From the NCBI GenBank assembly GCA_002840055.1, contig PGZJ01000002.1:124001-188000 (forward strand): DNA of 64,000 bases, written 5' to 3'. This DNA is from Gammaproteobacteria bacterium HGW-Gammaproteobacteria-11. Lineage in GTDB: Bacteria; Pseudomonadota; Gammaproteobacteria; Pseudomonadales; Pseudomonadaceae. The notes below the pieces were generated by a model. It saw only the letters and a program-made list of their open reading frames with translations. It was not told the origin of the DNA and did no database searches. Numbering within the stretch: the first letter of the stretch is position 1; every line of letters starts with the position of its first letter. Positions 1-64,000 of this stretch are shown here, in pieces. Made by a program: the position numbers and the translations under genes.

Positions 1-329
1 AACAGGAAAGCACCCAGCAACTGGCGGCGGATATCCGTTTTCTGGCCGGTAGCCTGCTGGACGGTCAGTTGCCGTTGATCGAGGGCTGCATCCGCATCAA
101 GGTGTTACTCGACAACTATCAGGGTCCGGGACGCGACGATCCGGCATTTGCCGTGTTTGAACGTATCTATGATGACACTGCACATATCCCTACCCATCAG
201 GCCTGGAAAGACCTACCCGTGGCCGAACGACGCCTGCATGAACGGCGTATGGAGACACTGGAGCGGGATCACAAGGAATCGGTAGAGCAGGCTGCACGGT
301 TACTGGCCAAGGGTTTGGTTGGCCAGTAA
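1..329 (+). CDS. DUF2489 family protein, 3' end only
   Basis: The reading frame is open from the window edge (first full codon at base 3) to a TAA at 327-329, so only about the last 108 residues are present. The visible part contains the segment LIEGCIRIKVLLDNY, which I associate with the DUF2489 family of Pseudomonas; its function is unknown. The tail is charged and probably helical, rich in Glu, Arg and Lys. The last dozen codons and the stop lie inside a perfect 18-bp inverted repeat. The gene converges on the SDR gene 21 bases away. The family name rests on recognition of a short stretch, so it is only fairly secure. Confidence 0.6.
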   Translation, partial: QESTQQLAADIRFLAGSLLDGQLPLIEGCIRIKVLLDNYQGPGRDDPAFAVFERIYDDTAHIPTHQAWKDLPVAERRLHERRMETLERDHKESVEQAARLLAKGLVGQ

Positions 330-336
330 CCGTGCA
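293..336. repeat. Perfect 18-bp inverted repeat over the stop codon
   Basis: Bases 293-310 and 319-336 are exact reverse complements, separated by the 8-base loop GGGTTTGG. The TAA stop of the upstream gene (327-329) is in the right arm. There is no T-run on either side, so it is not a classical intrinsic terminator. It could act as a bidirectional pause or an mRNA 3'-end stabiliser between two converging genes. Confidence 0.85.
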
Positions 337-350
337 GATCAGGGGGCGGT

Positions 351-1133
351 TCAGACTACCGAGTTGCCGCCATCCACGGCAATGGCCTGACCGGTCACGT
401 GGCGTGAAGCCTCGGATGCCAGGTATACCGCCGTACCCTTGATATCTTCATCGCCGCCAATACGACCCAGCGGGGTACCCTGCTTGATCAGCTCCGTTAC
501 CTTTTCCAACCCCTTGGCCAGTTTGGTCGGGAAATAGCCCGGGCAGATAGCGTTGACGTTGATGTTGTAGGCGCCCCACTCACCCGCCAGCGCGCGCGTA
601 AGGTTGATGGCTGCTGCCTTGCTGGTGTTGTAGGCCACGGTAAAGATACCGGAATTGGCCCGGTTGCCCTTCAGGCCGGCAATCGAGGCGATATTGATGA
701 TCTTGCCGGATTGACGCGGAATCATGAAGCGGCGAGCCACTTCCTGGGCCATCAGGAAGCACACATCGACATTCAGCGTCATAACCTTCTGCCAGCCCTC
801 GTAGCTGTGCTCTTCAGCACGCTGACCCCAGGTAGTACCGGCGTTATTGATGAGGATATCGACGGTACCGAACTTGGCCTCAACCGCATCAACCAGGGTG
901 CCGATCGGATTGCTCTGCAGGTCACCCATGTCGCAGGCAATACCACCGGCCTCAATACCCTGGGTGGCCAGATCAGCGACCACTTGCTCCACTTCGGCCG
1001 CATTGCGGGCGCTGATGAACACCTTGGCGCCCTGTTCACCCAGCGCCTCAGCCATTTGCAGGCCAAGACCCTTGGTACCGCCAGTAATCAGGGCCACCTT
1101 GCCGGTCAGATCAAACAGTTGCTTGACGCTCAT
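351..1133 (-). CDS. SDR family oxidoreductase
   Basis: This 260-residue classical short-chain dehydrogenase has a Rossmann cofactor motif GGTKGLG at residues 18-24, NNAG at 96-99, and the catalytic set Ser150, Tyr168 and Lys172 (YNTSK). Such enzymes reduce or oxidise an alcohol/ketone pair with NAD(P)H. The 3-oxoacyl or sugar alcohol type is likely, but the substrate cannot be read from sequence. I chose the ATG at 1131-1133 because a GAGG ribosome site lies just upstream and the protein then starts at the usual distance from the glycine motif; a longer frame to 1202 has no such support. It stands alone on the minus strand between two plus-strand genes. Confidence 0.88.
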   Translation of the reverse strand: MSVKQLFDLTGKVALITGGTKGLGLQMAEALGEQGAKVFISARNAAEVEQVVADLATQGIEAGGIACDMGDLQSNPIGTLVDAVEAKFGTVDILINNAGTTWGQRAEEHSYEGWQKVMTLNVDVCFLMAQEVARRFMIPRQSGKIINIASIAGLKGNRANSGIFTVAYNTSKAAAINLTRALAGEWGAYNINVNAICPGYFPTKLAKGLEKVTELIKQGTPLGRIGGDEDIKGTAVYLASEASRHVTGQAIAVDGGNSVV

Positions 1134-1277
1134 ACAGAATCCTCGCTTTCTCATGAATATGACTTTTCGTGCCGGCATCATAGCGCTGACACTGCCAAGC
1201 ACCGACCATCAGTGATACGGGTGATATGCCAGCCTGCTCCAGTGTTATCATGCTCGCCCACTTTCATGGAGCCCATC

Positions 1278-1736
1278 ATGGCAGAGCACGACTTCAGGCG
1301 CACCCTGCTTTCCCCCGTCCATACGCTGATTGAATGCCGCACCTTGGCGGCCGGGCTGTATCAAGTCACAGGACAGGGCGGTGCGATTCAGCCCGGAGAC
1401 ACCCTGATCTGTACCGTCAAGGGTAGCCGTGATTTGCCGCTGCGCTTGAGCGTGGACAAGGTTCGCTGCCTGATCAACCCGCCGGGACAGTGGATTGCCT
1501 CCGCACGCGGACCGGATTTGCGTGGTCAATCGGTGCTGGGTTGGTCGATTCGCTGTGATGCCTGCGAGCGCGAACAGGCTTTCGAATTTCTCGCCCGCGA
1601 TCAGGACAGTCTGGATGCACGCACCACCAGAGCGGTTGAGCGCATCGCCGAACTGGGCTGGACGCCACACGGCGACAACCACCTGTGCCCGGCCTGCAGC
1701 CGCGCTCAGAACAGCAGCAACTGCTCACCGAGCTGA
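1278..1736 (+). CDS. Hypothetical protein with two CxxC pairs
   Basis: The predicted product is a 152-residue cytoplasmic protein with no signal peptide or membrane segment. It carries CDAC at residues 93-96 and CPAC at 137-140, 40 residues apart, which looks like a split zinc ribbon. I do not recognise a named function, though similar small proteins sit beside dinB in Pseudomonas as far as I recall. The start at 1278 is preferred because GGAG lies six bases upstream; an in-frame ATG at 1266 would contain that site. The last 31 bases overlap the 3' end of dinB on the opposite strand, a tail-to-tail overlap that may cause antisense effects between the two messages. Confidence 0.7.
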   Translation: MAEHDFRRTLLSPVHTLIECRTLAAGLYQVTGQGGAIQPGDTLICTVKGSRDLPLRLSVDKVRCLINPPGQWIASARGPDLRGQSVLGWSIRCDACEREQAFEFLARDQDSLDARTTRAVERIAELGWTPHGDNHLCPACSRAQNSSNCSPS

Positions 1737-2758
1737 CTGTAGTCGCTATCCAGCCGCACGCCGACACCAATCAGCCTGACCGGTCGCAGGCCCCGGGCAA
1801 AGGCCTGCTGACAGAGATCACGGTAGCCTTCCGGACTGATGGGTGCACCCGCCTGCTCCAGCGTAGTCTGGGTAAAATCGTGGAACTTCAGTTTGACGAA
1901 GGGCTTGCTGACCCGGTACTCGCCTTCCAGGCGCCCGAGGCGTTGGGCGAGTTTCTCCAGTAGCGGCGGCAAGGCGTCCAGACAGGCCTGCAGATCGGGT
2001 AAGTCCTGGTCATAGGTGTTTTCCACGCTGACTGACTGGCGACGGCTTTCAACCACCACCGGTCGCTCGTCAATACCCCGCGCCAATTGCCACAGGCGCT
2101 CACCAAAGCTGCCAAATTCACGCGCCAGGTCCTGCTTGCGCCAGGGCAGCAGCTCACCGCAGACGTCCACGCCAAGGCTTTTCAAGCGTGCCGCAGTGAC
2201 CCGACCAACACCGTGCAGACGCTCTACCGGTAAGGCTTTGACAAAGCCCTCGACTTCGTCCGGCAAAATCACCTTGAGGCCATCGGGCTTGTTCCACTCA
2301 CTGGCAATCTTGGCTAGAAACTTGTTCGGTGCTACCCCGGCCGACACGGTGATAGCCTGATCGGCAAACACTGCCTGACGAATTTCCTGCGCCATCAAGG
2401 TGGCACTGCCCCGGCACATCTGGCTGTCAGTCACATCGAGGTAGGCTTCATCCAGGGACAGCGGCTGTATCAACGGCGTGTAACGGGCAAAGATCGCCTG
2501 AATGGCCTGGGAGGCCTCACGATACACCGCCATGCGTGGCGGCACGATCAACAGGTCGGGGCAGCATTTTTTCGCATAGGCCGAGGCCATGGCAGAGCGT
2601 ACCCCATAGGCCCGCGCTTCGTAATTGCAGGTGGCAATGACGCCGCGCTTGCCGGGATCGCCACCCACGGCCAGCGGACGCCCACGCAGTCTTGGATCGT
2701 CGCGCATTTCGATCGCCGCGTAGAAACAGTCACAGTCGATATGAATAATCTTGCGCAC
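1706..2758 (-). CDS. dinB: DNA polymerase IV (Y family)
   Basis: The 350-residue product is a translesion DNA polymerase. It has the catalytic Asp8 in HIDCDCFYA and Asp103-Glu104 in SLDEAYLDV, the positions found in E. coli DinB, followed by helix-hairpin-helix (LHGVGRVTA) and little-finger regions. The start is a GTG at 2756-2758, giving the N-terminus usual for the family; the frame further upstream is unlike any DinB. The gene lies 40 bases downstream of a diguanylate cyclase on the same strand and is probably cotranscribed with it. I see no LexA box immediately in front, in contrast to umuDC 4 kb away. The C-terminal LLLF tail may hold the sliding-clamp contact. Confidence 0.95.
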   Translation of the reverse strand: MRKIIHIDCDCFYAAIEMRDDPRLRGRPLAVGGDPGKRGVIATCNYEARAYGVRSAMASAYAKKCCPDLLIVPPRMAVYREASQAIQAIFARYTPLIQPLSLDEAYLDVTDSQMCRGSATLMAQEIRQAVFADQAITVSAGVAPNKFLAKIASEWNKPDGLKVILPDEVEGFVKALPVERLHGVGRVTAARLKSLGVDVCGELLPWRKQDLAREFGSFGERLWQLARGIDERPVVVESRRQSVSVENTYDQDLPDLQACLDALPPLLEKLAQRLGRLEGEYRVSKPFVKLKFHDFTQTTLEQAGAPISPEGYRDLCQQAFARGLRPVRLIGVGVRLDSDYSQLGEQLLLF

Positions 2759-2798
2759 GTAAGTGCCCACGGACCTGCAGCATGAAAAGGGGTCAGGA

Positions 2799-4010
2799 TC
2801 AGGCGACGACGACCCGGTTTCGACCGGCCTGCTTACCCTCATACATGGCCTTGTCGGCCCGCTGTATTAGGGACTCAAGATCATCCTCGTCGGCCTGGCG
2901 CTCAACCACACCAGCCGTAGCGGTTATCTGGATGGACTGACCGGCGATCTCCATCGGTGCCGCCGCCAGGGCTTCAACAAAGCGCAGGGCAATCAGACCG
3001 GCTGCCTTCAGTGGTGTGTCGGGCAAGACTACCACAAACTCCTCGCCGCCCAGCCGCCCGAGAATATCGATACTGCGAAAGTTGTCTCGGCACACCTGCG
3101 CTACGCGCCTTAGCACCTCATCACCGGCCGAGTGCCCCCAGGTATCATTGACCCGTTTGAAGTGATCGAGATCCAGAAGACACAGACTCAAGGGCTTTCC
3201 GCTGCGCCGGATACGCTGCAACTCGTGCTCGAACAGGGCTTCATATTCGCGCCTATTGTTCAAGCCGGTCAGTGGGTCAGTGCTTGCTTGCAGTATCAAG
3301 GCTTCCTGCAGGCGACTGCGTTCCTCAACCTCCCGACGCAACAGGGCATTGACCTCCCTGGCTTCAACCAACAGGGCAAATTGCTGGCGCTGCAGCAGTT
3401 GGGTACGCAGTGCCGCCGCCCAGCCAGTGGCAATCGGCAACAGCAAAAAGACGAAGATGGACACCAGCTCAGCGGGCTGCTTTGGGTGCACCCAGTGCAC
3501 GGCCAGCAAGGTGCAGAAGACCATGTAAAAGGCCAGCCCGACTGACAACATCAACCGGTTGGGTATAAAGATCAGCAATGACATGAGCATGATCACTGTG
3601 ACCACCACCGACCAGGCAGCAATCTCCGGGCGCAGCGGATAAACCAGCATGAAACCGCTGATGCCAACCAGCATGGCCAGACTGATCCAGCGCCCCTGGG
3701 TCGCCAGCAAGGGCTGTTTGCGCACCGCAATAAACAACACGACCAGCAGCAGACTCACGCCTATGCGCATGGCCAGCAACAGATAGAACTCAATTACCGG
3801 ACCCAGGGCAACCAGATCAGGAATGGCAAAAAGTAATAACAAGCTGGCCCAGACCAGCAGCGCCCGTTGCAGCTGACGGCTGACAAGCAATTGATTGGTG
3901 CGCAGGTAGGCCTGTTCACTGTCGACATCAACGAATTCGCCAAACAACCGACCGAGCTGCCAGCGTGGCTGGGTCAGAACCTGCTGATGCTCATGTAGAC
4001 TCTGGTTCAT
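2799..4010 (-). CDS. Membrane diguanylate cyclase (second of tandem pair)
   Basis: The 403-residue protein has about six hydrophobic segments between residues 48 and 205, a short coiled region, then a GGDEF domain from about 240. The signature GGEEF is at 321-325 and an inhibitory RxxD site (RSID) at 312-315, so it should make cyclic di-GMP and be product-inhibited. The N-terminal membrane part is presumably a sensor of unknown signal. Its ATG overlaps the stop of the upstream cyclase by four bases (ATGA), indicating translational coupling. It resembles that neighbour throughout, including the GEF segment before the first helix, so the two are paralogues from a tandem duplication. dinB follows 40 bases downstream. 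Confidence 0.92.
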   Translation of the reverse strand: MNQSLHEHQQVLTQPRWQLGRLFGEFVDVDSEQAYLRTNQLLVSRQLQRALLVWASLLLLFAIPDLVALGPVIEFYLLLAMRIGVSLLLVVLFIAVRKQPLLATQGRWISLAMLVGISGFMLVYPLRPEIAAWSVVVTVIMLMSLLIFIPNRLMLSVGLAFYMVFCTLLAVHWVHPKQPAELVSIFVFLLLPIATGWAAALRTQLLQRQQFALLVEAREVNALLRREVEERSRLQEALILQASTDPLTGLNNRREYEALFEHELQRIRRSGKPLSLCLLDLDHFKRVNDTWGHSAGDEVLRRVAQVCRDNFRSIDILGRLGGEEFVVVLPDTPLKAAGLIALRFVEALAAAPMEIAGQSIQITATAGVVERQADEDDLESLIQRADKAMYEGKQAGRNRVVVA

Positions 4011-5188
4011 ACACTGATGACGCGGTTTCTGCCCGCCGCCTTGCCGTCATACAAGCCCTTGTCGGCCCGACGAATGACATCCTCAATATTGGTATCGTCA
4101 ACCTGTACCTCGGTCACGGCAAAAGTCGCGGTAAGCGTGATGGGTTGACCCTCATTGTCCAGCGGGGACTTTTGCAGACGCTCACGCAGGCGGTTGATCA
4201 CCTGCATGGCACTGTCGAGATCGGTATCGGGCAGCAACAGGATAAACTCCTCACCACCAAAACGGCCGACAATATCCGAGTGCCTGAGGGTATCAACAAA
4301 CAGATTGGCCACATGCTTCAGGGCCTGATCACCCAGATCGTGACCATACTGATCATTGATGCGCTTGAAGTGATCCAGGTCCAATACGCAGAGAGACAGC
4401 CGCGCGCCGTAGCGGCGCAACCTTTCCTGTTCACGGCGGAACAGCATTTCGTATTGCCGACGATTGAACAGTCCGGTGAGGGGGTCGGTGGTGGCTTGCC
4501 GTTTAAGCTCAACTTCAAGCTCTTCACGGCGCAGGATCTCTTCCTGCAAACTCTTGTTGATACGTACCGTCTCGTTCAGCATGGCAAATTGCCGGCGCTG
4601 GCCCCTTTGCAGACGAACCGCAGCCACATAACCGATGACCGAAGGCAGCATCAGTACAAATGCCAGTCCAATCAGAACGGAGACCGGTGGCTCCTTCAAG
4701 GCAATGCTGTAAACCGTGCCGACCAGACCAAAAAGCGCGGCAATGGCACTTTGGGTGGCACGGTTGGGTACAAAGATGAACAGGCTGATCAGCAAGATAC
4801 TGATGACACCGATGTTCCAACTGGTAATTTCCGGGCGCACGAAGAAAATCATGAACATGACCGGAAAGCCGATGATTTCAACAGCCGTGGTGGCTTGGCC
4901 GCCAGTTGCCAGCGCAGGCCTGCTTTTCAGGAAGAAAATGTAAACGGCGATAAAGAACGTGGATATCAGGCGCAAAGCAAATAACAGGTAAAAGCCTTCA
5001 GTGGCGCCCAACTGAATATAGTCGAGCACCCCGAACAGGATGACCAGCGTCCCCCACACCCACAGGGCCGTGATCAGAGATCGGGCTGTGGTCTTTTCTT
5101 CGTGCTGTCGGTAGGCCTGTTCCGTGGCCCGATCAATAAATTCGCCACGCCAAACGGACAAGGCGTAACGACTATCGGTTTTCTCCAT
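4007..5188 (-). CDS. Membrane diguanylate cyclase (first of tandem pair)
   Basis: The 393-residue product has the same design as its downstream neighbour: about six membrane helices (residues 36-195), a linker, then a GGDEF domain. GGEEF is at 311-315 and the I-site RHSD at 302-305, so it is predicted to be an active, feedback-inhibited cyclic di-GMP synthase. I chose the ATG at 5186-5188 because it is preceded by a G-rich ribosome site and matches the neighbour's N-terminus; the frame stays open further upstream to 5287 without homology. A hairpin (CGAGAC...GTCTCG, 5212-5228) sits in the leader, and a plausible promoter lies at 5288-5317. The pair overlaps by ATGA. Confidence 0.92.
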   Translation of the reverse strand: MEKTDSRYALSVWRGEFIDRATEQAYRQHEEKTTARSLITALWVWGTLVILFGVLDYIQLGATEGFYLLFALRLISTFFIAVYIFFLKSRPALATGGQATTAVEIIGFPVMFMIFFVRPEITSWNIGVISILLISLFIFVPNRATQSAIAALFGLVGTVYSIALKEPPVSVLIGLAFVLMLPSVIGYVAAVRLQRGQRRQFAMLNETVRINKSLQEEILRREELEVELKRQATTDPLTGLFNRRQYEMLFRREQERLRRYGARLSLCVLDLDHFKRINDQYGHDLGDQALKHVANLFVDTLRHSDIVGRFGGEEFILLLPDTDLDSAMQVINRLRERLQKSPLDNEGQPITLTATFAVTEVQVDDTNIEDVIRRADKGLYDGKAAGRNRVISV

Positions 5189-5287
5189 GGAAAACCCCCC
5201 ACCGGCTGGGTCGAGACGGACTGTCTCGTTATTTTTATGTTGTATCAATGATAGAACATCTTGGGCGCAAAGTAGATTAATGATCAT

Positions 5288-5317
5288 ACTATCCGCCTAC
5301 TAGCACTTTGATGTCAA
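5288..5317 (-). promoter_or_regulatory. Putative sigma-70 promoter for the cyclase-cyclase-dinB operon
   Basis: On the minus strand TTGACA (complement of 5312-5317) is followed after 18 bases by GATAGT (complement of 5288-5293). The -35 is consensus and the -10 matches at four of six bases. It lies about 100 bases ahead of the chosen start codon. Confidence 0.4.
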
Positions 5318-5404
5318 ACAAACTGCGTCACATTTCTGACATCACCTTGACGCCGCCTTTAAAATCTGTTCCCGGGGATAAAAAAATCTTTTCTCATCAA
5401 TCGC

Positions 5405-5432
5405 TTGACAGCTCAGCGCCAATGAGTAGAAT
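5405..5432 (+). promoter_or_regulatory. Sigma-70 promoter of the initiator tRNA gene
   Basis: TTGACA at 5405-5410, a 16-base spacer, and TAGAAT at 5427-5432 lie directly ahead of the tRNA. The bases after the -10 are GC-rich (GGCGCCC), the discriminator type linked to ppGpp/DksA control of stable RNA. Confidence 0.85.
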
Positions 5433-5444
5433 GGCGCCCTCAGA

Positions 5445-5521
<77 letters not shown>

Positions 5522-5528
5522 TATTAAA

Positions 5529-5566
5529 AACCGTCGAACGGATACTCTCCTTCGGCGGTTTTTTTT
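5529..5566 (+). terminator. Intrinsic terminator of the tRNA gene
   Basis: An imperfect stem ACCGTCGAACGG...CCTTCGGCGGT, with one wobble pair and one bulged C, is followed by a run of eight T (5559-5566). It begins eight bases after the tRNA CCA. Confidence 0.9.
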
Positions 5567-5670
5567 GCCAAAAATTCGTGCGCCTGCGGACAACTCAACT
5601 TGTCACCATTCACAGCTCAGGCCAGCGGACTATACTCACAAACACGCCCACCAGGACACTAGCCAAGCCC

Positions 5671-6441
5671 ATGCTGTTTCGCCTGACCTGCCTGATTCTG
5701 AGCCTGTACTGCATCACCCCTGCTCAAGCGGCGCCGGAAACCGACCCACAGACAACAACACTGGATTTTCTTGTCGCTGACGTCTGGCCCTGGGGCTATA
5801 TCAACGCTGCCGGGGAACAGGACGGCCTGATCGTCAACTTTGTGCGCCGATTTGCCGCCGAGGCAGAGCTGCCCTACAGCGTTCGCATTCTTCCGCATCA
5901 GCGGGTGCTGTCTGAGCTTCAACGCGGGCAACCTGGCCTCGCCATGTTATTTGAAAACCCTTACCTTGATGACTATGCCATCAGTCTGGGCGTAGTGCTG
6001 AATACCGACATCCTGTTGATACGCAAACATGGTGACAGCCAACCACCCAGCCTGGCTGCCCTGGCGGGTAAACCCGTTGGCTATATACGCGGAACCTACT
6101 ATGGCGAGGCCTTTGAACATGATCAGCAGATCATCAAAATACCCGTCAACAATCTGGATCAGGCCATCGACATGCTGCGCCTCGGGCGTCTTGATGCCAT
6201 GATGAGCAGTGACGTGGTCTTTCTGCACACCCTGGCTGCACTTGGCCTGAAGCCCGCTGACTACCAAAGCGTCGTCACCAGTGCAGGCCATCCCGCCCAC
6301 CTTTATCAATCTGCACAGCAAACCGACAGCGCCCTGACCCGGCGCCTGCAACAACACCTGCAAACCCTGCACGACAGCGGAGAGTTACTTGAGCTGTTTT
6401 ACCTGCCACAGGCTGATGAAGAGCGCTTGATCATCGAATAG
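5671..6441 (+). CDS. Periplasmic substrate-binding-domain protein (SBP family 3 type)
   Basis: The 256-residue product begins with a clear signal peptide (MLFRLTCLILSLY..., cut after AQA near residue 20). The rest looks like a two-lobed family 3 extracellular solute-binding protein, with recognisable segments PWGYINAAGEQDGL near the start and LGRLDAMMSSDVVF in the second lobe. There are no transporter permease or ATPase genes beside it, so it is an orphan that may feed a transporter elsewhere or act as a sensor; the ligand cannot be told. The ATG at 5671 is the only start that gives a proper signal peptide; the ribosome site is weak. It lies between the tRNA terminator and the LexA box of umuD. 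Confidence 0.8.
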   Translation: MLFRLTCLILSLYCITPAQAAPETDPQTTTLDFLVADVWPWGYINAAGEQDGLIVNFVRRFAAEAELPYSVRILPHQRVLSELQRGQPGLAMLFENPYLDDYAISLGVVLNTDILLIRKHGDSQPPSLAALAGKPVGYIRGTYYGEAFEHDQQIIKIPVNNLDQAIDMLRLGRLDAMMSSDVVFLHTLAALGLKPADYQSVVTSAGHPAHLYQSAQQTDSALTRRLQQHLQTLHDSGELLELFYLPQADEERLIIE

Positions 6442-6453
6442 GCCCGCTGTAAG

Positions 6454-6469
6454 CTGTATATCCATACAG
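6454..6469 (+). promoter_or_regulatory. LexA operator (SOS box) of umuDC
   Basis: CTGTATATCCATACAG matches the CTGT-N8-ACAG LexA consensus exactly and is almost a perfect palindrome. It lies 16 bases before the umuD start codon, so LexA bound here would block the promoter until DNA damage. Confidence 0.93.
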
Positions 6470-6485
6470 CAAAAGATCAGCCATC

Positions 6486-6917
6486 ATGCGCATTTCCCTG
6501 ATTGGCCCTGCGGCCAGCAACGGAGCAAGACTGCCGCTCTTTACCTGCCCGGTGCAGGCCGGCTTTCCCAGCCCCGCTGACGATTACCGAGAAACCTCCC
6601 TGTCACTAGATGAACTGGTAAACGTCCATGCCAGCCATACCTTTCTGCTGCGTGCTCAGGGCGACAGCATGCAGGACGCCGGCATTTACGATAATGACAT
6701 TCTGGTCGTCGACCGCGCTGCCCGGCCTCTGCCCGGCGATGTGGTAATTGCCTGTGTGCGCGGCGACTTTACCGTCAAGGTACTGACCTTCGAGGCTGGC
6801 CTGCCAGTACTGATGCCGGCCAACCCGCGCTACCAGCCGATCCGCATGCACAGCACCGACGAGCTGGAAATCTGGGGTGTGGTCAGCCACAGCCTGCACC
6901 GTCACCGTTTCCGTTGA
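6486..6917 (+). CDS. umuD: SOS mutagenesis protein UmuD
   Basis: The 143-residue product is an S24-family self-cleaving protein. The scissile bond is Ala25-Gly26 (VQAGFPSP), the nucleophile is Ser61 (GDSM) and the general base Lys98 (FTVKVL), closely matching the spacing in E. coli UmuD. RecA-induced cleavage gives UmuD', which joins UmuC to form DNA polymerase V. A perfect LexA box lies just upstream, and umuC follows nine bases after the stop, so the two are an SOS operon. A LexA-like repressor is excluded because there is no DNA-binding domain at the N-terminus. Confidence 0.96.
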   Translation: MRISLIGPAASNGARLPLFTCPVQAGFPSPADDYRETSLSLDELVNVHASHTFLLRAQGDSMQDAGIYDNDILVVDRAARPLPGDVVIACVRGDFTVKVLTFEAGLPVLMPANPRYQPIRMHSTDELEIWGVVSHSLHRHRFR

Positions 6918-6926
6918 GGCCATCCC

Positions 6927-8195
6927 GTGCCGGCGCCCCGCTTTGCCCTGGTTGATTGCAACAACTTTTACGTCAGTTGCGAGCGCCTGTTCCGCCCCGA
7001 TTTACGTGGCCTGCCCATCGTGGTGCTGAGCAACAACGATGGCTGCGTGGTCAGCCGCAGCAATGAAGCCAAGGCCCTGGGCGTCAAAATGGGCGTACCC
7101 TTCTTCGAGATCCGCGAGCTGATCGAACGCCATGGCATTGAAGTATTCAGCTCCAACTATGCGCTCTATGCCAATATTTCTGACCGGGTCATGTCCCGAC
7201 TTGCCGAACAGGTCCCCGCCATCGAGTGCTATTCGATTGATGAGGCCTTTCTTGACCTGAGCGGCCTGCCGCTGGATCTGCAGAACTTTGGTCAGAAAGT
7301 ACGGGATGATATCGGCCGCTGCGTCGGCATGCCGGTGTGTGTTGGCATTGCCCCGAGCAAGACGCTGGCCAAGCTGGCCAACTGGGCGGCAAAAAAGTGG
7401 ATCAAGACAGGCGGTGTGCTGGATCTGGGCGATCCGCAACGGCGTGACAAGTTGCTGGCGCTGGCGCCCGTCAGCGAAGTCTGGGGCGTAGGCAGGCGTT
7501 TGTCCGCCAGACTGGCCTTGATGGGCATCCATAGCGCCCGGGATCTGGCCTGCTATGACTTCAAGATGTTGCGCAAGGCCTTCAGCGTGAATCTGGAGCG
7601 CACCGCCCGCGAACTGAAGGGTGAAAGCTGCTTTGGCCTGGAGCACAGCCCCGAACCCAAGCAGATGATCGCCAGCACCCGCTCCTTCTCGCAGCGCTTG
7701 TTCGCCCAGCATGACCTGGCAGAGGCCCTGACCCTGTACACCTCACGTGCAGCGGAGAAGCTGCGGGCACAACACAGTCTGTGCCGGGTTGTGCATCTGT
7801 ATATCCGCACCGGGGTTTACACCACAGGCAGTCAAGCTCACCGCTACCAGGCCACCATCACCCTGCCCTACCCCAGCGCTGACAGCCGAGATCTGGTCAA
7901 GGCGGCACTGCAAGGCCTGGAATCCATCTACCGCCCCGGCCCGGCCTACGCCAAGGCTGGCATCATGTTGATGGATCTGATTCAGCCCGGGCAATACACC
8001 CCCGACCTGTTTCAGCCGGCACCGCGTCCCGGCAGCGACGCCGTGATGCAGGTCATGGATCAGATCAACCGCCACCAGGGTCGCGGCAGTATTCGCATCG
8101 GGCGGCTACGCGCCACACCGGACTGGAGCATGAAACGCGAGCATATGAGCCCGGGCTTTACCAGCCGCTGGGAGGACTTGCCGAAGGCGCGCTGA
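6927..8195 (+). CDS. umuC: DNA polymerase V catalytic subunit UmuC
   Basis: The 422-residue Y-family polymerase has catalytic Asp10 in [13 protein letters not shown] and Asp105-Glu106 in [12 protein letters not shown], then helix-hairpin-helix (VWGVGRR) and the C-terminal UmuC-specific extension. It copies across lesions in complex with UmuD'. The start is GTG, with GAGG eight bases upstream overlapping the umuD stop. It is full length. It should follow the same LexA control as umuD. With dinB at 1706-2758 the window holds two Y-family polymerases within 6.5 kb, one of them SOS-boxed and the other apparently not. Confidence 0.96.
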
Positions 8196-8214
8196 TATCC
8201 AGCCACTCACGCAC

Positions 8215-8490
8215 TCATGCTATCCCTTTGTTGACCCGGCACAGCATTAATCGATAAGACAGGATGACAATGGCAAGCAACAGAAAGCCGAACGCAGGAA
8301 GACACCAAACGAACGCTGCATCTGTGTATACGATGTGATTTTCCGCATCGTAGTAACGCCCCAGCTCATTGAATTCGATGCTCAGATACCGTTCATACCA
8401 GATCCAGAAGAAGAACACAGATAACAGCAGCGCGATAACCGCGCCAGGCGTGAGCACCCTAACAGGCCGTTCTGATTCTGCATTTTTCAC
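8215..8490 (-). CDS. Small membrane protein, unknown
   Basis: The predicted product is 91 residues with two hydrophobic stretches, roughly residues 17-32 and 61-79, separated by an acidic/aromatic loop (EFNELGRYYDAENH). I recognise no family. The GTG at 8488-8490 is chosen because GGAGG stands ten bases upstream (complement of 8501-8505); the longer start at 8523 has no ribosome site and would place GGAGG inside the gene. Base composition looks clearly poorer in GC than the genes around it, which may mean recent acquisition. It sits tail-to-tail with umuC and has no obvious operon partner. A chance frame is possible but the ribosome site argues against it. Confidence 0.55.
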   Translation of the reverse strand: MKNAESERPVRVLTPGAVIALLLSVFFFWIWYERYLSIEFNELGRYYDAENHIVYTDAAFVWCLPAFGFLLLAIVILSYRLMLCRVNKGIA

Positions 8491-8641
8491 AGGACTAACA
8501 CCTCCACAGATGCGCGCATCCATTCACTGATGCTGAGCAATATGTTTCAGGATACAGGCCAGCAACACGCTCGCCCCGGAGCAGCAATGCAACCCATGCC
8601 GTGCTCATAATACCGACTCAGCCAAGATTGAAGCGCGCTGC

Positions 8642-9334
8642 CTACTCGCACTGCAAACCAGCAAGCCAGGCAAGGTCTTCGGGCCTGGTGACCTTGATAT
8701 TGTCAGCGCGGCCTTCAATAAGACGCGGTGCCCAGCCGGCCAGTTCCATGGCGGAGGCCTCGTCGGTGATCTCGGCACCAGCCTGCAAGGCATCGGACAG
8801 CGCCTGGCGCAGCGGGCCAAGACGAAACATCTGCGGGGTAAAGGCTTGCCAGAACTGGCGACGGTCCACGGTGGCCTGAACCCGACCGTCTGCGCCAACC
8901 TGCTTCAGGGTATCGCGCACCGGTACCGCCAGCAAACCACCAACAGGGTCAGTGGCCAACTCGCTCAGCAAGCGATGCAGGTCGCTTTCAGCCAGATTTG
9001 GCCGTGCGGCATCATGCACCAGCACCCAATCCTGATCCTCTGCGCCCAGTGCAATCAGATGCTCCAGACCATTGCGTACCGAGTCGGCGCGCTCGCGGCC
9101 ACCAGGCGCGCGATAGATCCCCTCCCGGCTGGCACAGGGCAGTGCTGGCCAATAAGGGTCATCCACGGCCAGACACACGACCAGACCGCGTAATCCGGGC
9201 TGGCCGAGGAAGCAATCAAGGGTCTGTTCAATCACGCTATGCTTGCCGAACGGCAGGTATTGCTTGGGGCGGTCCGCCTGCATGCGCGAACCGACGCCGG
9301 CCGCGGGAATAACCACCCAGAACGGCAGACTCAT
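8642..9334 (-). CDS. ispD: 2-C-methyl-D-erythritol 4-phosphate cytidylyltransferase
   Basis: The 230-residue product catalyses the third step of the MEP isoprenoid pathway, joining CTP to methylerythritol phosphate. The N-terminal nucleotide-binding motif PAAGVGSRMQADRPKQY and the segment VLVHDAARPN are typical. The length is normal. Its ATG overlaps the ftsB stop by four bases (ATGA), the ftsB-ispD arrangement seen in many gammaproteobacteria. ispF is not adjacent here, unlike in E. coli. The gene is last in the pyrG-kdsA-eno-ftsB-ispD run. No clear terminator is visible in the 150 bases before the next gene. Confidence 0.96.
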   Translation of the reverse strand: MSLPFWVVIPAAGVGSRMQADRPKQYLPFGKHSVIEQTLDCFLGQPGLRGLVVCLAVDDPYWPALPCASREGIYRAPGGRERADSVRNGLEHLIALGAEDQDWVLVHDAARPNLAESDLHRLLSELATDPVGGLLAVPVRDTLKQVGADGRVQATVDRRQFWQAFTPQMFRLGPLRQALSDALQAGAEITDEASAMELAGWAPRLIEGRADNIKVTRPEDLAWLAGLQCE

Positions 9335-9603
9335 TCCACGCTCAGCTGGAACAGGGTCTCACCGTCGCGGATCATGCCCAGCTCGCGCCGGGCACGCTCT
9401 TCAACAGTCTCAAGCCCCTGTTTGAGTTCGATGACTTCGGCCGTGAGTACCCGGTTGCGTTCCTGCAACTGCTCGTTCTCACGGGCCTGGGCGGCAATCT
9501 GCTGCTTAAGCTGGCTGACATGCGCAAGGCTGCCCTCACCGACCCAGAGCCGGTACTGCAGGCCGGCCAGCAGCACCAGCGCAATCAGCCAGAGCCATTT
9601 CAT
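9331..9603 (-). CDS. ftsB: Cell division protein FtsB
   Basis: The 90-residue product is a bitopic inner-membrane protein with one N-terminal helix (residues 3-18) followed by a leucine-zipper-like coiled coil (about 28-70). It forms the FtsQLB complex that gates septal peptidoglycan synthesis. Length, topology and position between eno and ispD all agree with the family. It starts six bases after the eno stop. Confidence 0.95.
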   Translation of the reverse strand: MKWLWLIALVLLAGLQYRLWVGEGSLAHVSQLKQQIAAQARENEQLQERNRVLTAEVIELKQGLETVEERARRELGMIRDGETLFQLSVE

Positions 9604-9609
9604 GGCTGC

Positions 9610-10920
<1,311 letters not shown>

Positions 10921-10946
10921 CTACATAGGAAAAAAGAGGGATTTGT

Positions 10947-13523
<2,577 letters not shown>

Positions 13524-13538
13524 TCAAGATGGGAAGTC

Positions 13539-13567
13539 AGGATACCAGACAGCCCCCCCTTTCTCAA
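13539..13567 (-). promoter_or_regulatory. Putative sigma-70 promoter of the pyrG operon
   Basis: On the minus strand TTGAGA (complement of 13562-13567), a 17-base spacer ending in TGG, and TATCCT (complement of 13539-13544) form an extended -10 promoter. It lies only five bases from the 3' end of tilS. Confidence 0.55.
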
Positions 13568-13572
13568 TCCGT

Positions 13573-14889
13573 TCACGGCACCCAGATCAGGCAAAAACCC
13601 ATTTCGTCAGATGCACAGCTGGCCCACTCGGCATTCCAGCGTCCACCCACCGAGACCAGTTGCTGGTCGCAGTATAGCAAGGGGATTCTGCTGCGCAGCC
13701 AAACCGGCAGACCGGCCTGCTGAAACAGGTCCTTGAGCGCCTGGGTTGGGCGCCCCGGCAGCTTGATCTGCTCGCCGCCCTGCCGGTAACGCAACTGCCA
13801 TTCACCCTCGAGCCCGCGAATAGCGCCGGCCTGCACCGAACAGTGCAGTTGGCCATTGTCTGGCAGCTGGATAACCGGCTGCAAAGGTGAAATCAGCATC
13901 GGGGCGACCGGCGGTATGCCTGTCTTGAGCAACCACAGCCGTCCAGAGGAACGGATCAGTTGCCAGCCGCTCAGATTGACCATCGGCTGACTGTCGTCAG
14001 CAGCTCCCAGTTGGCCCAGCAGGGTATCCAGCACAGCATGCGGCGGGCTCAGGTCGGCCTGGGTACGCAACCAATAGCGCAGCAGATTGGCCTGCCGGGC
14101 CGGACTGAGTCGCTGCAGACCGGCACAGTCCAGACTTTGCCAGCCCTTCAGCCAGGGATCAGTTACCCCCATGGACAGGGACTGACTATCTTCCTGCGCC
14201 CGCTCATCGAGCAGCAGATTGGCCTCCTGCGCATGCTCAGCCAGACGCAACAGATGGCGGCCCGAGCCCGGCCATTCACGCTGTAGCAAGGGTAACAAGG
14301 TATGGCGCAGGGCTGTGCGGGCAAAACGCGGGTCCTGATTGGCGGGATCCTCAATCCACTGCAATCCGCGCTGCTGAGCGGCCTCAGCAAGCTCGGCACG
14401 GGTCCAGTCAAGCAAGGGGCGAAACAGATAGCCAGAGCCAAGCGGTCGCCGCTTCGGCATCCCGGCCAGGCCCCGCAGGCCAGTGCCCCGCAGGATTCTG
14501 AACAACAGAGTTTCCAGTTGATCGTCCTGATGGTGCGCCAGTAGCAGGCAATCGCCCTGCCCCATATGCCGGACAAAGGCCTGATATCGGGCATCGCGGG
14601 CCTGTGCTTCGATGCTCGGGCCATCGGCCAGCTTGACCCGCTCAATCACCAGCTCGACACCACGGCGCCGACACTCGGCGGCGCAATGTGTCACCCAGCC
14701 ATCGGCATCGGCGTGCAGACCGTGATGTACATGCAGGGCTTTGAGGGGGGGCAATGCGTGATGGTCGCGCAGTTCAACCAGCACGTCGAGCAACAGCATG
14801 GAATCCATGCCGCCGGACAACCCCAGCCACCAGACCGGGGCGTCCTTGCAGGGCAGCAACTGCCTGAGCAGTTCCTGCGCGCTGAACAT
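13573..14889 (-). CDS. tilS: tRNA(Ile)-lysidine synthase
   Basis: The 438-residue product modifies the wobble C34 of the minor isoleucine tRNA to lysidine, changing its reading from AUG to AUA. The PP-loop ATP site SGGMDS is at residues 25-30, followed by HVHHGL and the middle and C-terminal domains usual for the proteobacterial enzyme. The start codon immediately follows the accA stop, with no gap, so the genes are cotranscribed. The length is within the family range. Confidence 0.95.
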   Translation of the reverse strand: MFSAQELLRQLLPCKDAPVWWLGLSGGMDSMLLLDVLVELRDHHALPPLKALHVHHGLHADADGWVTHCAAECRRRGVELVIERVKLADGPSIEAQARDARYQAFVRHMGQGDCLLLAHHQDDQLETLLFRILRGTGLRGLAGMPKRRPLGSGYLFRPLLDWTRAELAEAAQQRGLQWIEDPANQDPRFARTALRHTLLPLLQREWPGSGRHLLRLAEHAQEANLLLDERAQEDSQSLSMGVTDPWLKGWQSLDCAGLQRLSPARQANLLRYWLRTQADLSPPHAVLDTLLGQLGAADDSQPMVNLSGWQLIRSSGRLWLLKTGIPPVAPMLISPLQPVIQLPDNGQLHCSVQAGAIRGLEGEWQLRYRQGGEQIKLPGRPTQALKDLFQQAGLPVWLRSRIPLLYCDQQLVSVGGRWNAEWASCASDEMGFCLIWVP

Positions 14890-15846
14890 CTACTTCAGAC
14901 CAAAGGCCATCAGGCGCTCATAGCGGCGCTCGAGCAGATCCTCGGCCGGCAGTTTTTCCAGCGCTTCCAGCTCAACCAGCAGTTGCGCCTTGATCCGTGC
15001 CGCCATGTCTTCCGGCTTGCGATGCGCACCACCGAGCGGCTCGGGGATCAGGTTATCAACCAGACCCAGCTCCTTAAGACGTTCGGCGGTGATACCCATG
15101 GCTTCTGCGGCGTCGGCAGCCTTCTCGGCCTTTTTCCACAGAATCGAGGCACAGCCCTCGGGCGAAATCACCGAATAGGTCGAGTATTGCAGCATCATCA
15201 GGCGGTCGCAGACACCAATCGCCAGTGCCCCACCTGAACCGCCCTCGCCAATAACGGTGGCGATGATCGGGGTTTTCAGGCGCGCCATGATCTGCAGGTT
15301 CCAGGCGATGGCTTCACTCTGGCCGCGCTCCTCGGCATCAATACCGGGGTAGGCACCGGGGGTATCGATAAAAGTCAGCAACGGCATATTGAAGCGCTCA
15401 GCCATCTGCATCAAACGGCAGGCCTTGCGGTAGCCTTCAGGCTTGGGCATACCGAAGTTGCGGCGGACCTTCTCCTTCACATCCCGACCCTTCTGGTGGC
15501 CGATGATCATCACCGGACGACCGTCCAGACGGGCAATGCCGCCAACAATGGCTGCATCGTCAGCAAAGTGCCGATCGCCGTGCAGCTCTTCGAAGTCGGT
15601 AAATATCTGGCTGATATAGTCCAGCGTGTAGGGACGCTGGGGATGGCGCGACATCTGGGCAATCTGCCAGCTGCTGAGATTTCCGAAAATGCTCTCGGTG
15701 AGCGATTTGCTCTTGTCCTGCAGGCGGGCAATTTCGTCAGTGATATTCAGGGAGTTGTCGCTACCAACCAGACGCAATTCTTCAATTTTGGCCTGCAGAT
15801 CAGCGATCGGCTGTTCAAACTCCAGGTATTTCTGGCTCTTGCTCAT
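14890..15846 (-). CDS. accA: Acetyl-CoA carboxylase carboxyltransferase subunit alpha
   Basis: The 318-residue subunit pairs with AccD to transfer the carboxyl group from biotin to acetyl-CoA, making malonyl-CoA for fatty acid synthesis. It has the N-terminal helical segment [18 protein letters not shown] and the crotonase-fold core with [11 protein letters not shown] and [11 protein letters not shown]. The second ATG in the frame (15844-15846) gives the standard [10 protein letters not shown] start. It sits between dnaE and tilS, the order known in Pseudomonas. Confidence 0.97.
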
Positions 15847-15943
15847 AAGCATCCATTATCCGCTTGGGCCCCGCAGGGCATCCGATTTCGCATTACCTTA
15901 AGGGATTGCAGGCCCGCCGTCGAGCGGCCGCCCCCCAGGTCAA

Positions 15944-18900
15944 TCATCTGTAGTGCAAGGAGACGCTGTCTTTGCCCAACTGGTCACGCAGGGCCTGCAC
16001 CAGGTCATCCGCCGGTTCAACCCGCCAGGCCTCACCAAGGCGCAGTTGGGCGGCCGCTTCCGGGCGCTGCAGATCAACCGTTACCGCGCAGTTGCCGGGG
16101 TACTTCTTCAGCAGTCCGGCCAAGTGTTCCAGGCTGGCAGGATCGTGCCGGGCACTATCCAGGCTGATACGCACGCTGTCCAGCAAGCTGGTACGCGCCT
16201 CCTCCAGCCCCATCACCCGTTTGACACGCATGCGCAGACCACCGGAGAAGTCATCCTGGCCGACCTCACCCTCAACCACCAGCAGCGCATCCTTTTGCAG
16301 CAAGGGCTGGGCAGCTTGATAGGCTTCGGAGTACAGCGCCACGTCGATTCGCGCCGAGCGGTCATCCAGGGTCACGATACCCATGGTGCCGCGCTTGCCC
16401 TTGACCACCCGCAGGTCAAAGACCAGACCGGCAATGGTCTGGCTGTCCCGCGAGGGCTTGAGGTCAATGATGCGCTGGCGGGCAAAACGGCGAATTTCCT
16501 TTTCATACTCATCAATCGGATGCCCGGTCAGATACAACCCCAGGGTCTCCTTTTCACCGCGCAGGCGCTCCTTCAATGCCCATTCACGGGCATTCAGGTA
16601 ATCAGCATAGACATCCCGTCCGGTGGCCGGCCCAAGCAGGTCGCCGAACAGGTCGGCATGGCCGCTGTCAGCACTCTTGGCGCTTTGCTCAGCGGCGGCA
16701 ATGGCTTCTTCCATCGCGGCCATCAGGGCCGCGCGGTTGCGATCCACCTGCTTGAGGTAGGCTTGCTGCTCTTCATCAAAGAACGGCCCCAGGCGGTCCA
16801 GCGCACCGGAGCGAATCAGCGCCTCCATCACCCGTTTGTTGATACGCTTGAGGTCAACCCGGGCGCAAAAATCGAACAAATCGGTAAAACTGCCACCCTG
16901 CAGACGCTTCTCGACAATGGTTTCCACCGGGCCTTCGCCGACGCCCTTGATAGCGCCCAGGCCATAGACCACGTTGCCGGCTTCATCGACGGTAAACTTG
17001 AACTCGGAGACATTCACATCCGGCGGAAGGATGCGCAGCTTCATGCTGCGGCATTCTTCCACCAGGGTCACAACCTTGTCGGTATTGTGCATATCCGCCG
17101 ACAACACCGCCGCCATGAAAGGCGCAGGATAGTGCGCCTTGAGCCAGGCCGTCTGATAGGAGACCAGACCGTAGGCGGCCGAGTGCGACTTGTTGAAGCC
17201 ATAACCGGCAAACTTTTCCACCAGATCAAAGATGTTTCCTGCCAGATCGGCATCAATGCCATTGCCGGCGCAGCCCTCAATAAAGCCGCCGCGCTGCTTG
17301 GCCATTTCCTCCGGCTTTTTCTTGCCCATGGCACGGCGCAACATATCCGCACCACCCAGGGTATAGCCGGCCATGACCTGGGCGATCTGCATCACCTGTT
17401 CCTGATACAGGATAATGCCGTAGGTCGGCTTCAGTACGGGCTCAAGACCGGGATACTGGTAATTGGGATGCGGGTAGGAGACCTCTTCACGCCCGTGCTT
17501 ACGGTTGATGAAGTCATCTACCATGCCCGATTGCAGGGGACCGGGGCGGAACAGTGCTACCAGGGCGATCAGATCCTCAAGGCAGTCTGGCTTGAGCTTC
17601 TTGATCAACTCCTTCATGCCGCGTGATTCAAGCTGGAACACCGCCGTGGTCTCGGCTTTCTGCAGCATGCGGAAGGTCGGCGCATCGTCCAGCGGAATAA
17701 AGTCGATATTCAACGGCTCCAGGCCTTGCTTGGCCTGCTCGCGGTTGATGGTCTCCATCGCCCATTTGATGATGGTCAGGGTGCGCAGACCGAGGAAGTC
17801 GAACTTCACCAGACCGGCGGACTCGACATCGTCCTTGTCGAACTGGGTTACCAGACCAGCTCCAGCCTCATCACAGTAGAGCGGGGCAAAATCCGTCAGT
17901 TTGGTCGGCGCAATCACCACACCACCGGCATGCTTGCCGACGTTACGGGTAATGCCCTCGAGTTTGAGTGCCATATCCCAGATTTCCTGGGCTTCCTCGT
18001 CATTGGTCAGGAAGTCACGGAGGATTTCTTCCTGCTCGTAGGCCTTGGTCAGGGTCATGCCTACTTCGAAGGGGATCATCTTCGACAGCTTGTCCGCCAG
18101 GCCATAGGACTTGCCCTGCACCCGCGCCACGTCACGCACCACCGCCTTCGCGGCCATGGTGCCAAAGGTGATGATCTGCGATACCGCCTGGCGGCCATAG
18201 GCATCCGCCACATAGTCGATAACCCGGTCACGCCCTTCCATGCAGAAGTCGACGTCAAAGTCGGGCATGGAAACCCGTTCAGGATTCAGGAAGCGCTCGA
18301 ACAGCAGGTCATACTGCAGCGGATCCAGATCAGTAATCAGCAGCGAATAGGCCACCAGCGAGCCCGCCCCCGAACCCCGGCCCGGCCCGACCGGTACGCC
18401 GTTGTTCTTGGCCCACTTGATGAAGTCCATGACGATCAGGAAGTAACCGGGAAACTCCATCTGGATGATGATATCCAGTTCGAAGTTGAGCCGATCAATG
18501 TAGACCTGCCTGCGGGCCTCGTAATTCTCCGAACCAGGCGGCAAGACTACCTTGAGACGCTCTTCCAGCCCCTCGAAGGAGACCTTGCGAAAGAAGTCCG
18601 CCTCACTCATGCCATCCGGTGTCGGAAAGGCTGGCAGAAAGTTCTTGCCCAGCTGCACGTCGATATTGCAACGCTTGGCAATCTCGACACTGTTGGCCAG
18701 CGCTTGAGGAATATCGGCAAACAGCTCGGCCATTTCCTCCGGACTTTTCAGGTACTGCTCATCACTGTACTGACGAACCCGGCGTGGATCATCAAGGGCC
18801 CGGCCTTCGCCAATACAGACGCGGGTTTCGTGGGCTTCAAAATCCTCGCGCTTGAGAAAGCGTACATCGTTGGTGGCCACCACCGGGCAACCACTCTGGC

Positions 18901-19465
18901 CCGCCAGTGCCACGGCGGCATGCAGATACTCCTCGTCATTCAGACGACTGGTGCGCTGAAGCTCAAGATAAAAACGGCCAGGGAAGATACCCATCCAGTA
19001 ATCCAGCAGCTCAGCAGCCAACTGCGGATTACCCGACAACAAAGCCAGGCCGATTTCACCTTCCTTGGCGCCGGACAGGGCAATCACATCCTGGCTCGAC
19101 TCGGCGATCCACTCGCGGCGAATGGTCACCAGACCGTTACGCTGACCTTCGGTATAACCCCGGGAGATCAGTTCGGTCAGATTGCGATAGCCATTACGGT
19201 TCATCGCCAGCAGGGTCATACGGGTAAGCTGGGTATCGTCATCACGGCCCAGCAACCACAGATCGACACCGGAAATCGGCTTGATACCACCACCCATGGC
19301 CGCCTTGTAGAACTTCACCAGACTGCACATATTGTTCTGATCGGTCACCGCCACAGCCGGCATCCCCGTCTCGGCAACTGCCTTGATCAAAGGCTTGATC
19401 TTGACAATGCCGTCAACCAGAGAGAACTCGCTGTGTACGCGCAGGTGAACAAAGGAATGCGTCAT
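15944..19465 (-). CDS. dnaE: DNA polymerase III subunit alpha
   Basis: The 1173-residue replicative polymerase contains an N-terminal PHP domain ([12 protein letters not shown]), the catalytic palm with [14 protein letters not shown] and the aspartate motif PDFDVDFC, the beta-clamp-binding and helix-hairpin-helix regions, and an OB fold near the end ([10 protein letters not shown]). The length is as expected. AGGA stands ahead of the ATG. It is not in tight linkage with rnhB as in some relatives, because a 477-base stretch with two structured repeats separates them. Confidence 0.98.
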
Positions 19466-19589
19466 GGTGGTCCTGTTTCTGAAGGCAACAACTGAGTTGG
19501 GATTGTACCGGCGGGGGGAGTTGGGGGCTACTCACATGGATGGCTGAATTTTTATGATTTGCTGAATCGCGTCTTTGCGATATGTGTAT

Positions 19590-19702
19590 GGCGAATGGAA
19601 AGGGGCAGGACACGCCGACACGCCGTAGATACGTCCATGTAGGCTCATCACTGGCATCCCTGCCAGTGACGGTCGGCTTAGCCCTGCCCCTTTCCATTCG
19701 CC
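19590..19702 (-). repeat. Structured intergenic repeat, copy A
   Basis: Outer arms 19590-19609 and 19683-19702 are a perfect 20-bp inverted repeat. Inside is a second short stem (GCCGAC 19614-19619 with GTCGGC 19672-19677) and the 58-bp core 19617-19674. Read on the minus strand, the core forms an 8-bp stem TCACTGGC/GCCAGTGA around the hexaloop AGGGAT, then CTACATGGACGTA, a small stem around ATGGAC. The core matches copy B at 53 of 58 positions, while the outer arms are unrelated to those of B. Confidence 0.85.
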
Positions 19703-19806
19703 TGCGAGATTAGTGTTGTCGGCAAAAAACCATAAGACCACGCCACGCAAACTGGAATAAACAGACAGCAATTAAAAGGCTACTTAGACAACTCACAGGT
19801 TGGTAG

Positions 19807-19916
19807 CGGTTTCAGGCGGTGCGGCCTCCACTGACCGTCACTGGCAAGGATGCCAGTGATGAGCCTACAGGGATGTATTCACGGCGTGTCAGGGGAGGCC
19901 GTAGCGCCTGAAGCCG
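19807..19916 (+). repeat. Structured intergenic repeat, copy B
   Basis: Outer arms 19807-19829 and 19894-19916 are complementary at 20 of 23 positions, and two of the three exceptions would be G-U pairs in RNA. The core 19833-19890 carries the stem TCACTGGC/GCCAGTGA around AAGGAT, then CTACAGGGATGTA, where UAC/GUA closes the hexaloop AGGGAU. UACAGGGAUGU matches 11 of 12 positions of the CsrA/RsmA consensus RUACARGGAUGU. It lies just past the 3' end of rnhB, in the opposite sense. Confidence 0.85.
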
Positions 19917-19942
19917 TTAGACGCACAGGCCATAACCAGCAT

Positions 19943-20554
19943 CTAATCAAGCAACGCTATTACGTCACGCACCGGCGCAAAAGACCGACGATGAATAGGT
20001 GTAGCACCCAGCTCACGCAAAGCCGCCAGGTGTACCGGTGTTGGATAACCCTTGTGCTGAGCTATACCGTAGCCGGGATACAACAGCTCCAGCGCCTGCA
20101 TCTCGCGATCCCGGGCGACCTTGGCCAGAATCGACGCGGCGGCAATCGCCGGCACACGGGAGTCGCCCTTGATCACAGCTTCGCTGGGCATCGGCAGCAC
20201 CGGGCAGCGATTGCCATCGATCAGCACCCGATCCGGACGAGTGGACAGACCGGCCACAGCGCGCTGCATCGCCAGCATGGTAGCGTGCAGGATATTCAAC
20301 TGGTCGATTTCCTCGACCTCGGCACGGGCAATACACCAGGCCAGCGCACGTTCCTGGATCAGCGGAAACAGTGCCTCGCGGCGTGCTTCAGTGAGTTTCT
20401 TGGAATCGTTCAGGCCCTCGATCGGCCGTAGCGGGTCAAGGATCACCGCGGCGGTCACCACCGCGCCACAGAGCGGACCGCGCCCAACTTCATCGACGCC
20501 GGCAATCAGCTCATTGCCAACGGGTGCGCACCAGTCCATGGACAGCTGCGTCAT
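19943..20554 (-). CDS. rnhB: Ribonuclease HII
   Basis: The 203-residue nuclease removes ribonucleotides from RNA-DNA hybrids and misincorporated ribonucleotides from DNA. The active-site motif is [11 protein letters not shown], with Asp21 and Glu22; the segments GLNDSKKL and [10 protein letters not shown] are typical. Its ATG overlaps the lpxB stop by four bases (ATGA), the order lpxB-rnhB found in E. coli and Pseudomonas. It is the last gene of the long envelope cluster. Confidence 0.97.
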
Positions 20555-21753
20555 GCCAACCGGCCTTTCTCGCGCATCAAGTCTATGACGGCTGCTGCCG
20601 CTGCCTCATCGGCATCCCGGCGCAGCATCTGGTGCAGGGCCAGAAAAGTCGCTTGCGTGGCCTCTGCTTCGCTGGTCGGCCCCAACCGCGCGAGTAACGC
20701 CTGGCTCATGACCTCCGGAGTCGCCGCATCCTGCAGAAACTCTGGCACCACTTCACGACCGGCAAGCAAATTCGGTAAGGAAACATGCCCCACCTTGACC
20801 AGCAGCTTGAGAATGCGAAAGGTCAGGCCGGCCATACGATAGGCCACCACCATCGGGCGTTTGAACAGCATGGCCTCCAGGGTAGCAGTACCCGAGGCAA
20901 TCAATACGGCATCACAGGCAGCCAGCGCTTCATGGGCCTGACCATCGAGCAGGGTCAGGGGCAAGGATAATCCGCTGTCAGCCAGAATGGCCTGCATCTG
21001 CGCCTTGCGCTCGGGATTGGCGCAGGGCATAACAAAGTGCAGATCCGGACGCTGCTGCAGGCAGAGCGCAGCGGTTTGCAGAAAAAGCAGGCCGAGCTTG
21101 CGCAACTCGCCGTTGCGACTGCCCGGCATCAGCGCCATGACCGGAGCCTGGTGATCCAGCCCCAGGGCAGTTCTGGCGGCGTCACGATCCGGCTGCAGAG
21201 GTATCTGGTCAGCAAGGGTATGCCCGACACAACGCACCGCGACCCCGTGTTTCTGATAGACCGCCTCCTCGAAGGGAAACAGCGTGAGCATCAGATCAGT
21301 CGATTGTTTGATACCCAACACACGCTTCTCGCGCCAGGCCCAGACCGACGGGCTGACGTAATGCACCGTGGGGATGCCGGCATCGCGTAGCTGCTGTTCG
21401 AGGTTCAGGGTGAAGTCGGGGGCATCGATTCCGATAAAGACATCCGGCGCTTCGGACTTCAGATGGGCGGCTAGCTGCTTGCGGATATTCAGCAGTTCAC
21501 GTAACCGTCCGAGCACCTCAACCAGCCCCATGACCGACAAGCGCTCCATGGGAAATCGGCTTTCAAAACCGGCAGCCAGCATGCGTGGACCACCAATGCC
21601 AATAAAGCGGGCGTTCGGGTAATGACGTTGCAGGGCCTTGATCAGGCCGGCACCGAGGATGTCGCCGGAGGCTTCACCGGCAACCAGCGCAATACACAGG
21701 GGTTTGCTGCGCTCGACCGGGGTGGTGTCAGGGACCACAGCGGCGTCGACCAT
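20551..21753 (-). CDS. lpxB: Lipid-A-disaccharide synthase
   Basis: The 400-residue glycosyltransferase joins UDP-diacylglucosamine to lipid X, making the lipid A disaccharide at the inner face of the cytoplasmic membrane. [15 protein letters not shown] near the N-terminus, the [10 protein letters not shown]-like segment (IDAPDFTLN) and [11 protein letters not shown] are family signatures. There is an N-terminal extension of about 15 residues before the core, within normal variation. It begins two bases after the lpxA stop and overlaps rnhB. Confidence 0.97.
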
Positions 21754-21755
21754 GA

Positions 21756-22532
21756 TTAGCGGGTGATACCACGTGTCGAGGCCAGAATGGAGTCGCGGTA
21801 CAGCGCGATCTCGGCATGCTGACTGGCGGGTTCTTCGAGCAATACCAAGGCCTCTTGCAGGGTCAGACCCTGGCGATAGACAGTCTTGTATGCCTTGCGC
21901 AGGGCCGCAACCAGCTCGGGGCTGTAACCGCGACGACGCATGCCCTCAAAATTCATGCCGTGGGCGCTGGCTGGATTACCGCCAACCATGACGAAGGCCG
22001 GAATATCCTTGAATACCGCGCTGTTGGCCGCACTCATGGACCAGGCGCCCAGATGGCAGAACTGATGCACCGTGGTGTAGCCGCCCAGAATAGCGCCGTC
22101 ACCGACATGCACATGTCCGGCGATGGTGGCGTTGTTGGCCATGATGATGTTGTCACCCAGCACACAGTCATGGGCCACATGCACATAAGCCATCAGCAGG
22201 TTGTGGCTGCCAATCCGGGTAATACCCTGATCCTGAACTGTGCCGCGGTGCAGGGTACAACCCTCACGTATGACATTATGGTCGCCAATGATCAGCTGCG
22301 TGGGCTCACCCTTGTATTTCTTGTCCTGACACTCTTCACCCACAGAGGCAAACTGAAAGATGCGGTTGTGCTTGCCGATCGTGGTCGGACCACGCACCAC
22401 CACATGCGGTCCGATCACGGTACCGGCGCCAATGCTCACATCGGGACCAATCAGTGACCAGGGGCCAACTTCGACGTCATCTGCCAGTTTGGCAGACGGG
22501 TCCACAATGGCCAGCGGGTGAATCAGGCTCAT
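21756..22532 (-). CDS. lpxA: UDP-N-acetylglucosamine acyltransferase
   Basis: The 258-residue enzyme adds the first 3-hydroxyacyl chain in lipid A synthesis. It is a left-handed beta-helix built of hexapeptide repeats over residues 4-185 ([16 protein letters not shown] and onward), with the catalytic histidine region [10 protein letters not shown], and a helical C-terminal domain. It overlaps the fabZ stop by four bases (ATGA), so the shared substrate, hydroxyacyl-ACP, is handled by coupled genes. Confidence 0.97.
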
Positions 22533-22966
22533 ACCTTGTGTTCCGCACAGATGATTTCACCAGAACAAGCCTCCTTGCCATCCACCATGGCACGGCAGGC
22601 AAACTTCCATATACCACGCTTGTTGCTCAACCACTTTGCTTCAAGCTGCAACTGATCACCCGGTACAACTGGCTGACGAAAACGCAGCTTGTCCGTGCCG
22701 ACAAAGTAATACAGGGTGCCATCCTGGGCGCGCGTATTCATCATCTTGAAACCCAGCAGACCAGCAGCCTGGGCCATGGCCTCAATGATCAGTACACCGG
22801 GCATGATCGGATGGCCAGGAAAATGGCCATTGAAGAAAGGCTCATTGACCGAGACATTCTTGTAGGCGCGAATGTGGCGCTGCTCCATATCCAACTCGAC
22901 CACCCGATCCACCAGTAGAAAAGGATAGCGGTGGGGCAGGTACTCTTTGATTTCGTTAATATCCAT
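22529..22966 (-). CDS. fabZ: 3-hydroxyacyl-ACP dehydratase FabZ
   Basis: The 145-residue hot-dog-fold enzyme dehydrates 3-hydroxyacyl-ACP in fatty acid elongation, competing with LpxA and LpxD for substrate. The catalytic His48 (NGHFPGHP) and Glu62 (LIIEAMAQ) are 14 residues apart, as in E. coli. It starts with [21 protein letters not shown], the expected N-terminus. It lies between lpxD and lpxA with the usual order. Confidence 0.97.
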
Positions 22967-23015
22967 GTAGTAGCAGGCCTTGCACTGAACAATGTTGGCG
23001 CCTTGTTGGCGCGGA

Positions 23016-24077
23016 TCAGGACTCTGAAGCGTCCTGAGAACCCGGAGTCACGGCCAGCAGCTGCTTTTCCAGTTGCTGTACCTTTTTTGCCAGCCCATCA
23101 AGCTGACGAATTCGCGCCGCACTCTTCTTCCACTCGGCTGCAGGCTGCATGGCGGTGCCGGAAGAGTAGGCACCCGGTTCGGTGATCGAGCGCGTGACCA
23201 TGGTCATGCCGCTGACAAAAACGTTATCGCAGATCTCGATATGGCCAACCATGCCAACACCACCGGCAATGGTGCAGTGCCTGCCAATTCGCGTACTACC
23301 GGAAATACCGACACAGGCAGCCATGGCCGTGTGGTCGCCAATCTGCACGTTATGGGCAATCTGAATCTGGTTATCGAGCTTGACGCCGTTGCCGATCAGA
23401 GTATCGGACAGTGCACCGCGATCAATGGTGGTATTGGCGCCGATTTCAACGTCATCGCCAATCAACACGCCACCGATCTGAGCGATTTTCTGCCAGACGC
23501 CACGGTCGCTGGCAAAACCAAAGCCTTCGGAACCCAGTACAGCACCAGACTGAATAACTACACGCTCACCAATACGCACATCATGATAGAGCGTGACCCG
23601 CGGAGCCAGCCAGCCACCAGCGCCAATCCGACTGCGGGCGCCGATAAAACACTGGGCACCCACTGTCACACCTGCGCCAATTTCCACCCCCTGCTCAATC
23701 ACTGCCCCGGCGCCAATGCTGGCACTACTGTCAATCCTGGCATCCGTGGCTATCACCGCCGTCGGGTGAATGCCCGACGGCGCTTTTGGCTTGGGATCGA
23801 AATGATGGGACAGGCGTGCATAACACAAATAGGGATTGGCCACGATCAGGGCATTACCGGCAAAACCCTCGGCATCGACCTCAGTCAATAACACCCCGCC
23901 AGCATGACTGCTGGCGAGGTGCTTGCGGTACTGGGCATTGGCCAGAAAGCTTAGATCAGTTTCAGCCGCCTGCTGCAGAGATGCCAGGCCGGTAATCTGA
24001 TGACTGCCATCGCCCACCAAACGGGCATCCAGCAGTTCAGCCAACTCGGCCAAAGACCATTGGAAACGGCTCACCAT
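23016..24077 (-). CDS. lpxD: UDP-3-O-(3-hydroxyacyl)glucosamine N-acyltransferase
   Basis: The 353-residue enzyme adds the second acyl chain of lipid A. An N-terminal UDP-binding domain (about 1-100) is followed by a long left-handed beta-helix of hexapeptide repeats (about 105-310) and a C-terminal coiled helix ([16 protein letters not shown]). The catalytic histidine lies in [12 protein letters not shown]. It begins five bases after the skp stop reading in the transcription direction, so the genes are cotranscribed. Confidence 0.97.
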
Positions 24078-24082
24078 CAGCC

Positions 24083-24589
24083 TCAGCGCATACTGTTCAG
24101 GCGTTCAATAACCTGACGCGTAATATCATAGGCCGGAACAACATGGACTACCGTGCTGCGTTCCAGCACCAGCTCGTAGGCGCCAGCAGTAATAATGGCT
24201 TCAATCGCCTCATCCAGCTTTGGCTTCAAAGTTTCCAGCATTTCACGATCAGATTGCGCCTTGGCTTCATTCAGCTGCTGAGATTGAGCTTGAAATTCGC
24301 GGGCTTTCTGGCGGAATTCCAGGTCAAGCTTTTCCAGCTCAGTCTGATCCAGTTGCTGACCCTGTTGCTGCATACGCTCCTGCAGGCGCTGGGCTTCGCT
24401 CTCGAGGTTGCGCAAGCGTTGCAGCTGGCTGCCAAAACGGGCCTCTGCATCGACTGAGTAACGCTTGGCTACATCCGACTCCAGCAGTGCCATCTGATAA
24501 TCGAGAACGGCAATTTTCATCTGGGCGGCTGCCGGAAAGCTGGCCATAACCAGAACCGACATGATTGCAGCATTGATCAACTTGCGCAC
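24083..24589 (-). CDS. skp: Periplasmic chaperone Skp (OmpH family)
   Basis: The 168-residue product has a signal peptide (about residues 1-22, ending AAA|Q) and then [16 protein letters not shown] and a long charged helix (about 60-120) that forms the tentacles of the Skp trimer. It holds unfolded outer-membrane proteins for BamA, the gene just upstream. The start is a GTG at 24587-24589, supported by AGGAG seven bases ahead and by the signal peptide; the frame extends upstream without homology. Confidence 0.92.
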
Positions 24590-24626
24590 TATACAGCTCC
24601 TGTTTCTTGTCTTTGGGTGTCTGGTT

Positions 24627-26978
24627 TCAGAAAGTCTGACCCAGGGTAAACTGGAAAATCTGCGTATCGTCACCGGACTGGCTATTCAAGGGTGCTGCCA
24701 GGCTGAAGCCAAGTGGGCCCAATGCTGTCAGCCAGTTCAGACCAATACCGGCACTGTAACGTATATCGCCAAGATCGACACTGCCACACCCCGGATTGTT
24801 GTCACCACTGGGCAGCGTTTCATTGCTGCAATAGGTGTCATATACATTACCGGCATCCAGAAACAGCACGGTACGCAGGGAGCGCTGGTCCTTGATAAAG
24901 GGCACCGGGAAAATCACTTCAGCGCCGCCAGTCAGGCGGATGTTACCACCGAAGGGCAATTCGTCCTGATCAAAGTCATCTTCATTCGGGGTACTGCGCG
25001 GCCCCAACGAGCTGTCGCGGTATCCGCGAACCGAGCCGATACCACCCGCGTAGTAATGCTCATAGAAGGGCACACGCTTGGTTGAACCGAAGCGCCGAGC
25101 GAAGCCAAGGTTGCTGTGCAAGCGCAAGGTCAGACTGTCGGTCATCGGAAAATAACGCTGACCACGGTAACCCAGGGTGTAAAAATTCAGGTCGCTGCCG
25201 GGAATGGTGGTTTCCAGGCTGATAGATTGCGAGTAACCCCGATCCGGGAAAACACCCCGGTTAAGGGTAGACTGCGACCAACTGGTGTTGAATTTGAAGT
25301 TGGTAAAGCTGTCACCCTCTTCCTCAAGGAACTGCAGGATTTCCTGGACAGTAAAGCTACCTGTCTGAATCTCGTCTTGCTGGACAGTCAGGCCAAAGGA
25401 CAAACGGGAAATATCACTGATCGGATAGCCAATGTTGACCCCGGCGCCTAGCGAGTCCACGGCAAAGCTCGATACATCGACGTTCAGACGATCGTAGTCT
25501 GTGGTGCGGTAGAAGGCGTTATACCCCAGACTTACACCATCAACGGTGTAATAGGGGTTGAGGAAGCCGAAAGACAATGCCGTCTGGAACTCGGAGCGGT
25601 TAGCACTGAAGCTGACCCTGTTACCCGAACCAAAGAAGTTGTTCTGACTGATCGAACCTCCAAGGATCAAACCGGTACCCTGGGCAAAACCCAAGCTGGC
25701 CGTAATGGAACCCGATGGTTGCTCTTCCACAGTGTAATTAACGTCAATCAGATCTTCTGCACCCGGCACCTGAACGGTCTCGACATCCACTTCCTTGAAG
25801 AAGCCCAAGCGTTCCAGACGCACTTTCGATTGATCGATCAGATAGGTTGATGCCCAGCCGCCTTCCATCTGACGCATTTCCCGGCGCAGCACCTCATCGT
25901 CGGTCTTGGTATTGCCGCGGAAATTGATGCGATTGACATAGGCGCGGGTACCCGGATCAACAAAGAAGGTCACGGTGACGCTATTGTCATCCTCATGGAT
26001 TTCCGGAAAGCCGTTGACGTTGGCAAAGGTGTAGCCTTCATTGCCCAGGCGACGACCGATCAGATCAGAAGTTGCCGTCATCACCTGACGGGAAAATACC
26101 TGGCCTGGTTGCACCAGCAGCAGACTACGGACGTCGTCCTCGGCAACAATCAGATCACCGGACAACTGGACGTCGCGCACGGTATAACGCGCACCTTCAT
26201 TGACGTTGACGGTGATATAGACGTGTTTCTTGTCCGGCGTAATGGAGACCTGGGTTGAGGCAATATCCATGTTGATATAGCCACGGTCCAGGTACCAGGA
26301 ACGCAAACGCTCAAGATCACCGGAGAGTTTTTCACGGGAATACTTGTCATCACTGCGGAAGAAGGAAAACAGCCCGCTCGGCTTGAGTTCGAACAACGAC
26401 GTCAGTTCGTCATTGGTAAAGACCGTATTGCCCACCACGTTGACGTGCTTGATGGAGGCAACCGAGCCTTCATTGATGTTGATCTTCAGCGTTACCCGGT
26501 TGCGCGGCTCGGCTATCACTTCGGTATCGATACTGGCCGAATAACGCCCTTGCGCGACGTACTGGCGCAACAGCTCGTTCTGCACCCCCTCAAGGGTTGC
26601 CTGCTGGAAAATTTCCCCCTCTGCCAGACCGGCCATGCTCAGGCCAGACAGCAAGTCCTCACTCTTGATCGCCTTATTGCCCTCCAACTCAATGGCGGCA
26701 ATCGAAGGGCGCTCTACCACGGTAATTACCAGAACGGTGCCTTCGCGGCCGAGCTGGATATCCTGGAAGAAGCCGGTACTGAACAGAGAGCGACTGGCAT
26801 CCACGAGCGCCTGATCATCCACCTGTTGGCCGATATTCAAGGGCAGCGCAGTAAAGACACTACCGGCGGAGACCCGTTGCAATCCGTTAATGCGGATATC
26901 GGAAATCTGGAAGGCGTCGGCAAAGGCTCCTGGCGCCAGGAGTATCAGCAATAGCGCAGGCAATAGGTAACGTTTCAT
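24627..26978 (-). CDS. bamA: Outer membrane protein assembly factor BamA
   Basis: The 783-residue product has a signal peptide (about 1-20, ending AFA|D), five POTRA domains up to about residue 420, and a C-terminal 16-strand barrel of the Omp85 family ending in FTLGQTF, with the terminal Phe signal. The barrel motif GGIGSVRGYRDSSLGPR (VRGY/F) is present. It inserts beta-barrel proteins into the outer membrane. The ATG at 26976-26978 gives a proper signal peptide; 25 codons upstream are discarded. It lies between rseP and skp as in E. coli. Confidence 0.97.
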   Translation of the reverse strand: MKRYLLPALLLILLAPGAFADAFQISDIRINGLQRVSAGSVFTALPLNIGQQVDDQALVDASRSLFSTGFFQDIQLGREGTVLVITVVERPSIAAIELEGNKAIKSEDLLSGLSMAGLAEGEIFQQATLEGVQNELLRQYVAQGRYSASIDTEVIAEPRNRVTLKININEGSVASIKHVNVVGNTVFTNDELTSLFELKPSGLFSFFRSDDKYSREKLSGDLERLRSWYLDRGYINMDIASTQVSITPDKKHVYITVNVNEGARYTVRDVQLSGDLIVAEDDVRSLLLVQPGQVFSRQVMTATSDLIGRRLGNEGYTFANVNGFPEIHEDDNSVTVTFFVDPGTRAYVNRINFRGNTKTDDEVLRREMRQMEGGWASTYLIDQSKVRLERLGFFKEVDVETVQVPGAEDLIDVNYTVEEQPSGSITASLGFAQGTGLILGGSISQNNFFGSGNRVSFSANRSEFQTALSFGFLNPYYTVDGVSLGYNAFYRTTDYDRLNVDVSSFAVDSLGAGVNIGYPISDISRLSFGLTVQQDEIQTGSFTVQEILQFLEEEGDSFTNFKFNTSWSQSTLNRGVFPDRGYSQSISLETTIPGSDLNFYTLGYRGQRYFPMTDSLTLRLHSNLGFARRFGSTKRVPFYEHYYAGGIGSVRGYRDSSLGPRSTPNEDDFDQDELPFGGNIRLTGGAEVIFPVPFIKDQRSLRTVLFLDAGNVYDTYCSNETLPSGDNNPGCGSVDLGDIRYSAGIGLNWLTALGPLGFSLAAPLNSQSGDDTQIFQFTLGQTF

Positions 26979-27049
26979 GAAATCCGTTCTGGCTGACTGG
27001 TTAATTCTTATCCACCGCAAGCGGCAGTGCGTATGGTCACTGACCGGGC

Positions 27050-28411
27050 TCAACTGCCCAGTCGGCTTATATCGTTATAAATGGCAAACACCATGACACC
27101 GACAATCAATGTCAGACCTATTTGCAATCCCCAAGCCTGAATGCGCTCGGAAAGTGGCTTGCCACGAATCCATTCGGCCGTGTAGTAGACCAGATGGCCG
27201 CCATCAAGTACCGGGATGGGCAGCAGGTTGAGCACGCCCAGACTGATACTCAAATAGGCAATGAAGGTCAGAAAACTTTCCGGACCTGACTTGGCTGAAG
27301 CGCCCGCCACTTTAGCAATGGTTATCGGGCCACTCAAGTTTTTTGCCGAGACCAGCCCGGTCAGCATCTTTTTCAGCGAGTCCAGAGTCAGAACTGTCAT
27401 GTCCCAGGTCTTGCCGGCGGCCACCGGAATGGCTACGAAGGGATTGTAATCAATGCTCCGGATCATATGCTCCGGATACTCGAAGGGAGCGACGCCGGCG
27501 CCGATAAAGCCGCTGGCCTCACCATTCAATTCACGTGACCCGGGCACCACGGTCAAAGACAGGCGCTGACCATCGCGCTCGATACCCATTATCAGCTGCT
27601 GTCCGGCACTGCGCTGGATGGCCGGCACGATATCAGTAACCCAGTCACTCACCTGTTCGCCATCGAGACTGACAATCAGATCACCGACCTGCAGGCCTGC
27701 CCGCGCAGCGGCGCCATCGGCACTGACTTCGCCAATCAGCGGCTCTACTACCGGGCGCCAAGAGGTCAAACCCAGTTCAGAAATGGGATCAGGTTGATCA
27801 CTGCCACGCAGCCAGTTACTGAGCTCAAGGGTATAAGCCCTCGGCGTTGCGCCTGGTGCGTCAATGGCCTGAATGTTGAGTTGTCCGGTTTCACCCAGTC
27901 GCCGGATCAACTGCAGATTGACCTCATGCCAACTGCGCGTACTGACCCCGTCGACCTCGACAACCTCAAGCCCCTCGACCAATCCGGCGCGTGACGCAAC
28001 GCTGTCAGGCTGAACCGGACCCAATACCGGAGCAAGGGTGGTAATACCGACGACGGCGATCAGCCAGAAGGCGAAAATGGCCAGCAGAAAGTTGGCTATC
28101 GGACCGGCAGCAACAATGGCAATACGCTGCTTGACGTCCTTGCGATTGAAGGCCTGATGCAATTCGGCCTCATCCACTGGGCCTTCTCGCTCATCCAGCA
28201 TCTTGACGTAACCGCCTAGGGGAATGGCGGCAATCACGAACTCGGTGCCGCGCTTGTCGTACCAGCGATACAGTGCCGAGCCAAAGCCTATGGAAAAACG
28301 CAAAACCTTGACGCCACAGCGTCTGGCCACCCAAAAATGGCCATACTCGTGAATGGTAACCAACAACCCCAGAGCAACGATGGTGGCCAGCAGGGTAAAC
28401 AACAGATCCAT
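27050..28411 (-). CDS. rseP: Site-2 protease RseP (MucP type)
   Basis: The 453-residue inner-membrane zinc metalloprotease has HEYGH at residues 21-25 in the first membrane helix, two central PDZ domains (about 115-310) and the second metal-binding motif in LLPIPVLDGGHL near the C-terminus. It performs the second cut of an anti-sigma factor during envelope stress, in Pseudomonas that of MucA controlling AlgU. It stands directly ahead of bamA, whose products cause or prevent that stress. Confidence 0.96.
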   Translation of the reverse strand: MDLLFTLLATIVALGLLVTIHEYGHFWVARRCGVKVLRFSIGFGSALYRWYDKRGTEFVIAAIPLGGYVKMLDEREGPVDEAELHQAFNRKDVKQRIAIVAAGPIANFLLAIFAFWLIAVVGITTLAPVLGPVQPDSVASRAGLVEGLEVVEVDGVSTRSWHEVNLQLIRRLGETGQLNIQAIDAPGATPRAYTLELSNWLRGSDQPDPISELGLTSWRPVVEPLIGEVSADGAAARAGLQVGDLIVSLDGEQVSDWVTDIVPAIQRSAGQQLIMGIERDGQRLSLTVVPGSRELNGEASGFIGAGVAPFEYPEHMIRSIDYNPFVAIPVAAGKTWDMTVLTLDSLKKMLTGLVSAKNLSGPITIAKVAGASAKSGPESFLTFIAYLSISLGVLNLLPIPVLDGGHLVYYTAEWIRGKPLSERIQAWGLQIGLTLIVGVMVFAIYNDISRLGS

Positions 28412-28453
28412 TCAGCGCCTCGTCAGGAAGGTTGATGCGACAAAAGCGGCCGG

Positions 28454-29635
28454 TTAATGCTGGGCCAGCCAGCGCCGGGCCTGCTCACGGGCCAATTGGT
28501 CCGCACGCAGAATATGTTCGAGGTCTTCGACCGATTCGCTGCTTACGGAGTTCAACGTTGATTCGATGATAACAGGGATATCGGTAAAACCAATGCGCCG
28601 TTCAAGGAATGCCGCTACCGCAACCTCATTTGCCGCATTCAACAGGGTGCAAGCAGTACCACCCACTTCCGCGGCCTGGCGGGCCAAACCCAGACAAGGG
28701 AACAGGGCATCATCAGGACGACGAAAGTCCAGCTGCCCGACCGCCAGCAAATCCAGCGCGCTGACACCGGAGTCGATACGTTCAGGCCAGGCCAGGGCGT
28801 GAGCAATCGGCGTGCGCATGTCGGGATTACCCAACTGCGCCAGTACCGAGCCATCGAGGTAATCAACCAGTGAATGCACCACACTCTGGGGATGCACCAC
28901 CACCTCAATCTGATCCGGCCTGGCATCAAACAACCAACAGGCCTCGATCAGCTCCAGGCCCTTGTTCATCATACTGGCCGAATCAACCGAAATCTTTTGC
29001 CCCATGGACCAGTTCGGGTGGGCACAAGCCTGCTCCGGCGTGACGTGCTGCAGCTGATCGGCGCTAAAATCACGAAACGGCCCACCGGATGCAGTCAACA
29101 GAATACGTCGCACCCCAACCTGCTTGAGCCCGCGCGTGTAATCGCCGGGCATGCATTGGAAAATCGCATTATGTTCGCTGTCGATCGGCAGCAGCACCGC
29201 ACCGGATGCCCGGACTGCGCGCATGAACAACGCGCCCGACATCACCAGCGCTTCCTTGTTGGCCAGCAGCACCCGCTTGCCCGCCTCGACCGCCGCCAGC
29301 GTCGGGCGCAACCCTGCGGCACCTACAATAGCGGCCATGACCACATCTACCTGGGGGTCAACGACCACCTGCTGGAGCGCCGCCTCGCCAAACAGGACTT
29401 CGGTTTTGCAGCCCGCCTGGCTGAGTTGACGCTGCAAGGGTTCGACCTGACTGGCCGCAGCCACCACAGCAAACAGCGGTTTATGCTGCAGACACTGCGC
29501 CAGCAACTCGGTCATACGAGAAAAACCCGTCAGGGCATGGATGGCGTAACGACCCGGATGCCGGGCGATCACATCCAGGGTGCTGACGCCAATCGAACCG
29601 GTCGCCCCCAGCACGGTAATCCAGGTCTGCGTCAC
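28454..29635 (-). CDS. dxr: 1-deoxy-D-xylulose 5-phosphate reductoisomerase
   Basis: The 393-residue enzyme makes methylerythritol phosphate, the committed step of the MEP pathway. The NADPH motif GATGSIG is at residues 10-16, with the metal and substrate regions [18 protein letters not shown] and [13 protein letters not shown] chose the GTG at 29633-29635, which overlaps the cdsA stop as GTGA and follows GGGAG; the frame stays open to 29662, but that would overlap cdsA by more and lengthen the N-terminus without homology. The length is then normal. Confidence 0.93.
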
Positions 29636-30447
29636 CCCAGCTGACTCCCGAACTGCAGCCACAGCAGGGTAAATACCGGGATGGCTGCAGTCAGGCTGTC
29701 AATCCGATCGAGTACACCACCATGCCCCGGCAGCAGCGAGCTGCTGTCCTTGAGACCTTGCTCACGTTTGAACAGGCTTTCGGTCAGGTCACCAACAATG
29801 GAGATCAAGACGACAATGGCTGCGCCCAGCAGGGCGAGTAACAATGAGGACATAGACCAGCCGAGGTAAAGTACCACCGCCAGGGTCAAGAACTGGGTAA
29901 AGATCACACCACCGACCAGCCCTTCAACCGTCTTACCGGGACTGACACGCGGCAGAAGCTTGTGCCGACCAAAGGTCTTGCCGGCAAAGTAGGCGCCGAT
30001 ATCCGCCGCCCAGACCAGTACCAAAACTGCCAGCATCAACCACAGGCCCTGCTCTTCTGCACGCAGAAGCACCAGGCCATACCAGGCGGGCAAGAGGATC
30101 AGCAGGCCAAACAGCTGGGCAATCATCGAGCCGGCCCAAAGACCGCGGCCTTTAGGGTAACGACAGATCAGCAGGGTTGCCAGCAGCCACCAGGCCAGCG
30201 CCGGCAGCAGGATAAAATGGGCTGACCAGGCGTCACGGTACAGACCGGCCATGAACAGCGCGACAACAATGGCATAAATTATCCGGCCCTTCTGGCTCTG
30301 CTCACCGGCCAGTCGCGCCCACTCCCAGGCAGCAATACACACCACTGCGCCAATGAACAAGGCAAACCAGCCCGCATCCAGCAGCACGAAGCCCGCGATA
30401 GCAAGCGGCGCCAGAATAACCCCGGTTATGACTCGTTGTTTCAGCAT
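29632..30447 (-). CDS. cdsA: Phosphatidate cytidylyltransferase
   Basis: The 271-residue polytopic membrane enzyme makes CDP-diacylglycerol from CTP and phosphatidic acid, the branch point to all phospholipids. There are about seven to eight hydrophobic helices and the C-terminal signature [18 protein letters not shown] followed by DRID. It overlaps uppS by one base (TGATG) and dxr by four, showing tight coupling. Confidence 0.96.
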
Positions 30448-31178
30448 CAGGACTCCGCTGCAATCTGTTCGCTGGTTTTGCCGAAGCGGCGCTGACGCTG
30501 GGCAAAATCTGCCAACGCGGCACGCAACGCATCGTGCTTGAAGTCCGGCCAGAAGAGGTCGGAGAAATACAACTCGGCATAGGCCAGCTGCCAGAGCAGG
30601 AAGTTACTGATACGGTGCTCGCCACCGGTGCGGATACACAGATCGGGGCTCGGCCAAGGGGCAGTGCTCAGACAGGACTCGATACGCTGCTCGTTGACCT
30701 GCTCGGGCTTCAGTTGACCGGTGGCCACCTGCTCGGCCAGTTTGCGGGTGGCCTGAGCAATGTCCCATTGACCACCGTAATTGGCGGCAACCACCAGCGT
30801 CAGCCGCTTGCAGTCCTGGGTCAGTTGCTCGGCATCAGCCATGGCCCGCTGCAGTTCGGACGAAAAACGGCTGCGATCACCAATGATGCACAGGCGAATA
30901 TCGTTTTCATGCAGACGCCGGACCTCACGGCGCAGGGCCCCGAGAAACAGGTCCATCAAGGCACCTACTTCATCCTCGGGACGACGCCAGTTTTCACTGG
31001 AGAAAGCAAACAGGGTGAGCACTTCAACGCCTTCTTCAGCGCACACCTCGATCATCGCCTTGACCGCATCCACACCCGCCTTGTGGCCAGCCACACCCGG
31101 CATCAGGCGCTTGCGAGCCCAGCGGTTGTTACCATCCATGATGATGGCAACATGACGAGGAAGAGTACGTACCGGCAT
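30447..31178 (-). CDS. uppS: Undecaprenyl diphosphate synthase
   Basis: The 243-residue cis-prenyltransferase makes the C55 carrier for peptidoglycan and O-antigen. The catalytic Asp15 is in IIMDGNNRWA; FAFSSENWRRP and RTGGEHRISNF are further signatures. I chose the ATG at 31176-31178, with GAGCGG nine bases upstream; a GTG at 31199 would add seven residues and cannot be excluded. It lies between frr and cdsA as usual. Confidence 0.94.
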   Translation of the reverse strand: MPVRTLPRHVAIIMDGNNRWARKRLMPGVAGHKAGVDAVKAMIEVCAEEGVEVLTLFAFSSENWRRPEDEVGALMDLFLGALRREVRRLHENDIRLCIIGDRSRFSSELQRAMADAEQLTQDCKRLTLVVAANYGGQWDIAQATRKLAEQVATGQLKPEQVNEQRIESCLSTAPWPSPDLCIRTGGEHRISNFLLWQLAYAELYFSDLFWPDFKHDALRAALADFAQRQRRFGKTSEQIAAES

Positions 31179-31223
31179 GACAGTCGTCCGCTCATTCACA
31201 GGACAGGAAAAGGCCGTCGACCA

Positions 31224-31781
31224 TCAGATGGCCATCAGATCCGTTTCTTTGCTTTCCAGCGACTTGTCGATCTCGGCAATGAACTTGTCGGTGAGCTTTT
31301 GCACCTCATCCGCCGCCCGACGCTCGTCGTCCTCACTGATCTCCTTGTCTTTCTGCAGATCCTTGAGCTGGCTGAGGGCATCACGACGAATGTTGCGTAC
31401 CGCTACGCGGGCATTCTCCGCCTCGGCGCGCGCCTGTTTGGTGTAACCCTTGCGGGTTTCTTCGGTCAGCGCCGGCATCGGCACACGAATGGTGGTACCC
31501 GAGGTCGCCGGATTCAAACCCAGATCAGAGGTCATGATGGCCTTTTCAACGGCCTGGATCATGCCCTTGTCAAATACGCTCAGGGCCAGAGTACGGGAGT
31601 CCTCAACGATAACGTTGGCAACCTGGCGTAGCGGGGTGTCAGAGCCATAGTAAGAGACCATGACGCTGTCGAGGATGCTCGGGTGCGCGCGGCCGGTACG
31701 AATCTTGGCAAAGGCATGGCCCAGCGACTCTACCGATTTTTTCATGCGTTCCTGCGCGTCTTTCTTGATTTCGTTGATCAT
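31224..31781 (-). CDS. frr: Ribosome recycling factor
   Basis: The 185-residue protein splits post-termination ribosomes together with EF-G. It has the standard start [13 protein letters not shown] and end KETDLMAI, with the two-domain three-helix bundle and [14 protein letters not shown] in between. The length is that of the family. It follows pyrH after two bases, an order conserved in most bacteria. Confidence 0.98.
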
Positions 31782-31783
31782 TA

Positions 31784-32518
31784 TCAACCCTCGATCAGTG
31801 TGCCCTCGGCACTGCCCACAACCGCATTCAGCAGTGCACCTGGCTTGTTCATGTTAAATACCCGCAAAGGCATCTGGTGGTCGCGGATCAGGCAGATTGC
31901 CGTCAGATCCATTACCCCCAACTTGAGGTCGAGCACCTGATCATAGGTCAGGCTGTCAAAACGCTCGGCATTCGGGTCCTTCATCGGGTCGGCATTATAT
32001 ACTCCGTCGACCTTGGTGGCCTTCAGCACCAGGTCAGCGTCCACTTCAATCCCGCGCAAACAGGCGGCAGTATCAGTGGTAAAGAAGGGGTTGCCGGTTC
32101 CGGCCGAGAATATTACCACGTCACCGCTGCCAAGGTAGCGCATGGCTTTGCGACGGTCGTAATGTTCTGTCACGCCTTCCATGGTGATGGCCGACATGAC
32201 GCGGGTCTGGATGTTCGAGCGCTCCAGCGAATCACGCATGGCCAGGGCGTTCATCACCGTGGCCAGCATACCCATATGATCCCCGGTCACCCTATCCATG
32301 CCCGCGGCATGCAGCGCCGCACCACGGAACAGGTTGCCACCACCGATGACCAGACCAACCTGTACCCCGATGCCAATCAACTGGCCTATCTCCAGGGACA
32401 TGCGATCCAGCACCTTGGGATCAATACCGAAGCCCTCAGTGCCCATCAGGGCCTCTCCGCTAAGCTTGAGTAGAATTCGTTTGTATTTCGGCTGACGGCT
32501 ACCGGGTACCTGGGCCAT
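31784..32518 (-). CDS. pyrH: UMP kinase
   Basis: The 244-residue amino acid kinase-fold enzyme phosphorylates UMP to [28 protein letters not shown] and [15 protein letters not shown] are the nucleotide-binding segments. The ATG at 32516-32518 has AGGAG at proper distance; the ATG two codons earlier would sit on the ribosome site. It is separated from tsf by a terminator at 32601-32635, so it probably has its own promoter as well. Confidence 0.97.
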
Positions 32519-32600
32519 ATGCATTCTCCTGCGGGAAAGGGCAAAACAATGAACGAGTTACAACCAGACCTTCGTGGCGGCCACTTGTTCAGTGTTTCTT

Positions 32601-32635
32601 AAAAAAGAGGCTTCACGCCTGCGCGGGAAGCCTCT
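32601..32635 (-). terminator. Intrinsic terminator downstream of tsf
   Basis: On the minus strand GAGGCTTC and GAAGCCTC form an 8-bp stem around a 12-base loop and are followed by six T (complement of 32601-32606). It ends the rpsB-tsf transcript before pyrH. Confidence 0.88.
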
Positions 32636-32696
32636 GTATTCAACCTGCTACAGACTACCCCTAGGATAGCCTGTGATGCGCCGGTCAGTGCGCATA

Positions 32697-33566
32697 TTAC
32701 TGCTTGGAAGCGGCAACCTGAGCGGCTACCTCGGCAGCAAAGTCAGATTCGGCCTTCTCGATACCTTCACCCACTTCAAAACGGACAAAGGACAGGATCT
32801 CGGCACCGGCCTTCTTGGCCAGATCACCGACCTTGACTTCAGGATCCTTGATGAAGGCCTGCTCAACCAGGCTGGCTTCGGACAGGAACTTGTTGATGCG
32901 ACCCTTGACCATGTTCTCGACAATATTTTCCGGCTTGCCGGCGATCTTGTCGGCATTCAGCGCCAGGAAGATTTCCTTTTCCTTGGCGATGGCTTCATCA
33001 GACACCTGGGAAGCATCAAGGAACTGCGGGTTGCTGGCAGCAACGTGCATGGCAACATCCTTGGCCAACTCGGCGTTGCCACCCTTGAGGGTAACCAGCA
33101 CACCAATGCGGTGACCGTGCAGGTAGGCGCTGACTACATCGCCTTCAACACGGGTCAGACGGCGAATGTTGACGTTCTCGCCGCACTTGGCGATCAGCGC
33201 CTCGCGAGCCGGCTCCTGATCAGCAATCAGCGGAGCGGCATCGCTGTAACCAGCAGCAAAGGCCTTTTCCAGGCTGTCGCTGACAAAACCCTTGAAGTCA
33301 TCCTGCAGAGCCAGAAAGTCGGTCTGGGAGTTGACTTCCATGATGATCGCAGACTTGCCGTCAGCGGCAACCTTGACCGCGATCGAGCCTTCAGCGGCAA
33401 TGTTGCCGGCTTTCTTGGCTGCCTTGATGGCACCGGCTGCACGCATGTCGTCAATAGCTTTTTCGATGTCGCCGCCGGCCGCTTCGAGGGCCTTTTTGCA
33501 ATCCATCATGCCTTGGCCGGTACGCTCGCGCAGTTCTTTTACCAGGGCAGCAGTAATCTGTGTCAT
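32697..33566 (-). CDS. tsf: Elongation factor Ts
   Basis: The 289-residue nucleotide-exchange factor for EF-Tu has the N-terminal UBA-like segment (VKELRERTGQGMMDCKKALEAAGGD) and TDF motif region (VNSQTDFLA). The length is normal. It is the second gene of the rpsB-tsf operon, preceded by an intercistronic hairpin (33650-33673) that may lower its expression relative to rpsB. Confidence 0.98.
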   Translation of the reverse strand: MTQITAALVKELRERTGQGMMDCKKALEAAGGDIEKAIDDMRAAGAIKAAKKAGNIAAEGSIAVKVAADGKSAIIMEVNSQTDFLALQDDFKGFVSDSLEKAFAAGYSDAAPLIADQEPAREALIAKCGENVNIRRLTRVEGDVVSAYLHGHRIGVLVTLKGGNAELAKDVAMHVAASNPQFLDASQVSDEAIAKEKEIFLALNADKIAGKPENIVENMVKGRINKFLSEASLVEQAFIKDPEVKVGDLAKKAGAEILSFVRFEVGEGIEKAESDFAAEVAAQVAASKQ

Positions 33567-33649
33567 GAATGGTTCCTCTAACTTGCTTGATGTGGGACTG
33601 GCCGATAGCTGGATCGGTCAGCCAGATCATGTTGCGTTCAAGATATTGC

Positions 33650-33673
33650 AAAAAGGGGGCATAGCCCCCTTTT
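33650..33673 (-). terminator. Hairpin between rpsB and tsf (attenuator-like)
   Basis: AAAAGGGGGC and GCCCCCTTTT form a perfect 10-bp stem with a three-base loop, followed on the minus strand by further T. It resembles the partial terminator known between these genes in other bacteria, because tsf downstream has to be read through it. Confidence 0.75.
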
Positions 33674-33704
33674 CAATACGGCAGAAAACAGAGCAAAGAA
33701 AGCC

Positions 33705-34442
33705 TTAGCCTTCTGAAGCCTCAGCAGCCGGTGCTTCTTCGACGAACTCGTCGACACCACCGTTGTTCTTGCCACTCAGGACAGCGTCGGCCATGGCCGC
33801 AGCGTACAGCTTGATGGCGCGGATCGCGTCATCGTTACCGGGGATAACAAAGTCAACGCCTTCCGGGCTGCTGTTGGTATCAACGATACCGATAACCGGG
33901 ATACCCAGCTTGTTGGCTTCAGTGATAGCAATGCGCTCGTGCTCAACGTCGATCACGAACAGTGCATCAGGCAGGCCGCCCATATCCTTGATACCACCCA
34001 GGCTGCGATCCAGTTTCTCCAGATCACGGGTACGCATCAGCGCTTCTTTCTTGGTCAGCTTGGTAAAGGTACCGTCCTGGGCTTGAACTTCCAGGTCGCG
34101 CAGACGCTTGATCGACTGACGGATGGTCTTGTAGTTGGTGAGCATGCCGCCCAACCAGCGGTGATCAACATAGGGCATGCCAGCGCGAGTGGCTTCTTCG
34201 GCAATGATCTTGCTGGCGGCACGCTTGGTGCCAACGAACAGCAGCTTGTTCTTGCCGGAGGCCAGCTTTTCCACGAAGCTCAGGGCGTCATGGAACATGG
34301 GCATGGTTTTTTCGAGGTTGATGATGTGGATCTTGTTGCGAGCGCCGAAAATGAACTTGCCCATTTTCGGGTTCCAGTAACGGGTCTGGTGGCCGAAGTG
34401 CGCACCGGCCTTCAGCATATCGCGCATTGATACTTGAGTCAT
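33705..34442 (-). CDS. rpsB: 30S ribosomal protein S2
   Basis: The 245-residue protein binds the back of the 30S subunit and recruits S1. It starts [19 protein letters not shown], the family N-terminus, and keeps RYWNPKM and the [12 protein letters not shown] segment. The acidic C-terminal tail ([11 protein letters not shown]) is typical of Pseudomonas. It is preceded by a structured leader of about 135 bases and a promoter with GC-rich discriminator, consistent with S2 autoregulation and stringent control. Confidence 0.98.
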
Positions 34443-34578
34443 GACAGCTCCAAATTGTATTGGGTTGAGCCTCCACGTACCCCAATGTCCAACCCCGAAG
34501 GGCACCCAGGACACCGTGTCGATACGTGTGCGGTTTCAGTGTTCACCTGAGGTCAATTGACCGATGTTCTTTCAGGCG
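34443..34578 (-). promoter_or_regulatory. rpsB 5' leader with probable S2 autoregulatory structure
   Basis: The transcript leader contains a stem TGTCC/GGACA (complement of 34486-34513) around an inner CCC/GGG hairpin. S2-binding leaders are known ahead of rpsB in gammaproteobacteria; that this is one is inferred from position and structure. The rest of the 307-base map-rpsB gap holds only promoter sequence for both genes. Confidence 0.45.
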
Positions 34579-34584
34579 CGGCGC

Positions 34585-34593
34585 TTTATACCA
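34585..34593 (-). promoter_or_regulatory. Extended -10 element of the rpsB promoter
   Basis: TGGTATAAA on the minus strand is followed by the GC-rich discriminator GCGCCGCGCC. No good -35 is visible at 16-18 bases, which an extended -10 may compensate. Confidence 0.5.
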
Positions 34594-34749
34594 CACAAAG
34601 GGAAACGAATAAAGTCGCAACTGCCGGACGGCGCCGTTGATGCCGTGCTCAACAGCCCGCCGCATGTCTGTTAAGATAACGCTCTTTTTACTGCCAAAGT
34701 CGGCCTCAGCCAATACAACCCGAGCCCGCACAACCAAGAGAGCACTCTG

Positions 34750-35538
34750 ATGACCGTGACCATCAAAACCCCGGAAGACATCGCCGGCATGCGCATTGCC
34801 GGCCGCCTGGCCGCCGAGGTGCTGGAAATGATCGGCGAGCACGTCAGGCCCGGTGTCACCACGGATGAGATCAACCAGATCTGCCACGACTATATAGTCA
34901 ACGTCCAGAAAGCCATCCCGGCGCCCTTGAACTATGGCGCCGTGCCGGGCCGGCCGGGTTTTCCCAAGTCGATCTGCACCTCGTTGAACCATGTAGTCTG
35001 CCACGGCATACCCAACGAGAAACCGCTGAAGAACGGTGACTGCCTGAATATCGACGTCACCGTGATCAAGGATGGCTACCACGGCGACACCAGCAAGATG
35101 TTCATGGTTGGCACGGTACCGGAGTGGGCCCAGCGCCTGGCACGGGTTACCCAGGAATGCATGTACAAGGGTATTGAAGTGGTCCGTCCCGGTGCACGCC
35201 TGGGCGATATTGGCCAGGTCATCCAGGATCACGCCCACGCCAACCATTACAGCGTGGTACGCGAATATTGTGGGCATGGCATCGGCAAGGTGTTCCATGA
35301 GGAGCCGCAGATTCTGCATTATGGCCGTGCCGGTACCGGCATGGAGCTGAAGGAAGGCATGACCTTCACCATCGAGCCGATGATCAATCAGGGCCGTGCA
35401 GAAACCCGCCTGCTGGGTGACGGCTGGACCGCCATCACCAAGGATCGCAAGCTCTCGGCCCAGTGGGAGCACACTATTCTGGTCACGGCTGACGGCTATG
35501 AGGTCCTGACCCGCCGTCAGGAAGAAAACTTCCATTAA
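34750..35538 (+). CDS. map: Type I methionine aminopeptidase
   Basis: The 262-residue metalloenzyme removes the initiator methionine from nascent proteins. The five metal ligands lie in the expected segments: [35 protein letters not shown] and QWEHTILV. The length is typical of E. coli-type enzymes. It is divergent from rpsB and is followed by glnD after 19 bases, the rpsB-map-glnD order shared with E. coli. Confidence 0.97.
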
Positions 35539-35557
35539 TCCCTGTCTGGATGCTTTT

Positions 35558-38257
35558 GTGGATAACGAACTCTTCGATCTGGGTCAGTTCAAGGCCGAAC
35601 TGGCGCTGAAAAGCAGCCCGGTTGCCGCCTTCAAGAAAGCCATTCGCCAGGCCGACAGCGTGCTGCGCGGGCGCTTTGAAGGTGGCCGCGATATCCACCG
35701 ACTGATCCACGAGCGCGCCTGGTTTACCGACCAGATCCTGCTGCAGGCCTGGGCCCTGCAAACGGGTACCGAGGCAGACGACATTGCCCTGCTGGCGGTT
35801 GGCGGCTACGGACGCGGCGAGCTGCACCCGCATTCGGATATCGATCTGCTGATCCTGCTGCGCGACGCCGAGGCAGAACGCCACAATGCAGCCATCGAAC
35901 AGTTCCTCATGCTGCTGTGGGATATCGGCCTGGAAGTCGGCCAGAGCGTCCGCTCGGTCAGCGAGTGCCAGGATGAGGCGCGCGCCGATATCACCGTGAT
36001 TACCAACCTGATGGAGTCGCGCACCCTGTGCGGCGACGAAGCGCTGCGCAGCGCCATGGTCGATACCATCAACGCCAGTATCATGTGGCCGGATGCCGAA
36101 TTTTTCCGCGCCAAGCGGGCCGAACAGCAGCAACGCCACGCCAAGTTCAATGACACCGAATACAACCTCGAGCCCAACGTCAAAAGCTCCCCCGGCGGAC
36201 TGCGCGACATCCAGACCATTGGCTGGGTGGCGCTGCGCCACTTTGGCACCAACGATCTGCGTGAACTGGTCGAGCGCGGCTTTCTCAACGAGGCCGAATA
36301 CAACATCCTGGCTTCGGGCCGCGCCTTTCTCTGGCAGGTGCGTTTTGCCCTGCACATTCTTGCCGGCCGCGCCGAGGATCGTCTGCTGTTTGACCACCAG
36401 CGTACCATCGCGCGCATGATGGGTTATGAAGACAACGACAGCAAACTGGCGGTCGAGCGCTTCATGCAGAAGTACTACCGCGTAGTCATGTCGCTGTCCG
36501 AACTGAACGACCTGCTGATGCAGCATTTCGAGGAAATCCTCCTGCGCGATGCCGAAAGCGCTGAGATCGAGCCGCTGAATGCACGCTTCCAGGTGCGCAA
36601 TCACTATATTGAGGTGACCCACCCGCAGGTCTTCAAGCGCGCGCCCTTTGCGCTGCTGGAAATCTTCTTGCTGATGGCCCAGCACCCCGAGATTCGCGGC
36701 GTGCGTGCCGACAGCATTCGCCTGCTGCGCGACCACCGGCACCTGATCGACGATGCCTTCCGTGCCGACATTCGCAACACCAGCCTGTTCGTCGAGCTGT
36801 TCCGCTGCAAGGAAGGCGTGCACCGCAACCTGCGGCGCATGAACCGCTACGGCATTCTGGGTCGTTACCTGCCCGAGTTCGGCAAGATTGTCGGGCAGAT
36901 GCAGCATGACCTGTTCCACATCTATACCGTTGATGCCCACACGCTGAATCTGATCAAGCACCTGCGCAAACTCGGGCGCCCGGATTATCAGGAAAAATAC
37001 CCGCTGGCCTGGCGTATCTTCTGTCGCCTGCCCAAGCCGGATCTGCTCTACATGGCCGGGCTTTACCACGATATCGCCAAGGGCCGCGGCGGCGATCATT
37101 CCGAGCTCGGCGCCGTGGATGCCATGGACTTCTGTCAGCGGCACCACCTGCCCGCCTGGGACTCGCATCTGGTCAGCTGGCTGGTGGAAAGCCATCTGCT
37201 GATGTCGACGACCGCCCAGCGCAAGGATATTTCCGACCCGCAGGTGATCCACGACTTTGCCGTGCTGATGGGCAATCAGGTCAGACTCGACTACCTCTAT
37301 GTACTGACCATTGCCGACATCAACGCGACCAACCCGACCCTGTGGAACTCCTGGCGTGCGTCACTGCTGCGCCAACTCTATACCGAGACCAAGCGCGCCC
37401 TGCGCCGAGGTCTGGAAAATCCCCCGGATCGCGAAGAGCAGGTGCGTCAGACCCAACATGCAGCGCTGGATATTCTGGTGCGCAGCGGTATGGAAGAAGA
37501 GGATGCCGAAGCGCTCTGGGAGCAGCTTGGTGAGGACTATTTCCTGCGCCATACCGCCAGCGACGTGGCCTGGCACACCGAAGCCATAGTCCAGCATCCG
37601 GACCGCGACGGTCCACTGGTGTTGATCAAGGAAACCGCCCAGCGCGAATTCGAGGGGGCTACCCAGATCTTCATCTATACCCCGGAACAGCATGACCTGT
37701 TCGCGGTAACGGTGGCGGCCATGGATCAGCTCAATCTGAGCATTCAGGATGCGCGCATCATCACCTCGACCAACCGCTTCAGCCTGGATACCTATATTGT
37801 GCTGGATGCCGATGGCAGCTCGATTGGTGACAACCCCGAGCGCATCCGCCAGATCAAGCAGAATCTGGTCGAGGCCCTGCACGATCCGGACGCCTACCCG
37901 GCCATCATCCAGCGCCGCGTGCCGCGCCAGTTGAAGCATTTCTCCTTCGCGCCGGAGGTCAACATCTTCAACGCGCCGGATGGCCAGCACACCATACTCG
38001 AGCTCAGTGCTCCAGACCGTCCCGGTCTGCTGGCCCGCATGGGGCGTATTCTGCTGGACTTCGATATCAGCGTGCAGAATGCCAAGATCGTTACCCTCGG
38101 CGAACGGGTTGACGACGTCTTCGTGTTGACCGATGGCAAGAATCAGGCGCTGTCCGATCCAGACCTGTGCCAGCGACTGCAGCAGACCATCATCGAGACC
38201 CTGGGCAACAGTGCCCAGCAGTCGGACACCACCCTGCCCAAACAGATAGTGATCTGA
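35558..38257 (+). CDS. glnD: Bifunctional PII uridylyltransferase/uridylyl-removing enzyme
   Basis: The 899-residue nitrogen sensor uridylylates PII when glutamine is low and removes the UMP when it is high. The nucleotidyltransferase site [17 protein letters not shown] is at about residues 82-98, the HD hydrolase domain has His504-Asp505 in [17 protein letters not shown], and two ACT domains (about 710-880) bind glutamine. The start is a GTG at 35558. dapC begins 13 bases after its stop. All domains are intact. Confidence 0.97.
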
Positions 38258-38270
38258 GGATCCGAAGCGC

Positions 38271-39467
38271 ATGAACAAAGACCTGCACCGTCTGCAGCCC
38301 TATCCCTTTGAAAAACTGCGGGCGCTTCTCGCCGATACCCGGGCCAACCCAGCCCTGCGTGCGATATCACTGTCGATTGGCGAACCCAAGCACCCCTCGC
38401 CTCCCTTTGTCCTGGAGACTCTGGCCAGGCATCTGGATCAGGCCGCCGTGTACCCGACCACACTGGGTATCCCGGCCCTGCGTGAAGGTATTGCCCGCTG
38501 GCTGGAGCAGCGTTTCGAGCTGGGCGCCGATGGCATTGACCCGGCTACCCAGGTGATCCCGGTCAACGGTACCCGTGAAGCCCTGTTTGCCTTTACCCAG
38601 GCCATGGTCAGCGCTGATCCCGAGGGTCTGGTGGTCAGCCCCAATCCCTTTTATCAGATCTATGAAGGCGCAGCGTTTCTGGCCGGAGTAGAGCCCTACT
38701 ATCTGGCCTGCGATGCCAGCAATGGTTTTATCCCGGACTTCGCCCAGGTACCCGCTGAGGTCTGGCAGCGCTGCCAGTTGCTGTTTATCTGCACCCCCGG
38801 CAACCCGACTGGCGCAGTAATGCCGCTGGAGACCCTGCAGCAACTGATAAGACTGGCCGACCAATACGACTTTATTGTCGCCTCGGATGAATGCTACAGC
38901 GAAATCCATGCTCCCCAGGGTCAGGCACCCTATGGTCTGCTGCAGGCCTGTGCCGCCATGGGCCGGCGTGACTACCAGCGCTGCGTGGTCTTTCACAGTC
39001 TGTCCAAGCGCTCCAACCTGCCCGGTTTGCGCTCCGGCTTTGTCGCCGGTGATGCGGCTTTGCTGGCACCCTTCCTGACCTACCGTACCTACCACGGCTG
39101 CGCCATGCCGATCCAGACCCAGCACGCCAGTCTGGCCGCCTGGCAGGACGAGAGCCACGTCGAGGACAACCGCGCGCAATACCAGGCCAAGTTTGATGCG
39201 GTGCTGGCAATTCTCGGTGATGTGATGGATGTGCAGCGGCCGGACGCCGGCTTCTATCTCTGGCCGCGCACGCCTATTGATGATCAACTCTTTACCCGTC
39301 GGTTGTTGGCCGAAGAAAATGTCGCGGTGGTACCCGGCAGTTTCCTGTCACGCGAGGTTGATGGGTATAATCCCGGCGCCGGTCGAATCCGCATGGCGCT
39401 GGTTGCACCTCTTGAGGACTGCATAGAGGCCGCCCAGCGCATTCGCCGCTTTATCGGGAGTCTGTAA
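38271..39467 (+). CDS. dapC: Succinyldiaminopimelate transaminase
   Basis: The 398-residue PLP-dependent class I/II aminotransferase makes N-succinyl-diaminopimelate on the way to lysine and peptidoglycan. The PLP lysine is in FHSLSKRSNLPGLRSG, with TPGNPTGA and ASDECYSE as further cofactor contacts. The assignment to this step rests on its place next to dapD and dapE and on similarity to the Pseudomonas enzyme; other aminotransferase specificities are less likely. GAGGA precedes the ATG. Confidence 0.92.
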   Translation: MNKDLHRLQPYPFEKLRALLADTRANPALRAISLSIGEPKHPSPPFVLETLARHLDQAAVYPTTLGIPALREGIARWLEQRFELGADGIDPATQVIPVNGTREALFAFTQAMVSADPEGLVVSPNPFYQIYEGAAFLAGVEPYYLACDASNGFIPDFAQVPAEVWQRCQLLFICTPGNPTGAVMPLETLQQLIRLADQYDFIVASDECYSEIHAPQGQAPYGLLQACAAMGRRDYQRCVVFHSLSKRSNLPGLRSGFVAGDAALLAPFLTYRTYHGCAMPIQTQHASLAAWQDESHVEDNRAQYQAKFDAVLAILGDVMDVQRPDAGFYLWPRTPIDDQLFTRRLLAEENVAVVPGSFLSREVDGYNPGAGRIRMALVAPLEDCIEAAQRIRRFIGSL

Positions 39468-39470
39468 CGC

Positions 39471-39815
39471 ATGATCACGCTGTATGGCATCAAAGCCTGC
39501 GACACCATGAAAAAAGCCCGTACCTGGCTGGACCAGCAGGGTCTGGACTACCACTTCCACGACTACAAGAAAGACGGCGTGGACGCCGAGCACCTGCGCA
39601 GCTGGTGCACTGAACTCGGCTGGGAAACCCTGCTTAACCGTCAGGGCACCACCTTCCGCAAACTGGATGACGCGGACAAGCAGAACATCGATCTGGACAA
39701 GGCCATAGCCCTGATGCTGGCCAACCCCTCGATGATCAAACGACCGGTGCTGGACACCGGCTCACAGCGGCTGGTGGGTTTCAAACCCGAGCTCTACGCC
39801 GCTGCCTTCAACTGA
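39471..39815 (+). CDS. ArsC-family protein (YffB/Spx type)
   Basis: The 114-residue thioredoxin-fold protein belongs to the ArsC/Spx family, with the single N-terminal cysteine in GIKACDTMKKA rather than a CxxC pair, and KRPVLDT near the C-terminus. The YffB branch has no proven role, and arsenate reduction is not implied. It sits three bases after dapC and 25 bases before dapD, an arrangement also found in Pseudomonas and, with dapE, in E. coli. Confidence 0.9.
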   Translation: MITLYGIKACDTMKKARTWLDQQGLDYHFHDYKKDGVDAEHLRSWCTELGWETLLNRQGTTFRKLDDADKQNIDLDKAIALMLANPSMIKRPVLDTGSQRLVGFKPELYAAAFN

Positions 39816-39840
39816 CAGCATTGCATCCAAGGAATTGCCC

Positions 39841-40875
39841 ATGAGTGACTATTTCAGCTTGGCCTTCGGCATCGGTACCCAGAACAGTGCAGGCGATTGG
39901 CTGGAGGTGTTCTATCCCCAGCCCCTGTTGCGCCCCGACAATGCACTGGTCAAGGTAGTGGCCGAACAGCTGGGCTACAGCGGTGGCAATCAGGCCATCA
40001 GCCTGAGCACCAGTCAGTGTCCCGCTCTGGGCAAGACCCTCAGCGCGGCCGGCTTTGCCGAGCTCGGCGCGTTGGTCAGCCAGTTCGAAAGCAGCAATCG
40101 ACCGCTGGTGGCGACCATTCTGGCCAGCGATGAAGCCCCGGTATCGACACCGGAGGCCTACCTCAAGCTGCACCTGTTGTCGCATCGTCTGGTCAAGCCG
40201 CACGGCGTGATACTGGCCGGCATATTCCCGCTGCTGCCGAACGTCGCCTGGACCAACCAGGGTGCCATCGACATCAACGAACTGCCCCAGCGTCAACTGG
40301 CTGCGCGCCTGCAGGGTGAATGCCTGACGGTACACGGCGTCGACAAGTTCCCGAACATGACCGATTACGTCGTGCCCTCCGGTGTGCGCATTGCCGATAC
40401 CGCCCGGGTGCGCCTGGGCGCCTATGTAGGCGAAGGCACCACGGTTATGCATGAAGGCTTTATCAACTTCAACGCCGGCACCGCCGGCACCAGCATGGTT
40501 GAAGGACGCATTTCCGCCGGTGTATTCGTCGGCAAGGGCTCGGATCTGGGTGGCGGCTGCTCGACCATGGGCACCCTGTCCGGCGGTGGCAACATCGTTA
40601 TTGCCGTGGGTGAAGGCTGCCTGATCGGCGCCAACGCCGGTATCGGCATTCCGCTCGGTGACCGCTGCACCGTAGAAGCCGGCTTGTATATCACTGCAGG
40701 CATCAAGGTGGCGCTGCTGGATGAAGCCGACAATCTGGTGGAAATCGTCAAGGCCCGCGATCTGGCCAACCAGACCGACCTGCTGTTCCGCCGCAACTCA
40801 CAGACCGGCGCCATCGAATGCAAGACCAACAAGAGCGCCATTCAGCTCAACGATATGCTGCACGCCCACAACTAA
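39841..40875 (+). CDS. dapD: Tetrahydrodipicolinate N-succinyltransferase
   Basis: The 344-residue enzyme adds succinate to tetrahydrodipicolinate in lysine and peptidoglycan precursor synthesis. It is of the longer Pseudomonas/actinobacterial type, not the 274-residue E. coli type, with a beta-helix core (AYVGEGTTVMHEGFINFNAG). AAGGA lies ahead of the ATG at 39841. A terminator follows at 40942-40976. Confidence 0.95.
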   Translation: MSDYFSLAFGIGTQNSAGDWLEVFYPQPLLRPDNALVKVVAEQLGYSGGNQAISLSTSQCPALGKTLSAAGFAELGALVSQFESSNRPLVATILASDEAPVSTPEAYLKLHLLSHRLVKPHGVILAGIFPLLPNVAWTNQGAIDINELPQRQLAARLQGECLTVHGVDKFPNMTDYVVPSGVRIADTARVRLGAYVGEGTTVMHEGFINFNAGTAGTSMVEGRISAGVFVGKGSDLGGGCSTMGTLSGGGNIVIAVGEGCLIGANAGIGIPLGDRCTVEAGLYITAGIKVALLDEADNLVEIVKARDLANQTDLLFRRNSQTGAIECKTNKSAIQLNDMLHAHN

Positions 40876-40896
40876 TCGCCTCCGGCGATCAGTTGT

Positions 40897-40931
40897 GGGA
40901 GCTGTAAGCGGCAAGCTATAAGCTTGAAGCA
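40897..40931 (+). repeat. Heptamer array, plus orientation
   Basis: Five consecutive 7-base units follow the pattern NNAAGCN: GGGAGCT, GTAAGCG, GCAAGCT, ATAAGCT, TGAAGCA. Two more diverged units (GGAGGCT, GGAAGGT) occur at 40991-41004. Similar 7-bp periodic arrays are scattered in Pseudomonas intergenic DNA. The array faces a reversed one at 41078-41105. Confidence 0.65.
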
Positions 40932-40941
40932 GCTCGGTGAG

Positions 40942-40976
40942 AGGCCCGTGCCAGTGATCGGTTCGGGCCTTTTTCG
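40942..40976 (+). terminator. Intrinsic terminator of the dap operon
   Basis: AGGCCCG (40942-40948) pairs with CGGGCCT (40964-40970) and is followed by TTTTCG. It closes the map-glnD-dapC-dapD run. Confidence 0.82.
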
Positions 40977-41077
40977 TTTCAAGTGGCGCTGGAGGCTGGA
41001 AGGTCATGATCTGGGTGGGCTGACTTTTTTCCGTGTTACATCCGTGCCACGCAAAACAGCCACTTACCAGGATAAAC

Positions 41078-41105
41078 GGCTTCCAGCTTTAAGCTTTAAG
41101 CTTCC
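41078..41105 (-). repeat. Heptamer array, minus orientation
   Basis: On the minus strand four units GGAAGCT, TAAAGCT, TAAAGCT, GGAAGCC follow one another without gaps. They begin 16 bases beyond the tcdA stop, next to the hairpin AGCCCG/CGGGCT (41106-41122). They are partly complementary to the array at 40897-40931. Confidence 0.65.
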
Positions 41106-41120
41106 AGCCCGCTTTACGGG

Positions 41121-41897
41121 CTAGCGTAGCAAGCGTTGCACCGCCTGTGCCGCCGCGACCATTCCAAAGGTAGCAGTAACCATAGTGACCGAGCCAAAAC
41201 CGCCAGCGCAGTCGAGTTTGACCCCCTCACCGACAAAGGCTTTCTGCTGGCAGACAGTGCCATCCGGCTTCGGGTAGCGCAGTTGTTCGGTGGAGTAGAC
41301 GCAGGGCACACCGAAACTGCGCTTGCTGTCGGCGCGGGGGAAATTGTGGTCACGGCGCAGCATCGAGCGCGCCTTGGCGGCCAGCGGATCGTTGACGGTC
41401 TTCGACAGGTCAGCGACGGTGACCTTGGTCGGGTCAATCTGGCCACCTGCACCGCCAGTGGTAATAACCGGGATCCGACGCCGCCGACACCAGGCAATCA
41501 GCGCCACCTTGGACGCCACACTGTCGATGCAGTCAACCACGCAATTCAGCTCGGCGGTGATGTAGGTCTCCAGGTTGCCGGGGGTAACAAAATCCAGCAC
41601 CGCGTTCACCTCACAGGCCGGATTGATGGCGCGCAGGCGCTCGGCCATGGCCTCGACCTTGCTGCGGCCAATCTGTCCGGTCATCGCCGGCAATTGGCGA
41701 TTGGTATTGGTGACACAGATCTCGTCCATGTCGATCAGGCTGATGCGCCCGATACCGGTACGCCCCAGGGCTTCGGCCACCCAACTGCCCACCCCGCCGA
41801 TACCGATCACGGCAACATGACTGGCCTGCAAACGGGCCAGAGCCTCGACCCCATAAAGCCGGGCAATACCACCAAAACGCGGATCGTCAGTACTCAT
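41121..41897 (-). CDS. tcdA: tRNA threonylcarbamoyladenosine dehydratase
   Basis: The 258-residue E1/ThiF-like enzyme dehydrates t6A37 to its cyclic form in tRNAs reading ANN codons. The nucleotide site GIGGVGSWVAEALGRTGIG and the aspartate segment LIDMDEICVTN are present, with the family end GFGSVTMVTATFGMVAA. Alternative ThiF/MoeB roles are unlikely given the RDHNFPRADSKRSFGVPCVYS region. It is the only minus-strand gene between 34.7 and 46.8 kb. Confidence 0.94.
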   Translation of the reverse strand: MSTDDPRFGGIARLYGVEALARLQASHVAVIGIGGVGSWVAEALGRTGIGRISLIDMDEICVTNTNRQLPAMTGQIGRSKVEAMAERLRAINPACEVNAVLDFVTPGNLETYITAELNCVVDCIDSVASKVALIAWCRRRRIPVITTGGAGGQIDPTKVTVADLSKTVNDPLAAKARSMLRRDHNFPRADSKRSFGVPCVYSTEQLRYPKPDGTVCQQKAFVGEGVKLDCAGGFGSVTMVTATFGMVAAAQAVQRLLR

Positions 41898-42007
41898 CAG
41901 CCGATCTGTCCTGTAACGGGGAATAGGTGAAATGGCGCGAGTATACCCAAGCTAATCTGCCCCTGCATAAGTGTTACCATACCTCGGCCATCGCCCAAGG
42001 AAGCACC

Positions 42008-42729
42008 ATGACCCGCCTGTTTGAAGAAATCGATATCCAGCCCTCGGCAATCGGCGAGATATCCCTGCGGCGTCGACGCATTCCGGCCCTCGGTGATCGC
42101 GACATCTACGAGGTCAAGCTGGGTGAGGAATTCCTCATGTCGAGCATGTTCCCCGAGGCAGAAATCGCCCTGAGCAGGCTGGGACTCGCCGCTGTGTCAG
42201 GTGATCAGTTAAGCGTCGTGGTCGGCGGTCTGGGGCTTGGCTATACCGCTGTGGCAGCGCTTGAAGATCAGCGCGTTGGCGAGTTGCTGATCATTGATTA
42301 TCTGGACACCGTGATTCAATGGCATAGAGATGAGAAAGTCCCGCTCGGCAAGATTCTCAATGCCGACCCACGCAATCGCTATGTGCATGGCAGTTTTTTT
42401 GACCTGGCCATCGAGGATGGCGGTGGCTTTGATCCCGCGCAGCCGGGGCGGCAGTTCGATGCCATCCTGCTCGACATCGATCATTCACCCAGGGCCCTGC
42501 TGCATGCCTCCAATGCCAGTTTCTATACTCGCCACAACCTTGCCTTGATGTGCCGGCAACTGCGTCAGGGCGGTGTCTTTGCCCTGTGGTCACAGGATCC
42601 GCCGGACGCCGAATTCATGGCTGTGATGAATGATTTGTTCAGCGCCTGCGAAGCCCATGTTGTGCCTTTTTTCAATCCGTTCCAGAACTGCCAATCCACC
42701 AATACCGTCTATGTCGGAGTCAAACCCTG

Positions 42730-42730
<1 letters not shown>
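42008..42730 (+). CDS. Spermidine-synthase-like methyltransferase-fold protein
   Basis: The 240-residue protein has a Rossmann fold of the spermidine synthase type. A glycine-rich loop VVGGLGLGYTA is followed by an acidic strand end IIDYLDTVIQWH and DAILLDIDHSP. Typical aminopropyltransferase residues are altered: GGGDG is replaced by GGLGLG, and the catalytic Asp motif reads LDIDHSP. The substrate is therefore unknown. The start at 42008 follows AAGGA; 27 codons upstream in frame are unlikely. Its stop overlaps the rlmF start (TGATG), so the two are coupled. Confidence 0.75.
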
Positions 42731-44881
<2,151 letters not shown>

Positions 44882-44882
<1 letters not shown>

Positions 44883-45694
44883 TGCTTGAGCTTATCTGCC
44901 CGCTTTGTCAGGCCGCCCTCACGGCGCAGGGATCACGCTGGTGTTGCAGCCATGGCCACAGCTATGACCAAGCCCGCCAGGGCTACCTGAACCTGCTGCT
45001 GGTCCAGCACAAAAACAGTCGCCAACCCGGCGACACGCCGGCGATGCTGGCCTGCCGTCAGGCCTTTCTGGATGCTGGTCACTATCAGCCAGTGAGCGAC
45101 GAGATCAACCGCCTGCTGTCAGCCGGCGCGCCCGCCCGCCTGCTGGATATGGGCTGTGGCGAAGGCTATTACACCGCCCGTCTGGCCAACGCCCTGAGCG
45201 GCTGCAGCCTTGGCGGACTGGATATCAGCAAGGACGCCATTCACAAGGCCGCCCGACGCAGCCGCGACATCCAGTGGCTGGTTGGCTCCAGTGCGCGCCT
45301 GCCGGTCGCCGATGCCAGTCTGGACGCGGCCCTCTGCGTGTTCAGCCCCTGGTCCTGGGAGGAATGCCTGCGCAGCCTCAAGCCCGGCGGCCAGTTGCTG
45401 CTGGTTGGCCCGCACGCCGACCATCTGTTGAGTCTCAGGGCGGCACTCTATGACAGCATTCATCCGACTCCGGAACTGATCAAGGCCCTGCCCAGTGGAC
45501 TGCATATCGTCAGCGACAGCACCCTGCGCTATGCTCTGGATCTTGAGTCAACGGATCTGGGTAACCTGATCGGCATGACCCCGCATGGCTTTCGCAGCCG
45601 TCCCGAACGCCAGCAGGCCCTGCTTGAACAGGGCCTGAGCGGACTCGAGGTGGCCATGCGCATGGTTCTCCTGCAACGCTCTGAAGAGGAATAG
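44882..45694 (+). CDS. rlmA: 23S rRNA (guanine(745)-N1)-methyltransferase
   Basis: The 270-residue enzyme methylates G745 in helix 35 of 23S rRNA. The N-terminal zinc finger has CPLC at residues 6-9 and a CC...H set just after (RWCCSHGH). The SAM motif is LLDMGCGEGYYTARL and the catalytic-region segment CVFSPW follows. In Gram-positives a relative (TlrB/RlmAII) methylates G748; the Gram-negative context favours RlmA(I). Confidence 0.9.
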
Positions 45695-45696
45695 AC

Positions 45697-46083
45697 GTGC
45701 GCCAACCTGATATTGAGATCTACCTGCGAGAAGAGTATCTCGACAGTCTGTGCGACTGGCTGGGCAACGCCTTTGGCCCGATTGAACTGGGCGCCTGGCA
45801 GGGCCTGACGCGGCGCGGCAAACTGCGCATGGGCGATACCAGCGTACCCCTTATGCTGGTGCGCAAGGCCGCCGGCAAATGGGCCAGCGTCTGGTTCGAC
45901 AGTGACTGCACGCCCTGGGAAACCGATCTGGACTGCGCCCGCGCCATTCAGGCTGGACTGGGCGAAGAAGTGCGCTGCTCGGTTGGCGGTTGGTCCGAGG
46001 CTGATGGAGAAGACAACCCCGACCGCTGGATGAAGGTAAACGCCGAGGGCGAAAGCGAATTCCTCTGGGCCATCAAGCCCTGA
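45697..46083 (+). CDS. Conserved hypothetical protein
   Basis: The 128-residue product is acidic and soluble, with many tryptophans (AWQGL, KWASVWFDSD, GGWSEADGED) and no signal peptide. I do not recognise a domain of known function. The GTG at 45697 has AGAGGA just ahead, and the gene starts two bases after the rlmA stop, so it is the last member of the dapE-rlmA group. trxC follows 38 bases later. Confidence 0.75.
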   Translation: MRQPDIEIYLREEYLDSLCDWLGNAFGPIELGAWQGLTRRGKLRMGDTSVPLMLVRKAAGKWASVWFDSDCTPWETDLDCARAIQAGLGEEVRCSVGGWSEADGEDNPDRWMKVNAEGESEFLWAIKP

Positions 46084-46121
46084 CCCCCTCACTTTGACCC
46101 GTTTTGAGCGAGACTCTGCAC

Positions 46122-46544
46122 ATGATCATTGCCTGCGCCCACTGCCACCGCAAGAACCGCATCGATGAACAGCGCCTTGGCGAGGCGCCAAACTGTGGCG
46201 CCTGCAAGCAACCGCTGCTGAGTAACCTGCCCATCCCGGTCAACAGCAGTGCATTCAGCGCCCATGCCAGCGCTGACCTGCCGCTGATACTGGATTTCTG
46301 GGCACCCTGGTGCGGCCCCTGCCTGCAGTTTGCCCCGACCTTCGAAAAGGCCGCGGTGGCGGCTGGCCCGAAAGCCCAGTTTCTGAAGATCAACACCGAA
46401 GAAGAGCAGGCACTGGCCGCCCGCTTTGGCATTCGCAGTATTCCCACCCTGATGGTCCTGCGCCAGGGCGCGGAAGTCACCCGCGTCGCCGGCGCACTGC
46501 CACCCGGTGAATTTATGAAATGGGTCTATCAGCAGTTGGGTTAA
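46122..46544 (+). CDS. trxC: Thioredoxin 2
   Basis: The 140-residue protein has an N-terminal zinc module (Cys5, Cys8, Cys25, Cys28) and a thioredoxin fold with the active site WCGPC at residues 63-67 and the cis-Pro segment SIPTLM. It reduces cytoplasmic disulfides and resists oxidative stress. The ATG at 46122 gives the usual start MIIACAHC; a TTG six codons earlier is less likely. Repeat copy C lies in its presumed 3' untranslated region. Confidence 0.94.
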   Translation: MIIACAHCHRKNRIDEQRLGEAPNCGACKQPLLSNLPIPVNSSAFSAHASADLPLILDFWAPWCGPCLQFAPTFEKAAVAAGPKAQFLKINTEEEQALAARFGIRSIPTLMVLRQGAEVTRVAGALPPGEFMKWVYQQLG

Positions 46545-46592
46545 ACGATCCATCCCATTTAAATTTGCCAGGCGGACAACACCCGCACTCGT

Positions 46593-46704
46593 GGGGCAGA
46601 TTGCCCTGATCCACTGCCTGACCGTCGGTGCACAGGGACGTGCACCGACGAGCCCCAGGGACGGCTTGTTGCGTGTCAGGCAGTGGATCAGGGCGATCTG
46701 CCTC
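46593..46704 (+). repeat. Structured intergenic repeat, copy C
   Basis: Arms 46595-46622 and 46675-46702 are complementary over 28 bases, with a single T-G exception that would still pair in RNA. The core 46620-46677 has the stem GTCGGTGCAC/GTGCACCGAC around the hexaloop AGGGAC, then AGCC...GGCT around CCAGGGAC, and ends GCGTGTC like copies A and B. Stem sequences differ from A and B while the ANGGAN loops are kept. The remainder of the 262-base gap holds the terminator of the DUF4340 gene. Confidence 0.82.
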
Positions 46705-46752
46705 CTCGCGCCTATCTCGACGACAATCCAAAGAAATCGCAACCACTGAAAG

Positions 46753-46786
46753 CAAAAAGCCCGCAGCAAACCACGCCGCGGGCTTC
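46753..46786 (-). terminator. Intrinsic terminator of the Gld-like ABC operon
   Basis: On the minus strand AAGCCCGC and GCGGGCTT form an 8-bp stem, followed by TTTGC. It lies 21 bases past the stop of the DUF4340 gene. Confidence 0.85.
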
Positions 46787-46806
46787 AAACAGTCAGTGCT
46801 TATCCC

Positions 46807-47811
46807 TTATTCGGTCTCAGCCTCGCCAGCCGTGCTGCGAATAATATCCGACTGCCGCTTGTTCATACTCTCGACCTGACCGATCCCCAACTGGAACGCC
46901 CAGCGCTGATCAGCATTGACTGTCAGATCACTGCCCTCAGGCTGCTCGAAGGCATCAACCAACAACCAATAACGGCCATTGACCTCATAGAGACTGGCTT
47001 CCAGCTCGGCCCCTTCCCAGCTCTGCACCTGCATGCGCAGCATCGGCTCCTGCAGATCCAGTTCCGAACGCAGGCTGACGGCCTGGGCTCGCAGATTGAC
47101 CAGGGCCAGGACCATGCTGTTGATCCAGCGCTCGTTACCCTGCTGCAATTCCGCGTCCAGATCAGTCAGGCGAAAGTTGTAATCACCCTCGGCCGGTTTT
47201 TCCAGCGCCAGCACATCACCGTCGGCATGCTCCCAGCGCGCAGTAGCCAGTTGCTCCATGGGCAATTGCGCCACCTGCAGATCCAGCCACTCGTTGTCGT
47301 TCAGGGTCATGCCAAAGGGCCGATTGATCAGCCAAACCTGATTCTCGTCCTGTAGCCTCACAAGCTGACCCGAGCCGACCTGATTGCCATAGACAATCGC
47401 CAGACCCTGATCCCCGGCCTGCAGATTCACTTGCAGACTGTGCTCACCGGGTTCGGCAGGATCAAGCCCCAGCCGCGCGTGATAGTCCGGGTTGTCGGTC
47501 TTTGCTTCCAGCACCCGGGCACCACGCAGGGCATGCAGCAAAGCCGCCACACGCTCCGGCTGCGCCGGGAACAGGTTTTGACTGACCACGCCCCAGACGC
47601 CTTGCTCATCCCGTGCCAGCTCAACCCGTTGCTGACCACGTGCCAGACTGATGCGCTCCAGGCTGTTAACCAGCTCCAGTTGCTCCTCAGACAAGAGTTG
47701 ACGACTTTGCAGATCATCAACCCGGCCGCTGTCCATGCTCTGCAGAGCCAGCACCACCAACAGGATGGATACCACCGCGACTACCGCTAGCAGTTTTAGC
47801 TTCATTCGCAT
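46807..47811 (-). CDS. DUF4340 domain protein of the Gld-like ABC system
   Basis: The 334-residue protein has one N-terminal membrane helix (residues 5-23) and a long periplasmic part rich in short beta segments, including HARLGLDPAEPGEH, which matches the DUF4340 family as I know it. The function is unknown, but such proteins are nearly always encoded after a GldG-like gene, as here (seven-base gap). GAGG stands five bases before the ATG at 47811. It is the last gene before a terminator. Confidence 0.8.
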   Translation of the reverse strand: MRMKLKLLAVVAVVSILLVVLALQSMDSGRVDDLQSRQLLSEEQLELVNSLERISLARGQQRVELARDEQGVWGVVSQNLFPAQPERVAALLHALRGARVLEAKTDNPDYHARLGLDPAEPGEHSLQVNLQAGDQGLAIVYGNQVGSGQLVRLQDENQVWLINRPFGMTLNDNEWLDLQVAQLPMEQLATARWEHADGDVLALEKPAEGDYNFRLTDLDAELQQGNERWINSMVLALVNLRAQAVSLRSELDLQEPMLRMQVQSWEGAELEASLYEVNGRYWLLVDAFEQPEGSDLTVNADQRWAFQLGIGQVESMNKRQSDIIRSTAGEAETE

Positions 47812-47818
47812 GTCTCCC

Positions 47819-49663
47819 TCAGGCTGACCGGCGGCGCAAACGCGCTACCAGCCACCAGACCAGAATGCCCAACGTCAGCAGAGCCGGAACCAGAATGATG
47901 TTGATCAGTTTCAACCAGGTTCCCAAGCGCTCGATATCGGCATTCAACTGGAAGCGCACATCACGCAGTTGCTTGCGAATTTCCAGTTTCTGATCCAGAA
48001 ACGCCTGAATGGTCTGTTGCTGCTCCGGGCTGATATCAGTCAGTTGCGCCGGATCCTGGGTTTGCTGCATCTGCGCCAGTTTCTGTTCGGTTTCCGCTAG
48101 CTCACGTTGCAGACGCTGTTCACTGGCGCGGTAACGGCGCTCGGCATCACGCTGGAGGCGCTCAACTACAGTGAATGGCCGGCTGAAATCGCCGCGCGAA
48201 CGGACACTGATCAGCGCCTCGGAACCTGACAGGTTGTCCAGTGCATTGATCACGAAACCACCATTGTCCGCCCAGGGTTGCGGTACCCGTTGACCAAAAA
48301 AGTCCTGTACCTGAACCCACATGCGATCGGTCAGCATATCGGTATCGGCCACCAGCAGAACGTTGATGCTGTCAGCTGACTTGAGCCCCTCGGTACGCTC
48401 TTCGAAGCCATCGGGATAGGCCGTGTTAGCCGGACCCTGCAGACGTGCAGCAAAATGGTAAACCTGATCGTCCGGCTGGAAGATATCCAACAGCACCTCA
48501 GGATCACGCAGCTCGGTAAAGCGCGAGCTATCAACCAGCATACTGTTGCTAGTACTGGAAATCAGCGGCAGGAAACGTGTCTGGCTGCCCTCCAGCGGGA
48601 TCAGGGCGCCACCGCTGGCAATGGTCATCAGGCTAAGCGGTGCGGTAACGGTATCCTCGGCATCAAACTGGGCCTTTTCCGCTTCCAGCCAGCCGATGTG
48701 TCGGGCTGGCAGTTGGCCCTGACCACGGCTTACCGACATACCCAGACGACCATCCAGTACGACCTTTTCCGGGTTGTAGCCGACGCCCCAGGCCTGCAGC
48801 AGCGGGCCCAGATCCGAGGCTTTGCCGTCTGCCATCATGGCAATCATCGCCTCCTGGCTCTGGTCGGCTTCGGCCATGGGGTCAATAAAGGCCAGCAGCT
48901 TGCCACCGCGCAGCACAAACTGATCAACCGCATAGAGTGCCGACTCCGTCAGCGCCTTGGGATGGACCAACAGCAGCACATCGATGTCCTCGGGCACAGT
49001 GTCAAAATCGTTTTCCAGACTCTGAATGGTAAACAACTGACTGATCTGCTCGAGCAGTACCCAGGGCGCGGAATTCTGGCCGGTCATGGGATTCATCCCA
49101 CCGCCCATGGGCAAGCCGCTGACCAGGCCAATCTGCGGCTTGTCCGGCTGCGACAGAGTGTTGATCAAGCGGCTGAGTTCATACTCCAGCAGACCTTCCT
49201 GCTCCAGAGAAAAGAACGGAATGATTTCGCGCTGCGCCAGCTCGTTGGTACCGGCCAGACCAAAGTAGAGTTTCTCGCCGCTCTGCGGCAGGGGAATATC
49301 CTGCAGGCCAAACTCGGCTGCACGGTCCTCTGCCTCGGAGAAGGGCTGCGGATCGATGATCTGCAATCGCAGATTACCATCGGCTACGCGCTCATATTCC
49401 TTGAGCAATTCCTGCACCCGGCGGGCGTAATTTCGCAGGATAACCATGTCCTTGCTGGCACGGTCGGAAAAGAAGAAATACAGGGTGATGGGTTCATCCA
49501 GCCCGGTGAGGATTTCGCGGGTACCCTCGGAAATGGTAAACAACTTCTGTTCGGTCAGGTCCAGACGAGCACCCGGCAACAGCACATTGGACGACATGTT
49601 GAAGGCAACGAAGGCCAGCAGCAGCACCAGCAGGCCGGTACCTGAATACATGATACGTTTCAT
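47819..49663 (-). CDS. GldG-like ABC transporter auxiliary protein
   Basis: The 614-residue protein has a membrane helix at each end (about 8-28 and 585-606), a large periplasmic domain starting LDLTEQKLFTISEGT, and a coiled region before the last helix (about 505-575). These features match the GldG family, which in Bacteroidota gliding works with GldA and GldF; in Pseudomonas the role is unknown. It stands between the permease gene (18-base gap) and the DUF4340 gene. Confidence 0.85.
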   Translation of the reverse strand: MKRIMYSGTGLLVLLLAFVAFNMSSNVLLPGARLDLTEQKLFTISEGTREILTGLDEPITLYFFFSDRASKDMVILRNYARRVQELLKEYERVADGNLRLQIIDPQPFSEAEDRAAEFGLQDIPLPQSGEKLYFGLAGTNELAQREIIPFFSLEQEGLLEYELSRLINTLSQPDKPQIGLVSGLPMGGGMNPMTGQNSAPWVLLEQISQLFTIQSLENDFDTVPEDIDVLLLVHPKALTESALYAVDQFVLRGGKLLAFIDPMAEADQSQEAMIAMMADGKASDLGPLLQAWGVGYNPEKVVLDGRLGMSVSRGQGQLPARHIGWLEAEKAQFDAEDTVTAPLSLMTIASGGALIPLEGSQTRFLPLISSTSNSMLVDSSRFTELRDPEVLLDIFQPDDQVYHFAARLQGPANTAYPDGFEERTEGLKSADSINVLLVADTDMLTDRMWVQVQDFFGQRVPQPWADNGGFVINALDNLSGSEALISVRSRGDFSRPFTVVERLQRDAERRYRASEQRLQRELAETEQKLAQMQQTQDPAQLTDISPEQQQTIQAFLDQKLEIRKQLRDVRFQLNADIERLGTWLKLINIILVPALLTLGILVWWLVARLRRRSA

Positions 49664-49681
49664 CGATACGACTCCTTTGCC

Positions 49682-50416
49682 TCAATCGGCCTTTTTCAGG
49701 TCGATGACAATCGCCGTAGCCAGCAACCACACGGCCATCAACGATACGAAATACAACAGGTCACGCAGATCCAGAACGCCTTTGCTGATGGCATCGAAGC
49801 GAATCAGGAAGCTGAGTGAGGCAATGGCATCGAGCAACCACTGGGGTGCCCATCCGCTGAACAGATCAAGCAAGAGAGAAAAGCCGCTGACAATAAAGAT
49901 GAAACAGGCGACCACACTGACGATAAAGGCAATGACCTGATTCTTGGTCAGCGCCGACATGCACGAGCCAATCGCCAGATAACCTCCGGCCAGTAACCAG
50001 CTACCCAGATAACCGGTAAAGATGGCACCGTTATCCGGCGAACCCAGGTAGTTGACCGTGATGATGATCGGGAAGGTCAGCAGCAAGGCCAGGCCGATAA
50101 AGACCCAGGCCGCCAGGAACTTGCCCAGTACCATGTCGGCGCGGGACACCGGCAGGGTCATCAGCAGTTCGATGGTGCCCGACTTGCGCTCCTCGGCCCA
50201 GAGCCGCATGGCCACGGCCGGCACCAGGAACAGATAGAGCCAGGGATGGAAATTGAAGAAGGCATTCAGATCAGCCTGGCCGCCCTCGTAGAAACCACCC
50301 AGATAAAAGGTGAAAACCGCCGAGAGCACCAGGAAGATGACGATAAAGATATAAGCCAGCGGCGTGGAGAAGTAACTGCCCAGTTCGCGCTTGAAGATCA
50401 CCTTGAGATTGTTCAT
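49682..50416 (-). CDS. ABC-2 type permease (GldF-like)
   Basis: The 244-residue integral membrane protein has six hydrophobic helices and begins with the segment FKRELGSYFSTPLAYIF, typical of ABC-2 permeases of the GldF/NosY kind. LWAEERKSGTIELLMTLPVSR is the coupling-helix region. Its ATG overlaps the ATPase stop by four bases (ATGA). The transported substrate is unknown. Confidence 0.9.
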   Translation of the reverse strand: MNNLKVIFKRELGSYFSTPLAYIFIVIFLVLSAVFTFYLGGFYEGGQADLNAFFNFHPWLYLFLVPAVAMRLWAEERKSGTIELLMTLPVSRADMVLGKFLAAWVFIGLALLLTFPIIITVNYLGSPDNGAIFTGYLGSWLLAGGYLAIGSCMSALTKNQVIAFIVSVVACFIFIVSGFSLLLDLFSGWAPQWLLDAIASLSFLIRFDAISKGVLDLRDLLYFVSLMAVWLLATAIVIDLKKAD

Positions 50417-51342
50417 GCGGCCTCCTCCGCTGTCATGCGGCGGAAGACTTCATCCAGACGGCCACGTTCGACCGACAGTTCGCGCACTGGCCAGTTCTGT
50501 GCCTGGGCGTATTCGCCAATGGAAGGGAAAATCACCGAGCCCGGCTTGGCCAGCACGGTCAGCAGTTTGCCATCGCGCTGCTGTTCAACTTCCAGCACGC
50601 CAGGCAGCGCCAGCAGACCTTGACTGTCGACCGCGTTTTCCAGCGCCACGGTGACAGCCTGGTGGTAGCGCGAACGGGCTTCAAGCTCATCCGGCGTGCC
50701 GTCAGCCAGCAATTTGCCGCGGGCAATGACCACCGCCCGGCTGCACACAGCGCTGACTTCCTCGAGGATATGGGTAGAAATCACCACTATCTTGTTGCTG
50801 CCCGAGGCCAGTTGCTGAATCAGCTGACGGACCTGGTGTTTCTGGTTCGGATCCAGACCATCGGTGGGTTCATCAAGAATCAGTACCCGCGGATCATGCA
50901 GAATCGCCTGGGCCAGTCCAACCCGGCGCTTGAAGCCCTTGGACAGGGTCTCGATTCCCTGACCCATGACTTCATTCAGGGCCAGTTGCTCGGCTGCACT
51001 GGCGACGCGACGGTGTTTCTCGGCACCGGAAAAACCCCGGACCTCGGCAATGAACTCAAGGAAACCCTTGACCCGCATGTCGCCATAGCAAGGCGCACCC
51101 TCAGGCAGATAACCCATCTGCTGCTGGGCCTTGAGGGTCTGGGTCTGGATATCGAAACCGCAGATCGAGGCCGAACCACCGTCCGGCGTCAAGAAGCCGG
51201 TCAGCATCTTCATGGTGGTAGATTTGCCGGCCCCGTTCGGACCCAGGAATCCGAGGACCTCCCCCGGACTGACATCAAAGGACAGGTTGTCTACGGCGAT
51301 ATGCTCGCCAAAGCGTTTGGTCAGGCTGTTTATCTTTATCAT
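50413..51342 (-). CDS. ABC transporter ATP-binding protein (GldA-like)
   Basis: The 309-residue ATPase has Walker A GPNGAGKST at residues 34-42, a signature LSKGFKRRVGL (LSxGxxxR variant), Walker B LILDEPTDGLDP and an H-loop in ISTHILEEV. The C-terminal extension of about 85 residues is usual in ABC-2 exporters. I chose the ATG at 51340-51342; an ATG five codons upstream is possible. It is the first gene of the four-gene operon and is divergent from plsB. Confidence 0.92.
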   Translation of the reverse strand: MIKINSLTKRFGEHIAVDNLSFDVSPGEVLGFLGPNGAGKSTTMKMLTGFLTPDGGSASICGFDIQTQTLKAQQQMGYLPEGAPCYGDMRVKGFLEFIAEVRGFSGAEKHRRVASAAEQLALNEVMGQGIETLSKGFKRRVGLAQAILHDPRVLILDEPTDGLDPNQKHQVRQLIQQLASGSNKIVVISTHILEEVSAVCSRAVVIARGKLLADGTPDELEARSRYHQAVTVALENAVDSQGLLALPGVLEVEQQRDGKLLTVLAKPGSVIFPSIGEYAQAQNWPVRELSVERGRLDEVFRRMTAEEAA

Positions 51343-51708
51343 GGCCTCTTCCGACATTCCCCAGTAACTGATGCACCGCAACGGGCGGGCAAAACAATGC
51401 GCAAGGATACAGCTAATTGGCATCAAACAGGGGGATAGACCAAAACGGGACGCAGGCGTTCAATCACCGCAGGGGTGAGTTACGCCGAAGCAGCGTCCCT
51501 GATCTGTCCCACAACGACAGCAAGGCATGTATCAGCGCTCAGGGCAGTGACTATATGAACCCCCAGCCGGCATTTCAAGGGGCAGCCTGCGGATATCCTC
51601 CCGGCCAGTGCCAGGCAATGCTGTAACGGCGTGTTACTATCGCCACAAAGTCGGCGGCAGTCGCCGAGATGGCAAGACCTGCGGGCACTCGACCTACCAG
51701 AGGACACC
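51343..51708. other. Divergent intergenic region between ABC operon and plsB
   Basis: This 366-base stretch has no believable gene; the short frames in it lack ribosome sites and family resemblance. It must hold promoters for both sides. The one element I can point to is TGTTACTAT at 51632-51640, an extended -10 for plsB. Confidence 0.5.
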
Positions 51709-54183
51709 ATGACAGCGGTTTATTCTTCCTTTTTTGGCCGTTTGCGTTTCGGCCTGCTGCGCCGCCTGCTGTTTATCTGGGCACGCTCCGAGAGCATCGC
51801 CAACTCGGCATTCAACCTGCAGATCGACGCCAACCAACCTGTCCTCTATGTGCTGCCCTACCGCTCGCTATCCGATCTCATGGTACTGGACCGCGAATGT
51901 GTAAAGGCCGGCCTGCCACGCCCGGTTCGCGCCAGCCACGCCGACCTGGATGAGAAAGAGGCCTATGTCTTTCTCAGCCGCGAGCTGGCCTGGACCGGCC
52001 GCCCCGACCCGCGCGGGCAATCCCCGCGTCTGCTGCGGGCCCTGGCGGCGGTGGAAGATCAAGCTTGCGATGACGTGCAACTGGTCCCGGTCAGCGTTTT
52101 CTGGGGGCAGTCACCGGATGTCGAATCCTCGCCGATCAAACTGCTGTTCGCTTACAACTGGACCCTCGGCGGTCGACTGCGCAAGCTGATGGCCATTCTG
52201 CTGCATGGACGCAAGATCCGCGTACGCTTTGGCGACAGCCTGTCGCTGCGGGAGCTGGTCAACGAGGACCTGGGGCATCAACGCCATGTGCGCAAGCTCA
52301 ACCGTCTGTTGCGGGTCTACTTCAGTGAACAGCGCGGCGCTGTCGTCGGTCCGGATCTGTCCCATCGCCGCACCCTGCTCAAGGGCATGCTGCAATCACC
52401 ACTGGTGCGCGAAGCGATCAGCCGCGAGGCCGAGGCCAGGGGCATCGATGAGGCGGTGGCCAAACGCGAGGCGGCCAAGTATGCCAACGAGATCGCCGCC
52501 GAATTCACCTACAGCATCATTCGCTTTCTTGAGGTCGTACTGTCCTGGTTCTGGAACAAGCTGTACGACGGTATCCGTATCAATCATATCGCCCGGCTGC
52601 AGCAGATAGCCCGGGGTAACGAGATCATCTATGTGCCCTGTCACCGCAGCCATATCGATTACCTGCTGCTGTCCTACATCCTGTTCCAGAACAGTCTGAC
52701 ACCACCGCATATCGCCGCCGGCATAAACCTGAACATGCCGGTCGTTGGCAGTATCCTGCGCCGTGGCGGGGCCTTTTTCATGCGCCGCACCTTCAAGGGC
52801 AATCAGCTTTACACCGCCGTGTTCAACGAATACCTGCACACGCTGTTCAGCCGCGGCTTCCCGACCGAGTACTTTATCGAGGGTGGCCGCTCACGTACCG
52901 GCCGCACCTTGAACCCGAAAACCGGCATGCTGGCCATTACCCTGCGCAGCTTCCTGCGCTCCTCACGCCGGCCGATTCTGTTTGTGCCTGTGTACATCGG
53001 TTACGAACGGGTACTGGAGGGCAAGACCTACCTGGGCGAGCTGCGCGGTCAGGCGAAGAAAAAGGAATCCTTCTTCGATATCTTCCGCGTCCTGTCGGCG
53101 CTCAAGCTGCGTTTTGGCCAGGTCGCTGTCAACTTTGGCGAACCGGTATCCCTGGCGGCCTTTCTCGACCAGCAGCAACCCGGCTGGCGCGACCAGGATC
53201 ACGGTGCCGACTTCAAGCCGGCCTGGCTACCCCAGGCCACCAATCAACTGGCCCGTAGTCTGGCCAATGCCATCAATGCCGCCGCCGACGCCAACCCGGT
53301 CAATCTGGTAGCCCTGGCGATTCTTTCAACCCGGCGTCTGGCGCTGGATGAAGCGACCCTGAGCCGCGTACTGGACACCTATGCGCGACTGCTCAGACGC
53401 GTACCCTACAGTCCCAGCGTTACCCTGCCGGATATGGATGGTCAGCAACTGATCCGCTACGTTGAAGCCATGCAGTTGATCGGCCGCCAGTCCGACGCCC
53501 TTGGCGAGATTCTGTTTCTGGATGAGCCGCAAGCGGTATTGATGACCTACTACCGCAACAACGTGCTGCACCTGGTGGCCCTACCGGCTCTGATCGCCTG
53601 CCTGTTTCTCAACAACGCGCGCATGTCGCGCAGCTCTATCGAGCGGCTGGTGGTCGCCATTTATCCCTACCTGCAGGGTGAGCTGTTTCTGCAATGGCAG
53701 GAAACCGCTCTGCCGGAGGTGATCAACCAGTGGATTGACGCCTTGATCGAGCAGGGACTGCTGCGCAGCGAAGGCGATGAAATTTGCCGGCCGGACCTGA
53801 GTTCCAGCGAGTTCGTGATACTGACGCTATTGGCCCGAAGTATTCTGCAGATACTCGAGCGCTTCTACATGGCCGCCGCCCTGCTGCTGGATAATGACAA
53901 CGGCAGTCTGACTGGTGAGCAACTGGAAGCCCTGTGCTCGATCATGGCTCAGCGCCTGTCAATTCTGCATGGCCTGAACGCGCCGGAGTTCTTTGACAAG
54001 ACGCTGTTCCGGCAATTTATCGAGCGGCTGCTGGCGCTGGAGGTCCTGGAAAAGGACAGCGAAGGACGATTGCACTACCAGCCGGGACTTGAAGAAATTG
54101 CCGAGAACACCGCCAGACGGGTGCTCAGCGCAGAAATCCGCCTGTCCATTCGTCAGGTAGCAAAAACCCCCAAAGCAGCCTGA
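51709..54183 (+). CDS. plsB: Glycerol-3-phosphate 1-O-acyltransferase PlsB
   Basis: The 824-residue inner-membrane enzyme makes lysophosphatidic acid from glycerol 3-phosphate and acyl-ACP or acyl-CoA, the entry to phospholipids and so the supplier of CdsA. The acyltransferase motif HX4D is His312-Asp317 in [22 protein letters not shown] and [12 protein letters not shown] are the further blocks. The ATG at 51709 follows AGAGGA; the frame stays open upstream without homology. The length equals that of the E. coli protein. Confidence 0.96.
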
Positions 54184-54197
54184 GCAAGCCCGGCGGC

Positions 54198-54983
54198 TCA
54201 GGCTTCGAGCTTTTTCTTGCCGTAGATATCATAGCGACTGGACTGACCACTCAGCTCGGCACTGGGGGCCGGTCCGGCAATACAGGGCGCCTTGCGTGGG
54301 CGCTTGACCACCACCCGGTGGCTGGCCAAGGCCAGTGCCGCCGCCAGCAGGGCCGGGGCGTCCAGATCGTCACCGGCCAACGGGCGGAACAGGCGCATTT
54401 CCTTTTTCACCAGGGCCGATTTGTCACGGTGCGGGAACATCGGGTCCAGATGAATGACCTGAGGCGCCGTGCTCTGCCAGTCGCGCATCAGCACAATCGC
54501 ATCGCCCCTGATCAGCTGCATTCGCCCGGCAATCTCGGCCACCTCGCCGCCAGCCTGACGGGCGCGCTCCAACCCATCGGCGAGCAACGCAGCAATCACC
54601 GGTTGACGCTCCAACAGCGTCACCTCTGAGCCCAGTGCCGCCATGACGAAGGCATCACGCCCCAGGCCTGCCGTGGCATCCAGAATACGCGGACGGATAC
54701 TGCCCTTGATACCCACCGCCCGCGCCACCATCTGACCCGCACCGCCCCCGAACTGCCGGCGATGGGCCATGGCCCCGGCAACAAAATCCACCCGCACGGC
54801 GCCAGGGGCATTCGGTTGGGTATCGCGCAGACTGAGGCCATCCGCCCCGACCTGTAGACACAGAGCAGCCTGTTCATCCGCACAGGACAAACCGAGCTCT
54901 GCAGCCAGGGTGCGAGCCTGCTGTTCGTAGTCAGCGGCCAGCCAGTTGACCGTTATTGTTGCTTCCAACTGCTGCTCTGTCAT
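54198..54983 (-). CDS. rsmJ: 16S rRNA (guanine(1516)-N2)-methyltransferase
   Basis: The 261-residue enzyme methylates G1516 of 16S rRNA. The SAM-binding region [15 protein letters not shown] and the catalytic motif [20 protein letters not shown] identify the family. The ATG at 54981-54983 is the first good start. It converges with plsB over 14 bases and is divergent from the EF-hand-like gene. Confidence 0.94.
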
Positions 54984-55084
54984 AACCAAATGGTCTCAAA
55001 AGATCGTCAAGTCAGGCCGCCTGCGGCCGATAACATAATGCCACTACTGATTAGCCGTTTACTCATGGCCTGCGAGTGTACCCC

Positions 55085-55873
55085 ATGATCGACAGTCTGC
55101 CCGCCGCTAGCGAAAGCGTTAGACCCAGTGCCCGCAACGAGGATTTGCGCGACAACCTGCGCCGCGCCATGGCCGAGGATATCGACTTCCAGATCCTGCG
55201 CCGCACGCTCAACGCTGAAGCCGCAGCCGAACCGACAGGCACAGCAACAAGCACCAGTACAGAAGCCGCCGAGGTGGCCACTCCGCAACCAGTGGATGCC
55301 CCAGTGGATGCTGTAGCTCAGGTCATCACCATGGTCGAGCAGCGTGAGCTGAGCCTGCGTGTCGAGATCAACAGCACCCCGCAGGTCACCGACCCGTTGG
55401 TACTGGATATGGCCGGCAACGGCTTTCGCACCTCAGGCATCAATGCCGGCGTGCGCTTTGATCTGAATGGCGATGGCCGACAACAGCAGATCAGTGTCCC
55501 GCTTGGCGATGATGCCCTGCTGGCGCTGGATCGCAACGCCAACGGTCGGATTGATGATGGGCGTGAACTCTTTGGCGATCAACATGGCGCCGCCCATGGT
55601 TTTGCCGAACTGGCCAGGTATGACGACAACGCCGACGGCGTGATCGACCGACAGGATGCGGTATTTTCCGAACTGCAACTGCTACGTTTCAGCCGCAGCG
55701 GCGAGCAGCAGCTGTCCCGTCTGGCGGATGCCGGGATAACCAGCATCGCGCTGGGCTACGAGCACACCAACATTGCGCTGAATACCTACGACCGGATTGC
55801 CCAGCTCGGCTCTTTCACACTGGAAGACGGCCAGCAGCGCGAAGCCGCCGATCTGTTGCTGGCAGGCATCTAG
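55085..55873 (+). CDS. Protein with EF-hand-like calcium loops
   Basis: The 262-residue protein has an N-terminal helical part, a Thr/Ala/Pro-rich linker (about 46-76), and a C-terminal domain with acidic loops DLNGDGR (126-132), DRNANGRIDDGRELFGD (149-165) and DDNADGVIDRQD (180-191). These resemble calcium loops in large RTX-type proteins, where the PLVLDMAGNGF...FDLNGDG pattern also recurs. There is no signal peptide and no full toxin. The function is unknown; a calcium-binding role is inferred only from the loops. The ATG at 55085 is preferred to a GTG three codons earlier. Confidence 0.72.
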   Translation: MIDSLPAASESVRPSARNEDLRDNLRRAMAEDIDFQILRRTLNAEAAAEPTGTATSTSTEAAEVATPQPVDAPVDAVAQVITMVEQRELSLRVEINSTPQVTDPLVLDMAGNGFRTSGINAGVRFDLNGDGRQQQISVPLGDDALLALDRNANGRIDDGRELFGDQHGAAHGFAELARYDDNADGVIDRQDAVFSELQLLRFSRSGEQQLSRLADAGITSIALGYEHTNIALNTYDRIAQLGSFTLEDGQQREAADLLLAGI

Positions 55874-55895
55874 AACACAGGATCAAAGAAGTTAT

Positions 55896-56210
55896 TCAGA
55901 CGAACAGATCAATGCCAAAGATACCATCGGCCTGATCATCCAGCGGCAGATCGGCGGTGAACTGGTAACTGGACAGAGCTTGATTGCTCTTGCCGTACAC
56001 TGGCAATTGGGCATCGCGGCGTGCGGGAATATATTCTGCATTGGCGCTGGAAGCGCTGACGGCGCGGGGTGCCAGGGCCTTGACCGGTTCTACCGGAGCG
56101 GCCGGCGCCGTTTGGCCGGCGCGTGCAGGCTCGCTGTTGGGCGCAGGCACAACAGGTCTGGTGCTGCGCTCAGGGAGCGCATTGAATGGTATGTAGCCAT
56201 CCAGACGCAT
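55896..56210 (-). CDS. Conserved hypothetical protein next to tsaB
   Basis: The 104-residue protein starts MRLDGYIPFN, has a Pro/Ala-rich middle (about 18-50), and ends with PVYGKSNQALSSYQ and an acidic tail. It looks disordered in the middle and has no signal peptide. I recall similar small proteins at the same place in Pseudomonas, but no function. GGAG lies eight bases before the ATG, supporting a real gene. It follows tsaB after 59 bases on the same strand. Confidence 0.65.
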   Translation of the reverse strand: MRLDGYIPFNALPERSTRPVVPAPNSEPARAGQTAPAAPVEPVKALAPRAVSASSANAEYIPARRDAQLPVYGKSNQALSSYQFTADLPLDDQADGIFGIDLFV

Positions 56211-56269
56211 GCATGTTTCTCCGATGGTTCAGATGTGCAGATTAGCGCGCGGCTGCATAAAAGGCAAAA

Positions 56270-56944
56270 TCAGCCACTGGCCTTGGGTGTGGCTACCTTG
56301 TCACGCAGATACACCGGCTGTGCCAACGCGGCATCCACCGCTTCGCCAGCCAGCCAACGGGGCATGGCCAGGCTGAGCAGATCACGGGCATCGGGCAACA
56401 TATCCGGCCAACTGCTGCTGGCCGCCACGGCCATACGCTCGGCGTACTGCCAGCCGGTGCCTGCCCCCGCCGGCGCGCGCATGCCCTCTGCCAGTTGCAC
56501 GGCCTCGGGCGCACAGACCCGTTCTTCACCGCAGAGCTGCATCACACCCTGATCGAGTTGATAACAGCCCCAGTAGACTTCATCCATGCGTGCATCGATG
56601 GCCGCGCACACGGACTCGACCCCCTGCTCACGCCAAGCCTGCTGAGCCAGGGCAGCCAGATTGGACACACCAATCACCGGCTTGCCGCTGGCAAAGGCCA
56701 GCCCCTGCACCATGCCGGTGGCGATCCTGACCCCGGTAAAGGCCCCGGGACCCCGACCAAAGACCAGCGCATCAACCTGGCTCAGCGTGATACCCGCCTC
56801 GCTCATCAGTTCCTGCAACATGGGCAGCAGGCGTACCGCGTGCTGGCGCGGAGCAACCTCAAAGCGATGATGGACCTGGCCCTTGTGCAGCAGGGCTGCA
56901 GAGCAGGCTTCAGTGGCAGTATCGAGGGCAAGCAGTGTGGTCAT
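56270..56944 (-). CDS. tsaB: tRNA threonylcarbamoyladenosine biosynthesis protein TsaB
   Basis: The 224-residue ASKHA-fold protein is the platform for TsaD and TsaE in t6A37 synthesis. It begins TTLLALDTATEACSAAL and has GRGPGAFTGVRIATGMVQGLA, both family signatures. The ATG at 56942-56944 is the conserved start; fourteen upstream codons are discarded. Its product provides the modified base that TcdA, encoded at 41.1 kb, later cyclises. Confidence 0.94.
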   Translation of the reverse strand: MTTLLALDTATEACSAALLHKGQVHHRFEVAPRQHAVRLLPMLQELMSEAGITLSQVDALVFGRGPGAFTGVRIATGMVQGLAFASGKPVIGVSNLAALAQQAWREQGVESVCAAIDARMDEVYWGCYQLDQGVMQLCGEERVCAPEAVQLAEGMRAPAGAGTGWQYAERMAVAASSSWPDMLPDARDLLSLAMPRWLAGEAVDAALAQPVYLRDKVATPKASG

Positions 56945-56991
56945 GGCAGGCGTATCGGTGTGAGGAAAGGGAAGCATTGTAGCCAATGCAA

Positions 56992-57024
56992 AGGGCCCGT
57001 GCGACGTCAGTCAACACGGGCCCC
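56992..57024 (-). terminator. Hairpin after adk
   Basis: GGGCCCGTG and CACGGGCCC form a perfect 9-bp stem around 13 bases on the minus strand. Only three T follow, so it may be a weak terminator between adk and tsaB. Confidence 0.55.
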
Positions 57025-57042
57025 GGTCACAACCTGATGTAA

Positions 57043-57780
<738 letters not shown>

Positions 57781-57890
57781 TTACACTCGCGAAGGTCGCG
57801 AAAAGGGCGTTCAACATACACGGACAGCCAAATATGCACAAGCCGGACCAAAGTCGAAGGCTCTGCGTCGCTGGTTGGCAGCCGGAATCC

Positions 57891-60530
57891 CTAGCCGGTA
57901 TTGCGCATGCCCGCGGCAATACCGGCAACCGTAACCAGTAACGCCCGCTCCAGATCCGGATCAATCTGCTGACCCTGGGCGCGGGTACGCGCCATCAATT
58001 CGGCCTGCAACAGGTGCAAGGGATCGGTGTAGGGGTTGCGCACGGCCACGGAACTGCTCAAGCCCGGGTTATGCGCCAACAATCGGTCGCTGCCGCGCAG
58101 CGCCAGTACCACGCTGACCGCTTCGCTCAGGGCGGTGCGCAAACGCTCACCCAACGGCCACAGGGATGGCTCGACCAGGCGCTCTTCATAGAAGCGGTGG
58201 ATACCTGCATCGGCCTTGGCCAGGACCATTTCCAGCATCTCGATACGCGCCAGAAAGAATGGCCACTGCGACATCATGTCACGCAATTGCTGCTCCTTGC
58301 CGGCGTCCATGGCCTCCTGCAGCGCCTTGCCCGCACCGAGCCAGGCCGGCAACATCAGACGCGTCTGGGTCCAGGCAAATATCCAGGGGATCGCTCTGAG
58401 CGTCTCGATACCGCCCTGGCTGCGCCGTTTTGCTGGTCGACTACCCAGCGGCAAGCGAGCCAACTCCTGCTCCGGCGTGCCCTGGCGGAAATAATCGACA
58501 AACTGTGGATCATCGCGCACAACGCCGCGATAGACCGTGACCGAGCGGTCCGCCAGTTGCTGCATCAGTTCGCGCCAGCTCTGCTCAGGCGCAGGCGGCG
58601 GCAACAGGCTTGCCTCCATGACCGCACTGACATAGAGCTGCAGACTCTGCACGGCGATGGCTGGCAGGCCGTATTTGAAACGGATCATCTCGCCCTGCTC
58701 GGTTACCCGGAACTGCCCCTGCACCGAACCCGGCGGCTGCGACAGAATCGCCATGTGCGCCGGTGCGCCACCCCGGCCAACCGTCCCACCGCGACCATGG
58801 AACAGGCGCAAGCGCACGCCGTGGGCCTGGCAGACTTGCACCAGCGCTTCCTGGGCACGGTACTGGGCCCAACCGGCGGCCAGGGTCCCGGCATCCTTGG
58901 CCGAGTCGGAATAGCCGATCATGACCTCCTGTTCATGACCAATCAGTTCGCGATAAGCCGGCAATGACAACAGGCTGTCGATCGCCGAAGCGGCATTTTC
59001 CAGGTCATCAAGGGTTTCAAACAGCGGTGCCACCCGCATCGGCCAGCTCAAGCCGGTTTCCTTCAGCAGCAGCTTGACCGCCAGCACATCCGAGGAGCTG
59101 GACGCCATGGAAATGACATAGGAACCCAGTAGCTCACGGGGCTGTGCTGCCACCACCCGGCAGGTGGCCAATACCTCTGCAACCTCGGCGCTGGGCTGCC
59201 AGTCGACCGGCAACAGCGGACGCCGACTGTGTAGTTCATCGAGCAGAAAGCGACAACGCTGCGCCTCATCCCAGCTGCGATAGTCGCCTATCTCGAGATA
59301 GGTCAGCAGCTCGGCCAGCACATCGGCATGCCGTGCAGCATCCTGACGTATATCCAGACGCACCAGACCCAGACCGAAGGCATTGACCCGCCACAGGCTA
59401 TCTAACAAAGGGCCGCGGGCAATGATCTGGCGGTTGTCCTGCAACAGCGAGTCGTAGCATAACGCCAGGGGCTGACGCAGTTGATCGACACTGTCCAGAA
59501 CCAGCGGGCCGGGACTGACATCGCCCTGCAACGCCTCCCTGGCCCAATCCCGGGTGGCCTGCAAACGTTCTCGCAATTGCTTCAGCACCACGCGGTAGGG
59601 CTCGTCGGCTTCACCACTTTGCGCCAGCAGGTCGGGGCTGGCGGTCTGCATGGACAACTGACTGGTCAGCGCATCAATATCCCGCAGATACAGGTCTGCA
59701 GCCATCCAGCGCCCGAGCAGCAATACCTCGCGGGTTACGCTGGCGGTCACATTCGGATTGCCATCGCGATCGCCGCCCATCCAGGAGGCAATACGCACCG
59801 GGGCGGCATTGCAGTCCAGGCCGTGCCCCAGCCCCTTGATCAAATCCTCATCCAGCTTGCGCAGAAAGGCCGGCAGCGCTTGCCAGAGCGAATGTTCGAT
59901 GACCGCAAACCCCCATTTGGCCTCGTCCATCGGCGTTGGCCGGGTCCGCCGAATCTCGTCGGTATGCCAGGCCTCGGCAATCAGTCGGGCCAGATCGGCG
60001 CGAACCGCTGCCTGCTCATCAGCGTTAAGATCATCATGATCACGACGGGCCAAGGCCAGGGCAATCGCGTCGTATTTCTGAATCAGGGTACGGCGCGTGA
60101 CTTCAGTCGGATGGGCAGTGAGGACCAGCTCGATATCCAGCTCAGCCAGTTGCTGACGTACCTGCTGATCGCTGAAGCCGGCGTCCTTGAGACGCTGCAA
60201 CAGATCGGGCAGGCAACGTTCCTCGAACGAACGCGGCTGATGCTCACGACGGCGGCGGATCCGGTGCGACTGTTCGGCAATATTGGCCAGGTTGAGGAAC
60301 TGATTAAAGGCCCGGCAGACCGGCAACAACTGGTCATCCGGCAGATCATGCAAGGCTGTCAGCAGCGCCTGATGGGCCGCCTGATCCTGTTGCCGACCTT
60401 GCTTGGCGCCAAGGCGGATACGTTCGATACGCTGCAGGAAGTCGTCGCCCAAGTGGGACTTGATGGTCTGCCCCAGCAGCTCACCCAACTCATGTACATC
60501 CTCGCGCAACCGCACATCTATCTCGCTCAT
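57891..60530 (-). CDS. ppc: Phosphoenolpyruvate carboxylase
   Basis: The 879-residue enzyme carboxylates phosphoenolpyruvate to oxaloacetate to refill the citric acid cycle. [13 protein letters not shown] holds the catalytic histidine; [23 protein letters not shown] and [13 protein letters not shown] are the active-site blocks, and the C-terminus ends in MRNTG, the expected family ending. It is complete. Confidence 0.98.
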
Positions 60531-60693
60531 AAGGCTTCCTTAACCTGATTCCAGGATCACAGCATGCTACCCGGAACCGCTGCTGACAAGGAACAATGAG
60601 CAACGACAAAAAGCTGGCGTCAGGCCTTTTTCGCTGCATGGTCTACACTTCAAGTGTCGCCACAAGCGAAACCAGACGTTATCGGGGGAAAAC

Positions 60694-61038
60694 ATGAAGA
60701 TCCGTGAACTTACCCAGGAATGGGAACGCACTGCCCGGGGTCGACTGACCCACAATCATTACGAGGTCCGCTTGACCCTGGAGGACGCCGCTCGGCTGGC
60801 CGCCCTGCAGGAGATGTATCCCAAGCGCCGCGTAGAGGATCTGATCACCGACCTGCTCAGCTGCGCCCTGGAAGAACTTGAGACCGTGATGCCCTACAAG
60901 GCCGGTAATCAGGTCATTGCCATGGACGAGATGGGCGACCCGCTGTACGACGATATCGGGCCCACACCTCGCTATCTGGAACTCAGCCGCCGGCATCTGC
61001 AGGTATTGGCGCAGCAACAGAAAGAGCCGCAGCACTGA
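60694..61038 (+). CDS. Conserved hypothetical protein beside ppc
   Basis: The 114-residue soluble, probably mostly helical protein begins MKIRELTQEWE and contains LTLEDAARLAALQEMYP and an acidic region. I know no function; small proteins like it are found next to ppc in Pseudomonas, to my recollection. GGGGG lies just upstream of the ATG as ribosome site. It is divergent from ppc and converges on mazG. Confidence 0.75.
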   Translation: MKIRELTQEWERTARGRLTHNHYEVRLTLEDAARLAALQEMYPKRRVEDLITDLLSCALEELETVMPYKAGNQVIAMDEMGDPLYDDIGPTPRYLELSRRHLQVLAQQQKEPQH

Positions 61039-61065
61039 CAGGTCAATGACCCACTGGGGGCGCCG

Positions 61066-61884
61066 CTAGAGTCCGACGTCCTTGGCTTGTTGCCAGAGTC
61101 GGTCCAGCTGCAGCAATTCCACCTGCTCAGGACTCAGACCGGCTTCGCGCAGCTGCGCTTCGATATAGCGGAAACGCCGCTCGAAGCGGGCATTGCCGCC
61201 GCGCAGGGCTTCCTCGGCATCGACCTGCAGATGCCGCGCCAGATTGACCATGGAAAACAGCAGGTCGCCGACTTCTTCGGCGACCCGTTGCTGCTGGCCC
61301 TCGGCAAGCGCCTGACGCACCTCAGCGAGCTCTTCATCCAGCTTGTCCAGCACCGGCAGCAGCGCTGGCCAGTCGAAACCGGCGCGTGCAGCGCGCTTCT
61401 GCAGTTTCTGCGCCCGACTCAAGGCAGGCAAGGCCTGCGGCACATCATCCAGCAGTGACAACTGCTCAGGCTGTTCCGCCTTGAGCGCGCGTTCCTCGGC
61501 CTTGATCTCTTCCCAGCGCGCCTTGATCTGATCCGCTGCCAGGCTGACACTACCCGGCGGCGTACGCAGGTTGCCGTCCGGAAAGACATGGGGATGGCGA
61601 CGCACCAGCTTCTCGGTAATACCGTGGACGACCTGTTCCCAGTCGAAGTGCCCTGCCTCCCGCCCAAGCTGGGCGTAGTAAACCACCTGGAACAACAGAT
61701 CACCCAGTTCACCACAAAGCTGCGGAAAATCCTCGCTGGCGATCGCGTCCGCGACCTCGTAGGCTTCCTCCAGGGTATGCGGGACTATAGTGGCAAAGGA
61801 CTGTTGCTGGTCCCAGGGACAACCATGCAGCGGGTCACGCAGGCGCTGCATCAGGTACAGCAAGTCATCAAGCTGGTAACTCAC
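61066..61884 (-). CDS. mazG: Nucleoside triphosphate pyrophosphohydrolase MazG
   Basis: The 272-residue all-alpha hydrolase splits NTPs to NMP and pyrophosphate and in E. coli lowers ppGpp. It has two MazG repeats; the N-terminal one carries LRDPLHGCPWDQQQSF and EEAYEVADAI, the C-terminal one the EELAEVRQAL and EEVGDLLFSMVNLAR metal-binding helices. Its ATG overlaps the relA stop by four bases (ATGA), so the synthase and a modulator of the same alarmone are coupled. Confidence 0.95.
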   Translation of the reverse strand: MSYQLDDLLYLMQRLRDPLHGCPWDQQQSFATIVPHTLEEAYEVADAIASEDFPQLCGELGDLLFQVVYYAQLGREAGHFDWEQVVHGITEKLVRRHPHVFPDGNLRTPPGSVSLAADQIKARWEEIKAEERALKAEQPEQLSLLDDVPQALPALSRAQKLQKRAARAGFDWPALLPVLDKLDEELAEVRQALAEGQQQRVAEEVGDLLFSMVNLARHLQVDAEEALRGGNARFERRFRYIEAQLREAGLSPEQVELLQLDRLWQQAKDVGL

Positions 61885-64000
61885 GTCATGCCGTCCTTGC
61901 GATTGCGCCGCGCCTCGATCACGTTCGGCAACTGGCTGACGCGCGCCAACAGACGGCCCAGCAGACCGATATTCGGCACCTCGACGGTCAACAGCATGAC
62001 CGCATAGTTGTCATCCTTGTTGGTCCGCGTGCTGACTTCCAGCACATTGATCTTCTCATTCGCCAGCATCTGCGAGACATCCCGCAGCAGACCGGATCGA
62101 TCATAGGCCTTGATATAGATTTCCACCGGATAGGTCTGCACCGGCGCGCTGCCCCAACTGACCTCGATCAGCCGGTCGGCGTCGCGGTCCTGCAACTGCA
62201 TGGCGGTCGCGCAATCGGCGCGATGCACGGTAACCCCGCGACCGAGGGTGATATAGCCGACGATCGGGTCACCCGGTACCGGCTGACAGCAGCCAGCCAA
62301 CTGGGTAAGCAGATTGCCGACGCCCTGAATGGTCACGTCGCCACGCGGCCCTGAGCGGCTGGGGCGGCGCGGAATCAGCTCCAGCTGCTCGGCATGGCTG
62401 TCCGGCTCAATCAGTTGCTGGGCGACATTGACCACATGCATCAGGCGCACATCACCCGAACCGACTGCGGCAAACAGGTCTTCCTGGCTGCGGATACCCA
62501 GTCGTTCGATCAGTTGCGCATAGTCGGCGCCATTCAGCGCCAGACGGGTCAGCTCGCGTTCAAGCATGGCCTTGCCGGCATGCACATTCTGCTCACGGGC
62601 CTGCAACTTGAACCAGTGCTGGACCTTGGCCCGGGCCCGCGAGGTATTCACATAGCCCAGGTTCGGATTCAGCCAGTCGCGGCTCGGACCGCTGTGCTTG
62701 CCCGTGATGATTTCGACCTGTTCACCGGTCTGCAGGATGTAGTTCAGCGGCACTATCCGACCATTGACCTTGGCCCCCCGGCAGCTATGGCCGATTTCGG
62801 TATGAATGCGGTAGGCAAAATCCAGCGGTGTGGCACCCTTGGGTACATCCACCACATGACCGTCCGGGGTGAAGATGTAGATGCGGTCAGGCTCGAAATC
62901 GACCCGCAACTGATCCGCCAGGCCGCCGATATCGCCCATTTCCTCGTGCCATTCCAGCACCTGACGCAACCAGGCAATCTTGTCCTCGTAGGCGTTCGAG
63001 GAGGAACTGACATCGGTGCCCTTGTAGCGCCAGTGAGCGCAGACACCCAGCTCGGCTTCCTCATGCATGTTCTGGGTGCGTATCTGCACTTCCAGCACCT
63101 TGCCAAAGGGCCCGATTACTGCGGTATGCAAGGAGCGGTAGCCGTTCTCCTTGGGATTGGCGATGTAATCGTCAAACTCGTTGGGAATATGCCGCCAGAG
63201 ACTGTGAACGATGCCCAGCGCGGTGTAGCAATCACGCACCTGGGGTACCAGAACACGCACCGCGCGCACATCGTAGACCTGGCTGAAGTCGATACCCTTG
63301 CGGCGCATCTTGCGCCAGATGGAATAGATATGTTTGGCGCGGCCGCTAATCTCGGCCTGAATCCCGGCCTCCTCCAATTCGGCCTTGAGCTGCGCCATGA
63401 CCTCGTCTATGTACTCCTGACGATCCAGTCGCCGCTCATCCAGCAGCTTGGCAATCTGCTTGTACTGAACCGGCTCGAGATAGCGGAAGGACAAGTCCTC
63501 CAGCTCCCATTTGATATGACCAATACCCAGACGATGGGCCAGCGGCGCATAGATATCGAAGACTTCGCGGGCCACCCGGTAGCGCTTTTCCTCCGGCGCA
63601 TCCTTGACCGCGCGGATCGCGCAGGTACGCTCCGCCAGCTTGATCAGGGCAACGCGCACATCGTCGACCATGGTCACCAGCATCTTGCGCAGGTTGTCGA
63701 CCTGGGCCTGTTCACTGAAGGCCGTGGCCCGGGCCGGATTCTGCGATACGCTGATCGCCGCCATGCGCTGAACACCGTCAACCAGCCCGGCTACCGTCGG
63801 CCCAAAGCGCCGTTCAACTTCGGCCAGATCGGTCTTGCGCTCACGCACCGCACGGTAAACCACCGCGGCAACCAGGGAGTCCTGATCCAGTTTCAGTTCG
63901 ACCAGGATTTCTGCCATTTCCAGACCGGTGCGGTAGCTACTGGCACCGTCGGCCCAGATGTTCTCGGCTGCGATAGCTGCCTGCTCGAGTTCCAGCGCCC
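61881..64000 (-). CDS. relA: GTP pyrophosphokinase RelA, 5' end beyond window
   Basis: The frame runs to the right edge, giving about 706 residues; the missing part is the short N-terminus (the family has roughly 745). It makes (p)ppGpp when uncharged tRNA enters the ribosome. The N-terminal HD hydrolase region lacks the catalytic HD pair. The synthetase domain has HIPNEFDDYIANPKENGYRS, the EFDD variant of RelA rather than the RFDD of SpoT. TGS (about PDGHVVDVPKGATPLDFAY) and C-terminal ACT domains follow. mazG overlaps its stop. Confidence 0.96.
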   Translation of the reverse strand, partial: ALELEQAAIAAENIWADGASSYRTGLEMAEILVELKLDQDSLVAAVVYRAVRERKTDLAEVERRFGPTVAGLVDGVQRMAAISVSQNPARATAFSEQAQVDNLRKMLVTMVDDVRVALIKLAERTCAIRAVKDAPEEKRYRVAREVFDIYAPLAHRLGIGHIKWELEDLSFRYLEPVQYKQIAKLLDERRLDRQEYIDEVMAQLKAELEEAGIQAEISGRAKHIYSIWRKMRRKGIDFSQVYDVRAVRVLVPQVRDCYTALGIVHSLWRHIPNEFDDYIANPKENGYRSLHTAVIGPFGKVLEVQIRTQNMHEEAELGVCAHWRYKGTDVSSSSNAYEDKIAWLRQVLEWHEEMGDIGGLADQLRVDFEPDRIYIFTPDGHVVDVPKGATPLDFAYRIHTEIGHSCRGAKVNGRIVPLNYILQTGEQVEIITGKHSGPSRDWLNPNLGYVNTSRARAKVQHWFKLQAREQNVHAGKAMLERELTRLALNGADYAQLIERLGIRSQEDLFAAVGSGDVRLMHVVNVAQQLIEPDSHAEQLELIPRRPSRSGPRGDVTIQGVGNLLTQLAGCCQPVPGDPIVGYITLGRGVTVHRADCATAMQLQDRDADRLIEVSWGSAPVQTYPVEIYIKAYDRSGLLRDVSQMLANEKINVLEVSTRTNKDDNYAVMLLTVEVPNIGLLGRLLARVSQLPNVIEARRNRKDGMT

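Follow-up and report, generated by a model that had tools for sequence, protein, structure and literature searches.

The window, the whole stretch of 64,000 nucleotides that was analysed, holds three copies of an intergenic repeat, denoted here A, B and C (Table 1). Copies A and B lie together between two minus-strand genes, one rnhB-like and the other dnaE-like, and copy C is flanked by convergent open reading frames. An earlier note on this DNA had read copy B as two hairpins presenting GGA in their loops, had pointed to a segment resembling the preferred binding site of CsrA, and had assigned two ANGGAN sites to each of the other copies. Folding places both hairpins of copy B where they had been claimed, with AAGGAU in the first (H1) and UAC-AGGGAU-GUA in the second (H2). 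The segment UACAGGGAUGU indeed matches RUACARGGAUGU, the CsrA SELEX consensus, at 11 of 12 positions, and two ANGGAN sites are present in copy A (AGGGAU and AUGGAC) as well as in copy C (AGGGAC twice). A consensus scan of the locus for promoters and terminators returned one promoter-like site (plus strand, 19531-19558) and no terminator-like site. Elsewhere in the window lie a t44 RNA (34464-34550, minus strand; RF00127, 72.4 bits) and a tRNA (5445-5518, plus strand; RF00005, 64.2 bits).

Table 1. Repeat copies in the window, their parts and the genes next to copies A and B
Feature	Position	Strand	Basis or remark
Copy B, whole Y-shaped unit (outer stem, H1 and H2)	19807..19916	+	Fold z = -10.5; R1 91.6 bits at 19822-19901, with B in the R1 training set
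Copy B outer stem, 5' arm	19807..19835	+	Paired in the minimum-energy structure
Copy B hairpin H1	19836..19861	+	ANGGAN site AAGGAU at 19846-19851
Copy B hairpin H2	19863..19885	+	GCC-UAC-AGGGAU-GUA-UUCAC (bulge)-GGC; ANGGAN site at 19869-19874
Copy B outer stem, 3' arm	19888..19916	+	Fold
Copy A, whole unit (GGA strand is minus)	19590..19702	-	R1 73.7 bits at 19606-19685 (-), outside the training set; fold z = -10.65
Copy A GGA sites	H1 AGGGAU 19656-19661; H2 AUGGAC 19633-19638	-	
Copy C, whole unit	46595..46702	+	R1 54.7 bits at 46609-46688, outside the training set
Copy C GGA sites	AGGGAC 46634-46639; AGGGAC 46657-46662	+	
rnhB-like gene, one side of the A/B pair	19943..20554	-	ORF list; tblastn anchor; name recognised from the translation
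dnaE-like gene, other side of the A/B pair	15944..19465	-	ORF list; tblastn anchor; name recognised from the translation

All three copies fold into a three-way junction that consists of a locus-specific outer stem, hairpin H1 with a variable stem and an ANGGAN loop, and hairpin H2 with an ANGGAY loop. The unit is about 110 nt long, and its outer stems are long as well (quartiles 25-32 pairs). The folding energy is -82.1 kcal/mol for copy A and -76.5 kcal/mol for copy B, values that none of 200 shuffles equalled for either copy, as against -71.8 and -61.8 kcal/mol, respectively, for the opposite strands. In the minimum-energy structure of copy B, the stem of H1 has 11 pairs and the outer stem 27, and the A and U flanking each hexaloop also pair, leaving tetraloops. 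The 5-nt bulge of H2 is TTCAC in 49 of 87 elements retrieved by searches other than the genome-contig pattern and in 7 of 19 in the window's genome; UUCAC was considered as an additional conserved feature and dropped, given that the genome-contig search pattern itself contained it. In some units (L035, L036, L100, L177 and L337), H1 is split by a second small module built around GCTCCTGCA and a GCC-ATCCATG-GC hairpin. Read on the opposite strand, this module itself gives two GGA hairpins; it is seen again in Methylomicrobium and in the genus of the window.

Copies A, B and C belong to a large dispersed repeat family across Gammaproteobacteria; that the repeats are dispersed had been a hypothesis of the earlier note. 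At E <= 1, a covariance model built from 89 copies, R1, detects these three copies and no others in the window, and the model detects 19 in the window's genome. Matches occur in 28 of 37 genomes of the genus, with 7-68 copies each, and are lacking in the other 9; in a sample of the class, 53 of 274 genomes have matches, with copy counts that are floors, the scan having scored at most 17 candidates per genome. BLAST with copy B hits 7 places in the window's genome, B itself included, and 42 of the 96 genomes in a set of relatives, its own genome counted. The 24-nt core, with N and Y positions left free, is found in at least 120 stretches of a genome contig collection, and the matches listed include Halopseudomonas, Marinobacter, Alcanivorax, Methylomicrobium, Stenotrophomonas, Lysobacter, Rheinheimera and others. 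Phages and plasmids were considered as carriers and discarded, the exact core not being found in the viral contig collection nor the unit in the plasmid collection at E 1e-3.

The alignment of the 89 copies shows two-sided compensatory change in 27 of 29 pairs, and 92.9% of its cells pair, compared to 62.5% after shuffling and 32-41% when the partners are slid. Compensation is also seen between individual loci of genomes G000 and G027, for which orthology was inferred from the shared rnhB-dnaE gap. Of the 27 pairs of the copy B outer stem, 14 have changed on both sides and stay paired, 10 are the same, 1 has changed on one side and 2 are unpaired in one or both genomes. For copy A, the outermost 20 pairs include 7 two-sided changes, 12 pairs that are the same and 1 that is unpaired; these 20 were selected after an ungapped comparison in which no pair had changed on both sides and 12 of 27 positions were unpaired, a poor result caused by an unequal internal loop in the stem.

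The mismatches left in the outer stems reveal which strand is folded. From 351 records, 252 were kept after those with short flanks or weak stems had been dropped, and these yielded 213 elements with distinct stems. Isolated mismatches in these stems comprise 222 G.U against 72 A.C (118 against 20 elements, p = 4e-18), a comparison that is unaffected by the choice of stems by complementarity, with G.U and A.C scored alike, which does inflate the pairing percentages. The excess is present whether the genus set (92:25) or the other taxa (130:47) are considered, and an earlier, smaller count ran in the same direction (178:65). Along the stem, the ratio is 21:3, 37:12, 42:10 and 83:17 in successive stretches up to pair 26, and the bias is gone beyond that point (38:30). 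When all mismatches in the first 28 pairs are counted, G.U outnumbers A.C by 274 to 56 and purine-purine outnumbers pyrimidine-pyrimidine by 191 to 35, with 90 of the 191 purine-purine mismatches clustered at the 6th to 9th pair from the junction. In the H1 stems, mismatches of any kind are few and there is no significant G.U bias (G.U:A.C 7:4). Because the mismatches of the outer stems would be A.C and pyrimidine pairs on the complementary strand, it is the GGA strand that must fold. Thus, the structure is maintained on the GGA strand, as RNA or as single-stranded DNA, and selection on structure fits both.

Quasi-palindromes of this kind could in principle arise neutrally, through template switching during replication that copies one arm onto the other with no involvement of selection. 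Such a process accounts for arms that are locus-specific and nearly perfect, and the disappearance of the strand bias past pair 26 agrees with it. However, template switching would mend G.U and A.C equally, whereas the observed biases are strand-specific, and the fixed GGA within variable stems is not explained. We disfavour this explanation and consider it very improbable.

The conservation of the loops had been put forward as a check by the earlier note, namely, whether ANGGAN is kept in dispersed copies while the stems covary, with GGA varying as freely as its neighbours as the refuting outcome. The result favours the note on both counts. The H1 loop is the informative one: H2 appears better conserved than H1, which is partly by construction because the detector and the genome-contig pattern contain the H2 GGA. 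Among 126 elements with distinct stems found by a pattern confined to H2, 117 had an H1 of the usual length (the 9 with unusual lengths were left out), and their H1 loops were ANGGAN in 102 cases, another GGA loop in 13 and lacked GGA in 2, that is, GGA was kept in 115 of 117. The loci found by BLAST and model search show a closely similar distribution (ANGGAN 70, other GGA 11 and none 2; n = 83). In the 89-copy alignment, the G, G and A of the H1 loop are kept in 88, 86 and 88 copies, respectively, the entropy of the preceding N is 1.5 bits, with G, T or A in that position, and the stem around the loop covaries. Within the window's genome, GGA is present in 18 of 19 H1 loops and in 19 of 19 H2 loops, the latter favoured by the model.

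The presence of CsrA was also examined as a discriminator of repeat carriage and proved uninformative. The gene was found in 37 of 37 genomes of the genus. In the class sample, CsrA had no match in 4 of 53 repeat-positive genomes, of which G289 is 98% complete and the other three 67-88%; G289 was counted as CsrA-negative on account of its absence among the positives listed, and the class negatives were obtained by subtraction. The gene is nearly as common in repeat-negative genomes of the class (186 of 221).

We further compared the elements with their genomic context and with transcription signals. Gene orientation, taken from a simple longest-ORF caller, could be classified for 140 of the 213 elements, and 20 elements fell inside called ORFs. 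The G.U:A.C ratio was 26:8 in units sense to both neighbours, 40:15 in units antisense to both, 38:6 in convergent contexts and 15:2 in divergent ones. Since the G.U excess extends to antisense and divergent units, it is not explained by a site on the mRNA of the neighbouring genes. A promoter consensus scan of 210 elements showed no enrichment relative to the opposite strand (5 versus 1 at 9 or more matches, p = 0.49). An intrinsic terminator was considered as well and rejected, since none of the 210 elements has a T-tract (at least 6 of 8) following its 3' arm. On the opposite strand, 6 of the 210 elements have such a T-tract, and T is on average more frequent there than on the GGA strand (2.95 versus 2.04 of 8, p = 7e-12).

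These data bear on a different role in RNA, whereby Y-shaped structures located between cistrons or at the ends of transcripts would shield RNA from 3' exonucleases or steer its processing, and the GGA loops would serve another protein or another fold. The intergenic location, the excess of convergent over divergent contexts (45 versus 16 of the 140 classified elements), the length of the outer stems and the purine-purine cluster close to the junction are all in line with such a role. A block to exonucleases, however, would need no ANGGAN in both loops, and the constraint does not depend on the orientation of the unit relative to genes. On balance, we find this explanation unlikely.

Neighbouring units show a distinctive arrangement. 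Of 48 distinct cases of units within 600 bp of each other, 43 follow the -+ order, in which the GGA strands diverge, at a distance of 150-326 bp; an earlier, smaller count ran in the same direction (30 of 36 pairs). The rnhB-dnaE gap was followed in 30 fetched loci, in 26 of which both genes were readable, and units were found by pattern in 10 of these 26. The 8 loci with two or more units all had the minus unit on the rnhB side; 15 gaps (74-253 bp) contained no units, and the gap of locus L207 contained units that had escaped the pattern and were visibly degenerate or interrupted. In both G000 and G027, the H1 stems of pair members are alike within the genome, which suggests that cores undergo local gene conversion. 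Two loci of genome G021 (L341 and L342) hold two unit subtypes that alternate in orientation (+ - +), resembling BIME arrays, and in a third (L340) two units point the same way. By eye, the spacers of some -+ pairs (L343, L348 and L350) seem to contain an additional small hairpin, GGCTGAGGG...CTCAGCC-like, and this hairpin may turn a -+ pair into one composite structure.

Some units also lie within what appears to be an IS5-like MITE. In three related genomes (G018, G029 and G030), 11 of 22 units examined lie, at constant spacing, between GGAAACACTGATTAA-like ends, 15-nt terminal repeats matched with up to 3 mismatches, which we take to be of the IS5 family; exact flanking target duplications of at least 3 bp accompany 4 of the 11. 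Taking these observations together with the pairing, the repeats could be hairpins of mobile DNA, akin to REPINs and BIMEs or to MITEs, with the GGA-strand hairpins read as single-stranded DNA by some transposase, so that the constraint on loops and stems would reflect mobility and not CsrA. This possibility would be compatible with the dispersal of the repeats and their range from 0 to 68 copies per genome within one genus, with the inversion of neighbours in the same arrangement and with a constraint that is independent of gene orientation, as well as with the terminal repeats. RAYT/Y1 genes were considered as the mobiliser and rejected. Around the 30 Y1 loci fetched, R1 has no match out to about 1.5 kb, the detector finds no unit in loci L218-L291, and the RAYT types do not strictly track the repeats: one type is present in 12 of 28 repeat-positive and 0 of 9 repeat-negative genomes at E <= 1e-40, becoming 17 of 37 genomes, one of them repeat-negative, at E 1e-10, and another type is present in both repeat-positive and repeat-negative genomes. 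Moreover, IS5-type transposition works on terminal repeats and would not maintain a Y-shaped fold on one strand, and the compensatory changes at corresponding positions indicate constraint on single copies. We regard a mobile-DNA origin of the constraint, the main rival of the reading that involves CsrA, as possible but doubtful. As a separate observation, twelve RAYT-type genes (L268-L279; NF047646 for the one tested) are flanked by repeated k-mers unlike the Y core, judged from the first four k-mers for each of the 12 genes, which is weak evidence.

Among known RNA families, the closest is TwoAYGGAY (RF01731), which the Rfam scan of the window at gathering thresholds did not report. Its model scores 32.9 bits against copy A (E 0.0022) and, weakly, 23.4 bits against copy B (E 0.31), neither of which reaches the gathering score of 43. 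In the loose Rfam scan, the lowest E-value, 3.5e-4, belongs to Ysr224 on the strand opposite to copy A, a match that likewise stays below the cut-off of its family. In the genus, RF01731 matches 12 of 37 genomes at E 0.01 and 3 of 37 above its cut-off. Among the loci of the genus matched by RF01731 that were fetched (30 of the 42 matches listed), 30 of 30 are also matched by R1 at E <= 2.2e-6, 3 of them being members of the R1 training set. None of the 18 exact-core loci scanned with RF01731 reach its cut-off. The two models describe overlapping families. All six loops in the window are ANGGAY and only AUGGAC of copy A is strictly AYGGAY, so that, given the sub-threshold scores, we call the repeat a relative of RF01731 and not a member.

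TwoAYGGAY was listed in 2010 by Weinberg et al. as probably an RNA, from human gut, Gammaproteobacteria and Clostridiales (PMC2864571), CsrA binding was proposed earlier for this RNA (PMC4333381), and according to a preprint of 2025 it is still relatively unexplored (PMC11661157). Our searches of open-licence full-text literature returned no description of these repeats as dispersed and no occurrence of the exact core strings, and nothing that joins REP, RsmA and GGA. In these searches, MITE and CsrA came up together only in the Rfam 12 paper. A paper on Alcanivorax that had appeared relevant to CsrA, sponges and repeat elements was set aside, its repeat elements being CRISPR repeats. As far as these searches show, it is new that the family is dispersed in many copies, that its constraint is strand-specific, that its units form inverted pairs and that MITEs carry some of them.

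Reading the repeats as binding sites for CsrA/RsmA, as the earlier note did, appears plausible and is partly supported by the sequence comparisons, and for the related RF01731 it is already in print. In its specific form, the explanation that we tentatively prefer, while giving it somewhat less than an even chance, is that the unit works as an RNA, presenting its two ANGGAN hairpins for binding by a CsrA/RsmA dimer. In its favour are the covarying stems, the strand bias, the kept GGA loops, the CsrA gene in every genome of the genus and the overlap with RF01731. The constrained molecule would be RNA produced by read-through or pervasive transcription, and the two adjacent hairpins of each unit would be positioned to engage a single dimer. 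An inverted pair would supply one GGA-sense unit whichever direction is transcribed, and the copies might jointly buffer CsrA or act locally on the transcripts that contain them. The cores would be kept alike by selection, perhaps aided by local gene conversion, and the outer stems would drift with compensation. The equally strong constraint on units antisense to both neighbours, the lack of promoter enrichment and the predominance of inverted pairs count against a simple sponge. Further difficulties for the CsrA reading are the lack of a T-tract, the H1 stems with no significant G.U bias, the weak RF01731 match of copy B and the 4 repeat-positive genomes of the class in which CsrA had no match.

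A broader scenario, which we offer as speculation that is probably wrong in at least some of its parts, combines this preferred reading with mobility. Under this scenario, a selfish, MITE-borne family present across Gammaproteobacteria would spread CsrA-binding Y-shaped RNAs through genomes as inverted pairs that yield one GGA-sense unit in either direction of transcription, and mobile DNA would thereby set the free level of a global regulator, to a different extent in sister species (0 versus 68 copies). Such a tie between the spread of MITEs and a global RNA-binding regulator is a possibility that gives the family wider interest. Apart from that, a relative of RF01731 missed by the Rfam cut-off is a large dispersed repeat family under strand-specific structural constraint, and it provides hundreds of natural variants for the study of CsrA binding, along with sister genomes that have the repeats and sister genomes that do not.

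The sponge sRNAs CsrB, CsrC, RsmX, RsmY and RsmZ carry GGA motifs in hairpin loops. The repeats resemble them in this respect and differ in that each unit has two sites, that copies are many and dispersed, and that neither promoter enrichment nor a T-tract is seen; the Rfam gathering scan of the window gave no match to the RsmX/Y/Z-type or CsrB/CsrC families. With REP, REPIN and BIME elements, the repeats share dispersal, intergenic location, hairpin formation and frequent occurrence as inverted pairs, but the Y-shaped fold with its GGA loops is larger and is not linked to the RAYT genes examined. The terminal repeats and target duplications around some units in G018, G029 and G030 resemble those of IS5-family MITEs; around copies A, B and C, no such ends were visible on inspection. 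TwoAYGGAY differs from the copies in its strict AYGGAY loops, seen in one of six loops here as against ANGGAY in all, and in the scores of copies A and B below 43 bits, and it shares with the repeat the pair of GGA hairpins and an outer stem with little conservation.
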